From Hexactinellida sp. DTS-2022 (taxonomy: Eukaryota; Porifera; Hexactinellida): a DNA stretch of 64,000 nt. The DNA lies in NCBI GenBank assembly GCA_028753945.1, contig JAPNXP010000001.1, positions 4,082,501 through 4,146,500 on the forward strand. Direction: 5' to 3'. A program made the translations under genes and the position numbers. Of the stretch, positions 1 to 64,000 are shown in pieces (the stretch's first letter is position 1; each line of letters begins with the position of its first letter). The notes under the pieces are model-generated. The model did no database searches. It saw only the letters and a list, made by a program, of their open reading frames with translations, and had not been told where the DNA came from.

Positions 1-350
1 AATATGTTCATATACGGTAACAGGCAGGCGTCATCCAGGAAAAAATTCTGCTCGCTCACACGCTCCAAAATTACTAATTTTTGTAATACGCCTGTGGGAG
101 CATCTAGAAAAATTTCCTTCAGATTTACGCGTCTCCATCAAACCTTGGTTTATATGAACTTTACTAGGAAATTAGGAATATAGTCTCTTTCATAATAGAC
201 AGGTGTTCAAATTAATTGGGTTCATCCTCTAATATAAGAGGATTGTCTTAATACCTTTTTACTTAAATTGATAACCAGAAACTGTCACACAAATTGTTGT
301 ACAAATTGGCATATTATACTCGTACGACAATAATAATGTGATAATATATG
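1..350. other. gene-free edge, nothing recognised
   Basis: AT-rich sequence downstream of the minus-strand coiled-coil ORF. I see no convincing exon, RNA gene or terminal repeat here; it probably includes the 3' flank of that ORF. Confidence 0.5.
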
Positions 351-1256
351 TTATTTAGTGTTCAGGTGATACATCTTATTTATATGGCACAATAAATTTG
401 TGTCATATAAATCTATCTTTTTATTGACCACATCGTATATTAATTTTAGACAAGATTGGATGGTAGCTAGACTTGTTTTCTGTTCCAATTTCAACTTTTC
501 CACTTCCCTCTTCAATGAAACAATTGCTTCTTCATCACGTCTAGTTATCCTCCCAAATCTAGTTAGATTTTCTTTATAGGAAATATTTGTTTCGCTAATT
601 ATTGCCGTTTTTTCTCTGAATCCTGAGAGTGCGTGTTGAAAACATTCCATTTGTTCTCTGTTGTCGTATATTTCATATTTTAGATAACGTTGTATCTCCA
701 CTTGACTCTCTATTTGTTGTTTCAACTTATCGTTCTGCTCTTTCAAGCTTGAGAACTCTTCTCTTATCCGTTTTTCAGTATCCTTCTGAGTATTCTTACA
801 GTTTTCTTCCATCTCTTGCTTGTACAATTGAAACTTCTCACTGAGTTTCTCAATCTTAACCTTGAGTTCTTGGTAGGATTCAGCTTTACTGATTCCCTCT
901 TGTTTCACTTCCCTATCCACTTCTTTCAACTTTCTTTCCTTCTCGATTTCCAGCTCCGTTAGCTTCCTTATAGCAGCATCAGATCTCGTAACCCATCCTT
1001 TTGTCTGTTCTCTCCCTCTGCTGCACTCCTCCCGCGTATACCTACCTTCTTTCTCCTGAATTTTTGTATTTTTCTTCAACTCAGCCAAGTCCAGATTCAT
1101 CCTCTCTATTTCCCTCTCGACATTCAATAACTTCATTTCGATTTGACCCAATTGCCTCTGAATACCCATTCGAACTGACTTTTCCTTTCCCATCGTATCC
1201 CAAGTCCATTGGATGTTATCACAGAGTTCTTGTTTCAAATCTCTTTTCTCTTGCAT
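351..1256 (-). CDS. coiled-coil protein of unknown function
   Basis: A 301-codon open frame starting at ATG (1254-1256). The product is charged, rich in Glu, Lys, Gln and Arg, and has long heptad-like stretches with regularly spaced Leu and Ile, so most of residues 1-270 should form coiled coil. There is no signal peptide, membrane segment or catalytic motif. The C-terminal 30 residues lose the coiled-coil character. I do not recognise a family; resemblance to CCDC, plectin-like or ciliary rod proteins would be compositional only. Just upstream on the minus strand an in-frame TAG-ending acceptor-like site allows the ORF to be a terminal exon of a longer gene, but I found no upstream exon. Codon use is AT-rich, unlike the GC-rich conserved genes further right. 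Confidence 0.6.
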   Translation of the reverse strand: MQEKRDLKQELCDNIQWTWDTMGKEKSVRMGIQRQLGQIEMKLLNVEREIERMNLDLAELKKNTKIQEKEGRYTREECSRGREQTKGWVTRSDAAIRKLTELEIEKERKLKEVDREVKQEGISKAESYQELKVKIEKLSEKFQLYKQEMEENCKNTQKDTEKRIREEFSSLKEQNDKLKQQIESQVEIQRYLKYEIYDNREQMECFQHALSGFREKTAIISETNISYKENLTRFGRITRRDEEAIVSLKREVEKLKLEQKTSLATIQSCLKLIYDVVNKKIDLYDTNLLCHINKMYHLNTK

Positions 1257-1759
1257 TTGCGAGAGGTACTCTATCCAAATAAAGTAAATATCAAACTATG
1301 ATAGCATAACAATTATAAATATATTTCAGATCAATTATTCACGTAACATAAGAACCTGGATTCATGGAATACCGACTTCTCGAGAGTCGATAGACTCGAT
1401 ACTCACCATTTCGATACGCGAATAAAATCAATTTCATGTATTGATTGTCGGTATTCCGGGTAGAAGACGATTTATATCTTAAATCACGAAGAAAAAAGGT
1501 TGGAAAGGATGTTCAAACTGAGTTAATATTTTTTGAGGCTAAAAAAATAGTCAAATCTTTGTTTTCTTGATTGTAACAAGCCAAGATCCAAAAATTGATG
1601 AAAAATCTCAAGCTCTGAAGACACTGGTCTCTATACTAAGTTCATTAAACTATATACTAATATATCTACCTATTGTGACAACAATAAATATATTAGCGTA
1701 GCGCAAAAACATTAATTATTCCAATCTTTTGGGATTTGGCCATTGACTAACTATGAATA

Positions 1760-1957
1760 TACAGTCAGGTTCTTTTATTATGAACATTCAAGGGACCAAA
1801 AATTGTGTTTATAATAGAGATACTTCATAATAAGCGAACTCAACTTAATACAAATCCTATGTAAGTTGTCAAATTGGGACCGTAGGGCTTGTTCATAATA
1901 AAAAATCTTCATATTAAGCAGACGAAATCTTGTTTACAATAAGCAGACCTGACTGTA
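1760..1957. mobile_element. MITE, pogo/Tigger-like, TIR CAGTCAGGT
   Basis: The 198-bp segment begins TACAGTCAGGT and ends ACCTGACTGTA, a perfect 11-bp terminal match that includes a TA target duplication. It has no coding capacity. A second copy with nearly the same left half (CAGTCAGGTTC, then TTATTATGAACATTC) lies at 28115. TA target sites and CAGT termini fit the Tc1/mariner/pogo superfamily; the exact family is inference. Confidence 0.8.
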
Positions 1958-2619
1958 ATACAATAGAACTTCGTTACTACGAATACAAGGGGACCGTCAT
2001 AATGTATCCATAATTTTATTATTATCCGGAATTTGCATTTAAATTGTACTCCATATCCGGAATTCGTCTTAACCGAAATGATTTTCATTGTAAAGGCAAC
2101 GAATGGGGCTGAAAAGCAGGCTTGTCAAAAATTCCTTAATTGTTAACTCAGGTCAGGTCGTTATAAAAATTGTTCCGGTCAGGCCAGTTCAGGTCCTTTG
2201 GAAAATTATTGGAACCAGGTCATTTCAGGTCTTCTTCACGTCATTTCTTTTCAGAACATTCAGGATATTTAGGTATTCAAGTGTGTGATAAAATTAGTTC
2301 TGTTCAGTAACTTTTGGCACCCGTCAAAATGTTGAGTTTCCACTCGAAATTTCTCACACCTCGACAAGTTATGACTTCATTGTCACATTTCGAGAAGCAT
2401 GAAAATTCACTTAATCGCACATAATTCCCGCCCTCTGAGAGATAAAAATCTGAAAATTTAATAGAACATGCACATTAATGATGCGGACACGTTGGTCACA
2501 CCAGATTGCCAATATGCTGAGTCATTATCACATGATGACGTAATCACTAAAATTTCACATTGTTAAAATTGACTATTTAGGCCTATTTACGCTTTATAAT
2601 CAATGTTAGAGGTGATAAA

Positions 2620-2705
2620 CCACACATCAACCGCGAAGCGGTTGGTGTGTGGTTGTGTTCTGCCGCGAAGCGACCTAGCAAGCGAAGCGCGCTAGTTATA
2701 GATAT
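2620..2705. repeat. hairpin plus CTAG-bounded palindrome, Helentron-like 3' end
   Basis: A 33-nt hairpin at 2620-2652 (15-bp arms with one mismatch, loop GAA) is followed by GCGAAGCGACCTAGCAAGCG and CGCGCTAG. The same CTAGCAAGCGAA(A/G)CGCGCTAG word recurs at 7404-7430, and in related form near 40120 and 62250. Short terminal hairpins next to CTAG fit 3' ends of Helitron/Helentron-type elements; I could not delimit a 5' end, so this is a tentative reading. Confidence 0.5.
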
Positions 2706-2949
2706 AGGAATAAGGCAACCTTCAGAATTATGCTATGTCACCATCTGATTACGTATTCTCTATTTTTGGCAATAATTGTCATGTCTCTCTGGCCAATTAA
2801 CAATGACTCTATTATTAGAATTGCTAACATCACTTTTTCGTTGGCAATAATAATTGCCCAATCTCTGGCCAGTTGACTCTATTATTAGAATTGCTAAGGT
2901 GAACATAATGAACAGGAAACTATTAACTACTCGTACTAAAAAACACAAG

Positions 2950-3090
2950 GTTGTCTAATATTTGTGTATATATTTGTTTGTTCTGAGTTTGTTGAAGAAA
3001 CTGGATGTTTTCCAAATCTGATTTTTTGGCATACAGGGGTAACTTTTGGCCCCGACAACAAGTTGAGGTTTCCACTCGAAGTTTATGCCA
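2950..3090. repeat. dispersed repeat, copy shared with 62.5-62.7 kb
   Basis: The words TTTGTTTGTTCTGAGTTTGT, GATTTTTTGGCATAC, TTTTGGCCCCGACAACAAG and TTGAGGTTT occur here and, inverted, around 62545-62710. A shorter relative (TTTTGGCACCCGTCAAAATG, GAGTTTCCACTCGAA) lies at about 2310-2370. Neither copy encodes a protein I recognise; it is an unclassified interspersed repeat. Confidence 0.55.
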
Positions 3091-3800
3091 AATATCGTTA
3101 TCATTTATATATCCCAGTGAAATTTTTTCTTAGACTCACTTTTGGAAATGGTTATGGCCAATAATACCCAATATGGGCCAAATTTGAACTAAAGATATTT
3201 AAATGCAAGAGCTTATTTTACTTTATTTCCTGCTTGAATACATTTATACTGTTCCAGCTAGAGCTTAGCTTTCAACGGGATTTGCCCTGCAGCCCTCGAT
3301 ATAATATTCACAAATGATAACACAAATCAAACTATATCATTGAATCTAACAATATTTTGCGCACCACTACCATATATGGTCAATGTGCCACCTAGGAAAG
3401 TTCCCATGCGTAAAATTAGTCAAAATTATTTTGTTCGATTGGAAAATGTGTAACAACCTTTAAGCTATTATTTCAAAATAGATTAATTTTAAATCCTTTA
3501 TGAACTGAGTTTAGGTTAAATTTAGGGGTTTTTCGACTTTTGACACCTTTACTGGATTGTAAAGGTAGTTACAAATTTACTTACATTGTTAATAATATCC
3601 CATAAAACTTGAAATGAGATCAGAGTGTTAATTAGTTAATCATTTCACGTTGATACTGACTTTATTAATAAAACTTATTTTCTTATCTCAACTTTTATTT
3701 GAACTAGATAGTACAAAGTGCAACCTTACGTAGTTGAATTAGTATAGAATTACTTTCTATGTATTTATTAGTAGCTTTTCAGTATTCTCATCGTCTCTAA

Positions 3801-4886
3801 ATGGCTGTTCAAGGCAGCGCTCCTGTCTTTTCTGTTACAAATAAAACTCAGATTTTTGTTCCGAAAAAGTCGGTGATAACAAACGATTATGAAGTTAAAA
3901 AGAATGTCCTGGGTGTTGGTATCAATGGAAAAGTCTACGAATGCATTCAAAAAAAGACTGGCATGAATTGCGCCCTCAAAATAATCAAAGATTCTCAAAA
4001 AGCGAGGAGAGAAGTAGAGATACACAATCTTGTCTGTGAACAGACCAACATAGTCAAGATTCTAGATGTGTTTGAAAATAACTTTAACGGCGTACGAAGT
4101 CTTGTGGTTGTTATGGAGAATATGGTAGGGGGAGAGTTGTTCGAGAGAATTCAACAAAAACAGCACTTCACCGAGAGAGAAGCCTCTGCCCTGGTCAGGC
4201 AAATCTGTTTGGCTGTCGCACACATTCACAGACATCAGATAGCACATCGTGATCTCAAACCGGAGAATCTCTTGTTTGCCAACAAAGATGATGAAACTTT
4301 ACTCAAATTAACCGATTTTGGTTTTGCAAAAATTTGTGAAGGTTTATCATTGCAGACTCCTTGTTACACGCCGTATTACGTAGCTCCAGAAGTATTGGGC
4401 CCTGACAAATACGATAAATCTTGCGACATCTGGTCAATAGGTGTAATTACGTATATTCTTCTCTGTGGTTATCCTCCGTTCTACTCCAACACAAGCGAGC
4501 CTTTTTCTCAAGGAATGAAGAAGCGAATAAAGCTAGGCCAGTATACTTTTCCTGAAAATGAATGGGCCTCGATCTCTAGTGATGCAAAAGACTTATTGAG
4601 TAACCTACTCAAGGTAGACGTTAAAGAACGTTATACTATTGAGCAAGTAATGGCACACCCCTGGATAATGAAGTTTAACGAAGTACCTCAGACCCCCTTG
4701 GCCACTAACAAGGTGTTAAAAGAGGAGAAACAGACGTGGGAAATGGTCCAAGGCACCATGGAAAGTTCTCTAGCAGACATGCGCATAAAGGAGAAAGAAG
4801 GGCCACTCAAGCCACCCGCAGAGGCCAACCCTCTCCTCCTGAGACGCAAGAAGAAGGCAAGTGCTATCGTTTCTACTGACAGTTGA
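3801..4886 (+). CDS. MAPKAPK2: MAP kinase-activated protein kinase 2/3
   Basis: A 361-aa, single-exon Ser/Thr kinase acting below p38 MAPK in stress and mRNA-stability signalling. Visible features in order: glycine loop GVGINGKVYE (38-47), catalytic Lys60 in CALK, HRD (149-151), DFG (172-174), activation loop LQTPCYTPYYVAPEV with the p38 target Thr186-Pro (human Thr222), and hinge VPQTPL with Thr298-Pro (human Thr334). The C-terminal NPLLLRRKKKA (343-353) matches the combined p38-docking and nuclear-localisation segment. The N terminus is short and lacks the proline-rich SH3-binding stretch of vertebrate MK2, so MK3-like is an equal label. Vertebrate orthologues are multi-exon; this copy has no intron, yet all key residues are intact, arguing for a functional gene. 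Confidence 0.95.
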   Translation: MAVQGSAPVFSVTNKTQIFVPKKSVITNDYEVKKNVLGVGINGKVYECIQKKTGMNCALKIIKDSQKARREVEIHNLVCEQTNIVKILDVFENNFNGVRSLVVVMENMVGGELFERIQQKQHFTEREASALVRQICLAVAHIHRHQIAHRDLKPENLLFANKDDETLLKLTDFGFAKICEGLSLQTPCYTPYYVAPEVLGPDKYDKSCDIWSIGVITYILLCGYPPFYSNTSEPFSQGMKKRIKLGQYTFPENEWASISSDAKDLLSNLLKVDVKERYTIEQVMAHPWIMKFNEVPQTPLATNKVLKEEKQTWEMVQGTMESSLADMRIKEKEGPLKPPAEANPLLLRRKKKASAIVSTDS

Positions 4887-5246
4887 AATTTATCTAAACA
4901 AAACTTGCTATCTAATTCTGTAAAATACTAGTAGGAACTTCTAGATTGTCTATATCGCATGAAAGTATTATTTTTTATTTAATCTTATTTTGTAGGGAGA
5001 TTATATTCTTTCTTTTCAACATTGGATTAGATAATTTGTTAATTCATTTTGAGTTTTACAGTGCAGTATAGCTTTGGCTATTTTTAATATGTACTTTGCG
5101 GCTTGGTGCTCAAGGCCCTATCCTTTAAACTGTATTATTCTTAGTAATAAGAATTCATGAACTACAAATATTCCCTTACGACTTATATCAATGGTATACC
5201 TTTCAGTTAGCGCCTGCTCTAATGGTCTTAACATTACATCCTATAC
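4887..5246. other. 3' flank of kinase gene, no gene
   Basis: AT-rich sequence after the kinase stop codon, probably including its 3' UTR. No conserved reading frame or repeat end is visible before the MITE that starts at 5247. Confidence 0.5.
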
Positions 5247-5394
5247 CAGGGGCGGCGGAAGCGGTCAGGCCGGTCAGGCCATGGCCTGACCACTTTTCTC
5301 AAGTGGCCAGGCCGATAGCTGACCATTCTTACGTCACTAGTCACGCCGGTCAAGCCATGGCCTGACCACTTTATATTTGCTTCCTCCGGCCCTG
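5247..5394. mobile_element. small hAT-like MITE
   Basis: A 148-bp GC-rich insert starting CAGGGGCGGCGGAAGC and ending GCTTCCTCCGGCCCTG, an imperfect terminal inverted repeat, with internal copies of GGCCATGGCCTGACCAC and GGTCAGGCC. TATAC directly abuts both ends, so the target duplication may be 5 bp rather than the usual 8. It has no coding capacity. CAGGG ends are typical of hAT elements and match the better-preserved MITEs elsewhere in this window. Confidence 0.7.
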
Positions 5395-5699
5395 TATACT
5401 AATGAGATTAGAAATTAATCTAAATTATATATTTGGGTTTCTAGTGGTGGTGTTCTACTTGGTCTGCCAAAGGAATAATTTAGCCATAGGAATTATTCCA
5501 TCTTCCCTTCTAAATTTTAGTAATACTTGTGAATTATTTACAAAAGTTTCACTAATGATCTTACATTTCTGCAGAATATAATTGTTATCATCAACTCAAT
5601 ACTGCAACCACATTTGTGTAGTAGCAAAGTTCTCTGGTTTCTATAGTTATCTATCTTATTTGAAGGATTTCAGAGAGTTAAATTTGAGAAACGGCGCAA

Positions 5700-8600
5700 A
5701 TGATTTCTCAGTCAGTAAAGAATCTAAGAGTGGTGAATCTTGTCCAGCTCATTCTCTCCGTCTGGCTTTTCTGTTTCGCTATTGTCAGCACCATCATTGG
5801 CACCTACGCACATATTTCCACTAGCCACTACGCCAGCATCAACCACTCATTCACCCAGTACCAAGTCAGTGTGGTAGACTACGGCTCTGGAGCAAACCTC
5901 CTCATCGCTGCTGGCGTTATACAGGCGTTCGTGGCTATCATAGGTATAGTGGGGTCTTTCATAGGCATGATGGACGGACTGCAGCGCATTGGGATAGGGT
6001 TTATGATAGCTTACGGGGTTCTGCTGCTGGTAACCTCTGGGCTCAATCTCTCAAGCGCTATCACTGCCTATGGAGGGTGAGTTAGCATAATAGTATTCAT
6101 AGCCGTAGCACGCGGTCCGGTTTTGGTCGGACCACTTTAACTGTTTGGCCGGAGAGTTTTCAGACCCGTGCGACGCCCGTGGTATTTAAGGGACGTTCTA
6201 ACGTTTCGCAGGGCTTCAAAAGTGGGGTTAATTAACCAATTTGTGACACCATCCTTTTTGTACAAAATCGTGAATACACTGCGACATGGGAGAAGGTGTC
6301 TAATTTTCGGTAATTTGCGTTACATAAGTTTGAAAGACCCCAACAGATCATTTAGATAATTTTAATTCACTTATCCGTTCTTTTATATTTATTAGAGCTA
6401 ACAAAGTATAGTTATTAATACACCATTCAAATTTCCGCAAATAAATTCTTATTCTTTGCTTACCAACCCCACAATTACTGGACGTAAATTAGTTTTAAAG
6501 CAGTACGATGTTTATCTATGTAGATTAAACTCAGATATTACTACATTTTGCATCTCCAAAGGTACGTTTATATTGTATATGAATAACTATTCACCTTAGA
6601 TACGATGACTTCGAGAGTGGAGCAATAGAGCTGTTGAAACGTCTATACCTGGACCAGATCGGGAATTCAATTAGGCTGGGTGAGCCAAAAGAGGTTCTGA
6701 ATAGGTATCAGCTCACACTCCAGTGTTGCGGTGTATGGAGTTACACTGACTATGTAACTAGCTCTAACTTGCAGGACAGTAGCATATCCTTGGCTCTCGA
6801 TGCTCTCACCTCAGACTCATTGGTACTGCCGGATTCTTGTTGTCCGTCAAGTAAGTTAAACCTTTATAGTAATTTTTTGTGACCATGAAAACCAAGGGAC
6901 ACAAAATTATATCTTTCTATCAATAAATTTGTACTATCCATTTATTTGTATTGTAAATACAAATAAATTTTGTATTGTCAACCTTCTAGCTTTATTAATG
7001 GGGTGTGAGTTATTGCCAAAATGTGCAATTAGTAATAATTTGGTGTGGAATTTCTATTCCCATTCCCATGAATCCCATCTTATTGGGATTCATCTTAAGA
7101 TTTATTTGCTGATTCATATGGGAATACCCTCAAAAATCCTGTGGGAATGGGATGGGAATGGAAATTCTACTCCCACGGCAAGCTTGACAGTTAGTCCACC
7201 CCTGTTTAAATTAGTGAGAAACTCCGAATCAGTCAGATTGTCATCATCATCTTCAGCTTCGGCCGTTGAAATATTAGCTCGAAATTTGTGTTCCAAATGT
7301 CCAGCGAGAAATATTACTTCATATTGATTGTGTCATTACTGAACAAGATCTTCAGTCTCTGAAATAGTGATATCAAATTGATCTTCTTATATGTTAATGT
7401 TACGACCTAGCAAGCGAAACGCGCTAGTACTATTAAAACTCAAGCCTGTATGGATATAGTGGAGTGGAACTCGTTTAGTACGTACTCGGCTTAAGACGCA
7501 CTCTCGGATATTACGTGCTGTTCTCTAATAACCGATTTTTCGTCCTTCTGATCCTTTATAAATGATTCGATTAATACGTACTCGGATAAGACGTACCTAT
7601 TTCTATTCCCAAGTTATTAAAATGTATGTATTTTAATTCGGTTAGTACGTACTTAGAAAATTATCAGCATAACTCAGTTAGTATTTGGTTTAAGTTGAGT
7701 AGGTGACAACTAAAATACTTTAATCATATCGTTAAGTATGTTATATACTTACCCCCCCCAAGATTACTTCTCGCCCCCCCTCCCTAGAGAATTTAGGAAG
7801 TGTTCGTTATAGTAAATAGAGTGATTCGTCCCCCCCTTGCCCCCCCGACTCCCTGCACTTGCCCCCCCAACATAAAACTAGCCCCCCCAACATAAAACTA
7901 GCCCCCTGAATTACATACTCTAGCTACGTGCCTGGTGGGAATTCCCTTAGGATAAATACGATTCCCATTCCCATCCCATTCCCATAGGAATTCCCATTCC
8001 CACGGCAACCCTGCTAATTGCTCGTAAAATAAATTACCTATTGTCATGGAATAAAACTAAACTTAGGTTTTCAAATACGCTGGAAACATCTAAAATACTT
8101 TTGAGAAATGATTTCTCATCGGATTTAACCACAATGACGTAATCAAATATACATACCCATATATGGCAATGATGTTAAATAAATGTTAATTTTTTAGATA
8201 ATTTGAGAATCTAACTTTGCGTTTTTATCCTAATGCATTTTTCTTGTTAAAACTAACTACAGTAACACAAATTATGTCATTCCTTTCACTCAAATTCTTT
8301 TCAACGTCAATGTAAGTAAATAATTATACTATTGTTATCAAACCATATGTTTTGTATTTTTTGAAATGTATAGTTAGATTTTAATCTAAGTCTTAAAAGT
8401 GCTGTTTGACGATGTACATGTTGCCCAGTCAGTTTAATGACCGTTCTTGGGACTTATCTAGCTAATGTTCACTGAATCTCTACTTCAATCTCTACTTCAT
8501 AATTAGTATTAATTACCATATACAGGTAAACCTCCCAAAGCGGCACCCATCGGGAAATGATTTTGTGCCGCTTCTCGGAGGTTGCCGCTTTGGGAGGTTG

Positions 8601-10829
8601 CTCGTAAGGTAAAACTCACAAAGCGGGACCCATCGGGAGAATGGTTTTGTGCCGCTTCTCGGAGGTTGCCGCTACTCGGAGGTGCCGCTTTGGGAGGTTT
8701 ACCTGTATGTGTATGTATATTTGATTACGTCATTGTGGTTAAATCCGATGAGAAATCATTCTCAAAAGTATTTTAGATGTTTCCAGCGTATTTGAAAACC
8801 TAAGTTTAGTTTATTCCATGACAATAGGTAATTTATTTTACGAGCAATTAGAAAGTAAACACTGGCCTGGAAATAAAATGGCAAATACTTCACTTATCTA
8901 GCCGTATAAATTATAATACAGGTAAACCTCCCAAAGCGGCACCCATCGGGAGAATGATTTTGTGCCGCTTCTCGGAGGTTGCCGCTTTGGGAGGTTGCTC
9001 GTAAGGTAAAACTCCCAAAGCGGCACCCATCGGGAGAATGATTTTGTTCCGCTTCTCGGAGGTTGCCGCTACTCGGAGGTGCCGCTTTGGGAGGTTTACC
9101 TGTATAGCCATGGCTGGGCATATACGCAATAATTTATACTGACATTTTTAAATCAACCAAAATGTGTACTAGTACGTGTAATATAATATAGAATTTCCGC
9201 TATACAACACATTTATAATTGATTGCATAATTTGCATAGAGTAAATGGAGCTCTTTCTCATCTGTATTATATTCTCCCTTCTATTCCTGCTCACCTACCT
9301 AGCCAACAAACATGCGATTACCATTCGCACTGGCTACTTGCTCATTGACATGCCTCTTTTCCTCGTTGTGTTGTCTATGACAGCGATGTTCGAGCTACTG
9401 GTGAGCTTGTTGCCTGTCTCCGCACGCACGAAGCAGGATCTCAAAGGGAGAGTTGCACTTGTTACCGGAGCCGGCAGTGGCATAGGAAGGGCCACCAGCC
9501 TACAGCTATCCTTAGAAGGGTGTGTGTTGGTTCTGTGGGACATTAATGAAGACGGAAATTTTGAGACACGCAGAATGATTGAGGAAATTGGCGGAACAGC
9601 GTTTGCTTATACTGTGGACGTATCCAGTCGCTCTGAGCTGGAGCAAACAGCAGAAGCGGTGCTACGAGACCACTCGCGAGTGGATGTACTCGTATGTAAC
9701 GCGGGAATTGCTAATATACGCAGCCTGCTCAAGCTGGAGCATCAAATGATTGAGAAGCTGATTGCTGTTAATTTTCTTTCTATCGTTTGGTTGACTAAGT
9801 TCTTTCTAATGCGTATGGTGGAACAGGACTATGGACACATCGTTTGCATATCTTCCATGAATGGACTGAGAGGTACCTCACACACATGCGACTATGCTGC
9901 TAGCAAAGCCGCGCTGTCTGGTTACGCTATATCACTGATGGGAGAAATGGATAAAATTAAATGCAAGAATGTCTATGTGTCCGTGGTGTATCCAGCGGTT
10001 GTTCGTACTCCTCTATCCCAGAAAGTAATTGATATCATGCCACATTTACATCATGTTGAAGCAAGCTTCGCCGCAGGGGAGATTGTTAATGGGATTCTTC
10101 TAAAAAAGGAATTTATTTTAATTCCTCGTGGCCTCAAGATCTTAAATATTTTTGATTTCTTAGCACCGGTTGCTGTTTACAACTCTCTTCTTCGCCTTTT
10201 TCATTCTGAAAAGGTTACAATGGAGATGGATAATATTTAGAATGCTTAATTAATACTAGGAAGTTTTACATTCGAAGACTATTTATATTAGTTAAATACA
10301 CAATTGTGTGCTGATAATTGGTATTTTGTGCAGAATTATTATTGCAATCAGCTATAACCAATATTTTTGGGATACATTGACAACTGTTTCGTATAGTTAA
10401 AGGGGTTTCCGGGCAACGAGAAACCACCCTGTCTACGCCCCTGAATTGATTATAATTATATCATTGCACTTTTTTCCTATAGCCGTCTCAGACTGTACAG
10501 CCCTAAATGCTTATAAGATAGGATGTATGCCTAAAGTGCAGCAAGTAATTTATCAAGCGTGTACTGATGGAACGACAGGACTAAATTGCATCTTTACTTC
10601 CCTGGTAGAGGTGGACTCCGAACTATTTGCAGTATTTATTATTGGACTTGTTCAGACACTCGTATCGATGATGTTCTTCGTAGGAACTGTATTACAGATT
10701 ATATACTCCGTCAATTACTTCAGAACATTTTTATCTGAGCATAATTTACCTCCGAGCGGGGAGCGTTATTACTCAGAACAGCCAAGAGGTGCCAGTCCTC
10801 CTCCAATTAACACCCCTGAGCTCATATGA
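5700..10829 (+). CDS. tetraspanin (three exons; SDR gene inside intron 2)
   Basis: Exons 5700-6076, 6600-6850 and 10483-10829 join in phase (donors GTGAGT and GTAAGT, both acceptors AG) to 324 aa. Tetraspanins are four-pass organisers of membrane microdomains. Segments visible: TM1 (about 14-38), a small loop, TM2 (about 66-90), TM3 (about 97-122), a large extracellular loop with the diagnostic CCG motif (QCCGVWSY), then PDSCC and an IGC motif, TM4 (LFAVFIIGLVQTL onward) and a short Pro-rich tail. Six or more loop cysteines support the usual disulfides. Intron 1 (6077-6599) holds nothing recognisable. Intron 2 (6851-10482, 3632 bp) contains repeats and a complete SDR gene on the same strand. 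Which tetraspanin subfamily this is cannot be settled by eye. Confidence 0.88.
6851..8013. repeat. intron sequence with simple repeats and decayed MITE
   Basis: The first part of tetraspanin intron 2. It contains TTCCCA-rich simple sequence (about 7040-7180, inverted again at 7938-8003), a decayed MITE with the words TTAGTACGTACTCGG and TAATACGTACTCGGATAAG (about 7450-7650), a CTAGCAAGCGAAACGCGCTAG palindrome (7404-7430) and several C7-C8 tracts at 7750-7905 including a tandem GCCCCCCCAACATAAAACTA. I find no supported gene. Confidence 0.55.
8014..8851. repeat. 838-bp unit with 140-bp inverted arms
   Basis: The left arm (8014-8156) and right arm (8711-8851) are near-identical in inverted orientation over about 140 bp; both carry CTAATTGCTCGTAAAATAAA and ACAATGACGTAATCAAATAT (reversed on the right). 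The spacer has no clear gene. A 187-bp MITE (8521-8707) sits immediately inside the right arm. This may be an old long-TIR transposon or a duplicated and inverted block; I see no target duplication. Confidence 0.7.
8521..8707 (+). mobile_element. GGTAAACC MITE, copy A
   Basis: 187 bp including terminal TA dinucleotides, with a 25-bp terminal inverted repeat starting TACAGGTAAACCTCCCAAAG. Internally the motif AAGCGGCA..TTGTGCCGCTTCTCGGAGG is repeated, so the element folds into several nested hairpins. It is nearly identical to copies at 8917 and 23922. TA target duplication suggests a Tc1/mariner/pogo-related origin. Confidence 0.85.
8917..9104 (+). mobile_element. GGTAAACC MITE, copy B
   Basis: 188 bp, same orientation and internal structure as copy A some 200 bp upstream, ending GGTTTACCTGTA. 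It lies 140 bp upstream of the nested SDR start codon, so it may fall in that gene's promoter or 5' UTR. Confidence 0.85.
9245..10240 (+). CDS. membrane-anchored short-chain dehydrogenase, SDR16C/RDH10-like
   Basis: A 331-aa, intronless classical SDR. An N-terminal hydrophobic segment (about 2-20) plus a second (about 31-56) anchors it to the ER or lipid droplets, as in RDH10, SDR16C5 and HSD17B11/13. The Rossmann motif TGAGSGIG is at 74-81, Asp99 sits after strand 2 where SDR16C enzymes contact the cofactor, CNAG is at 151-154, the catalytic Ser is near 203-204 and YAASK (Tyr217, Lys221) is intact. Likely substrates are retinol or steroid alcohols; which one cannot be read from sequence. The gene lies wholly inside intron 2 of the tetraspanin gene on the same strand. 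Its lack of introns allows a retrocopy origin, but the frame is undamaged. Confidence 0.92.
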   Translation: MELFLICIIFSLLFLLTYLANKHAITIRTGYLLIDMPLFLVVLSMTAMFELLVSLLPVSARTKQDLKGRVALVTGAGSGIGRATSLQLSLEGCVLVLWDINEDGNFETRRMIEEIGGTAFAYTVDVSSRSELEQTAEAVLRDHSRVDVLVCNAGIANIRSLLKLEHQMIEKLIAVNFLSIVWLTKFFLMRMVEQDYGHIVCISSMNGLRGTSHTCDYAASKAALSGYAISLMGEMDKIKCKNVYVSVVYPAVVRTPLSQKVIDIMPHLHHVEASFAAGEIVNGILLKKEFILIPRGLKILNIFDFLAPVAVYNSLLRLFHSEKVTMEMDNI

Positions 10830-11056
10830 TGTCCAAACTCTCTTCTTATTATAAATATGATTAACTTTAATTAATATATATATATAATACTTTCCTATTC
10901 ACTTATGTCTACATTGTAATTACCTTATTTTACTTAGCGTATAAATTGTATTATTAAATTCTTGTTACTTTATTTAAAACTCCTCCTACCCTATCCTATA
11001 TTTAAATCTTAAATCTGAATATCACTGATTTAATTACTTATATCTTTAAGAGAATG

Positions 11057-11221
11057 CTTATATAGAGCTGAGCTTTGTAGAGTTCAGATTTTTTCCCATA
11101 CTAAAAGCCCAGGCTTACTTTCTAAAGGTCAATTTCAAACTCTGGAAAAAAACTGACCTTTCTCCGTGCCTGAAACACATAGTGAAAAACAGAACTTTAC
11201 TAGAGCTGAGCTCTATATAAG
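11057..11221. mobile_element. MITE with TIR CTTATATAGAGCT
   Basis: 165 bp starting CTTATATAGAGCTGAGCT and ending AGCTGAGCTCTATATAAG; the ends match over 12-13 bp and further imperfect pairing continues (GAGTTC against GAACTT). There is no coding capacity and no clear target duplication, so the family is unassigned. Confidence 0.6.
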
Positions 11222-11579
11222 TAATTTCTATCTTTAATAGTACTCAACAAGTTCTAGCAGCATAATGACGTTTGTCAACATGTAGTAGATGCTTCAACAT
11301 TCATACACAATATGCTAAGTATGTGATTTATAAAATAGCAAAATTTTGATTTGAATTATTATGGGGTTGAACTATATAATGAGTAAATTCAATATTTAAT
11401 TTTTAAGTGCTTAATTTATAATAATTACGATTATTTTATACTGAGATACAGCCACATTCCAATTTGTGCCACTTGTTCTACAAGTGACACGTGGTGGGAC
11501 ACTTAATGGATATTGGCTGAAAATTACAATGTTTATTAATTTATAACTACATATAACAACATATTTAGTCAATTCAGAG

Positions 11580-11720
11580 TACAGTGGAACCCCGCTTAAC
11601 AGTCACCACAGAATAGCGGTCACTCCGATATACCCGACACTTCATATAGTAAATATTAACATTTATTTATTTCACAAATACGGCCTTTTTATCGGTGACC
11701 AAAATTTCCGGGTTCCACTA
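11580..11720. mobile_element. MITE, pogo/Tigger-like, TIR AGTGGAACCC
   Basis: 141 bp between TA dinucleotides. The left end reads TACAGTGGAACCCCGCTTAA; the right end reads GGGTTCCACTA. Internal words GCGGTCAC and GGTGACC pair as subterminal inverted repeats. Non-coding. Confidence 0.7.
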
Positions 11721-13022
11721 GTTTGAACAGCCAATAATCGCTTCCAGAAGAACATCGTGATGGATTAATATTCTTGTTCAAATACATAGTTATTTGAACA
11801 GGATCGGTTGATGTAGCACAATCTTGGATTATTTATGCAAATACAGTCGAAATCGGGGTTTTTTGCGTATCATTTTTTATTTTGCTACGAAAACACATTA
11901 AGATTTTTTACTATCTTAATGTGTTTTTCTTTGGATTATTTTGCCCCCTAAATTAGCTTCACTATAATGCCAGGTTCAATCAAAGATTACTGAATCTTTA
12001 CCAAGTATGATTAATTTTTAGATAGATTTAATAGATAGTTTTTGTACCTACTTATACAAGTTTTGTAGATTCCATACATAATTTCATTGGTAGTATTACA
12101 TATAGCTCTCATTGTTGTTGATTTAGTGTGTTGCAACTTGCAGCTTCAAAGTACATTTTATTGTCAAATACGGGTTTTTTGCTTATCGAGTGTTTTTGCC
12201 TCTTTTCCCGTGCATTAATTTTAATTTGGATATGGCTGAGGTGAAGTAATATTAGTAGTAAATTCATTTGTTTCGAAATATTTGTTGTTCTTTCTTTTGC
12301 AGCAAATATTCGCTGAAGCTATTGTGAATTTGAACTAATGCATACTTGAGTATGACTAAATTCGAAGTAGGTTAAAATAGCAAACTATCAAGTAAATTAA
12401 TTAGCAAAGACTACCAAAGGGCCTTAGCTAGCTAACTAGGGGCACTCATTAACCTAATAGAGCTGTGGTTGTAGGAGATATAATATATATCTTCTGCATT
12501 CTGACACCCACTAAACATAATTTACTTAGTTATAATTTTGTTCACTCATAAGTTATAACACATTTGGTATAGATGTCCTACGAAGAATGCTCCTCTTCTA
12601 AGTTTGGGAGCCAAATCACAATTGAATTCTTATAGTTTAGATTAATAGTGACTGAAGTTACCCGTTATTGTTATACTAAGGGATTTCATGCTGACTTCAT
12701 TAGCACATGCATACTTGTATGAATGTAGATTAGGAATTAGAACCCTGCTGATTAAATATCTGCCAAAGGAACTCATTTCTTAAATTACCTATCTATTCAA
12801 GCACGTTGTTATGAAAGTAATTTTACTTGATTTTCTGAATCGATTGATTCACCCCTGTTTGACTCATAAATCTGTTGGGGTGCGGTGAGATCAAACAGGC
12901 GCGTAGCTACCATTAATACAGGGACGTGCATCCATAGTAACTCCTCTGCTACACCACTATAAAATTTTAAAGTGTATTTGTGCAATTCAGATTAGAAATT
13001 TTGGATATATCGAAAAGACAAC

Positions 13023-16000
13023 ATGAGTGCAAAGGGTCCGGATTCTATGAAGGGACTGACCAAGTTCATTGGGGACATTCGTAACTGTAAATCGAAAGAG
13101 GCTGAAGTGAAACGAATTCAGAAAGAACTCTCCAATATTCGCGCTAAGTTCAAGACGGATAAAGGCCTCGAGGGTTACCAAAAGAAAAAGTACGTGTGTA
13201 AGCTCCTCTTCATGTTTCTGTTGGGAACAGAGATAGACTTTGGCTACCAAGAAGCCATCAACCTGCTCTCCTCTGTGAAGTACTCCGAGAAGCACATCGG
13301 CTATCTATTCATAACTGTGCTCGGGACTCCCACTCCTGAGATGGCTCGATCTGTCCTGCAAGCCATTCGCAATGACCTGCGCTCCCGTATCTCCATAAAC
13401 GTGTCACTCGCGCTTCAGGCAGTGGCCAATATCGGATCTGAACTGATGGCACAAGACCTGGGACACGAGATACCCCAGATCCTCATGAACCGTCAGATGG
13501 AGGACTTTGTTCGACAGAACGCGGCTCTCTCCTGGCTCAAGCTGATACGTGTACAGCCGGCACTCTTCTCAGGTTAGTTATTGCTTAGATTTGTCTATTG
13601 AGTTAAACATTAATTGAGTTACAACTACGTATTTAATCTACAAATTAGGTCTAGAAATACCTATTTGTGAATTGATTGATATATTACTGAAGTATTCATA
13701 ATACACCATGGTAATTCGTATACTGTAGTACTTATCTTATTATTGACTGTAGGCTCCATAGAAGAACACGGGCCTCAGCTGGGCCAGCTGATCAACGACA
13801 AGAACCTCGGCGTAGTTACCAGTGCGCTGGGGCTCCTGCAGGAAATGGCTATTCACAACCCCTCTCCGATACAGGGGGCAGTTAGCCACGCGGCCAGTCG
13901 CCTGGCTAAGTTGGTGCAGGGCCAGCCAAATGAGTTCGAGGATTACGGCTACCACTTTGTGGTGGCGCCCTGGCTGACGGTGAAATTGCTTCGCTTCCTG
14001 CAGTATTTCCCGCCGCCCGAAGACTCGCTAATCCAGGCTAGACTCAATGAGGCGCTTGACTCTATCCTCAACAAGGTACAGGAGCCTCCGCAGAGCAAGA
14101 AGATATACCATTCCAACGCTAAGAACGCTATTCTATTCGAGGCTATCTATCTGATAATACATCTGGACTATGAACACGCCCTCATGATACGTGCATGCAA
14201 TCACATTGGTTCATTCATGCAGCACAAAGAAGCCAACCTCCGCTACCTCACCATCGAGGTCATGGTGTTACTGGGCGCATCTGAGGTTTGCCACAACGCA
14301 GTGGTTAAGCACCTGGACACCGTACTCACCACCCTGAAGACGGACAGAGACATTTCAATCCGACAGAGGTGCGCTGATCTCCTCTACACCATGTGTGACC
14401 ACGACAATTCCGAGAATATAATTTCAGAACTGCTGGCTTACCTCGAGAAAGCTGACTACGCGATACGGGAGGAGCTGGTGCTGAAGATAGCTATTCTCGC
14501 TGAGAAGTTCGCAGTGGACTTCCTGTGGTATGTGAATACCATTCTCAACCTCATTCGTGTGGGTGGTGACTTCGTGAGTGAGGAGGTGTGGCATCGCGTT
14601 ATACAGATCGTAATAAACCGCGAGGACATACAGGGCTACGCTGCTAAGCTTTGCTTCGAGGCGCTGCAGGCGCCCGCCTGTCACGAAACTATGCTAAAGG
14701 TGGGAGGGTACATCCTGGGAGAGTTTGGGAACAATATCGCTGCGGACCCTCGGTCCAGCCCCTACATTCAGTTTCGTCTGCTGCACTCCAAATTCCTTCT
14801 GTGCTCCCCTGAAACCCGGGCACTGCTGCTCTCTACCTACATGAAGTTCATGAATCTGTTCCCCGAGCTGCGACCCACCATACAGGCTGAGATCGCCAAA
14901 GAGAATCAGACCAGGAACGCTAACGTGGAGCTGCAGCAGAGGGCTGTGGAGTACCTCTGTCTCAGTCGCATCGGAAACGACGCACTGCTCGGGAAGGTGC
15001 TGGAGGAGATGCCCCCCTTTCCAGAAAAGGAGAGCTCCTTGATGGCCAAGCTCCGCAAGAAGGCCCCTAGCGTACCCATTCACAAAGAAGAGAAGATCGC
15101 TTCCGCCGGATCTTCTGGGGACCTTCAACGTAACGTTGTCCCTTCTCCACAGCCCATATCCTCTACTCTCCTGGAGACCGCCAACAAGCGGTCCCCCGTC
15201 TCCAGCACACCGGTACAGCCGCAAGCTAGCCTACTGGAGCTAGGAAACTCTGTCAACGGAACTGCTGCTCTATCCGAGCTGGTGCTGGGCCCGACCGGGG
15301 AACCCTCTCTTTGTGAGGCTAGGAGCATCGAAGATGTCAAGAAGGACTTTCTTCTCAAGAATAATGGCGTTCTGTTTGAGAATGATTTGATTCAGATTGG
15401 AGTTAAGTCCGAATACTATACTGGAATAGGCAAGATCAATATCTTCTTTGGCAACAAGAGCAACTGCTTATTTACTAACTTCGAAGTCCATATCGTGATG
15501 AACCCCGAGACGAGTACTGGGCTAAATGTCACGCCCAAGTCTGACCCTCCCTCCAACATCGCGTCCGGCTCGCAGGAGCAGCAAGTGATTGAGGTAGAGT
15601 GTGTCGGGACCTTCTCCTCTCCTCCCGCCCTCGATGTCAAGTTCTCCGTGTCTGGCGCGAGCAACAACTTCACACTGCACTTACCTATATTCCTTTCCAA
15701 GTTCTTAGAGCCGACTAACATGTCACAGGACAACTTCTTCACTCGATGGAAGGCACTCGCTGGAGATAAGGAGTCACAGCGGATATTTGCTGCCACCAAG
15801 AAGATGGACAGGACCGTCGTTAGTAACATCCTCTCTGCATTTGGCCTCGCGGTCCTCAAAGAAATTGATCCCAACTTAAGTAACTACGTGTCCGCTGGCA
15901 TTGTCCAGATAAAGTCCGCTCCCTCCGGAGTGCTGCTACGTCTGGAGCCCAACGAACAGACTAACATGTATAGGCTAACCATTCGCTCTTCGAAGGGCTC

Positions 16001-16043
16001 TGTCAGTAAAGACATGCAGTACCTACTAACTGATCTGTTTTAG
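13023..16043 (+). CDS. AP2A: AP-2 complex subunit alpha (alpha-adaptin)
   Basis: Exons 13023-13572 and 13753-16043 (donor GTTAGT, phase 1) encode 946 aa, in line with the usual 940-980. Alpha-adaptin is the large AP-2 subunit that binds plasma-membrane PIP2 and clathrin accessory proteins during endocytosis. The N-terminal trunk is an alpha-solenoid starting MKGLTKFIGDIRNCKSKEAE, with the basic KKKYVCKLLF stretch used for phosphoinositide contact. Highly conserved blocks include SNAKNAILFE, TADYAIREE-like ADYAIREELVLK, and QAPACHE..VGGYILGEFGN. A Ser/Pro-rich hinge (about 620-710) precedes the ear, whose platform pocket FFTRWKAL retains the Phe and Trp that hold DPF/W motifs. Codon use is GC-rich against AT-rich flanks. 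One intron is remarkable, as orthologues usually have many. Confidence 0.97.
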
Positions 16044-16480
16044 GCGCTCTAATGGTTTGAGTGGTGTGTCCTGTAGTTTTTAAGATTTCACCGTGTACAA
16101 ATATCCATTGGTGATCTGTACAGAGTACAGACTTTCTATTACCGGCCATTAGTGTATATTGTTTCTTTCTGTTATAACTAGAATTGGACTTAGATGAATA
16201 ACTTGATTTATGTTTGTGTTGTTTGTGTCTCATTATATACCCGTTATTGCTTTTAACCATTTGATTACATTTATCCTAGGAGTATTATTAATTTATGCAA
16301 TTCTTATTCGTATGTACTGTTGCTGTTGACTGTTGCTTAATTCACATTTGGGGCATATTATTTCTTGTTAAGTAGCATTCACATTGGGGCTCTAGATTAT
16401 TTAATGCTCATTTGAAGTTAATAATGGGTCTTGATTTTGTTTCTTTTGTAGCAAGGTTGAAATCGCTTCAACCATATACG

Positions 16481-16635
16481 CAGGGGCGGATCTAGAGGGG
16501 GGGCAAGGGGGTCCGGCCCCCCCCTGAGATTTTTCTCATGGGCCCCCATTACCCCTCTTACTGTCGCTCGTTTCACTCGCTCCATACCCCTACAAATTTG
16601 GGCCCCCCTGAGTCGAAGGGCTGTATCCGCCCCTG
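16481..16635. mobile_element. hAT MITE with perfect 8-bp target duplication
   Basis: 155 bp from CAGGGGCGGATC to GTATCCGCCCCTG. CATATACG flanks both sides (16473-16480 and 16636-16643), the 8-bp target duplication expected of hAT. The interior is a C-rich and G-rich inverted sequence (GGGGGGGC.. against ..GCCCCCC). Non-coding; the perfect flanks suggest a fairly recent insertion. Confidence 0.9.
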
Positions 16636-16851
16636 CATATACGTGTATTGATCTAACTGCGAATAGCGAATAATGATAATAGGTATCCAACGATTAGAGT
16701 CAATTATCAACTATTTACCAAAATTGTATTTCCCCTCCAAATATTGAACTATTCGGTTGCAACCTTGATTCATAATATTGTAGTAGTAATATTTTACTTT
16801 TTTCTAATACTGACACTCGAATATGTCTTATTTTGGTAAGTACAATCTAAT

Positions 16852-17039
16852 TACAGTAGAACCTCGTTAGTACGAACACATCTAATACGAATTTCTGGAT
16901 AAGACGAACAAACAGATCCGCAAAATCAAGTCTCTACAATGCATATTGATGGGTATTACTCCGGTTAATACGAACTCCGGATAAAGCGAACGAAATTTTC
17001 ACCGTCGGTTGGTGTTCGTATTAACGAGGTTCCACTATA
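16852..17039. mobile_element. MITE, pogo/Tigger-like, TIR AGAACCTCGTTA
   Basis: 188 bp bounded by TA. The left end CAGTAGAACCTCGTTAGTAC pairs with the right end GTATTAACGAGGTTCCACTA. Interior words AATACGAACTCCGGATAA recur in the copies at 30715-30871 and 34267-34369, marking one family. Confidence 0.85.
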
Positions 17040-19284
17040 TATTAATGTACGTTGTGCGCTAAAATTTTAATCTACCATCTACACTACACTCTAACCTCCC
17101 TTAAATAATGTGCTAGAGAACCTTCTGGTTAAGAAATTCTCTTTTTCAGAATTTTTCGTTTTACATTCTATAAAGTGTAGTTTATTAACTTTATTTAAAT
17201 AAGTAGTATTTATTCGACAAGTAGAAAATCTAAAATTACAGCTGTGCCGACAGCATTTTCTTTTGGAGGCACTATATTTTGGTATAGTGCCTTCATGAAT
17301 AAATGGTGTCAACAGTAAATATATGTGCTAGGACATTTATACACAAGTCATTGAGACAGTTTGTACAGAGACATTCATTGTGTACAAGTCTGGTAAGAAT
17401 AAATGCTCAAAATCACTTTTACTAAAGCAGTTTTAATGATAATTGAGGTGTTGAAGATAATGAGCTCATTATCTGTATTGTAGAGAATTAACTTTAATAA
17501 TGAGATATCATCAAACGAGATTAGATTTACACAAATTAGATTTAAACTTAATTTTTAGAGAATAATTCTATTGCACCGGAATAATTATATTGCACTAAAA
17601 AAAATTCAATTTGTACTCACTTGTTAATTTCTCAAGTCAAAATCCATTTCACCAGGGTTTATATATTATTCAAATTGACCCTGGGGGCTGGGGCACCCCG
17701 CTATTATATATGGGTGCATTATGTGTCAAATATTAATTATTGGAAATTAATTGTAATACTAATTAATATTCCTTGTAACAAATGTAGCATGCAGATTAAT
17801 AATCATACTCAACAACACGAATAACTCATATTTAAGGATCGGATAGTAAAATGGAACATCAGAGAACTATCTAAATTCGGAAGGAAAAATTTGGAGAATT
17901 ATTTCAGTTATTTGTGAAGGCAGCTTTCCAACCAGATTAGAACAGAATTGAACACGATTGTGTGTGAGATCTATGAGTGACGTAACTTCTTCCTAACTAC
18001 TTCAGTCAGTTCGTGAATCATCTGAGTAGTGTTATAGTATTGGAACAATATCTGAGGCTGTATCTAGTGGTATATATTGTGTCACAGAAGTTGGGAATTA
18101 GACGATGTTGTTAGTTATTAACAGTTTAAGAGTAATGACATTTTTCACTACCGACTTATACAATTTGGCCTCATAGAATTAATGATTTGTCAGTTGGGCG
18201 AGTAATCTACTTCTTAACAGTTGAGAGCTGTCTTTCAAAGGGAATAGCTGTGAGAGAACAAGCAATGCTTTGCTATTTTATAGTTTACACCAAGGCAGGG
18301 CTGGTAGAATTCACATTAACAGAAGTTTTACTGTTTGCTGGTAACACCAATGTATAATAGCTTAGTTAATCTTCGAAAACAGTTCGAGCTGTTTTGAGTA
18401 TACTAAGAGGTGGTAATACATCAACAAACTACAGATATAATATATACGTGCGTACTTACAAACTTCTTCCCAAGTAATTTCTTAAATCCGAATTAAAAAT
18501 CATATTATGTATCAACCGACAGAGTCAACCTTCTATACACAAATGATTATTATCGAGCAAATTCAAAATATCCAATCCACAATTAATAGTAACTAATCAG
18601 ACAATTATTTACTATTAATTGTTTAAATTAAAATACCTTTAGAGGGGGAATAACTTTGACTAGCAGCTGGTAAGCTGTTAATACCAATCGGTAGACTTCC
18701 GTTAATGAGAATTCTAACAGCCCTATTGTTAAATCAGAAAAGGCGATTCAGACAACTAGAACAAATTCCACTTCTGAAACGTATAATGTACTTCACTAAT
18801 CCGAACGAATTCATTAATCGGAACAGAAGATTTTGGAATCGGAACACCTCTGTTCGGATTAGCGAGGGTGTACTGTACTATCTTTAACAATGCAGATACT
18901 TCCGAACTAAAGATACATCACTGACTGGACCTCTGTGAGTGTCGAATTTGAGACAACTGCACCAGTTGTCTACAAATATAAATTTCTCATTAAATAGTAG
19001 TGTTTTGTTCAAATTATTATTAATCAGTGCGATAAACATGTATTTTACGTATATCATAATGTATTTAATTGCATGTTTCTATCTTATTTTATTCCTGCAC
19101 TTGATTAATTCTGATTCATCAATTATGTATGTTTTCACATTATTTATTAGGTGAAAATACAGTCAACTCCGCTTAATCGGATCACTTGGTTAAGCGGAGA
19201 ACCCAATTAACCGAAAGTATTATATTTTTGAGGGTCTAACTATCTATTACTACTATAATATTAATATACGTATATATTAACCAT

Positions 19285-19536
19285 CATGGGCGCCGAAACT
19301 CTCCAACGCTAGGGGGGGTGTGACGTAATATTCAAAGTTCAAAAACTATACGTATGGGGAATTTGGGATAGAATCAATGTTGGACGGGTATAATTGTATA
19401 GATATATACATCATCCACTGATATTTATACAAACTCACTATGGAATCATTATTTTCCCGTTTTTCTTCCCTGACTGCTCCTCGGCCAGGGGGGGTGACAC
19501 CCTCCCTGACCCCCCCCCCCCCTTTCGGCGCCTATG
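19285..19536. mobile_element. hAT-like MITE with TIR CAT(G/A)GGCGCCGAAA
   Basis: 252 bp from CATGGGCGCCGAAA to TTTCGGCGCCTATG; the ends differ at one base in 14. TTAACCAT precedes and TTAACCAG follows, an 8-bp duplication with one mismatch. The interior carries opposed G-run and C-run tracts (AGGGGGGGTGT, a C14 tract). Non-coding. Confidence 0.8.
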
Positions 19537-20424
19537 TTAACCAGTGACCCCATGACGCATGTGTTTTAAATCTTGAAATTACAATTATTATTTATACATT
19601 TTAATTTATTCAAAATACTGTAGATCTCGGTTATAACGTACCTGATTAGTACATAATTCGGCTTAGTAGATTCTAAATCTTTTAACCCAAGTTAATAAAA
19701 CAGTATTTATATTTATTTCAATGTAGGGTAAACTGTGTTACTGAGTTCACTCTGATGATACATACTTATTTCAAATCTCGTGGGGTACACGAAGAGTCGC
19801 GAATATCATCTGTCCTGAAATCTTAATTAAGGCAGATTTTTACAAGGAAATATATTGACTTGAGTCATCGAGTCAATTCGACTCGCAAATTACTGACTCA
19901 TGCAAAGTCCTAAATATAGTATTGATTGACCCATTAAGAAAATCTGATAACCGTATAATGTCATTATCAAAAGTAAGATTATACTGTCATGGACTTAGTT
20001 TCTGATAGGGAAATGACACTGGAAAGTTTCTAGTCTATTGAACTCGCTTATATCGAACTAATTGTCCCAACCCCTTCTATTTTACCGAGCTAACTAATTA
20101 ATTAATTAATTAACTGTATGAAGTTTTATATAATAGTTAATTGAGTTACTTCATTAATTAAACTACCCATTAGTTCGCCGAATAGCAATCGCTCTAATAG
20201 AAATTTTGCTCTCTTAAGAGTTATTTTCAGTCTCCAAGCATTAATTATGTTCCTCTAATAGCAAGTTCGCTTTTTACAGTAAATTTTGTGCAAATTGCGG
20301 CTTGCTATTACGCGAAAACTACTTGTACTACAATTTACTAGAACACCAACCAATACACTAGAGGTTTGAATTATACTCGAAAATAATAAGTAATGAAACA
20401 TAATTCATGTGATATCATATTATT

Positions 20425-22014
20425 TTAAGATTTCGCCTTCAAAAGCGACTCTTCTAGCTGTCGGTAGCGTACCAGCATTTCTCGGTAGATAGGTACAAAC
20501 TCACTTCTAGGCTTTGTTGCGAAACTACACTTGACTGCCTGCTCCACTAAGTGAGGATAAGAGGTGTTTATTTTCGCATTGGTGCAGAACAGAGCTCTAA
20601 TAGCTGCACCCAGACACGCGGAATTACTGGTACTGTCCACTACGCACACTCTGCAGTCGAATATGTCAGCAATCATCTGTAGTATGTGCGGGTTGTTAGA
20701 AGCTCCCCCAGTAGCCAGCACACGGCTGCCTGGGCTGGTGAGATAGCCGAGAGAGGACGAGTGAAGTCGTTTCGCGAGAAGCTGTCCCTCTAAGATAGCT
20801 CTTACCTGTTGTTCTGGGGTAACCTCAGTGATAGGATTAGAGGCTCTGTCGAATATATATACCCCCTGGAGTCCAGGTGTAATTTCCGCATCAAAGAAGT
20901 ACATTCCAATTATTCCTTCGTTACCAGGAGGGGTCCTGTCTATCAGAGAGTTAAAGCTATCCCAGCTCCCCTCCGCACAGGTGTCCCTTATCCTCTCGCG
21001 AGCCAGAGAAGCGTTCTTGTAGCAGAGGAGTCCCATATAGCTGCCATGGTCCAAGGGGCTGACAAACACGTGTCCCATCAGAGAGGGGACGGGCGCAGCG
21101 AGGGAGAGGAACAGAGTGTCACTGGTGCCTAAGCTGATCACAATATCGCCTGGACACGCAGGAAGGCCTGACAATGAACTGGGGTTATCTCCTGTGAAGC
21201 TCAGCACTTTGCATGTTTTATTGAATCCATAGCGTGAATGGAAGTAGAGGTGTACTTCACCGAGGATAGCGCTGGATGGCACTGGGGGTCCCAGCATCTG
21301 GGCCAGCCTCTCTCCCCCACTGGCCAGTAGCAGACGCTCCTCCCACTGCTTACTCTTAATGTTAAGCAGATTCATTCCAGACCCGTCGCTATAATCTATC
21401 GGGGCCACCGAGCCCAGCAGGAGACTGGCGCCAAAACTACTCACCAGAGAGATACGCGCTATTTTCTCGGGAGATACTCCTTTGATAATCTTTGATATTT
21501 GATTCCCTGTGAACCGCTCATATCCCCGCGAGCCTGTGAGTGCAGAGAGGGCGATAGGGCCCCCTGCAGCCTCCTCGAGTCTTTTGCACTCTTCTGCAGT
21601 GGAAGAGTCCATCCACACCGGTGAGTCCGGCACTGCGAATGCATCTGTGAGGTTATCTCTCAGGGAAATACCCGGATCCAATCTTTGAAGTAGTCCCGTG
21701 CCTACCTCCGACCAGTAAACACTACCATGTTGTTGACCCGCCCCAGAAATGCAAGCTACCTTATCAAAGGGAAATTGGGAGCTCTTGAGCCTCTCTAAGA
21801 TCTTATCTAGTGCACTCACCCACATGAGAGGCGGGGCAGTCACCCTCAGAGGCTCCTCGGGGTAGCGATGCACTCCGCCTTGTGTCTTATACTCGGAAAG
21901 ATGCTCGTCGAATTGGATTGATTCTTCAAATAGTATCTGAAGGGATTCTGTAATAGCGATAACCTTCAACTGTTGAGTGCTGAAGTCGAATCCAAGGTAG
22001 AGACTGTCTGACAT
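20425..22014 (-). CDS. XYLB: xylulose kinase
   Basis: A 529-aa FGGY-family sugar kinase, which phosphorylates D-xylulose to D-xylulose 5-phosphate, linking the glucuronate-xylulose route to the pentose phosphate pathway in the cytosol. I place the start at the ATG at 22012-22014 because the nine-residue upstream extension opens with TTG. Conserved features: N-terminal phosphate-binding GFDFSTQQLK, substrate loop SGAGQQHGSVYW, PVWMDSST, LTGSRGYERFTGNQI, SYSPIDYSDGSGMN-like APIDYSDGSGMNLL, FTGDNPSSL, GTSDTLFLS and ATGGASNN near the ADP site. Length matches human XYLB (about 536). The gene is a single exon with no damage. It converges with AP-2 alpha across a 4.4-kb gap. Confidence 0.96.
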   Translation of the reverse strand: MSDSLYLGFDFSTQQLKVIAITESLQILFEESIQFDEHLSEYKTQGGVHRYPEEPLRVTAPPLMWVSALDKILERLKSSQFPFDKVACISGAGQQHGSVYWSEVGTGLLQRLDPGISLRDNLTDAFAVPDSPVWMDSSTAEECKRLEEAAGGPIALSALTGSRGYERFTGNQISKIIKGVSPEKIARISLVSSFGASLLLGSVAPIDYSDGSGMNLLNIKSKQWEERLLLASGGERLAQMLGPPVPSSAILGEVHLYFHSRYGFNKTCKVLSFTGDNPSSLSGLPACPGDIVISLGTSDTLFLSLAAPVPSLMGHVFVSPLDHGSYMGLLCYKNASLARERIRDTCAEGSWDSFNSLIDRTPPGNEGIIGMYFFDAEITPGLQGVYIFDRASNPITEVTPEQQVRAILEGQLLAKRLHSSSLGYLTSPGSRVLATGGASNNPHILQMIADIFDCRVCVVDSTSNSACLGAAIRALFCTNAKINTSYPHLVEQAVKCSFATKPRSEFVPIYREMLVRYRQLEESLLKAKS

Positions 22015-22089
22015 AAATCTATTGTCTATTGAATTCAATAAATCATTACAAATAGTATAATAATATAATTCCAGTGCTAAATCTTCATA

Positions 22090-22277
22090 TACAGTCGGCT
22101 CCGCTTAATAGAGCCACCGGTTAATAGATTTCTCCCCTTATGGGGTCAGAATTTGACAGGATTTATAGGACGGAATGACAGTTTTGCTTAAAATATTTTC
22201 GGTTAATACATTTCTCCACTTATTCGGGTCAAAGTAACCTTGTCCCGAGGTGACTCTATTAAGCAGAGTCGACTGTA
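22090..22277. mobile_element. MITE, pogo/Tigger-like, TIR CAGTCGGCTCCGCTTAA
   Basis: 188 bp between TA dinucleotides. The left end CAGTCGGCTCCGCTTAATAG pairs with the right end CTATTAAGCAGAGTCGACTG with few mismatches. It lies 76 bp upstream of the xylulokinase start codon, so it could sit in that gene's promoter or 5' UTR. Confidence 0.88.
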
Positions 22278-22508
22278 TATTAATTGAAAGGTCTCTGGTT
22301 ATTAGTGGTAATAATTGTGCTACTAATGCGATCACAGACAAATATACCATGGAAACGTATAAAGGCAGTATTCCTTTGAGTCCTTTATTAAAATTATTTC
22401 ATCAACACCCCATAAACTTGACTTCTAATGTGTGTCTTTGCTCATCAAGCAACATCTCTACATTATACTGTGCTGACTAAACTTAAATAAACTGACCTGG
22501 GGCAGAAC

Positions 22509-22681
22509 CAGGGGCGGTCGCAGGATTTGGCCAGCCCTGGGCAAAAGAGCAGCTTTTAGTATAAATCCGGGGCATGCTCCATGTAATTATACTGCCAATT
22601 GGGCTGGAATCCGGGGCAAAATATTTTACCCGGGGCATTTGCCCCGGATGCCCCCCCCCCCCCCCCCTAGCACCGCCACTG
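22509..22681. mobile_element. hAT MITE, 7/8 target duplication
   Basis: 173 bp from CAGGGGCGGTCGCAGG to AGCACCGCCACTG; GGCAGAAC precedes and GGCAGAAG follows. The interior has repeated CCGGGGCA and CCCCGG words and a long C tract. It is related to the 16481 and 27351 elements by its terminal GGCGG/CCGCC blocks. Confidence 0.82.
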
Positions 22682-23436
22682 GGCAGAAGTAAATTATTTA
22701 CCGCAGAACTAGCATTGAGATAGAGGAGACGCTATCACTCTGAGGTTGCTAGTAGCCTAGTACTATACTGCTGACGCAGTATTGAATTTACTAGTTAGCT
22801 GGTGTTATTTCGTATTCTCTTTACAGGAATGTACTACAGTAGACCCTCGCTAAACAGAACAGAGGTGTTCCGATTCAAAAAAAAATTTGTTCCGATTAGT
22901 GAATTCGTTCGAATTAGTGAAGTAATACATTTTCTATAGGCCTCTATAAAATGGACCCCAATAACCCGAACCAAACGTGTCCAAACCTTTTTAATTCAAA
23001 CTAAACCATAGCCTACTAGTAGGCTATGACTAAACATATAGTAAATACTTATCTGGGATTTATTTTCTTATTAGTAGGGTCAAAATCTAAGATTGCGTGA
23101 ACAACCTCTGGCAAGTTAAGTTGATGCCTGATTCTGATACTTTATGGTATATCTCGCGATTTAAGCTCCCATGCCGCTCTCGAAATTTGGGCAAACTTTT
23201 TTTATAGCGACAAATTCAAAGGGCCTCCGACAATCATTTTGAAAAATTAAGTGCCCTCTGAACATTTCATAAATTGAGATTAGAGTGTTTTAGAACAGTA
23301 TAAAATTACTAGCGAACTGAGAATTTCAACTCAATCGGACTATACTCTTATTGTAATAGCCTTTTGATGATTCAAAACCTCATTGTCACCATGGGAGGTC
23401 CATTCTTTAACTATTTTTTAAGGGATTTGAAGCATA

Positions 23437-23498
23437 TCTGTTACACGCAACAAAGTAACATACACGGTCTGTTACACGCAACAAAGTAACATACACGG
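23437..23498. repeat. 31-bp tandem duplication
   Basis: TCTGTTACACGCAACAAAGT and the eleven bases after it are repeated exactly twice, unit boundaries 23437-23467 and 23468-23498. Degenerate GTTGCATG and GCAACA words follow to about 23580. No function evident. Confidence 0.8.
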
Positions 23499-23921
23499 TG
23501 CAACAATATTGCATTCAACACAATTTTCGTGCGACAAGTTGCATGCACATTTATTTTCGGCAACATTGTTGCATGGAAATTACTCTATTACACATGGTAA
23601 AAACATTATTTTAAATCAGTACTATAGTATGATCCCACATGGATTTGTTATTTCCCAATTCATTATTGTGGATAAAACACACGTTGTCGCGTCGTTTCCG
23701 CATTCCAAATTATTATACTTCGCCGGAGGAAATTGCATTTGACCCGCCAACGCAATTGAGATCTCATGGGTTAAGGGTTGGATAAAAATCGAGAGTCGCA
23801 AAGTGCATTTCATTTAGTTTACACATCCAGTTATAGAAATTTCGTAATGATGGATCGTCTGTCCAGTATTATATTAAGGTATATCAATTTCGGTATTCTT
23901 AGTTAGAACTGGATATATATA

Positions 23922-24109
23922 TACAGGTAAACCTCCCAAAGCGGCACCTCCGAGTAGCGGCAACCTCCGAGAAGCGGCACAAAATCATTCTCCCGATGGG
24001 TGCCGCTTTGGGAGTTTTACCTTACGAGCAACCTCCCAAAGCGGCAACCTCCGAGAAGCGGCACAAAATCATTCTCCCGATGGGTGCCGCTTTGGGAGGT
24101 TTACCTGTA
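23922..24109 (-). mobile_element. GGTAAACC MITE, copy C
   Basis: 188 bp, the reverse orientation of copies A and B near 8.5-9.1 kb, with the same TACAGGTAAACC ends and TA flanks. Near-identity across 15 kb suggests the family moved recently. Confidence 0.85.
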
Positions 24110-24755
24110 TACACTAATTGTCCAACGGCATAGCCGTAAATTTCAACGGATTGTTAATTTTTTTGATAAAAGCACCAAAATTTGTACATAGGTACTTTGA
24201 TGTAGTGCGAACATTTTTTGGTTATTGAGGCAATTGAAAGAGTATCTATATCGGCCACAACAGCTCGCCAAAATAACAACGTCCGATAGTGTTCGCGGGA
24301 CTTGTTTCCATAAAAATTGTTCAAATTAAGTTATATCGTCTTTTTATTGTTGAATTCGGTTTCGAAGAAAAATTTCTGATAATTTGATATATCACATGAC
24401 CATATTTGGAAGATTTCCCCCCATAGCAACGCTGGAATGTATCAGGAATGTGTCAAAATTCCATTCTCCAATTGTGTCCTTACCCAATCGAGTGACCCCT
24501 CTTTCGACTCCACTCAACTTCCTGAGTATAATTATACACAATGACATACCGATCCTGTAAAACGTGATTTGATAAAATTATTCGAGATTCACAGTGATTT
24601 ATCATAAATACCCTCCTATCTACGCTACTGAAGGGTTACTCACTTCGCCCAAATTTTAGCATTTACGGGACTTGCTAAAGTAAATGTGACTAATATCAAT
24701 CGCTATTCCATTATTATGGGACAACCAACCCTTGGAATTTTGCTAGGTTTTCTTG

Positions 24756-26719
24756 GGTAATCGGACACTTCGTCGCTTGGACACTTCGTCGCCGGACATT
24801 TCGTCCCGGACACTTCGTCGCTTGGACAATTCGTCGACGGACACTTCGTCGCTCGGACACTTCGTCGCTCGGAAAACTCAATTTCAGATAGTATTTGATT
24901 ATTCCATTCGCTGGATATATCAGGTGTCAATCTGCAACTTTATTGAAAACACCTAAATTTGTTTTTGTTTTGTCTTGCTAATAAATACTTTAATGGATTC
25001 AAAATGAGAAATTGAGAGTAGTATAAAATAGGAACAAATCAAAAATTTTTAATCAAATCAAAAATTCTTGATCTACTTTCTTCACCACTTTTTTCGGATG
25101 GCTACACCTTTAGTTATTCAGATTACCAAGACAAGCAAAAATAAAGAGAAAGCTTATATTGAAGGATTTTTGTATACTCTTAACAAATGTTCTTCCCAAC
25201 TCTCACATTGGGTTTGCGAAAAACGAGGCACTTGTAAAGCCCGTCTAACTACTAATCTTCGAATTGTTGTCAAACCCTGCCAAATAGCTGATATCAACTC
25301 ATCTCATTCACATGGACCAGATACTACAAGATTTGAAATTGTTCAAAGTATTTCTCAAATGAAAGATCGAGCTACAAATTCTGAAGACAGTACGAGATCA
25401 ATATTAGCCAGTGGAGTGGGAACAATGAGTAACTCCAGTATCGCTGCGCTACCAAGATTCGATTCTGTGAAACGTACAATACGCCGTGTAAAATCCTCTA
25501 CGACAGATAACGTTAGTAATACTACATTGTTGGAAGAAATCATTATACCAGAGAAATACAAATATACTCTAAAAGGACACCCATTCTTGTTATTTGATTC
25601 AGGGATTGGGGATATAAATAGACTCATGATCTTTGGGAGTCCTAATATGCTCTCACTATTGCGTGATGCAAGCAATTGGTTTGCTGACGGAACTTTTAAA
25701 GTTGTACCCAGCCAATTCTACCAGATGTATACAATTCATTGCGAAAAGGATGGATATACTATCCCCTGCATATATGCGCTAATGAAAGACAAGCGTGAAT
25801 CGACATACGATAAACTCTTCAAACAATTAATCCAACTTGAACCCGGATTGAACCCATCACATATCATGGTTGATTTTGAAAAAGCTACGCACAATGCTTT
25901 GGAAGAAAATTTCATTGCAGTAATTTCTGGGTGTTTTTTCCATTTAGCGCAAAATGTTTTCCGCCAAATTCAATCAAATGGGTTGACAGCACGATATCTA
26001 GAAGATGAAGAATTTTCAATTCAAATGAAAATGCTTCCGAGTCTTGCATTTGTGCCCGAACACGATGTTATTGATTCTTTTACGTTGCTTATGGCGGATT
26101 TTCCTGAATCAGCTAAAGGTATAGCAGAATATTTTGAGATCAACTATATCGGCAGAAAACTCCCTGACCAAAGCAGAAGGGTACCTCCCTTTCCTATAAG
26201 GATATGGAACATGTATGAGCGAGCAACATCAAGATCAGCCAGAACCAACAATTCAGTTGAAGGATGGCATAACGCATTCTCTTCTGGAATAAACTGTTCT
26301 CATCCTAATATTGGTAGGCTCTTAAGTTACTTTCAACGAGAACAGTCGTTACAAGAAGCAATACTAGTAAAATGGGAAACAGGGGAAATTCCAAAGATGT
26401 CAAAACTTAGCAAATGCAGAAATGAAAGAATAATGAGCCTAGTAGCAGATTATGAGCACAGGGACATCTTCACTTACTTGAAAGGAATCGCTTATAATTT
26501 TCAATTCTAACATATTTCATACTTTCCTATTATCTCAATGTGTTTTCATTCGTATTCATTATTAAATATATCTCTTTTACATAACCTTCGGGGACCAAAT
26601 ATCCGGGCGACGAAGTGTCCGAGCGACGAAGTGTCCGTCGACGAATTGTCCAAGCGACGAAGTGTCCGGGACGAAATGTCCGGCGACGAAGTGTCCAAGC
26701 GACGAAGTGTCCGCCATTC
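24756..26719 (+). mobile_element. complete MULE (Mutator-like) transposon
   Basis: 1964 bp bounded by the 9-bp direct repeat GTTTTCTTG (24747-24755 and 26720-26728), the target-duplication length typical of Mutator elements. After six weakly conserved terminal bases on each side, inverted repeats of 112 bp match almost perfectly (24762-24873 and 26602-26713). Each is built of seven 14-16-bp units of the form GGACACTTCGTCGCTT, likely transposase-binding sites. Between them is a single long transposase gene. Its intact frame, near-identical TIRs and exact target duplication make it a recently mobile, possibly still autonomous copy. Confidence 0.93.
25098..26510 (+). CDS. MULE transposase with FLYWCH-type zinc finger
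   Basis: A 470-aa protein from ATG 25098; the ten codons upstream open with TTG. An N-terminal FLYWCH-like finger shows F-L-Y, then W-V-C, a second Cys in GTCKARL and His-x-His (SHSHG). The catalytic core has the DDE pattern: Asp in WFADGTF, Asp in MVDFEKA, then the C/H signature GCFFHLAQNVFRQIQ, and Glu in NNSVEGWH. It would cut and reinsert DNA bearing the flanking 112-bp repeats. AT-rich codon use differs from the GC-rich housekeeping genes, as expected for a mobile element. No stop or frameshift interrupts it. Confidence 0.92.
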   Translation: MATPLVIQITKTSKNKEKAYIEGFLYTLNKCSSQLSHWVCEKRGTCKARLTTNLRIVVKPCQIADINSSHSHGPDTTRFEIVQSISQMKDRATNSEDSTRSILASGVGTMSNSSIAALPRFDSVKRTIRRVKSSTTDNVSNTTLLEEIIIPEKYKYTLKGHPFLLFDSGIGDINRLMIFGSPNMLSLLRDASNWFADGTFKVVPSQFYQMYTIHCEKDGYTIPCIYALMKDKRESTYDKLFKQLIQLEPGLNPSHIMVDFEKATHNALEENFIAVISGCFFHLAQNVFRQIQSNGLTARYLEDEEFSIQMKMLPSLAFVPEHDVIDSFTLLMADFPESAKGIAEYFEINYIGRKLPDQSRRVPPFPIRIWNMYERATSRSARTNNSVEGWHNAFSSGINCSHPNIGRLLSYFQREQSLQEAILVKWETGEIPKMSKLSKCRNERIMSLVADYEHRDIFTYLKGIAYNFQF

Positions 26720-26756
26720 GTTTTCTTGTTTGTCACTTTAGACGTAAAATATTTAA

Positions 26757-27278
26757 GCCCAAGTTTGACACAGGAATCAGTTTAGTTTGGTCGAGGATCG
26801 TAATGCCATTAGGGTAGACTAACATTCCACCTTGATATCCATACCAGCTTAATGTGAATGTTAGGTTTCCTTTTGGAGAGAATACTTTGATGTTATGAGC
26901 CAACCAGTCGTTAATTAATGATGATATTAATATTGTCTGCCAAACAGCAGTATGCTTTTCGAACTAACATTCCATCCCATGGTTACAAAGAGCGGGACTT
27001 CTCTTCAGAGAGTAGATACATCTATACATGGGTTGCTTTTGCAGCTAAACACAAAGCTTCAATGTTGTGAATTTAACATCAACTGGTTAAACATTGTTTG
27101 GTGTCATAGCGATCCTTCAATAGCTTTATGATGGCAGGATACGGATTACTGTTGTATTCATCTGCTACATAGAGGTGTTGATTGGAAGAAGTATCCAGTT
27201 ATCCTGGTTCATTAAAATCTTCAAAACCAGAACCACTCTTACCTACTCGCGTTACCATTGTGAAATCTGGAAACTGGA
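26757..27278 (-). pseudogene. NHL-repeat protein remnant
   Basis: On the minus strand, translated pieces resemble NHL beta-propeller blades. One (about 27150-27278) reads VGKSGSGFEDFNEPG, a stop, then NQHLYVADEYN. A second (26757-26899) reads NIKVFSPKGNLTFTL followed by GYQGGMLVYPNGITILDQ. Blade grammar (G..F..P.G, .LYVAD., I.VFSP.G, YP.GI) is clear, but frames shift and stops intervene, so this is a decayed copy. It abuts the right target duplication of the MULE. Confidence 0.6.
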
Positions 27279-27350
27279 ATAGAAAATAAGTAAGATACAT
27301 TTATCAGGGGCATAGACGGCTCTTGAATGTCTCCGACAGATCAGTTGAAA

Positions 27351-27618
27351 CAGTGGCGGACACTTGACGAAATATTGGGGGGGCGAAATTAAATATTGGG
27401 GGGGCGAAATTAGTTGGGACTCATCACACTTTCACTTTCAGTCGCTATATAATTATGCTATTTTGGTGTTGTTGTTTCTATTACAATTTGTACGCACTCC
27501 TTCCACTTTTAAAGTAAAAGATTTGACTCAAATTTATTTAAACTTTATTCTTTCGAAATTATTGGGGGGGCGACCGCCCCCCCTCGCCCCCCCTCGCCCC
27601 CCCTAGTGTCCGCCACTG
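27351..27618. mobile_element. hAT MITE with perfect 8-bp target duplication
   Basis: 268 bp from CAGTGGCGGACACT to AGTGTCCGCCACTG, a perfect 14-bp terminal inverted repeat, flanked by AGTTGAAA on both sides (27343-27350 and 27619-27626). Near the left end GAAATATTGGGGGGGCGAAA is tandemly repeated; the right side has CGCCCCCCCT repeats. Confidence 0.92.
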
Positions 27619-27626
27619 AGTTGAAA

Positions 27627-28114
27627 GTAGTATAATATAGTAATATAGTTACAGCAAATGAGAATTGGTCCGGACAAGCTAGTGTCATAGTTGATCCTGT
27701 TTCCCCATTTTTTTTTTCCACCGGCCGAACATTATTTCCTAGCAAATCCTGTTCGGGAGAAAATATTTCCCTTGGATAACAAAGGCATTTTTATTCTCCA
27801 TCCATTAGGACCCCCAGGCCGAAGCTGGGCTCTTTAACGAAGGCCGGGAAAAGAAGATTCCCTAAAGGGGAACAACATTTCCCGGAACTATTGTTCGGGG
27901 GACCAATTATTCCTAGGAACTATTGTTCGCGGGGAGCAATTATTCCTAGGAAATATTGTTCGCGGGGAGCAATTATTCCTAGGAACTATTGTTCGCGGGG
28001 AGCAATTATTCCTAGGAAATATTGTTCCGGGGATCAATTTTCACGGCGGAACAGGCTCTCCTCTGTCACCGGACCAGCTGGACCACGTGCTACTCCTATG
28101 ATTTTATATATATA
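27627..28114. repeat. 33-bp tandem repeat and flanks
   Basis: About 27880-28035 consists of four to five copies of a 33-bp unit starting GGAACTATTGTTCGCGGGGA and ending CAATTATTCCTA; alternate units carry AAATATT in place of ACTATT. Degenerate units extend left to about 27740. Because 33 is a multiple of three, one frame shows an 11-residue repeat, but no start context or conservation supports a protein. TTCC and GGAA blocks let each unit fold on itself. Confidence 0.8.
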
Positions 28115-28250
28115 TACAGTCAGGTTCTTTTATTATGAACATTCAAGGGACCAAAAATTGTGTTCATAATAGAGAGACTTCATAATAAGCGAACTCAATT
28201 TATAATACAAACCCTATGAAATTTATTAATTTGGGACCACGGGGGCTAGG
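28115..28250. mobile_element. left part of CAGTCAGGT MITE, cut by a hAT insertion
   Basis: Starts TACAGTCAGGTTC and follows the 1760-1957 copy closely through TTGGGACC. It stops where the hAT element at 28251 begins. I cannot find its right end after 28885, so it is truncated or interrupted. Confidence 0.75.
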
Positions 28251-28877
28251 CAGGGCCGGACTAAGGTATGTTGAGGCCCCTAAGCTAAATGAGTGTCGGA
28301 GACCTAGCCAATGAGTTTTATACGGTGTAACTAAAAATCCCGGTGGAGGTACCAAGGATAGTTAACTCGCTTAAAAAAGAGGCGAATACAATAGAAAGTG
28401 TAGGCTAAGCACAGTATCAATTATGTGGGATCGGACATCAATGCAATGCATTTACTTAAGACCTTGTATGCAAATGCGTAGTCAGGTCTGCATGAAGGTG
28501 CGGCACTGGTAGATTATGGGTGCGGCATTTCCGCACTATTATTTTAAACTGTGGGCATTTTTGGGTGCGGTTTGTGCCCTATGTGCCTCACCCTGGCTAC
28601 GCCTCTGCTTGTATGCGCACAAAAATACTTTTTCCGAAGTTTTTGGCGAGCAAATTTTTCCTATGATGTTATTAATAGGTGCCATTCCTAAAGGAATATT
28701 CTACATAATATAGAGATATTAAAGCCGATATCATCGGAAGCTCCTAAATGTGGGGCTGCCAAGGCCTCCCATACTCCGTTGGCCTTGACATAAATTGAGG
28801 CCACAACTTGTGAGGCCCCGAACTTACGAAGGCCCCCAAGCAATAGCTTAGTTAGCTTATTGGGTAATCCGGCCCTG
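28251..28877. mobile_element. 627-bp non-autonomous hAT element
   Basis: From CAGGGCCGGACTAAGG to TAATCCGGCCCTG; GGGCTAGG precedes and TGGCTAGG follows (one mismatch in 8). It carries no transposase. GAGGCCCC and AAGGCCCCCAAGC words form subterminal inverted repeats. It is inserted into the older MITE at 28115. Confidence 0.82.
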
Positions 28878-28885
28878 TGGCTAGG

Positions 28886-29196
28886 GGGGCTTTAGCACCC
28901 CTACTTTTTGTCCCCTCTCTTATACATTAAACTTATAAAGGACATCTTAGTATCGATCTGAGGTGCTTGGTTTGACTAGTTCTACGAGAAGTTGTTATAA
29001 ATGTATAATGAATAACGACTTTAAGTTTTTAGATAATAAACTCATTAGATATTTGTTTCTGCTTTCCGAAAAAGAGTTTCCAATTAATGTACCTATTCTG
29101 TCAATAGCATAGCATTGTAAATTACCATTATAGCCTTCAGTTAGATTGACTAATAAATAGTTTACAATCCTACCCGCATTAGTTCCTACTTCTGTC
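28886..29196. other. upstream flank of kelch gene
   Basis: About 310 bp of AT-rich sequence before the kelch start codon. A 69-codon minus-strand frame runs through it and overlaps the start, but I see no homology. Presumably promoter and 5' UTR. Confidence 0.45.
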
Positions 29197-30438
29197 ATGT
29201 TCAAGATAGAGAAGTTACAGTTGATCTTCCGTGTTTCTGAAGTTCAGAAATACAATTACAAATGTTCGAAAACTGGCAATTTGACTGTTGTTTCTGAGAG
29301 GCTCACCTCCACATGTGAAGAGTTGGACAATGGAGAGCTACTGCCTCTGTCTAGGAGTGGCCACAAGGCATTTTTCTACCTCGGCGCTTTTTACATATAC
29401 GGCGGGTACAGATCGGATTTATCTAACACGTTACTGGACGCTTGGCGGTACTACCCGCTCATGCACCAATGGGAGAGCGTGGCGCCCGGCACTCAGATCC
29501 CGGCGGAGAACCTGTCTTGTGCCACCACGCAGGTCGGGGATAAGATGTACCTGTTTGGTGGGTCAGGGGCTAATTTCGGTGATTCTAACTCAAACAAGCT
29601 ATACATAATAGACCTCAAATCCCTCTCCTTTTCCCATATACAGTTGGCCAGAGAGAGGGACATCTGTCCTACGCCTGGCTATGGACACAGTCTCACCTAC
29701 TCTCAGGAGAAGCAGTGTCTCTATCTGTGCTGTGGGATAGACGGGCGCTCGTATGAGGCCAAAGTGTTCAAGTTCAATCTACAGGACCGTAGATGGATGG
29801 TAATGCCCCCAGATAAGCAGTGTGTCACCCCTCGCTACAGACAAGAGTCCTTTGTGTGGGAGCAGGGGTGGTACATACTGGGCGGGTCTATTGACAGACG
29901 CTGTTATGATATGACTTGTATGCACAAGTTCTGTTTGAATTCTGAGAAGTGGGAGATGATGCCTGTGTTGCCAGATCCTACTCAAGGCTATCCTTCTGAG
30001 CGGCGCGGGTTCGCTTGTGTACTATACAGGGACAGACTCTACGTATTTGGGGGCTCTGGGTTCAATACTAGCGACTTCAACTGCCATCTCATTGAAGACA
30101 CCGGCCTCTGGTACATACACCTTCCCGACATGAGGTGGAGTTTGATCAAAGGGTGCAAACTGCTGAGACCTATCGACTTCTTTGCCGTTGCTTTAGACGA
30201 CAGTGGAAAGGTAATTATCCACGGGGGAAGAAATGACCTTATTTACAATAGGAGAACTCCAGAAACCTTTATACTTTGGCTTGACGTCCCTCCACTAGTG
30301 GATCTGTGCTGGGAGAAGATTAAGATTTGGGAGAAGGAGGGATTCCTTTCTCTGTCGCTGCCTCAGCTCTTGGCTCATGGATTACCAAGATCTATTGCTA
30401 TCCAAGTTGCTCAGTTCGCACAATCATGTACTTTTTAA
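29197..30438 (+). CDS. KLHDC10: kelch-repeat protein, KLHDC10-like
   Basis: A 413-aa, single-exon kelch beta-propeller. Six repeats are visible from about residue 52: SRSGHKAFFYLGAFYIYGGY, then YLFGGSGANFGDSN, a GYGHSLTYS..LYLCCG blade, YILGGS, LYVFGGSG and VIIHGGRND. The blade ends RTPETFILWLDVPPLVDLCW match KLHDC10 specifically, and the tail LSLPQLLAHGLPRSI resembles its BC-box. KLHDC10 is a substrate receptor for CUL2 ubiquitin ligases that recognises C-terminal degrons; that function is transferred by family. The first 45 residues are unlike the human protein. An AATAAA lies about 160 bp past the stop (30598-30603). Confidence 0.85.
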   Translation: MFKIEKLQLIFRVSEVQKYNYKCSKTGNLTVVSERLTSTCEELDNGELLPLSRSGHKAFFYLGAFYIYGGYRSDLSNTLLDAWRYYPLMHQWESVAPGTQIPAENLSCATTQVGDKMYLFGGSGANFGDSNSNKLYIIDLKSLSFSHIQLARERDICPTPGYGHSLTYSQEKQCLYLCCGIDGRSYEAKVFKFNLQDRRWMVMPPDKQCVTPRYRQESFVWEQGWYILGGSIDRRCYDMTCMHKFCLNSEKWEMMPVLPDPTQGYPSERRGFACVLYRDRLYVFGGSGFNTSDFNCHLIEDTGLWYIHLPDMRWSLIKGCKLLRPIDFFAVALDDSGKVIIHGGRNDLIYNRRTPETFILWLDVPPLVDLCWEKIKIWEKEGFLSLSLPQLLAHGLPRSIAIQVAQFAQSCTF

Positions 30439-30597
30439 CATATATTTCCTGATAAGAGATCATACTGTACTGTTTGATTATTGTCTAGACATGATCATTG
30501 TGATTGATATGGATCACATGGCGAGCATATTTGTATGCTGTACAGATTATGTCAGGCATTACAAGAACGAATACACTCATTCAAACTAATTTTCCAC

Positions 30598-30603
30598 AAT
30601 AAA
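30598..30603 (+). promoter_or_regulatory. candidate polyadenylation signal
   Basis: AATAAA 160 bp downstream of the kelch gene stop codon, on the gene's strand and followed by an AT-rich stretch. Position is plausible, but hexamers are frequent in this AT-rich DNA. Confidence 0.45.
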
Positions 30604-32176
30604 AATTATTTTGAATTTTATATTAGCAGTATCTTGTATCTTCTGTATATGTGTATGTTCTGTATTACCATACAAATGTAACTGATCAAGTGTTTTCGGT
30701 TGGTATAGAATATCTGTTAATTAATACGAAATTCCAGTTAATAAGAACACTATTTCAGTTCCCTTGAAAGCCTTTTCAATACTTCAAATGATATTGGTTA
30801 ATACGAATTCCGGATAAGGCGAACGCTCTTTGACGATCCCCTAGTGTTCGTACAAACGAGGTTCTACTGTAATGTCTCCCCCTCAATTATACAAAAATAC
30901 TGTAATAATAGACGTTATATTTCTCTTTGTCACTAAATATGTTATTATTAAATTAGTCGGAGCAGCAGAGCACTAATCCCAGACGCAGTTGCCATCTGCA
31001 CTATATGCTCTGTTTCATGTATTAATTAACAACTTTGTGTGATGTCAACTACCTCCCTCTTGTGGCTAATAGCTTCCATGTAGTTCTGTATAGTGTCTAG
31101 CTAGTTAATTAATAACACTACTCTGTTATTGATTTACCATTCTTGGAATTCATAAGTATATTATCAAATCAACTAATAAAATTTTATTTAGCAAAAATTT
31201 GTATATTCAAATCAATAGGGCCTTTTATATCTACAATCGAAACCGGTTTTTTCTAACTCCGTTTTTTTCTAACTAATCGGTTATTTCTAGCTAACTATTT
31301 ATTCAAAATGTGTAAGAAATTCCAATTTTGTTTTATTTTCAATCGGATTTTTCTTACTTTATTTGCATGCAAAGAATTGGTTAGAAAAACCTATTTCGAC
31401 TGTACTACTAATCGAGTTATAAGTTGGAGGGGAATAATTATTCGAGAGAATATAATTCAAGTTTCTGAATTTTCATTCTAGACTGAAAACTTTAATTAAT
31501 TAATTAACACTGAGCTAGCAAGAAGAGTTATATCAAATAACTTCCATTATTTTGTCGTAAATAGTATACAAACCAAGAATAAATCAAATATTTATAACTT
31601 ATCCATTAATTGCAAACTTGAGAGAAATCAGTCAGATTCGGACAAAAGACGTCTGGATATTCAGACAGTCCTTGCTCTATAGCCTTGATAAAATTACTTA
31701 TAAACCCACCAATCCGTATCATGCTACTACGCTCTAGCGATTGTAATTCTTATTAATATGTCAGATCTTTTCTATTAAACACTCAGCCTGCCTTAAATCT
31801 GGAATATTGGGACTCAGGGATATTATTATTTCTCAACATTGTTCTTCTGATGAGCTCCTCTGCTAACCCCCTTAAAATTATGTTTGCTGCCAATATAATA
31901 TTTATCTATATTTTCTTTTTGCGCTTATTCCTTGGGTATATCATAGATTAATTAACTAATTAATTAACCCACGTACCTTAATTAACACCATCAACAAAAA
32001 TTCACCAATTATCTTACCCTCAAACAATTTGAATACCACAAAATTATTTTGGTGTATATTTCATATTTGCATTAAAGTTAATAGTCTGGCAATGCAAATT
32101 AAATGTAGTAATTCGTGGAATACTGGAGAAATCCCCAAAACTTGGGTCTATATATTTCTTTTTCGCAAATGTCTAG
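30604..32176. other. gene-free interval with two MITEs
   Basis: Between the kelch gene and the secreted-protein gene. It holds a decayed MITE at about 30715-30871 (right end AACGAGGTTCTACTGTA, same family as 16852) and a better one at 31232-31404. The rest, including TTAATTAATTAA runs near 31490 and 31955, shows nothing else. Confidence 0.55.
31232..31404. mobile_element. MITE with TIR CAATCGAAACCGG / CCTATTTCGACTG
   Basis: 173 bp between TA dinucleotides, with an imperfect terminal inverted repeat (TACAATCGAAACCGGTTTTT against AAACCTATTTCGACTGTA) and repeated internal TTTTTCTAACT / TTAGAAAAA words. A decayed relative lies at about 11840-11930. Confidence 0.65.
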
Positions 32177-35100
32177 ATGGTTTCCACTCTCGGTGTTTGG
32201 GTTATCTTCTCTCTTATCTTGCTACCTCGGGTGTCGACAAGCAGTAACTACTTGATCTACCCCGGATCCACTTCTCCTCTCAATCTCACATGCGACCCCA
32301 GTACTCCCCCCGCCAGCATAGAAGGGTCCCCGTGTCTTGTAACAGCTGACACCAACACACTACTGTCTATCAGCATAATTGCTGGAGAAGTTACAAATGG
32401 CAGTAGTGAGATATTTCGCGCGCACCCATTGCTTGTAACCTGCTTACAGCGGTTCTGCTCTAAGCTCTCTTCCGTGCCGCACATCTTGCAGTTCTACCTG
32501 CGGGAAGAAGAAGGGCTGGCAGTAGACACGCCCGACTCCGCCGTAAACTCGGAGCTGCTGGCGCTACACAGGGCCGGACTGGCCGTATCTTTCGGCTTTT
32601 CCGGCACCTCGTTCCATACCCTGCTGCAGACAGCAGTGTCGCGGTGTCTAGACATATTCGCGGCTGGGGAGTTCTCAATGGGAGTTGTTCAGCTCAACGA
32701 ATCAATTGATCTGCAGCTTCGGCCTGACCGCCTGCACTTCTACCCAACCAGCATTAACGCTACATTCTTCGAGCTACTAGACGAAAGCCTATCGCTACGG
32801 ACTCTCCCCAACTGTCCTGCAGCCCCATTCCCAGCTAACTCATCCTACCCTCTCAACGGCTCCACCGCCGCGCAGGTAGTGGGGCAGGTGTACCAGCCGC
32901 TCTCCAGGAGCTCCCCGGAGTTCCCAGAGCTCCTGCAGTACCCGGGCACCAACATATCCTTCCACGGCTGCGCCAGCACAGTCACAAGCTACTCCGCCGA
33001 AGCCCGCTGCGCCACTCGCGTTATGTCATCCCGCATGTTTCGGCTGTTCAAAGTGCTGGCGGGCCTCCTCAAGGGTTCATCTTCTGAACTGTCAGTGGTG
33101 CAGAGCTGGTCTCCCAGCCCTTTCAATATCACATATCCCCAGTGCTACTCCTCTCCGCTCAACACCTCTCTCTTCTCAGAGGGCAGGGCTATGGTACTGG
33201 AGGCACTGGGCTCGCTGTCCCTATCCGCACTCGCCCATCTGTGTCGTTGTTCGGGATTTGATTACGTGTACAATGGTTGTGGTTACGTGCTGGTAGCAGT
33301 GCGGCACCAGCGGAGCACTCCTCCGCTCACTGTTGTGTTCCCAACCTCCCTGCTCCTGCCCGTGACCCCCTACGGAGCTATCGCGTCTCTCTACTTCACA
33401 CCGCCCTCCATCTCCTCCCTGTCCCCCCTCTTCGACTCGGACGGAATTAGAGGGCAGATGCTCTCACAGCAGTACTCAGTGGGTCAGCTCGCAGGCCCGG
33501 ACCGGTTCTTCAGGATGCACCCGGCGCTGGTGGGGTGTCTGGAGCTCGTAGCGGAGAAGTTGTCTGTGTACAGCCCCGCCTACTCTCTGCGCGTACTCCA
33601 GGCGTACTCCAGAGACAATTCCTCGCAGCAGGAGGACTTTACTACTGGGCTAGCTGTTCGTATCAACACTCAACCACAAGGTGCGTTCATTCAATACTAT
33701 TTACTTTTAGATATTACAAATGTTTACTTCATATTATTCTTACAACAGACTATCCTCTGCTCAATCTAACACTGATGGTTATTCGGAGCTGTGCCTCATA
33801 CGTGTCCCAGCAGCACAGCACTCTCAGGAGGCTACACTTGGGAATCTACTCCGACTCGCTCTATCTCGCTATTGCTACCAACTTCAGCGCCTGGAACCAG
33901 ACATACATCCCTGGTCTCTCAGATTCGTTCTACAGCTGGGCACGCTCTCGCTACATGGCTGGTCTCAGCGGCACCCTAGTCAACCCGTATAATCCGGACG
34001 CTGCATGTCTGAACACTATCCTCTCCTCGCCCCCTACCCCCTCCTACTCCTCTCCCTACTCCCTCCCTCGTGTCGTGTCATACCTCGCCAGCGTGCAGCC
34101 TAACAACTGTGTTTCTGATACCAACACTGAGTTCTGTAAGGAGAGCAAACCCTTCAGGGATAAGGCTATTTCTGAGCTCTTAGTCGTGAGTTTAACTACA
34201 AATTCCTTTATACATATATATTTAGCAATATTCTGACACATAGGGAATCAAAGGTATCTTTCGATATACAGTAGAACCTCAGTAGTACAAACACGGTTAA
34301 TACGAATTCCGGATAAGGCGAACGCATTTTGACAGTCATCTGGTGTTGTACCAACGAGGTACTACTGTATCTCTATCTATACTGCATTTATTAATATAAT
34401 AGACCAATAACCTCAAAGTTTTAATTGGGGGGGGCAATTTGTGTGTAAATTGGCACCCATATTTGTTTGAATATCTATCCTTTGTAATCTAGAATCTACA
34501 AACAACAATATGTAATCAAATATTTTTGAAAGAACAAATGATTTTTATTAGGTTAAGGGGTATTAACTTAAATGATTGACTGTACTAAGAAAATCAGAAA
34601 TGATCTGAAAATTAATGGATTTAAATGTGAAATGGTAATTCAATAATTGGATTCGAGCCTTTGATTCTCTAATAACGATATGTCAGACTGATAACTCAAA
34701 TTTATGATGATTTAATCGATTGGTCTAATTGATATTTCAGGAATCATCTGATTATAATGAGCTAAAAAATAAACTAAATTACTAATTTCTGACTCTGCAT
34801 TAACACAGGTGTGCGAGTACCAAAGGTTCATTGTTTTATATCATGATGTTTTAGTTACCTATTAATATAAATTAAATAAAGAATCATTATATTACAAGTT
34901 TAATTAATCGCTGATTAGTTCAAAATTGAAATGCAATTATTAAGTGTAACATACATTTCTCAACAGCTGCAGATTAATCATATGCCCTCTATAGTAGTAG
35001 CCTGGAAAACTAACAATAAATACAAATATTGTGTGTCATAATAGTATAAGTACGGTCAACTCTGTTTATGGGGTCATTTTCCAGGAACAGAATCATACCA

Positions 35101-36156
35101 ATAGAAGTTAACTTAATTACAAAAAAATCCGTTAATTTGGTCAAGTTTCGGCTAATCAGGTCAATGATATGTCAATTGTGTAATATTACATTTGCAAGAG
35201 TATTTTTAACACTTGTGAGTATGTTATATTCATATTAGGGCAGTATACGTATACGTACTATTAATAAATAGTTATACCCTAAAAATTGTATAATTTCGGT
35301 TAATTCGGTTCTCAGCTCCGCTTAATCGGGCCAAACTATTCGTTGGACCAAAGTGACCCGATTAAGCTTAAGCGGAGTTGACTATATTATTGTTGTGTAG
35401 ATAATGAAGCGCAAGCACTGGTCAGTCCCCTCCGGGGCTCTCACCAGTGCTCTCACCAGCTGCTTCAGTCTGTGCGCTACCTGCACGGAGGGAGACGTGT
35501 GGAGAGATAAGCTAGCCAACTGCGACAACCTGGTGCACTGGGCGCCATTCATGTTCATCTCAGAGCCTGACAACATGCACTTCTACGTAATGGAGAACAT
35601 GACGATGAAGGAGTACGCCTGCAGCGGCTCCAGGTCCTGCTTGGCCAAGTCCCCCATCTTTGCTGTGCTCGCTCCCACCGTAGAGTTCATATTCCGACCG
35701 AACCCAAACAAGGCTCAGGAGCTGTCTCTCTACTCAATGGCTGACAATCCTATCCCTGTGTACAAGCTGCTAGACACTGTGTTCGCGCTATCCGGAGCAG
35801 GCAACATCACTGTGTGGGTGTCTAACGAGAACGATCTGTTAGTGCTGAAGCCGGTGCTGCGCGTGCTGATGCTCTATAACCACAAAGTTACGTCTGTGGA
35901 TGTTCGTCTCTTCCAGTCCAGCCGTCTCTCAGCAGCACAGCGGCAGATGGACGGAAACATACACGACTGGACCTCCAACGGCTGCCCGGCTTACAGTCGT
36001 GACGTAGTTGCTCCCTACAGAATATCCATTGTGGATACCAGCACACGGGCCAGGAGGGATCTGCACCAGATAGTGGAGGGGAATAACTTCGGAGACTACC
36101 TCGCTATGAGATGGAAGTTTGCTGATAGAAGATGGATCGAAAAGCAAGTGTATTGA
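32177..36156 (+). CDS. secreted protein with tandem Hedgehog-N-like domains (unnamed)
   Basis: Exons 32177-33680, 33749-34185 and 35401-36156 (donors GTGCGT, GTGAGT; phases 1 and 0) join to 898 aa. Residues 1-21 are a signal peptide; no membrane anchor is evident, and many N-x-S/T sites and cysteines indicate an extracellular protein. I see three repeats: about 80-182, 280-376 and 444-544. Each has a helix (HPLLVTCLQRF, SSRMFRLFKVL, HPALVGCLELV), a strand, a G-x-A-V core (AGLAV, EGRAM, TGLAV) and a second helix and strand. Repeat 2 reads EGRAMV...LAHLCRCSGFDYV, close to the Hedgehog signalling-domain pattern EGRAVDI...LAVEAGFDWV, itself an M15-peptidase fold. Zinc ligands are lost except one His in repeat 1. 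The last 250 residues may hold a fourth, weaker unit. Domain assignment is inference; the name is unknown. Confidence 0.85.
34267..34369. mobile_element. short pogo-like MITE in intron 2
   Basis: 103 bp from TACAGTAGAACCTCAG to GAGGTACTACTGTA with internal AATACGAATTCCGGATAAGG. It belongs to the 16852 family and lies inside the second intron of the secreted-protein gene. Confidence 0.8.
35051..35386. mobile_element. 336-bp MITE in intron 2, TIR CGGTCAACTC
   Basis: From TACGGTCAACTCTG to CGGAGTTGACTATA. Interior GGTTAATTCGG and CCGCTTAATCGGG words match the solo end at 19158. It ends only 14 bp before exon 3 (35401), so it supplies most of the sequence upstream of the 3' splice site. Confidence 0.75.
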
Positions 36157-36362
36157 GCTATAGCTTACTTCCCTGCTTTATGTCTACGGTACTACAAGCT
36201 CTGCTCTGTCTATTTTATATTTATGCTCGATTTATAGCTCGCTCCTCAATTTTTCTTCAAGATATTATTATGCGCCTAATTTATATTGAATTCAGACAAA
36301 TTATTTTCTTTATTCGATATATTTTCGAACTTATATTTTCTTTGGTTGCAAATGTAGTGTGT

Positions 36363-38197
36363 ATGTTATGGGAGATGTTGTCAATTGAGAGATGTTGTCG
36401 AATCGCCAACATCTCCCGCGGGAGATGTTGGCGATTTACCATTTATGGCTTCAGTTGTTTATAATTATGGTTTCTATTATTATAATACATATATTGTATA
36501 TTATTAGATAGCAAACTTTTAATTAGTTATCTAATTTATCATATATGTAGATAATTAACCTGCAAAAAACAAAGGTTTATCTTGTATATTCCGGCTGCAA
36601 ATTGATTCCGGTCATAAATTGTTCATATATCAAATTAGTTTCGGATTAAATTTAGAGTGTAAATCAATTATATGGCCATGGGCCTGTCCAGATACAACTA
36701 CGTACCATCATAATCAAATTTGAAAACTTTGCTTAGATTCAGTTTAAATGAAAATCATGTACCCTCGGCCTCTGGGAAGTAGTAAATACGTATTATCTGT
36801 GTATACGTACTAACTGAATTAACCTTAGAAATAGGGCTTATACTTTCGCGATTTCGGATTAAGATGCTATCTAATCTCGGGATTATTAATATAAGGTATG
36901 TTACCGTATGTATGATGTTTACTAGATTAATATTAAACATAGTCGTCTTTATTATACCAGCTTAGTTCTTAAACAGTAAGTATGAAAACGATTTCGAATT
37001 TACAAATTTCTAATTGGAATATAGTGGACTCTAGTAGAGATGCACCGGATCCACTTTTTTGAGATCCGGTCGGATCTTGTGCATCCTTAAACTATCGTTA
37101 TAATGAAATGCTTGGGATCTGTAAATTCCTGCATTTAGTGCTTTGGGGAAATCTCCATTCCGTTGAAAGCAGTTATTTCGTTATATCCGACTTCGTTACA
37201 ACGGGAGTTCACTGCACTTTATTTATTGTTGTCAGTGACACTTTGTGACGAAATGGGCAAACAAGTTGTCAAGTATTATACTTCACCTAAAGACTAGCTT
37301 TCGACAAATATACTGGTTAATGCATTTGCTGAATAGAAATTGTTTACTGGCACATAAGATAATGTTTGTTGTTAAGTTGAAGCAACTAATAATAACAGAT
37401 TTTAATGAATAAACGAGACCGCGTAGCGGTTGAGTGATCATGCAATTGAAATTTTGAATACTTATTCAATGTTACAACTGTTGTTAAGTCAATTAATTAA
37501 CACAGAAAAACTATTAACCAATGAAGTATTGGACATTGAGATTTAGAAAGAAATCCCGGTATTCAATTCCCAGAAATAGTATGGATTCTAACCCCTATTT
37601 ACATAAAATATATTTGTATTTTCACTACTATTTTGTAAATTGGTTTAAAAAGTTCTACTTAAGTGTTGCATAAATAAACCGTCTAAGTGTGATTACTGGT
37701 ATAAATCAAGGCGGAACGAATTTGTTATGGAATAGACAAGCCCATGACCATAGAATTGATTTACACTCTAAATTTAATTTTGATAAATTAACAATTTATG
37801 AACGGGATCAATTTGCAGCGGGAACAAATATGACAAAACAAAATGAACAAAGTCGTAGATACTTTTCGAAGATATTCTAAGTTGTTTAAAGATGGGTCTT
37901 TCCAACACCCATGCAAAATTTCAAGTCTGTAGCTCTTAGCAGTTCCTCAATCAATTCCGGACAAACAATTTAAAAAAATACAAGATAAACCTTAGTATTT
38001 TGCGGGTTAATTATCTACGTATATGAGAAATTAGATAACTAAATTAAAAGTTTGCTATCTAATAATATATATGTATTATAATAATAGAAACCATAATTAT
38101 AAACAACTGAAGCCATAATGGTAAATCGCCTACATCTCCCGCGGGAGATGTTGGCGATTCGACAACATCTCTCAATTGACAACATCTCCCATAACAT
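36363..38197. mobile_element. 1.8-kb long-inverted-repeat (foldback-like) element
   Basis: The left arm (36363 to about 36695) and right arm (about 37720 to 38197) match in inverted orientation; the right arm has about 130 extra bases. Both outer ends read ATGTTATGGGAGATGTTGTC. Each arm contains a 36-bp palindrome centred on CCCGCGGG (perfect at 36401-36436, one mismatch at 38124-38159). The core contains a Tc1/pogo-type MITE fragment (about 37090-37215, CGTTATAATGAAATG family) and a CGCGTAGCGG palindrome at 37416, but no transposase. No clear target duplication. Confidence 0.75.
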
Positions 38198-38918
38198 GTA
38201 TAGTATTGTAGGGGAAGTTCTTTTATTTTGTAATTTGTGAAATTTATTTTTATATCCCTTGCTACTGACACTAAATAGTTACAGTAGAACTCAGTTATAA
38301 CGCATCCCCTTCGGGAATAGAAATTAGCACGTATTACCAGAGTGTACGTACTAACCGAGTTTACCTCATAGAAATACTGCTTAATAAACTTTGATACAAG
38401 AACTAGTACGTATACTAATTCAGGTACATTGTATCCGAGTTCTCCTTGTAATAATTATAATTAATTTTTTAATCTTTCATTAATTTTTGGCCCATATGCC
38501 CTTATGGTAGATGACAAATGATCCTGCAAGAATTTTGTGGCTTATATTGGCCGCCAACACATTTTATTTGTTGAGATTACGTAAGCGCAGCTGTAGAAAC
38601 TGCTGCGTTGATTAGTTGAGATAAGAACTAGGTGCGAGCTGATTGAATCAAAGGTCTATCTCCATACATAAGCTATGTATTTATTATTATGTAAATATAC
38701 ATCGCAAGCCATTGTTTTAATTGGTTAATGTGTGTACTTTGTGTCTCTTGCCACTATGATATAATCAGAACTGTGTACGAGATGACTTAGAATGCCTAGC
38801 AGAGAACTGATGGCACCTTCATCAGGTATCCGTCTATTTTGTGTTCTATATGCACTCGATTGATTCATTACTAAGTCATCTTAGCATATAATTTATACTG
38901 AAACATCTCGGCAGTGTA
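38198..38918. other. upstream flank of SET-like gene, MITE end
   Basis: Contains a one-sided pogo-like MITE starting TACAGTAGAACTCAGTTATA at 38279, with GTACGTACTAACCGAG inside. The remaining 450 bp up to the start codon is presumed promoter; no motif assigned. Confidence 0.5.
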
Positions 38919-40103
38919 ATGTGTACTCGACCCGCTAAAACCCCAAAACTGGACTCCGATGTGCAATCAGACCTCTCCCTCTCGCCCCTACCAGAGAAGG
39001 GACCCGCTGACCAGCTGGACCCTCTTCCGGTCCCAACTTCCTCTAAAACCCCGCAGACCGCGAACTCGCAGGACTCGAACGTCGACTCTTCTTCCGAAAT
39101 AACTCTTGTGCTTGAGACCCCGGGCGCGTCCATGCATATCAACAACTCCATCAAGCTGCAGGCCATCATAAACTCCCTGGACGAGGCGATGGAGGACGAG
39201 ATTGACAGAGTTCAGAAGAGATTCTACAGACAGAAACGACCCTACTTCGAAGAGCGGCGACTTGTGCTGCATAATATTCCTTGTTTCTGGCGTACCACGC
39301 TGCTAGGACACCCGGACCTTGCTAGCAGCATGGAGCCGTTGGACGTGCAGATACTGGAGTACCTGACCAGCGTGGATATTCTAGAATATTCCGATGGAGA
39401 CTGCGCATACAAGATTTCCTTCTTCTTCTCGGAAAACCCTTTCTTCTCGAACAGGGAGTTCACAAAAGAAGTTAGGTTGATGGACTCTGAAGAACTGGTC
39501 TCCATCGGAACAAAGATAAAATGGAAGGAGCCTTACACGTCTCTCAATCGGAGACTCAAAGTAGGCGACAAGCGCGGGCCCGACGAGCCCCGCTGTGAAT
39601 TCTTCTACTGGTTCTCCAGCTCCAACTCCAAATACCTCGACAAGATTGGGGAGATCCTCAAGGACGACATTTGGCCGAATCCAATCAAGTACTTCTTGCC
39701 ACACGGCGGATCCACCGACGAGCTCGTTGTGCTGACTGACAGCGAATCTGACAGCGACCCCGACCAGCTGCATTTAGGAGACACCAACAGGCTAAACTCT
39801 GACGTCATTAGCATTGATGATGATGACGATGACGATTTTGAGTACGACATCATTTCTCCGGGCCGGGAAAGTCAGGAGGCAGATACACCGGAGCTCATAA
39901 ATGGAGAGGTTCCCTCGTCGGCGTCGCAGCCCGAGTCCCACCCGGAGCCCTCTCCTCACACGAGCACCGACACCCTCAATCTGAGTGCGCACACTGCTGC
40001 CGGCTCCTCTCCTCTGTCCCCCGCACGGGCTGAGAACCAACCCGCCCCCTCCTCAGAGCCTACACACCTCGTGCTAGAGGTTCCGCAGGAGAGTGAAGCC
40101 TAG
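38919..40103 (+). CDS. SET: SET/NAP-family histone chaperone
   Basis: A 394-aa, single-exon protein of the nucleosome-assembly family. The dimerisation helix lies around 80-110 (IKLQAIINSLDEAMEDEIDR), followed by the earmuff NAP domain: RQKRPYFEERRLVLHNIPCFW, LGHPDL, LTSVDILEYSDGDCAYKISFFF, ENPFFSNREFTKE, TKIKWK and DDIWPNPIKYFLP, all matching SET (I2PP2A/TAF-I) rather than NAP1. Such proteins bind histones, mask acetylation sites and inhibit PP2A. An acidic stretch IDDDDDDD follows, but the tail (about 270-394) is long, Ser/Pro-rich and only partly acidic, unlike the compact acidic tail of vertebrate SET. The N-terminal 70 residues are low-complexity. TSPYL-type proteins are the alternative label. 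Confidence 0.9.
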   Translation: MCTRPAKTPKLDSDVQSDLSLSPLPEKGPADQLDPLPVPTSSKTPQTANSQDSNVDSSSEITLVLETPGASMHINNSIKLQAIINSLDEAMEDEIDRVQKRFYRQKRPYFEERRLVLHNIPCFWRTTLLGHPDLASSMEPLDVQILEYLTSVDILEYSDGDCAYKISFFFSENPFFSNREFTKEVRLMDSEELVSIGTKIKWKEPYTSLNRRLKVGDKRGPDEPRCEFFYWFSSSNSKYLDKIGEILKDDIWPNPIKYFLPHGGSTDELVVLTDSESDSDPDQLHLGDTNRLNSDVISIDDDDDDDFEYDIISPGRESQEADTPELINGEVPSSASQPESHPEPSPHTSTDTLNLSAHTAAGSSPLSPARAENQPAPSSEPTHLVLEVPQESEA

Positions 40104-40901
40104 CCCAATGGATACACTCGCTTCGCTTGCTAGGATGCTGACACTATCAGATTAGTATACACTCATTCAGACGCGCTTCTTCTTACCTCATAGCTCACCT
40201 GCTCTGACAATTCCTTACCCCATCACAATGTGTTAACTATAGTTATGAGTTTTGTTATTAGTAAACTAACACGATCACAATCTCTTCCTGCTTGTGCCGT
40301 ATACACTATCCCACATATTTCTACAAGTAAATAAGATTTAATTAAGAGCAACAACTTTTGAATAATTAAATTTAATAAATTTACAAATTGAGTATACGTA
40401 GATTCATTTTGATTGTTAATTAAATGAGTAGTGTGAACTATATATGGATAAGTAACGTTGTGGGTTTAATCGTTTGCCCTTTCTATCTACGCCCTTAATA
40501 TGGTACTTCAGTCGACAACCGTTAATTCGAACATTCACTAATTCGAACAATTTATTTTTCCCGTGAGTGTTCGAATTTATGGATGTTGACTGTATTCTTA
40601 TACAGTAGAGCCTCTGAACAACGGACACTTTGGGACCGGAGTCGTTGTCCGCTATTTAGAGGTTGTCTGCTATTTGGAGGGGCCGTTATGGGAGGCTCCA
40701 CTGTAATGTAAATTATGTCAACATATTTAAGTGATTATGAACATTGTAAAGAATTTCACACTTATGCACTAACCAGACAAAAGTATTTCTACACAAAAGT
40801 ATATTCGTATATTTCGTCGTTTTCGAACTTGTTTTTGAATTCATAGATAATTAAAGCAATAATTTATTAATTATTTAACAACAATCATATTTCAAAGTTT
40901 G
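40104..40901. other. intergenic with two small MITEs
   Basis: Holds a CTTCGCTTGCTAGG word (40123-40136) like other Helentron-type ends, a short inverted-repeat element at about 40506-40594 (CAGTCGACAACCGTTAATTC to GGATGTTGACTGTA) and a GC-richer one at 40601-40705 (TACAGTAGAGCCTC to GGAGGCTCCACTGTA). No gene seen. Confidence 0.6.
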
Positions 40902-41846
40902 ATGGAAAAGGCAACCAAACGAATTCCAAAACGTAAACAATACCAATCAGATAATGTACAAACCAAACAAGATTCTATACTTCCATATAATCTTAATGGC
41001 AAAGTTATTAAAAATGTCATATATCTACTCGTGTCTATCTTAGTTTGTAATCTCAGTTGGGAACTCGTGTCTAGGATACACGCTACTAACGATGGGACAA
41101 GCCTTTCCTCTGAGACTAACAATGAGATTATTTATAACATCACCTGCCAGGCCTCAGATTCAGGGGATGGTTTCTTCTCGTCTTGTTCCCCGAAAAAGTG
41201 TGCCAGGATTGTTGTCCATGATTTCTTATCGCTACACCAAGTATCACAGCTGATCCTACTGGTGAAGAGAGCTCTCAAACATGGGAGTTCTCTTGGAGGA
41301 GTCTCAGTCTTTGACTTGTATTCTGGTGCAATTTCGAGTGGAGACAAGTTTATCAACATTTATTCGATCCACGCAAATAGTCCCGTATTCGACCGTTCTG
41401 ATTTCGACCTCGTACATGAAATAATAGAGAAGGTACATTCGCGCATATCTGTTTACTACGGTATAGAGTTTGAGAATATATTCCTCACCAATCCTACATT
41501 CTTCTCTGAGATAACTGCTAGGCCTGCTTACAATCTCCACGATGAGTACTGGCACACTCACGTGGACAAGGAGACCTACGAAGGGTTTGAATACACTAGC
41601 TTGATCTACTTGTCTGATCAGGGCACGGATTTCATAGGAGGGAGCTTCTTCTACGAATACAATGGTAACGAGTCAGGCCTGAGTATTCAGCCCAGACCTG
41701 GCCTTCTCTCCATCTTCACTTCAGGAAAAGAGAACCCTCATCGAGTAGAACAGGTTAGAGAGGGAGTTAGATACGCGCTCACTATAGGGTTCACCTGCAA
41801 CCCAAATAAAGGTATAAAGATACCAATTGGCCAGTTCACTGCTTAA
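40902..41846 (+). CDS. OGFOD3: 2-oxoglutarate/Fe(II) oxygenase, OGFOD3-like
   Basis: A 314-aa, single-exon type II membrane protein (start ATG 40902). A basic N-terminal tail, one membrane segment (about 37-55) and a lumenal dioxygenase domain follow. The double-stranded beta-helix has the iron facial triad His220-x-Asp222 (EYWHTHVD) and His280 (ENPHRVEQV), with Arg290 for 2-oxoglutarate. Blocks SLGGVSVFDLYSGAIS, NPTFFSEI, YTSLIYLSD, FIGGSF and PRPGLLSIFTSGKENPHRV match OGFOD3 end to end. Its physiological substrate is unknown even in mammals. AT-rich codon use contrasts with the next gene, also a 2-oxoglutarate oxygenase but of a different family. Confidence 0.94.
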   Translation: MEKATKRIPKRKQYQSDNVQTKQDSILPYNLNGKVIKNVIYLLVSILVCNLSWELVSRIHATNDGTSLSSETNNEIIYNITCQASDSGDGFFSSCSPKKCARIVVHDFLSLHQVSQLILLVKRALKHGSSLGGVSVFDLYSGAISSGDKFINIYSIHANSPVFDRSDFDLVHEIIEKVHSRISVYYGIEFENIFLTNPTFFSEITARPAYNLHDEYWHTHVDKETYEGFEYTSLIYLSDQGTDFIGGSFFYEYNGNESGLSIQPRPGLLSIFTSGKENPHRVEQVREGVRYALTIGFTCNPNKGIKIPIGQFTA

Positions 41847-42377
41847 TATTTCTACTTGGTATCGCTCAATGTTCTACAACCTTTATATACGTATGTACGT
41901 ATATATTTTTTTATGGAATATTTGAAATTTGATCATATTACGGCCGTGGGGGAATTATGCAATTTTAAGCCCCTCCCCCCATAAAATATCATCGCTAATT
42001 GTAACAAACTTAAGTACTGTAGATAAATATGGGTAAGATTTCGACCAGATACTTGTCACACACCTAAATGCTAATCTAGGCCCACAATTATTGTTGGAAT
42101 CACTCCCCTATTAACGCAATATAAATATCCACTTACGTTTACAAGATCAAGTCTATTGGCGGGTCAATTTAGACCCAATATGAAACCTTTGTGTACAAGG
42201 CTACCAATTTGCATACATTTTGTATGCTCGGAATACAATCGAGGCATTTGTTAATTATTTGGGCATTAGTAACTATAGTTAGCTCTCCATTTATGTTTCA
42301 AATTTCAAGGCTGGATTCGGCCTTTGATAATACCATCAGTTAGCATACTATAAGTATTTAATATTTCACTGCCTTTG
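41847..42377. other. intergenic, nothing recognised
   Basis: About 530 bp between two plus-strand oxygenase genes. AT-rich, no repeat end or exon visible; it must contain the 3' end of the first gene and the promoter of the second. Confidence 0.5.
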
Positions 42378-43364
42378 ATGTCATTGGACATAACTGTCAG
42401 AGATCTGGAGGTTACTGCAGAAGACCTTGACATTAACCAGGCAGTATCCATATACAATAAGTACGGCTGCCTGGTTGTTCGAGGCCTGAACATTCCTTAT
42501 GTACAGAGTATCTACCAGGACGCGATCAGTGCTGCAGAACAGGCTATATCTCTCCTCTCGCAAGCGGAGAAGATCCCAACTGGCTGGCAGACCCCAGAAG
42601 GCACGCTGTTCATCCCTGTGAGTCCCGAGTATAGGTCTAAGCTGGGGCGCGACAAGCAGATCATGGTGCTAGGGATAAACTACATGAACAGCGGGGCCAT
42701 GACGCGTGCGGCGATGGACGAGAAGTGTCTCGACATTGTAGAGGGGATATTGGGGCCTAATATTGAGCTGTTCGGTAATGGACAGTGTTTCTTCAAGGAA
42801 CCCGCGGGCGGGAACCCCAAGTACCTCCACCAGGACAATGCATACTTTGAGTTCGCTAAGGAGGGCCCAGTGGGAACACTGAATTACACCGTAGACACAG
42901 ATCTGAGTAGAAACAACGGGCCTCTCTACGTGATACCGTGTACCCACCGTAAGGGAGTGTACGGTTACGACCGCACGGGCGCTTACTCGGGTCAGACGGA
43001 GCACAGCGCCTACATCGAGCACGTGGACACCAGCTCCCACCTGGCCCTCAATCCGCTAGAGTGGAGCTTTGAGGAGAGTATGCCTGTCGAAGGGAAGGCG
43101 GGGGACACCATATTCTTCCACATTAACCTAATACACGGGTCCCCGCCCAACTACTCAGACCAGCCTAGACCCACCTTCATCAACCGGTATATGGCCCCGG
43201 ACGACTACCCGGTGATGCCGATAGCTACGAGTGTAGAGATGCGCCGCGAGCAGGTGGAGAGACACCGGTCGGGGGCGGTGGCTGTGAGGGAGAGGGGGAT
43301 TCTGGTGAGAGGGAGGAGGGTATACACAGGGGGCAAATGGGATCTGAAACTGCAGCACCACTGA
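42378..43364 (+). CDS. phytanoyl-CoA dioxygenase (PhyH) family protein
   Basis: A 328-aa, single-exon non-haem iron oxygenase starting at ATG 42378. The PhyH core is seen as YGCLVVRGL near the N terminus, the metal pair His151-x-Asp153 in YLHQDNAYFEF, NNGPLYVIPCTHR, GDTIFFHINLIHGSPPN with the distal His253, and the 2-oxoglutarate Arg in QPRPTFINRY. There is no clear PTS2 peroxisomal signal, and the very basic C terminus does not end in a PTS1, so a cytosolic PHYHD1-like role is as likely as peroxisomal phytanoyl-CoA hydroxylation. The stop codon is only 121 bp from the BCKDHA start codon. GC-rich codon use. Confidence 0.9.
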   Translation: MSLDITVRDLEVTAEDLDINQAVSIYNKYGCLVVRGLNIPYVQSIYQDAISAAEQAISLLSQAEKIPTGWQTPEGTLFIPVSPEYRSKLGRDKQIMVLGINYMNSGAMTRAAMDEKCLDIVEGILGPNIELFGNGQCFFKEPAGGNPKYLHQDNAYFEFAKEGPVGTLNYTVDTDLSRNNGPLYVIPCTHRKGVYGYDRTGAYSGQTEHSAYIEHVDTSSHLALNPLEWSFEESMPVEGKAGDTIFFHINLIHGSPPNYSDQPRPTFINRYMAPDDYPVMPIATSVEMRREQVERHRSGAVAVRERGILVRGRRVYTGGKWDLKLQHH

Positions 43365-43485
43365 TGCACTCTTAATAATACAATTTTTCGATTTTATTTA
43401 TTCCAAATTAATATTTATACAAGAATAAGTGTGCACAATGAGTAGTTGAGTATTTAACTGCTATACTTCAGAGTCATTAGCCGCT

Positions 43486-45374
43486 ATGGCTCGTTACTTA
43501 GTCGATCGGCTTCCTCTCGTGGCTCGGCTCTGTAGGTCAGCCCTCTTCCCCCCTGCTCACGCTCAGGTGAGACTGCAGACAACGAGCCCGAGGCCTGGAG
43601 AGCAGCTGCTAGGCAAGGACCGGGGAGTAGCTAGCTATGTGGGCATGAAGACCACCTTTTCCTCAGAGATGGAGGCGTGTACTGTTGTGCCTAACGATAC
43701 GAGTCTCCCTGTGTACCAGGTGCTGGACACGGAGGGATGTATTCATGACTCGGACCAGCTCCTGATGTCTAAGCAGGAGGTGCTAGGGCTCTACAAACAG
43801 ATGGTATTTACCTAGTTTCTCCTACTCACAATAGTCTGAATCATGTCTTTCTAAACTCTCAGTTATCGCTGACACTGATGGACAAGCTGCTATACGAGGC
43901 CCAGCGACACGGCCGGATTACCTTCTACATGACCTGCACCGGAGAGGAGGCCATACACTTCGGATCCGCGGCTGCTCTCAGCCCCGAGGACATGGTGTAC
44001 GCCCAGTACCGAGAGGTAGGCGTCATCATGTACAGGGGATTCTCGCCCGAGGACTGCATGAACCAGTGCATGGGTAACGTCTTGGACCTGGCCAAGGCCC
44101 GACAGATGCCAGTGCACTACGGCAGCAAGCAGCTGAACTACCAGCAGATCTCATCGCCTCTCGGCACCCAGATACCGCAGGCGCCGGGCATGGCATACGC
44201 ATTCAAGCTACAAGGAGCCAACAAGTGCGTGTGCGTATATTTCGGAGATGGGTCTGCCAGTGAGGGGGACTGCCATGCTGCTATGAATTTTGCTTCCACT
44301 CTCCAATGCCCTGTACTATTCTTCTGCAGGAACAACGGGTTAGTTAGTCGCATTAAAAATATACGCATACGATATACGAGTGTGCGTGTGTTATTGCTTA
44401 TCTTGTTAGATATGCCATCTCTACCCCGGCTACGGACCAGTACGCAGGAGACGGTATCGCACACAGGGCTATTGGATACGGAATGGAGGCAGTGCGAGTA
44501 GATGGGAACGACTTGTTGGCTGTGTATAACACTGTTAAGCACTACAGAGAACGTGCTGTCAAGGAGAATATGCCATTTCTGATAGAAGCTATGACCTACA
44601 GGGTGGGGCACCATAGCACTAGCGACGACTGGAAGGCTTATCGCTATGAGGATGAGGTACAGACTATGGGACTAAAGTCCTGTCCGGTTAAGAGAGTCAA
44701 GCTTTATCTAGTACAACAGGGATTGTGGACACTGAAAGAGGATGAGGAGTTTATTCAACAGGTATCTGTTTTATAATTTTATACTCGTATTAATAACCGA
44801 ATTGCAGATATTGCATACATACTAGATTCCTTAGCAATCTACAAACCCAATATATTCTTATTAATAATGGGGAAAATTCCAAATATACTCCCGTTTTATT
44901 GGATTATTCCAAATCGAAATATCGGTTGAGTACAAAGTTTTATTTCCCTAGCCTATACAAATGTATGCATGCAGTAACTCCGATTAATGCGAATAATACA
45001 CCAAAAAAGGTCTACGCTTTGACAAGTCTCCAGCGTATGTCCTTTATCATGTTATTTTGAGTATAATTTCATTAATAATACTAGTTCATATTATTGTTTA
45101 ATTGAGGCATCAATTGATTTAGTCCCATCATTAATTCCTATCCATAAATATATAATTTAATGTGCAATCCAATGCTTTCAACTCACTTCCTTTCTAGACT
45201 AGAAGCGATCTTTTGAAAACTTTGGAAAAAGCTGAACGCCAACCAAAACCTGGCTTAGTATCTCTCTTTACGGATGTCTATGACAAGCTGCCCCAGAGCC
45301 TAGAGAACCAGCAGGCAGAAATAACCAAACATATCAAGAAATACCCTAATGAATACCCAAAACATTACCTGTAG
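43486..45374 (+). CDS. BCKDHA: branched-chain 2-oxoacid dehydrogenase E1 alpha
   Basis: Exons 43486-43803, 43863-44338, 44410-44761 and 45198-45374 join in phase to 440 aa (human 445). This is the thiamine-diphosphate-binding E1 alpha chain of the mitochondrial complex that oxidatively decarboxylates Leu, Ile and Val keto acids. Residues 1-30 look like a matrix-targeting peptide (Arg-rich, no acidic residues near the start). The ThDP motif runs GDG (234-236) to NN (263-264); [17 protein letters not shown] and RQMPVHYG are conserved. The kinase-regulated Ser334 lies in [11 protein letters not shown]. Donors are GTATTT, GTTAGT and GTATCT. An AATAAA (45380-45385) begins six bases past the stop codon. 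Confidence 0.95.
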
Positions 45375-45379
45375 TATCA

Positions 45380-45385
45380 AATAAA
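45380..45385 (+). promoter_or_regulatory. candidate polyadenylation signal of BCKDHA
   Basis: AATAAA immediately downstream of the BCKDHA stop codon, implying a very short 3' UTR if used. Confidence 0.5.
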
Positions 45386-45729
45386 CATCCTCAAGTGCTC
45401 TCATTTATACTGCTTAACTTTGACGTACGTAATTAGCTGATTAATAATTTTATACATTGTATTAATGCCAATAATATATATCAATTAGTCTAACGAAATA
45501 TTCAGATGGAAATATACTATTATACTTCCTAACAAACAAATAGTGAATATTTAAAGTTGATGTATCTTGTTATATAGGTAAACAAGTTGCAGATTTTGGA
45601 TTTCTTCTAAATAGGCGTATTGTAAATTTAGTGAGTAAATTAACAAATTAAGAATAAAATAGAGATCTCAATGATTAAAGTGGTCTGTTCCGAAGGGAAG
45701 TACGACACTTGTGTACAGAGACATCTTAA

Positions 45730-45878
45730 CAGGGCCGGATTTACCATTAAGCTAAGTAGGCTATAGCCTTCGGGCCACTACAGGACCAATGTACAGGACA
45801 CTACCGACCAATGTCGATCATGCTCGGGCCACTTGTGTGGTTCAGCCTTCAGGCCACTCAAGGGTAAATCCTGCCCTG
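45730..45878. mobile_element. hAT MITE, perfect 8-bp target duplication, beside DRC9 start
   Basis: 149 bp from CAGGGCCGGATTTACC to GGTAAATCCTGCCCTG, flanked by CATCTTAA on both sides (45722-45729 and 45879-45886). The right target copy ends 27 bp before the DRC9 ATG at 45914, so the element sits in its 5' UTR or core promoter. Internal CGGGCCACT words repeat. Confidence 0.92.
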
Positions 45879-45913
45879 CATCTTAACTTTAGCCTTAACG
45901 TGTTCGTAGCATA

Positions 45914-48900
45914 ATGGGGGAACTGCAACCCGTATCACTGCTTGGATTAGAGGGCGTGAGAAGGAAACTAGCCGGCATAGACCCTCAGAGAATATTGAGG
46001 GTATTGGACGAGTATATTCAGAAACTCGAGATCCTGTCATGTCTGCCCCCAGCTGTGGAGCACATCGACAGACTGTCAATCGATCTAGGCTCTGACCTCA
46101 GGAACCAGCTCATCTTGTACAGGGGCATGATTCAGAGAGCGGGATTGGACCGTCTATCTGAGAAAACAGAAACGCAAGCAACTGAAATTATGCATTCTAT
46201 TATTCGGGCGTTCAAGGTAAACCCCAGTGCTCTCTCTACATTGAAGACCAAGTTCCTCAAGGATCAGTCTCCCTCCCTCAACGAGGTAATCAAGAAACTT
46301 AAAGAATTCAGGTAGAGCTCTACAATACTGTACTTATAGCGAAACTTCGATTATTCGAGGTCCATTTGACCATAATTTATGTAGGCTGTTGCAGGGTTTA
46401 CTTATATATCGGCCAACGCCTTTTCAATCAAAAACACGACTTCGCAAAGGTGATTTTTGATATTAAATAATTTACTTTGCCAGTGCCTGAAAATTACATT
46501 AAAATAGGTGTTGGCTGATATAAAGTAATTCCTTAAAATGTTATCTATTGATTAATAATATTATTTGGGAGAAATCTAATTTTGGTGTATATGCGAATAG
46601 ATTTGGGATAACTTATTTATCATATTATGCACTAGACAGTTTCTATTAGGATAAAACGGTGTTTAATTCTTGCTTTAGTTCATTTGTTAGAATGGAAGTT
46701 TGTACAAAATAATTAAGCTCTAAGACACACGTTCTGATTAATTGTTCTTATTGTTAGGGGTGTACTGTTAGACCGCCTTCTCACCAGCAAACAGGAAGAA
46801 GTGAATAGAGATCAGAGCCTTAGAGTACTTGAACAACGGAGAGAAGCACTGAATAGTGATCTGCTCTCAATTAACAAAGAAGTACAAGAAGCTATATTCA
46901 AGAGGGACGATGAGTTAGGCAAGAAGAATGCGCATGTAAGTTTAGTACTTAACGAGCCCTTCGGTCTCCGTCGCTTTGCGACAGATCGGTGCTACGCATC
47001 TTAGGTTAGCGGCCGCTATGCGGCCTTAATCCTCACTAAACAATTGATTACTTAGTTAGTAAATATTTGTCATAGTTAAATACTTATAATACCCGTTGAA
47101 AGCTATCTTCTAGGTTGATTTTGAATTCGTTAATTTGTCTACCCCTACATATTTGTGTAGACAACAACAGCAACAAATATTAATATTAGGAATTTATAAA
47201 TGCGAAATTCGTGTCCAGCATACTTGTTTTCGCTTAATTTTGTTACTTCATATATTTGGTTGCCAACCGAATACTAATTATTTGCAAATAGTATTTGGTC
47301 TAAGCGAATATTGAACTATTGCAACCTTTTGAAATACTTTTCTTTAGCTGAAGCACTTGAAGGCCGAGATGGATACTCTAAGGAGGATCCATCAGGAAGA
47401 TGTCCAGCTAACTAGGCACGAGACAAGGAAGCAGAAAGACCAAACCGAGAGCAACCATCTGCAGAGAAAGCAGAAGCTGACAGATCAAGAGGTTACATTG
47501 AATAAGAAATTAAAAAGTAATCTTATTGCCAACAGACAGTCGGAAGCTGTTATGAGAGAGAGGAAGGATAGAATCGAACAAGAAGTTGATAACTGGATTC
47601 AGAGGTAAGAATTGTGTGAATTGTGTAATTTGCATTTCTATAGTACGTATAATAGAAATTTGTAATTAACATGTCAATTGCTATTAAAAATTAGGTCGCT
47701 TCATGGCGGCCAAGGTGGGGTTGGTTAACCGTTCTGAGGCTACGCTTACGATGCGATTTCTCGCCAGGGTTAACCGGTTAACCGCCCTTCATACTCAATA
47801 CAAATATCCTATATAACATTTTGTTTTTACTACAGTATAGGACTCAGTATTATATAGTAGTACGTAATTATTGTTGCAGTTTCTGGAAAGTCCTGGTGTG
47901 CACGCGTGCACACTGCACACCCACACTGGTGTATCCGCGGATACACCAGGCACGTCCATAAATTGTATTTACCCCATAAATACTAAATAGTACGTTGACT
48001 GATCGTTCTTAATTTTGGTAAGTTATAAATAGTGTACGTAGTTACAGAAATGTATACGTAATGTTGTGTTGAGGAATAGGTTAATGATTATCATTTTATA
48101 ACAAAATTCAGATAATTTTAATTATTTATACAATAATTTCGAATAATACTGCTGAATTTAAACAGACCGGCTAAACTGGTTATCGAAATCTGTAACCATT
48201 AACCAATATAAGCGACGGTTAACCGAATCCAGGCTTGATTATGCAACAATAATTTGATAATCATACACAAATGTTGTTAAATCATTTTTCCAGGAATATC
48301 TTGAAATTAACCAATTTGAGCATTTAAATTAATTAAGTTACCACTGGTTTAAAGTGATTGAGTCAGACTCGATGACTCTAATTCTAAACTTCCTCCTGAA
48401 GAACGCCTTAGTCATCAATAATCTGTTAATCCTGTTTATTAATAATATAGTTAGTACTAGCTCAACTACAACCTCTGCAAGCGGGCATAATTATAATTAT
48501 AATTAATCTCAGGAATCACTGTACGTAAACCGTTCGGTGTAGACTAAATTGGTGTTGGACAGTCGTTATTATTCCTATATAGTTGACGAATACACTTATG
48601 ACGATAACACATTTCAAAATTATTTGTTAAAAAATCTTTTAAAAATATTATGTTACAGTGATCCCGGCCCTAGCAACAGGGAGAGGGTTTTATGATTTTT
48701 TGTTAAAAATTTCTACTAAAGCAAAACATACTAGTCTGGAAAATAATCTAAATCAGAAATACATTTACATTCGAATCTCTAAGAAAAGTATATATTTACA
48801 GTAGAAGTCTCGCAAACACGTACGTACACCAGATGAATGTCGTATCAACTAGTATTTAAATTTTTTGAAATGGATTCAGATTTCCTTTGTTAAAAACAGC

Positions 48901-49414
48901 TGAATATGTATAATGCAGATATAAAAGTAAGCTTGAATCTATAACTATTAACACGTTAAGAGAACACCAATAAGCAGAGTGTGCCTCAGTGTGGACACAT
49001 GTGTACACCAGGCAGTGGTTGCACCCCCATTAACTACACCATGTATACAATAATACATTGTTAGGGGGATCTAGTGATATAATGTATTAATTATAAAATA
49101 GGTACGACAGTGATCTTGGAGAGAAACAAGACAGGATAGATGACCTCACAGAGCAACTCCAGCAGCGCAGCTCTGATCTGGAACAGTTGGATGAGAGACT
49201 GTTCATACTAGAGAAAGAGTACGTGGTGGTGGTAGAGGAGAGACAGAAGGAGCGATCAAGAATAGAGGAGAAAGATAGAATTAAAAAAATACAAACTGAA
49301 GCTGTTACAAAGTTACAGTATTATTGGCGTAGATATCGTAAGCTCCACCCGAAGCGACCTAAGAGCAAGAAAGCAAAGGGAAAAGCGAAAGCTAAAAAGA
49401 CTAAAAAGCAGTAA
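45914..49414 (+). CDS. IQCG: dynein regulatory complex subunit 9 (IQ motif-containing G)
   Basis: Exons 45914-46311, 46758-46935, 47348-47604 and 49102-49414 (donors GTAGAG, GTAAGT, GTAAGA; phases 2, 0, 2) give 381 aa. DRC9 is part of the nexin-dynein regulatory complex that links axonemal doublets, so the organism has motile cilia or flagella. The product is alpha-helical, with coiled coil through exons 2-4, the IQCG-type junction IQRYDSDLGEKQDRIDDL, FILEKEYVVVVEERQ, an IQ-like calmodulin site AVTKLQYYWRRYRK near 345-358 and a Lys-rich tail. It is shorter than human IQCG (about 443), mainly at the N terminus. Introns contain transposon debris, including an inverted Helentron-like fragment in intron 2. 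Confidence 0.88.
46949..47232 (-). repeat. Helentron-like fragment in DRC9 intron 2
   Basis: An inverted partial copy of the element at 50.6-52.2 kb. It starts with TTAACGAGCCCTTCGGTCTC, GTCGCTTTGCGAC and GGCCGCTATGCGGCC, then runs into one tandem-repeat unit (ACCCGTTGAAAGCTATCTTC, TTGATTTTGAATTCG, AACAACAGCAACAAATATTA). It begins only 13 bp inside the intron's 5' splice site. Confidence 0.75.
47605..49101. other. DRC9 intron 3, two perfect palindromes
   Basis: A 1.5-kb intron with no gene. It contains an 18-bp palindrome at 47896-47913 (GTGTGCACG and its complement) and a 24-bp palindrome at 47926-47949 (CTGGTGTATCCG and its complement), 12 bp apart. Related words (GTGTGGACACATGTGTACACC) reappear near 48990, so they may belong to an unclassified repeat of about 1.1 kb spanning 47.9-49.0 kb. 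Confidence 0.6.
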
Positions 49415-50279
49415 CTTTATTTAGAGCTATTTACCCCATCTTACATTCTTATTGAATCGCTACTCCTACAATTTGAACTCATTATTAATAATACGATTTA
49501 ATATATTATATCCTTACCTATAATTATTTGTTACACAAACCATAATTGCGCTTCTATAGAGAATGTATGAATGGCTATAGATCGGCTCAATAGGAATTTA
49601 TAGCATTTTATTCTTATTGTCCTAGAGTTAGAAAATCCCCAGTTTCGACTTGCATTATCTTTCTCTTTCGGATAGTTTCTTGTAATAATACATTTACTGA
49701 ACAAAGATTAATTGTTAAATTCACTGTTGAATTGAATTTAGCTAGAAAGTAGGGTAATTATTAATTAATAATAGCTCTGACTTTCCTATAATCAATTCAC
49801 TCCACCAATATAAGTGTAAACAATTGAGATACATCCTAGGAAATCTTAATCATAATCCTGATTGATATAATTGTAGAAACAGTATAAAACAACCTCAACC
49901 ATAGAACATTCAGATAGGCAAACCCATCAATTCCATAGTGAAATTTGTACTACTTTATTTTCCCATAATTTTCACACGAATTTTTCCCTTAAAATGATGG
50001 GAGGTTGTATCTCTGTTCTCTACTAATAGCTCAAGATTTGGGAATTGTAAACAATAAAGTTAGTAGATCTTATTGATCTGGAATTGAATTGGAGGATTTG
50101 AAATTAATCTCAAAAATGATTGAGATAAGAATGTGATGAAACAAAGATGTTTAAATTTTATCATTAATAAATTATCTGATTTGTCATTTAATTTCTCTGT
50201 TGGTAACACTGCCCAATGAGTGCCCATCCAAAGTATTATTAATTTAGTATACACGAATTTGACATTGAAACTAATGTAT
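49415..50279. other. gene-free, nothing recognised
   Basis: About 865 bp of AT-rich sequence after DRC9, including its 3' UTR. I see no repeat ends or exons. Confidence 0.5.
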
Positions 50280-50457
50280 TACAGTGGATGCCGGTTATAA
50301 GCACATCGTCGGGAACTGCACTTAAGGTGCTTATAACCGGCATGTTCTTATAACCGACATAAATTATACAGGGTATATGGCAAACGTTTTCCAACATAGT
50401 GTGCTTATATCTGATATGTTCTTATAACCGGTGTGCTTATATCCGACATCTACTGTA
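50280..50457. mobile_element. MITE, TIR CAGTGGATGCCGGTTATAAG
   Basis: 178 bp from TACAGTGGATGCCGG to CATCTACTGTA. The phrase CTTATAACCG or its complement occurs about six times, so the element can form several alternative hairpins. TA-bounded, non-coding. Confidence 0.75.
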
Positions 50458-50608
50458 TAGCTGATTTATATCCATGGTGAATATTCGAATAGCTATTGAA
50501 TATAATAGAGTTGTCCCGGTTAGTACGAACATCATCAGGGGATCATCGGAAATTATTTCGTTTGCCTTATCCCAATTTCGTATTAAATGTACAAGTCAGT
50601 GAGTGTAT

Positions 50609-52187
50609 TAATCTATAATATTAAAAACTTTATTGTTGTTTGTTTGTTCGGATTGTATTAAAGAGATAGGGGATAGTAACCGAATTTATTAAACTAACTT
50701 CCAAATGTTATTATAGGTAAACAAGTATGCTGAATTTGAATTTCACATTAAAATATTATAATATGAATTTTTAGTGTTGTTGTTTACTAAAACAGGTAAA
50801 CAAATTAATGCAAATTCAAAATGAACCTAGAGGCAAAAAAATTAGTTGTTGTCGGTTGCTACATCATGTTCTGCTGGTAAGTAGCGGAGTGCGAATGATT
50901 TGACTGAAAGGATCGCCTAATATTTGCCTGTGGCATTGTAGTTACATACTTACGTAAATTGTGAGTTAATCTATATTATTAAATCTCGATTGTTGTGTGT
51001 TTGTGTGTGTGTTTGTTTGTCCGGATTGTATTAAAGTGATGGGGGAATAGAAACCGCATTTATATATGAGATATAAACTAACTTTCAAATGTTATAATTG
51101 GTAAACAAAAGTTATAAGGGGTAAACAAGTATGCTGATTTCGAATTTCGCGTTTATAACTTTCTCATATTAATATTTGTTGTTGTTGTTTACACAAAATA
51201 GGTAAACAAATTAATGAAATTCAAAATCAACCTAGAAGTTTGCTTTCAACGGGTATTATAGGTAAACAAGTATGCTGATTTCGAATTTCGCGTTTATAAA
51301 TTTCTCATCTTAATATTTGTTGTTGTTGTTTACACAAAATAGGTAAACAAATTAATGAAATTCAAAATCAACCTAGAAGTTTGCTTTCAACGGGTATTAT
51401 AGGTAAACAAGTATGCAGAACACGAATTTCGCATTTAAAATTTTCTAATATGAATTTTTTTGTTGTTGTTGTTTACACAAATAGGTAAACAAATTAATGA
51501 AAATTCAAAATCAACCTAGAAGTTAGCTTTCAACGGGTATTATAGGTAAACAAGTATGCTGATTTCGAATTTCGCGTTTATAAATTTCTCATCTTAATAT
51601 TTGTTGTTGTTGTTTACACAAAATAGGTAAACAAATTAATGAAATTCAAAATCAACCTAGAAGTTTGCTTTCAACGGGTATTATAGGTAAACAAGTATGC
51701 TGATTTCGAATTTCGCGTTTACAAATTTCTAATGTGAATATTTGTTGTTGTTGTTTACACACAAAATAGGTAAACAAATTAATGAAAATTCAAAATCAAC
51801 CTAGATGTTAGCTTTCAACGGGTATTATAGGTAAACAAGTATGCAGAACACGAATTTCGCATTTAAAATTTTCTAATATGAATTTTTTTGTTGTTGTTGT
51901 TTACACAAATAGGTAAACAAATTAATGAAAATTCAAAATCAACCTAGAAGTTAGCTTTCAACGGGTATTATAGGTAAACAAGTATGCTGAACACGATTTT
52001 CGCGTTTAAAAATTTAGAATATGAAAAACAAGTTAAAACATGGAAATCTTATATAGGGATCTATATAACGTCCCTTTCTACCATTTTCCATGGCAGAAGG
52101 GTGAGGAGTAAGGCCGCATAGCGGCCGTTAACTGAGGTGCGTAGCACCGATCTGTCGCAAAGCGACCGAGACCGAAGGGCTCGTTAA
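50609..52187 (+). mobile_element. Helentron/DINE-like non-autonomous element
   Basis: About 1.6 kb. Two starts reading ATCTATAATATTAAA (50611) and ATCTATATTATTAAA (50973) are each followed by TTGTTTGTTTGTC/TCGGATTGTATTAAAG. A central array of about 142-bp repeats follows. The right end has three short palindromes in a row, GGCCGCATAGCGGCC, GGTGCGTAGCACC and GTCGCAAAGCGAC, then CGAAGGGCTCGTTAA. A 5' TCTATATTATTAAA-type start, central tandem repeats and 3' hairpins are the architecture of Helentron-derived elements such as DINE-1. The class is inference; an inverted piece in DRC9 intron 2 confirms mobility of the right end. Confidence 0.65.
51120..52015 (+). repeat. tandem repeat, about 142 bp, six-plus units
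   Basis: Units begin GGTAAACAAGTATGC at 51120, 51261, 51402, 51545, 51686, 51830 and 51973 (spacing 141-144 bp), with an outlying copy at 50716. Each unit carries TTGTTGTTGTTTACAC, AGGTAAACAAATTAATG and CTTTCAACGGGTATTATA. Two unit subtypes alternate (CTGATTTCGAATTTCGCG against CAGAACACGAATTTCGCA), suggesting duplication of a two-unit block. Confidence 0.9.
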
Positions 52188-52565
52188 TCAATAAATGTAT
52201 ACGTATACGTATGCAAGACTAACCAGTATGGCTATTGAGTATTCTAACAATGATGTGATAGTGCTCATACACTACGTAGAGCTACTAAGCCAAGTAACCA
52301 GGTGTAGCTCTAATACAATAACAAATAATACGAGGTACAAATACGACTTGTAAATCTGGTAAAGGTCATAGTAATTAGTTTTGACTACAGCGTGGTCTAA
52401 CACTATTAGGCGATCCTAGTGATAATTATACAATTAAAACTTCCATGTAGTATGTCAGGTTATTTCGTAGTCTCATAAAATGTTTACAAGAATATCTAAG
52501 TTTTACATTAAACCTCACAAATCTGAATTAATAATTAGACTACAATATATATTCTAATCCAATCT
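52188..52565. other. convergent gene flank, no gene
   Basis: About 380 bp between the Helentron-like element and the end of the minus-strand GTPase gene; presumably holds its 3' UTR. Nothing else seen. Confidence 0.5.
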
Positions 52566-54214
52566 CTACTTTTTATCTAAACTGGAAATATAATATTCAT
52601 GACTAGTGCTCTGGTCCATGGCGCCATCATCCTCACTCTCTCCCAGATCAGAGCTGACTCCATCCTCTGAGTCTGTATTCAGTCTGTCTAACTCCCCACT
52701 CAGCTGCACCCCCAGTCCCTCTGCTGGCTGCAGCTTCGCAAGTTCCTCTTCTTCGCACTTCAGGAGAGATTCTATGTCGAACTCTGCTGACCAGTTTCTC
52801 ACTACGACTGTAGTCTCAGTCGGGTCTTCGGGAGATTCAGGTGTAGGCGGAAGTTTGTAAAAGCGTATCTTTCCACTTGACCAGTCCTGAATCAAGACTC
52901 TGGCTGCCCCACGGACATCAGGAAACCCTTTCTTCTTAAGTTTACCTTTCTTGTGGGCCAGAATTGCGAGAAATTCATCTGAACTTCCTTCGAATTCTGG
53001 AAGTCGATACAAGCTCATCAACTGCTCAACAGGACAACGAATGTAGATCTCTTTCGCAACCTCAATCGGATCTCCCTGTCCAGACGGAGTCAGGGATCCG
53101 AGAAGAGAGAGAGAAGATGTAATAGATTTCTATAAAGTAAATAGTGTAATGGAAGAACTATTCATCCTAAATGATTGATTACCTGAGCAGGCAACACTCC
53201 CGGAGAGTCCAGCATCTTAATATGCTTATCCAGGGACACCTTTGTCATGACACGAGTCATTCCGGGAGTAGCCCCCACCCGACACGACCTGTTGCGCATC
53301 ATAGAGTTAATAACAGAGCTCTTCCCAACGTTAGGACAGCCTATCACTCCAACGGTAATGCTCTTCTTTACGGTGCCGCCCGACAGCCTGCAGTAGTTGC
53401 CGAGCAGCTGCATCAGAGTACTAGCTCCAAGGCAAGAGGAGGTCTCCTTCAGCTTTTCTGGGGCGAATAGCGGATTGAACTTCTTCCTTCCCAGCCGTCT
53501 CTGCTTAGACTGAGTAGAACTCTTGAATACGACTGTTGGATACTCTCTCCGCAGGTAGAGCAGCCAGCTCAGAGTGACGTCACGCGGCACTAGGTCTACC
53601 TTGTTGAGCAAGAGGACTAGTCTCTTGTCCTGAGAAGAAGACACGAGGGTCTCTGCCTGCGTGTTCCTGCAGGCGAGAGGGTCTCTCGCATCTAATACCT
53701 CTATTACCACGTCTGACGCGTCTACCACCTGCTGGAACTCCTTGTAGTACGCCCTCCGTGTCATGATATACTCTGAATTCAATGGCGAATTGGCCTGCAA
53801 GGGAAGATAACAAATAAAAAGCTGCAATGAAAAAAGCATATATTATATCGAAAATGTTATAACAGTAAGTAATCCACTCACTATTGGTTGGTGTTTGGAA
53901 TCTTTTTGAGATTTATCAAAAATTTTGGTTTTCCTTTTAGCTTCAAGTTGTAACCTCTTTAAAGACATCTTTTGAACCTTCTTTTGATTCTCAATCTGCT
54001 GCTTGTGCTCTTCTACCTCTCTCAAAATCTGTTCCTTCATTGGATGCAGTCTCGGTATCCCAGGATCCTTTTTGAGAATACTCAAACCAGACTTGTTCTT
54101 TGATTTTTCTTCCTTCCTTGACTTTCGAAGATGCTCTCTTATTTTCTGCTGTATCTTGTAGCGTTTACTGCAGGTCACACGTTTGCTCTGAACTTTCTTA
54201 TTCTTTTTCACCAT
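52566..54214 (-). CDS. GNL3: nucleostemin-like nucleolar GTPase
   Basis: Exons 54214-53882, 53794-53183 and 53129-52566 join in phase 0 to 502 aa; introns are 87 and 53 bp, very short. The basic N terminus (VKKNKKVQSKRVTCSKRYKIQQK) is the GNL3/GNL3L nucleolar signal. The GTPase is circularly permuted: DARDP (146-150), G4 NKVD (175-178), G1 GCPNVGKSS (263-271), G3 DSPG (307-310). It probably acts in pre-60S ribosome maturation, as for the family; nucleostemin also has cell-cycle roles in vertebrates. The C-terminal 90 residues are acidic and poorly conserved. Choosing between GNL3 and GNL3L is not possible by eye. GCN5 lies 341 bp upstream on the same strand. Confidence 0.92.
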
Positions 54215-54555
54215 TCTTGTGGATGCAATTATGAATCAGTGTATATCAATGGATTCTGAATATTATTTCTATCTAATTATGTTTAATATTACGTTATACT
54301 ATTTCTAATTCCAATATTAATGAGAATACTGAATACGCACTTTAATTACTGAGTGCACATGACGAGACACATTAAGTAATGTTAATGAAATTCTTAATTA
54401 AGAAAAAGGATAAATTCATTCAATTACCCTTCGTCTTCGGTTATCAAGAACAAACGAAGCTACCACTCTAGAGATCTGTATATAGGTATATAATTATTGT
54501 ATTCTGTAAGAAATGCAATATTTCTACCTGTGTGTAGACTGGAGAAGATAATTAA
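54215..54555. other. short intergenic between two minus-strand genes
   Basis: 341 bp from the GCN5 stop codon to the GTPase start codon; contains the 3' end of one and the promoter of the other. No motif assigned. Confidence 0.5.
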
Positions 54556-56599
<2,044 letters not shown>

Positions 56600-57009
56600 T
56601 CAACACACTATCACCAATTAGGAGAATTCCCAATTTTCAGATTAACAGTACAGTTAACTATCTACTGATAAATCCACTATCAAAAATCGTTTCCAAAATT
56701 ATTTGCTCCAGTGAATTCTTATAGTTCCATATTGCGGAATATTAAATTCCTATACCTCCCTGTAAGTATGTGCGCCCAACTAGCAAAAAACACAGAAATT
56801 AAAGAATGTGCTTATTAATTAATTAAATATATCTACTTTGAGTTCTACTCTTGCATTTTAATCTAACAGTCTTGAGAATACCACATAGATTAATACAACA
56901 ATTCCTACAACAAATCCTGGACATAACTTTTCGAAATTTCATGTTTTTGATAAATATTGGAGTCATTCCTATAAAGTTAAACAAGTAGTCTGAATATCCA
57001 CAAATTTAG
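56600..57009. other. upstream of GCN5, nothing recognised
   Basis: About 410 bp, AT-rich; presumed promoter region of the acetyltransferase gene. No exon encoding the PCAF-N domain was seen here. Confidence 0.5.
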
Positions 57010-57362
57010 GGGTCTGACTGAATGGTGGAAAATGGTGGAATTTCTGAATTTTCGTCGAAATGACTGAATGGTGGAAAGTGGTGGAATTTCTATAAATCGA
57101 CTGAAAGGTGTTAAATGGTGGAAAACGACTGAATGGTGGAAAATGGTAGAAAGTTGTGGAAAATGGCTGAATGATGGAACCATCTTTATAATAAGTTATA
57201 ATATATGTATATAGTAGTATATCATATATACTATAAGTCTATAACCTTATTATAAAGATGGTCCCATCTATCAGCCATTTCCCACAACTTTCTACTATTT
57301 TTCCACCATTTTCAACCATTCTCGGATGTTTTCCATAATTTTCCACCATTCAGTCACACCCA
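57010..57362. mobile_element. 353-bp foldback element of GGTGGAAAATGG units
   Basis: The left half contains five to six degenerate units GACTGAATGGTGGAAAATGG; the right half holds their reverse complements, with TATA-rich sequence between, so the whole folds into one long hairpin. Ends read GGTCTGACTGAATGG and CCATTCAGTCACACC. AAATTTAG occurs at 57002-57009 and 57363-57370, a candidate 8-bp target duplication. Confidence 0.8.
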
Positions 57363-57370
57363 AAATTTAG

Positions 57371-58010
57371 TTATATGATTGGTTTTACAGAATTCCTACC
57401 CTTCGGCAGTGCTAAAAGTATTTCCTCCACAAAACCATCTAAATCAGAAAATAATTGTCAGAAAGACTCCAAACCAGATCGTGTGAAACATATGACCCTT
57501 CTCTGCAAATTAATATATATTTAATAATTAATAAAACAAAACTATAATAGGGTCGTAGATTAGCGTTACGTTTTCATGAATCTTAAGAAGTATAATTACA
57601 TAATTTCCAGTCTTTATTTAGTAGCGGATATTGGGCGGTCACAGGGGTCCTCTGAAAAATATTCTGAATTAACGCACTGTCACGTACAATATTTCAATAT
57701 GAACTAAAAAATATTTGGTACGAATTCTTAAGCATAAGAAACCTTCCGAAATATGCAATAACAAGTGAAACTTCAATTAGTGTGTTTTCGTCAATGATTC
57801 GAGCTCAAATTATCAAGCATTTTGTATAAGAATTGTATAACAGCTTGTTATTAAGGAAAACCTAAATATAAATGATTGAATTACTAACAAGCACTCCTTC
57901 AAATGTAATCTTCAACTAAAACAAAATAACAGCACTGCTACACTACTAGATTAATTATTCAACTAAATTCAGGCTAGTATCACTATAAATAAGAAAGGTC
58001 CACAGCTTAG
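57371..58010. other. 3' flank of TCTP gene, nothing recognised
   Basis: AT-rich DNA between the foldback element and the TCTP stop codon; presumably the TCTP 3' UTR is included. Confidence 0.5.
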
Positions 58011-58520
58011 TTACTGCTTTTCCGAAATGAACCCATCTTTGAAGAAGACCATATATGGAGTAAGTTCATCATCTCGGTAATTCAGGAATCCAATCCCACC
58101 TTCTGGATTGAAACTAGGACCGTAATAGAATTTCCATTCCTTGAATGTTTCCAACAATTTCTTGCAGAAGGTATTGGCAGCTTGTTTGAAAGCTGGAATA
58201 CGTTGGGGTTCGGTCTTATTAAGGTGTTCAACTATCTTGCCCATATAACCCTTGATATAGATTTTGAAGTCTCCCTTTGACATTTGCACTTCCTGTAGCT
58301 TACAGCCCACAATTAGATCCATTCCGGTTACCACATTGTCCGCCATAGCTTCTGCACCACCTTCAGCACTAGCATTGCCTCCAATAAGCCCTTCGTCAAT
58401 TCCTCCTTTCTCTGATAACGGTTGACCTTCAATCTCGTATATTACATCTCCCAAAAGTTTATTTGGATAGGCATCTGTGAACATCTCATCTCCGGTTATG
58501 ATATCCTTGAATATCAACAT
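58011..58520 (-). CDS. TPT1: translationally controlled tumour protein
   Basis: A 169-aa, single-exon TCTP, the usual length being about 172. Conserved parts: MLIFKDIITGDEMFTDAYP at the N terminus, the first family signature IGGNASAEGGAEA (46-58), the helical hairpin with KIYIKGYMGKIVEHL and RIPAFKQAANTFCKKLLETF, and the second signature EWKFYYGPSFNPEGGIGFLNYRDD-type C-terminal strand. TCTP is an abundant cytosolic protein tied to growth, calcium and tubulin binding and translation-elongation factor contact. The highly conserved frame and lack of damage argue for a functional gene. Confidence 0.97.
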   Translation of the reverse strand: MLIFKDIITGDEMFTDAYPNKLLGDVIYEIEGQPLSEKGGIDEGLIGGNASAEGGAEAMADNVVTGMDLIVGCKLQEVQMSKGDFKIYIKGYMGKIVEHLNKTEPQRIPAFKQAANTFCKKLLETFKEWKFYYGPSFNPEGGIGFLNYRDDELTPYMVFFKDGFISEKQ

Positions 58521-59145
58521 GTTGATTTCACAGCTAAAACGGTAGACATATTAATTAATTATAGTGGAAACCTGTAAAGAATATTTTTGTTATTCGTTTA
58601 AATTGATATGGCATTATAAACATAAAATAACAGTACATATGTAGGCTATGGGCCCCAGGTTGGGCCGGGGGAAATTATCTTTCTAAGAAAAGTGCCGGCC
58701 CAGAAAATTTAGTCTATATTAAAGTAATTTACACTGTAAATGTATAATACTATACAGTATAACCTCATTTGTAAAACGCCAGGGGACTATCAAAATGAGT
58801 TCGCCTTATCCGGAATTCGTATTAACCAATATCATTTGTATTGAAAAGGATTTTAATGGGACAAAAGTAGTGTTCGTAATAACCTGAATTTCGTACATGA
58901 ATATACAAAAACATAGTTATATCAGTGGCACATACTACAACATTTTGTATGAACGAAATTGGATTATTTGATTGTCAAAAATTGACCTATGAAAGGTAGT
59001 GAGTGACCCACTCTGTAGTGAGTTCGAGTAATAGCAAGTCGCAATTTGCCGAATTTTTTTGCTTACAAGGCGAATGTGTGTAGACGAATTACTGATACGC
59101 GAATTCGATTGTAATCGAAAGTATAAAAGGATTACAATTTACTAG
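58521..59145. other. intergenic with a decayed MITE
   Basis: From the TCTP start to the OXCT stop codon. A MITE starts at 58753 (TACAGTATAACCTCATTTGT) and continues to about 58900 with GCCTTATCCGGAATTCG. Words near 59025-59095 (GTAATAGCAAGTCGCAATTT) echo the 62896 element. Confidence 0.55.
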
Positions 59146-59916
59146 TTAAAGAAATTCAATTTTCTTAAGATCTTCTGCGACCTTAAACTCAGCCCCGGTA
59201 GCTCTTCTAATGTCTTCAACTGAGTAACCATCTGAAATCTCAGTGAGGACCAACCCACAGCTCTTCTCAATCCGAAAAACGCACTTTTCAGTGATAATAC
59301 AATTAACTACGCATTTTCCAGTTAATGGAAGTTCGCATTCTTTGAGTATTTTAGCTGCTCCAGACCTAGTATTGTGCTCCATCGTAACAACCACTTTAGT
59401 ATGCTCTGCAGAAACCAGATCCATAGCACCGCCCATGCCTTTAACCTTCTGGCCTGGAATCATCCAGTTAGCAAGGTCTCCCTTCTCAGACACTTGCATT
59501 GCTCCTAACATTGTCAAATCAATATGTCCCCCTCGTATCATAGCAAATGAATCGTCAGAGCTGAAGTAGGACCCGCCTTCTACCAGAGTTACTGTTTCTT
59601 TCCCAGCATTGATCAGGTCTGCATCGACCTGTTCCTCAGTGGGAAATGGTCCCAGCCCCAGGATTCCATTCTCAGACTGTAGGGTCACAGATGTACTAGC
59701 AGATATGTAGTTGCTAGCGAGCATTGGAATGCCGATTCCTAAGTTTACATGCATTCCGTATTTAAATTCTTTGGCTGCTCGCCTGATAATCCTTTCGCGG
59801 GATGTCATTTCTACAGACGAGGAATCCCTAGATAAGTGCAGCGTTCGCTTCTCTATTGGCTTCTTGTAATGTTTACCGACTACGATTCTATCCACAAATA
59901 TTCCCGGTGTGTGTAT
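59146..59916 (-). CDS. OXCT1: succinyl-CoA:3-ketoacid CoA transferase, C-terminal exon
   Basis: The last coding exon (257 codons with the stop, opening at an AG acceptor just right of 59916) of a SCOT-type enzyme, which activates acetoacetate with succinyl-CoA in mitochondria. It covers the beta half: [14 protein letters not shown], the catalytic Glu in [60 protein letters not shown] and [10 protein letters not shown]. The leading [17 protein letters not shown] aligns inside the protein, so there is no local start codon. The alpha half is not in the remaining 4 kb of the window; it must lie past 64 kb, after an intron of at least 4 kb, or be missing. Confidence 0.92.
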
Positions 59917-60084
59917 CTAGATAATAAAGCGGTAATTAATTTGTTTAAAATGATATAAATTAGATTAACAAATTAAACTATAATACCTAATACAAGTACA
60001 ATGTACACATCCCCTAATAGGCCAATCAACGTATACTCAATAAAATAGTCCTAAAGTCGACTACAAGGAAAATCTGAAATATTC

Positions 60085-60250
60085 TACAGTTGTTAACTCT
60101 CGTTATAACGAAGTCTTGGGACCTATAAATTCCTTCGTTATATCCGGATATTCGTTATAAGCGGTTAATAATTAATGCATTTAGTGCTCTGGGGGGAAAA
60201 TTCCATTTCGTTATTACGAATCTGGTTATTTCGTTAAATCCGACTTCGTT
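60085..60250. mobile_element. MITE of the CGTTATAACGAAG family
   Basis: Begins TACAGTTGTTAACTCTCGTT and carries TTCGTTATATCCGGATATTCG, ATTTCGTTATTACGAATC and CGACTTCGTTCTAACGGG. Close to the copy at 63494-63670; the right terminus has decayed. Confidence 0.7.
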
Positions 60251-60756
60251 CTAACGGGATAATTATAAATCTATTGATCCAAAGTCCGAGTGATACTCAC
60301 AAATAGTCAATCCATTTAATCATTGTTAAGATTATAATTAACGTCATTCTCGTATCCCTAGAGTGCGACCATAAACAGAGGATACTTTGTCCCAAGATAA
60401 CTAACAAGTACAAATTAATATGTTGGGTAATGGTGATATATTATTATTATTATGAGAACTATTAACAACCATAATTCAGTAGACATAAGGGATACTGTAC
60501 AAATGATCAGATAAGTCCGAGTAGATAGATTAGCCATAATATAGGGTTAAAAATGTATAGCCAAAATATATCTCGGCTCTTACAAAGATGGCTAAGTAAT
60601 TACTTTACATTAGAAAAGCAATTACGCGAGTTCATAGAAATTAACTTCAGTTACAGAAAAACAGATCGCGCTAGATCGGCAATAAATATGTGAGGTATTG
60701 GTTAACTTTCAGGCTGAGTCCAAATGCAATTTGAAAATTATTTCTATTATGTATAC

Positions 60757-61093
60757 CAGGGTTCCGAAAACTTTCAGTTATATCAGGCCACATAATCTTA
60801 ACAAAAATTTTCCTCAGGCCGCAAACAATATCGAGAATTTTTTTGAAATTTATATAAAAAACTATTATGTTGTTGAAATACTAGAACTATACTAATTCTA
60901 AGCAAAAAGTGCATAAAGCACTCTAGTCAAAAGGTAATAATCAGTGTGTATATGTGTACAGGTTAGATGAAAATTTGAAATGTCTCTCAGGCCACACATG
61001 ATACTAATTTCCAATTTCCATTGAGCTATCAGGACACACATAAGGTTGTTTCAGGCCGCATGCGGCCTGAAAAACCTAGTTTGCGAAACCCTG
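60757..61093. mobile_element. 337-bp hAT MITE with perfect 8-bp target duplication
   Basis: From CAGGGTTCCGAAAACT to AGTTTGCGAAACCCTG, flanked by ATGTATAC on both sides (60749-60756 and 61094-61101). CAGGCCACA and CAGGCCGCATGCGGCCTG words recur inside. Small open frames through it are not genes. Confidence 0.9.
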
Positions 61094-62895
61094 ATGTATA
61101 CCGTATGTCATACCACTTCTATTAAATATATGTACTTCACTCAAAGATCGAAATAACGTTCAGTTAAGAAGTAGGTATGACAATATTTCTTTTAAATATG
61201 AATGGTAGCGGAAAATGGTCGCGGGGAAGTTTAGTTGCACTAGAATGATCGCTGAGCATTATGCCTCATTTTTAACTATAGTAATATACTAATTTGTTGT
61301 TTTATTATTATTATAACAGGATTATACTTCAAATTTAGAATAAAAATTAGTATAATGAATGAAATAAAATGTTGAAGAAAATATGTCTTAAAATTCGAAA
61401 GTATATGCTATTTTTTTCAGAAAAGACAAGGTTTTACGGGATTTGTAATCAGCGACAAGGGATAATATGCTAGTATCATGTACAAAATAATTTTTGAACA
61501 TTCTTTTGCATCTCCACCTTCCCATTTCTCAAGAACATCCTCTTGCATCGACTGATCCATTTGAAGAAGTTTTCAAAAACTTGAATGGGAATCAATCACC
61601 GTCGATTTTAAGCCTTGTGATCGTGGCTTTTGAGATAATAATAAATTTATACCAAGTGACATCCTCATAACATTGAGTGAATATCAAGAGTAGATAATTA
61701 ATCTTTAATAATATCATTATGTTTCGTCGATGCGATGATTAATCGACTCAATTTTCACCATATTACCAGCGACCAATTTTCCCCGCGGCTCGCGGCCAGT
61801 ATTCTTAGTGAATACGGTCACTTAATACAAGAGTCGATTGACCGATATTTCACTATCACTACGATTTAATTAATTGATGAAGTCATCTAATGTGTGAGTG
61901 CTTTGTGCTAATTCTATTTGTTCAATCGACATTACTTTTATGACCTTACTATTGTGCTAAGATATACGGTATTTTGAATGACAAACTCAATTATCTTTTG
62001 TGATTTCTGCAATTACCTTATCTAAGGAAGCCAAATAATCTATTACAAGCTATTTAACTGCTCTGAGGTAATCCACAGAAATGAGTCATCCTGGATCCTC
62101 TTTGGAGTGACTATTTGTTTATTCCTATTATATTAATTTATGCGTAATACTACCAAATATACTAAATAAACTTCATCAATTTTAACATTGTCGTATAATT
62201 GCTGGTAATGGCTAGTTGAATCCTAGTTTCATATCAATTTATTTAGATACTAGCACGCTTCGCTTGCTAGGTTGCCTCGCGGTAGATCAAGACCAAAGGT
62301 TGTTGTTGGTTAATTCTTCTAACGTTGATTATCGAATGAAGAGGCTTATATAAAAATTAAAATGATAAAATAGTCAAATATAACATGTTACATTTTATTT
62401 TTAATATTACGTCATAATTCGGCAATGAGTAAGCATATTGATAATCTCGTGTGACCAACATATCCGAGTCATTAATGTACATGTTACCATTAAATTTTTA
62501 TATTTATATTTAGGGTGCGAATTATGAGCGATTATTAACAAGGGAAATGTGTAAACCTCAACTCGGCTTGTTGTTGGGGCCAACAACAAGATTTTTTGGC
62601 ATTCTTTCGTATGCCAAAAATCCGATTTGGAAACAGTCCATCATGGATGTTTCCGAATCGGATTTTTGGACGTTCAGTTTCTTCAATCATCTCGGAACAT
62701 ACAAATATTTGATAATATTTGAATGGCCGAACTACTAATTGTGCATAATTTCTGATCATTACGATTATTTACTACTGAGATACAGGCATATGGCCACATA
62801 TCCATTTGTTCCACTAGTGGCACATAACAGGGACATTCATGCCACTTCAGTATATTGGCTGAAAATGACCTAAATCACAATGTTTAAAATGTACA

Positions 62896-63073
62896 TACAG
62901 TGGTGTTCGCCTAATAGCAAGTCGCATTTAGCACGAAATTTCCTTGCTAATAGGCGAACTTGCTATTAGAGGAACAAAATTAACATTAAATGCTCGCTTG
63001 GAGACAAAAAATAACTTGCTAATAGAGCAAATATTGCTATTAGAGCAATTGCTATTAGGCGAACACTACTGTA
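62896..63073. mobile_element. MITE, TIR CAGT-GTGTTCGCCTAATAGCAA
   Basis: 178 bp from TACAGTGGTGTTCGCCTAAT to ATTAGGCGAACACTACTGTA. TTGCTATTAG or its complement occurs about eight times inside. Decayed relatives lie near 20.2 and 59.05 kb. Confidence 0.85.
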
Positions 63074-63493
63074 TATCTATAGTAAGATATTTAAAGTCAT
63101 TTCAGAGTAGTTTAAGCATGTTGTAAATATGCTATTATTTCTGCATTAATTGTTCAAATATTTTGGTCGGGTAAAGTAATTTATATGTACATCATACCAG
63201 CCTTGTGTTTTTAACAGTATAGAATAACTGATGTGAGAAAGGTATGTTTAAATAGTAAATAACAAATAGATAAATAAGGAGAAGGTAGAAAAGAAGGGGC
63301 GAATCCCTAAATTAACTTTGGAATTTGACCCAGTCTCTAGTTAAGCAAATCCATTTTGATTTAAATTACCATTGCAGCAATTAAGATGTTAAACTTATAT
63401 CCATTGTTTACCAGATAGATAATGGAATTTTGATTAGGAATAATTAATAAAGTATCATAATGTCTAATATAATGTGTGTATCACATAGCATAT

Positions 63494-63670
63494 TACAGTC
63501 AACTCTCGTTGTAACGAAGTGCTTGGACCTGTAAATTCCTTTGTTATATCCGAATATTCGTTATAAGCGGATAATAATTAATGCATTTAGTGTTCTGGGG
63601 GAAAATATCCATTTCGTTATAAGCGGTTATTTCGTTATATACGACTTCGTTATAACGGGCGTTCCCTGTA
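63494..63670. mobile_element. MITE of the CGTTATAACGAAG family
   Basis: 177 bp from TACAGTCAACTCTCGTTGTA to ACGGGCGTTCCCTGTA. TTCGTTATA words alternate on both strands. The ends are only partly complementary. Related fragments: 60085-60250, 63753-63843 and about 37090-37215. Confidence 0.75.
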
Positions 63671-64000
63671 TATTCATATTAAGAATCGCTTATTGTGTCC
63701 GTTATAAAGAAGTAGGATATAATGAATCCCCAATACGGGTAAAGTAATTTATTTTACACCGCTTATAACGAACTACAGTTAGTATATCGAAGTAAATGAA
63801 GGGTCCAAGCACTTCGTTAAAATGGGAAATCACTGTCTGTATATATTAATAAAAACTGAAATTCCCAATTTCCAATTAATTTATAAGCAACATTAAATTA
63901 ATTTCATACAATTCTTATAGATTTGTGAAATGCACCAGAGGATTTGTTCTCTAAAAAAGAACGCAAGTCTGCTCAAAGTAGACAACCTTTAATCTGTTCG

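Follow-up and report, generated by a model that had tools for sequence, protein, structure and literature searches.

A gene located in the 64,000 bp of Hexactinellida sp. DTS-2022 DNA analysed here (the window) was found to encode a protein with a Hedgehog N-terminal (Hedge) domain, and its predicted architecture is one not found described in the literature consulted for comparison. The protein is probably a secreted glycoprotein in which a tandem array of Hedge units free of metal sites, with unit 2 well preserved and units 1 and 3 diverged, is followed by a C-terminal region, and which has an extracellular binding or matrix role.

The coding region was predicted in three exons on the forward strand (coordinates 32177–33680, 33749–34182 or 34185, and 35401–36156). 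As two potential donor sites 3 nt apart (at 34183 or 34186) were present for exon 2 and both keep the frame, the predicted protein is 898 or 899 amino acids (aa) long. Intron 1 (33681–33748; 68 nt; 25% GC) and intron 2 (34186–35400; about 1.2 kb; 31% GC) both have GT..AG ends, and the frame is kept across both joins. When a codon model trained on eight other genes of the window was applied, the claimed frame was the best of six in every exon (0.68, 0.56 and 0.68 bits per codon), and the score was negative for all six frames in both introns and both flanks. Judged from its sequence the gene is real, and the three-exon, 898 aa model proposed in an earlier note was supported, with the exon joins as predicted features. 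Units 1 and 2 lie entirely inside exon 1, and identification of the Hedge domain is therefore independent of the joins.

Unit 2 (aa ~216–378; coordinates 32822–33310, forward strand) was examined using Pfam, and PF01085 (HH_signal) was the sole match reported among 24736 models at E values up to 10, both for the whole protein and for exon 1. This match (E 2.4e-4; 21.3 bits) falls 0.8 bit short of the Pfam cut-off of 22.1 and spans model positions 17–157 of 161, and the score was 21.2 bits with exon 1 as the query and 19.3 bits with a 185 aa domain piece. A piece beginning at aa ~245 gave no Pfam match because the domain begins earlier, at about aa 216 and not at aa 280, where the start of the second repeat had been placed. 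A Hedge profile combining Shh and fly Hh with 16 bacterial Hedgehogs (bacHh), 18 sequences in all, matched unit 2 over model positions 12–140 of 144, with an i-E of 6e-8 as a single target and 1.6e-5 among 637 window ORFs; the score was reached by none of 1000 shuffles and by none of 395 overlapping window tiles. Unit 2 shares 26% identity with Shh, with nearly the whole domain aligned.

A fold model of unit 2, with pLDDT of 85–95 in 10 of 17 ten-residue blocks and 55–75 in the remaining seven, was compared with the PDB using Foldseek, as the earlier note had proposed, and all 38 matches at E≤0.001 were Hedgehog N-domains (TMt 0.69–0.81). As the model was made with 13 bacHh alignment rows, by a program trained on known structures, it is biased by those rows, and the fold cannot count as evidence separate from the homology call. 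Together with the two profile searches, it strongly supports the assignment of unit 2 as a predicted Hedge domain, in agreement with the original description of repeat 2 as a Hedgehog-N relative.

The zinc positions of human Shh (His140, Asp147 and His182) are occupied in unit 2 by Phe, Val and Leu in both alignments used, and repeat 2 is thus predicted to be catalytically dead, as had been suggested. The calcium positions (E89, E90, D95, E126, D129 and D131) are A, E, T, Q, S and S, with five of six ligands changed, and both metal loops carry insertions. In unit 3, neither alignment retains the first His or the Asp. In unit 1, the automatic alignment places EEGLAVDT on the EGRAVDI of Shh, so that the Asp is kept and the His lost, whereas the register of the earlier note (LHRAGLAVSF) keeps the His and loses the Asp. 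Hence, the claim that all three repeats have replaced the Asp and that the first His survives in repeat 1 alone holds for repeats 2 and 3 but depends on the register for repeat 1, where the predicted zinc triad is incomplete either way. An active peptidase was considered and rejected, the triad being absent from unit 2 and incomplete in units 1 and 3. Drosophila Hh is likewise without the zinc motif (PMC6027127). The pseudo-active site of Shh is reported to bind HIP and Patched-derived peptides (PMC11266112), providing a precedent for binding without catalysis.

Units 1 and 3 were found to resemble each other. Unit 1 (aa ~60–190; 32354–32746) matched unit 3 with an E value of 3e-6 in blastp of the pair. 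In the searches of the window ORFs and shuffles, the unit 1–unit 3 match scored 13.9 and 13.6 bits. As two short unrelated ORFs from the window scored near this (9.5 and 10.6 bits, about 3–4.5 bits short), five pairs were tested with 20000 shuffles each, and none of the shuffles reached the unit 1–unit 3 match in either direction. Unit 3 is formed by an exon 1 part (aa ~424–501; 33446–33680), which includes a helix, a strand and a G-LAV strand, and an exon 2 part (aa ~502–545; 33749–33879) with a helix and the final strands. Its score of 6.5 bits with the Hedge profile was equalled or exceeded by 0/1000 and 3/20000 shuffles and by 0/395 of the tiles, which overlap one another. The i-E value was 0.014 as a single target, and the exon 1 part alone gave 20 among the 637 ORFs. 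Unit 1 scored 1.0 bit, which was not significant and was reached by 10/1000 and 164/20000 shuffles and 25/395 tiles. The segment-by-profile comparisons numbered 42 in one round and 14 in another, self matches included. With hhalign, the values against Hedge were 7% for unit 3, 2% for unit 1 and 17% for the two units together, and the predicted models of both units were of low confidence.

Unit 2 was linked to the other units weakly. A profile of units 1 and 3 reached it at a score equalled in 23/20000 shuffles and exceeded by one of the 637 ORFs, which was short and unrelated; when unit 2 on its own was compared with units 1 and 3, the scores were reached in 180/1000 and 10/1000 shuffles, respectively. 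Self-BLAST of the whole protein at E values up to 1 returned the identity match only. An order of helix, strand, G-x-AV strand, helix and strand can be recognised by eye in all units, and the HP-LV-CL helix motif described as common to the repeats is literal in units 1 and 3 but not in unit 2. The earlier picture of three repeats is supported for units 1 and 3 and more weakly for unit 2. The profile searches recovered unit 2, though with Pfam just below the cut-off, but not unit 1. Of the two units regarded as diverged Hedge domains, unit 3 is moderately supported as a candidate Hedge relative, and unit 1, with no direct match, is tied by its sequence to Hedgehog solely through unit 3.

The highest hydropathy in the whole protein (1.89; 19-residue window) was found at aa 1, consistent with the signal peptide reported earlier (aa 1–22; 32177–32242; cleavage site inferred). 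The usual threshold for a membrane segment is 1.6, and beyond the signal peptide no mean hydropathy in 19-residue windows across the protein exceeded 1.54, the second-highest value (at aa 727), indicating no clear membrane segment. The whole protein includes 15 N-x-S/T sequons and 24 Cys residues, and is probably secreted. The N-terminal cysteine (CGPGRG type) is the palmitoylation site of Hedgehog ligands. This motif is present in the aligned Shh and fly Hh rows but absent from the predicted mature N-terminus, SSNYLIYPGS.

No Hint/Hog match was reported by Pfam at E values up to 10 for the whole protein, exon 1 or the 353 aa C-terminal region, and no VWA or cadherin match for the whole protein or C-terminal 353 aa, although the HMMER filters discard most matches above about E 0.1, limiting these negatives. 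The absence of a Hint domain from the earlier description is in line with this. The C-terminal region is encoded by the remainder of exon 2 (33880–34185) and by exon 3 up to the stop codon (35401–36156), and its ~350 aa gave no significant match to Pfam, the Hedge profiles or the protein itself, so that a protein "built of" Hedgehog-N-like domains was too strong a statement. The best Pfam match for exon 3 alone was Alsin_RLD (E 0.15), far under the cut-off, and its AlphaFold single-sequence model was uninformative (pLDDT 37.6). Extra Hedge copies in the C-terminal half, where the exon 3 tail looks similar by eye, were sought using three segments and eight profiles and rejected, as at least 130 of 1000 shuffles reached the score each time; hhalign gave under 1% for C-terminal segments against Hedge. 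The real activity could reside in these 350 aa.

In the literature consulted, Hedge domains are reported as single units that are fused to Hint (Hedgehog), adjoin VWA (Hedgling and choanoflagellate proteins) or end larger bacterial proteins. As Pfam reported neither Hint nor VWA nor cadherin, the protein is neither a Hedgehog nor a Hedgling by the features tested. It resembles the Hedgehogs (Shh, Ihh, Dhh and Drosophila Hh; PF01085) in the alignment of unit 2 and in the model matching 38 Hedgehog N chains, but differs in the metal positions and loops of unit 2, in having neither a Hint/Hog match nor the lipidation cysteine, and in the addition of tandem related units and a C-terminal region. 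Hedgling, known from sponges, cnidarians and choanoflagellates, also has a Hedge domain with an incomplete zinc motif and no Hint (PMC6027127, PMC4054682). However, it is a large transmembrane protein with an N-terminal Hedge domain adjoining VWA, then cadherins, none of which were detected here. The Hedglets of molluscs, echinoderms and cephalochordates, compared by description, have a Hedge-like domain that is reported to have lost the catalytic residues (PMC8052667). Three Hh-domain proteins of Salpingoeca rosetta, which carry a signal sequence but lack a transmembrane domain and were suggested as possible secreted ligands, share these features with the sponge protein but are relatively small, with the Hh domain directly adjoining VWA (PMC4054682). 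The bacHh and M15A D,D-peptidases belong to the same domain family, and 16 bacHh contributed to the profile that detects unit 2. The bacHh are reported to retain the zinc and calcium residues (PMC6027127), and in two bacHh rows checked the zinc triad, of which unit 2 has none, was kept, with one row carrying Asn at the sixth calcium ligand.

Alternative explanations were also considered. It is unlikely that unit 2 is the only Hedge domain, units 1 and 3 being duplicated helix-strand modules of another fold. The Hedge score of unit 1 is matched by window tiles and shuffles, that of unit 3 is just 6.5 bits with an i-E that is poor for the exon 1 part, and unit 2 is weak against both; however, with the Hedge profile unit 3 aligns in the register expected and its score is equalled or exceeded by just 3/20000 shuffles and no tile, the combined unit 1 and 3 profile gets to unit 2, and the order of elements is common by eye. 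A gene-model artefact, in which exon 3, alone or together with exon 2, derives from another gene and the protein is shorter, is quite unlikely. With no recognisable domain and an in-frame ATG one codon in, exon 3 may form a gene of its own, but GT..AG joins that keep the frame and coding bias in all exons argue against this.

The protein is also unlikely to be a diverged Hedgling or Hedglet relative with a C-terminal VWA or adhesion domain altered beyond recognition. Hedglings, whose catalytic motif is incomplete, are known from sponges, choanoflagellates and cnidarians, and the pairing of Hedge with VWA is reported to be shared by every Hedgling and by five further proteins of choanoflagellates (PMC4054682, PMC6027127, PMC8052667); Hedglets too have lost catalytic residues. 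However, Pfam yielded neither VWA nor cadherin within the HMMER limit given above, a clear transmembrane segment is absent, and the units are in tandem. A true Hedgehog-type ligand of a Patched-like receptor, acting without lipid, metal or autoprocessing, is very unlikely. The suggested S. rosetta ligands would favour this, as would a review in which Hexactinellida are reported to have Smoothened and Porifera to have Gli, though the pathway is listed as absent there (PMC9695228). However, the N-terminal cysteine peptide is missing, Patched binding being credited to the N-terminal 22 residues of Shh in PMC8052667, and five of six calcium ligands are changed in unit 2.

The likeliest role would be that of a secreted protein, free of metal, acting in binding or in the matrix. 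Such a protein would be exported, would be incapable of peptide hydrolysis and, neither autoprocessed nor lipidated, would work by binding. The pseudo-active-site face of each unit may form a protein- or glycan-binding surface, with the tandem units providing avidity, and the product would be an extracellular matrix or cell-surface binder and not a classic lipid-modified morphogen. One clear Hedge unit and two further units that are probable or possible, in a probably secreted protein with no detectable VWA or Hint, point to tandem duplication as another route by which the module spread once its metal sites had been lost. If orthologues span sponges or other early animals, they would offer a direct test of the role of Hedge before or beside the Hedgehog pathway. 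In hosts that are said to have Smoothened and Gli but no Hedgehog, the protein would be a candidate for the missing extracellular partner. It is quite unlikely that animals of a lineage lacking classic Hedgehog employ a tandem Hedge protein that is free, non-lipidated and metal-free as a signal outside the cell or as a receptor partner, but this would, if true, give Hedge domains in animals a signalling or matrix role that depends on neither Hint, nor fusion to VWA and cadherin, nor lipid modification.

The idea of another Hedge gene elsewhere in the window was rejected, no other of the 637 ORFs of at least 40 aa falling below E 3.8 with two Hedge profiles. Searching PDB sequences with the full-length protein yielded a single chance match (E 2). 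Viral contigs were scanned twice at the protein level, and none of the 11 and 41 pattern matches was a relative; a repeat-pattern scan of viral contigs gave no matches, and the Rfam and tRNA scans were empty. The window probably comes from a compact early-animal genome. The gene density of the window, its many single-ORF genes and its AT-rich spacers fit the glass sponges described previously (PMC10280926, PMC10282587), but single-exon transcripts are also many in Sycon and Amphimedon (table in PMC10282587).

The predicted gene, located at 32177–36156 on the forward strand of the window, is made up of three open exons separated by introns of 68 nt and ~1.2 kb, both bounded by GT..AG. At the second join two donors lie 3 bases apart and both keep the frame, giving a predicted length of 898 or 899 aa. 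When scored with a codon model derived from eight further genes of the window, the claimed frame ranked highest of six in every exon, and each of the two introns and two flanks was negative in all frames. GC content was 0.53–0.57 in the exons versus 0.25–0.32 in the introns and flanks. The predicted protein begins with a signal-peptide-like segment and includes 15 N-glycosylation sequons and 24 cysteines. Its most hydrophobic stretch beyond the N-terminal segment has a mean hydropathy of 1.54, and the usual membrane threshold stands just above this value.

The whole protein was searched against Pfam at E-values up to 10, and the only family reported was PF01085 (HH_signal), the N-terminal signalling (Hedge) domain of Hedgehog, with an E-value of 2.4e-4 and a score of 21.3 bits, the curated cut-off being 22.1. 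The alignment paired aa 216–370, within the second of three internal units (unit 2, aa ~216–378), with model positions 17–157 of 161. A Pfam-free Hedge profile constructed from 18 sequences (human Shh and Drosophila Hh, a protein from a rhizobial plasmid, and 15 Hedgehogs found on bacterial genome contigs) matched aa 231–373 with an i-E of 6e-8 as a single target, and unit 2 with an i-E of 1.6e-5 among the 637 ORFs of the window. Unit 2 scored 25 bits with this profile, compared with maxima of 3.5 for 1000 shuffled sequences and 5.1 for 395 overlapping tiles cut from other ORFs in the window, and hhalign gave a probability of 96. An S-x-x-F-x-x-L stretch, an LA helix, SL-x-x-EGRA and GFDxV are among the features that unit 2 shares with Shh and fly Hh. 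On these comparisons unit 2 is a Hedge domain, as the earlier note had proposed for this repeat.

An AlphaFold model was obtained using exon 1 and 13 bacterial Hedgehog rows as input. Ten of the 17 ten-residue blocks of unit 2 had pLDDT values of 85–95 and the other seven 55–75, and all blocks of the other units in the exon 1 model were below 60. All 38 Foldseek matches in the PDB (E<=0.001) were Hedgehog N-domains, with target-normalised TM scores of 0.69–0.81, though this is a consistency check and not independent proof because of the bacterial Hedgehog rows and the training of the program.

The Hedge profile gave 6.5 bits to unit 3 (aa ~424–545), which spans the first intron, in a register that runs helix, strand, G-x-AV. 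This score exceeded all of 1000 shuffles; in a larger run 3 of 20000 reached at least this value, and none of the 395 tiles did. As the i-E was 0.014 for a single target, and 20 for the exon 1 part among 637 ORFs, unit 3 is graded only as a probable Hedge domain. Unit 1 (aa ~60–190) resembles unit 3 across the helix and the next strand (pairwise blastp E-value 3e-6), and profile comparison of the two gave 13.9 bits (shuffle maximum 12.5, none of 20000 as good) and, in the reverse direction, 13.6 bits (shuffle maximum 12.0). However, two short unrelated window ORFs reached 9.5 and 10.6 bits with single-unit profiles. Compared directly with the Hedge profile, unit 1 was not significant (25/395 tiles and 164/20000 shuffles as good), and enlarging that profile with units 2 and 3 brought it only to 7/1000 shuffles. 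When units 1 and 3 were combined into one profile, it reached unit 2 at 6.9 bits; 23/20000 shuffles did as well, and an unrelated ORF scored higher, at 8.6 bits. The hhalign probabilities were 7 for unit 3 and 2 for unit 1 singly, and 17 for both together, rising to 36 once unit 2 had joined the Hedgehog side. Self-BLAST of the whole protein at E-values up to 1 listed the identity match alone, hence only focused comparisons reveal the repeats.

The claim of tandem Hedge-like repeats is thus sustained for repeat 2, probable for repeat 3, and indirect for repeat 1, via its resemblance to unit 3. It does not extend to the whole protein, as the C-terminal 350 aa are not covered; in the C-terminal half none of eight profiles matched above shuffles, and exon 3 folded alone reached a pLDDT of only 37.6. 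Neither the full protein nor its last 353 aa matched Hint (the Hedgehog autoprocessing domain), VWA or cadherin in Pfam at E-values up to 10, in a search whose filters discard most matches above E ~0.1. A CGPGRG-type cysteine was absent from the predicted mature N-terminus.

In two alignments, the positions of unit 2 corresponding to the zinc ligands H140, D147 and H182 (human Shh numbering, in agreement with PMC11266112) are occupied by F, V and L, and those corresponding to the six calcium ligands (in agreement with PMC8052667, where mouse numbering is used) by A, E, T, Q, S and S. The two metal loops of unit 2 carry insertions of ~9 and ~10 residues, each with a cysteine, and a disulphide could possibly stand in for the metal. 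In unit 3, neither alignment shows the first His or the Asp. For unit 1, the automatic alignment chose the register EEGLAVDT, in which the Asp is kept and the His lost, whereas the register LHRAGLAVSF of the earlier note keeps the His, loses the Asp and by eye is nearer the expected helix/strand order. The zinc triad is incomplete in either. Loss of all three ligands is borne out for repeat 2, and of the first His and the Asp for repeat 3, while Asp loss and His retention in repeat 1 depend on the register.

As the metal ligands are absent from unit 2, no peptidase chemistry would be expected there, and as both Hint and the N-terminal cysteine are absent, Hedgehog-type lipidation would not be expected either. 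The remaining picture is of a chain with Hedge-type modules, probably secreted and glycosylated. HIP, inhibitory antibodies and peptides derived from Patched all bind the pseudo-active site of Shh (PMC11266112), and Drosophila Hh functions without the zinc motif (PMC6027127), from which we infer a binding role. Tandem units would give avidity, and the product may be a binding protein of the matrix or cell surface.

The Hh domain adjoins VWA in all Hedglings and in five other Salpingoeca Hh-domain proteins (PMC4054682), whereas the protein here has no recognisable VWA. Hedglets have, by their published description, lost catalytic residues as well (PMC8052667) and may be related, and Hedge domains without Hog, the C-terminal autoprocessing domain, occur in Nematostella and Oscarella (PMC2362128). 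No tandem Hedge protein was described among the matches listed in literature surveyed by title or abstract opening; most subscription papers lay outside this coverage, so absence is unproven. The bacterial Hedgehog relatives (L001–L016; 15 genome loci and one plasmid), with record names including Micromonospora, Alphaproteobacteria, Flavivirga, Algibacter, Phycisphaerae, Polyangiaceae and Paenibacillus, span a wider range of groups than suggested by the dozen or so bacteria of PMC6027127.

The neighbours are ordinary eukaryotic genes, encoding a protein kinase, short-chain dehydrogenase, alpha-adaptin (whose top-scoring PDB matches are AP-2 alpha chains), FGGY kinase, kelch, NAP, two oxygenases, E1 dehydrogenase, GTPase, GNAT and bromodomain, TCTP, CoA transferase and MULE transposase. 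Several of these domains each lie within one long ORF, and the mean GC content of the window is ~0.39. One glass sponge genome has 1.59 introns per gene and spacers of 2 kb (PMC10280926), and another has 12,409 single-exon transcripts and 19,578 genes (PMC10282587). The organisation of the window fits glass sponges without proving such an origin, as single-exon transcripts are numerous in Sycon too (17,172, with 32,309 genes; PMC10282587).

The MULE transposase, which includes a FLYWCH finger (ORF 25053–26507), has tandem arrays of a 16-bp unit in inverted orientation on its two sides, and the whole segment (24761–26713) resembles a complete MULE-type DNA transposon. A large inverted-repeat element (36363–38197) follows immediately downstream of the gene, with arm blocks of 28–81 nt that are 83–100% complementary; two ORFs of at least 100 aa overlap its ends and none lies within it, and it may be a non-autonomous element of the terminal-inverted-repeat or fold-back kind. 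A 53-bp dispersed repeat is present in intron 2 (34295–34347) and upstream of the gene (30796–30848), with 87% identity. At 51120–52025 a 141-bp unit recurs in a satellite-like array (6.4 copies, ~91% matches), and a 33-bp tandem repeat (27884–28039; 4.8 copies) is located within an ORF for a repetitive peptide (27780–28169).
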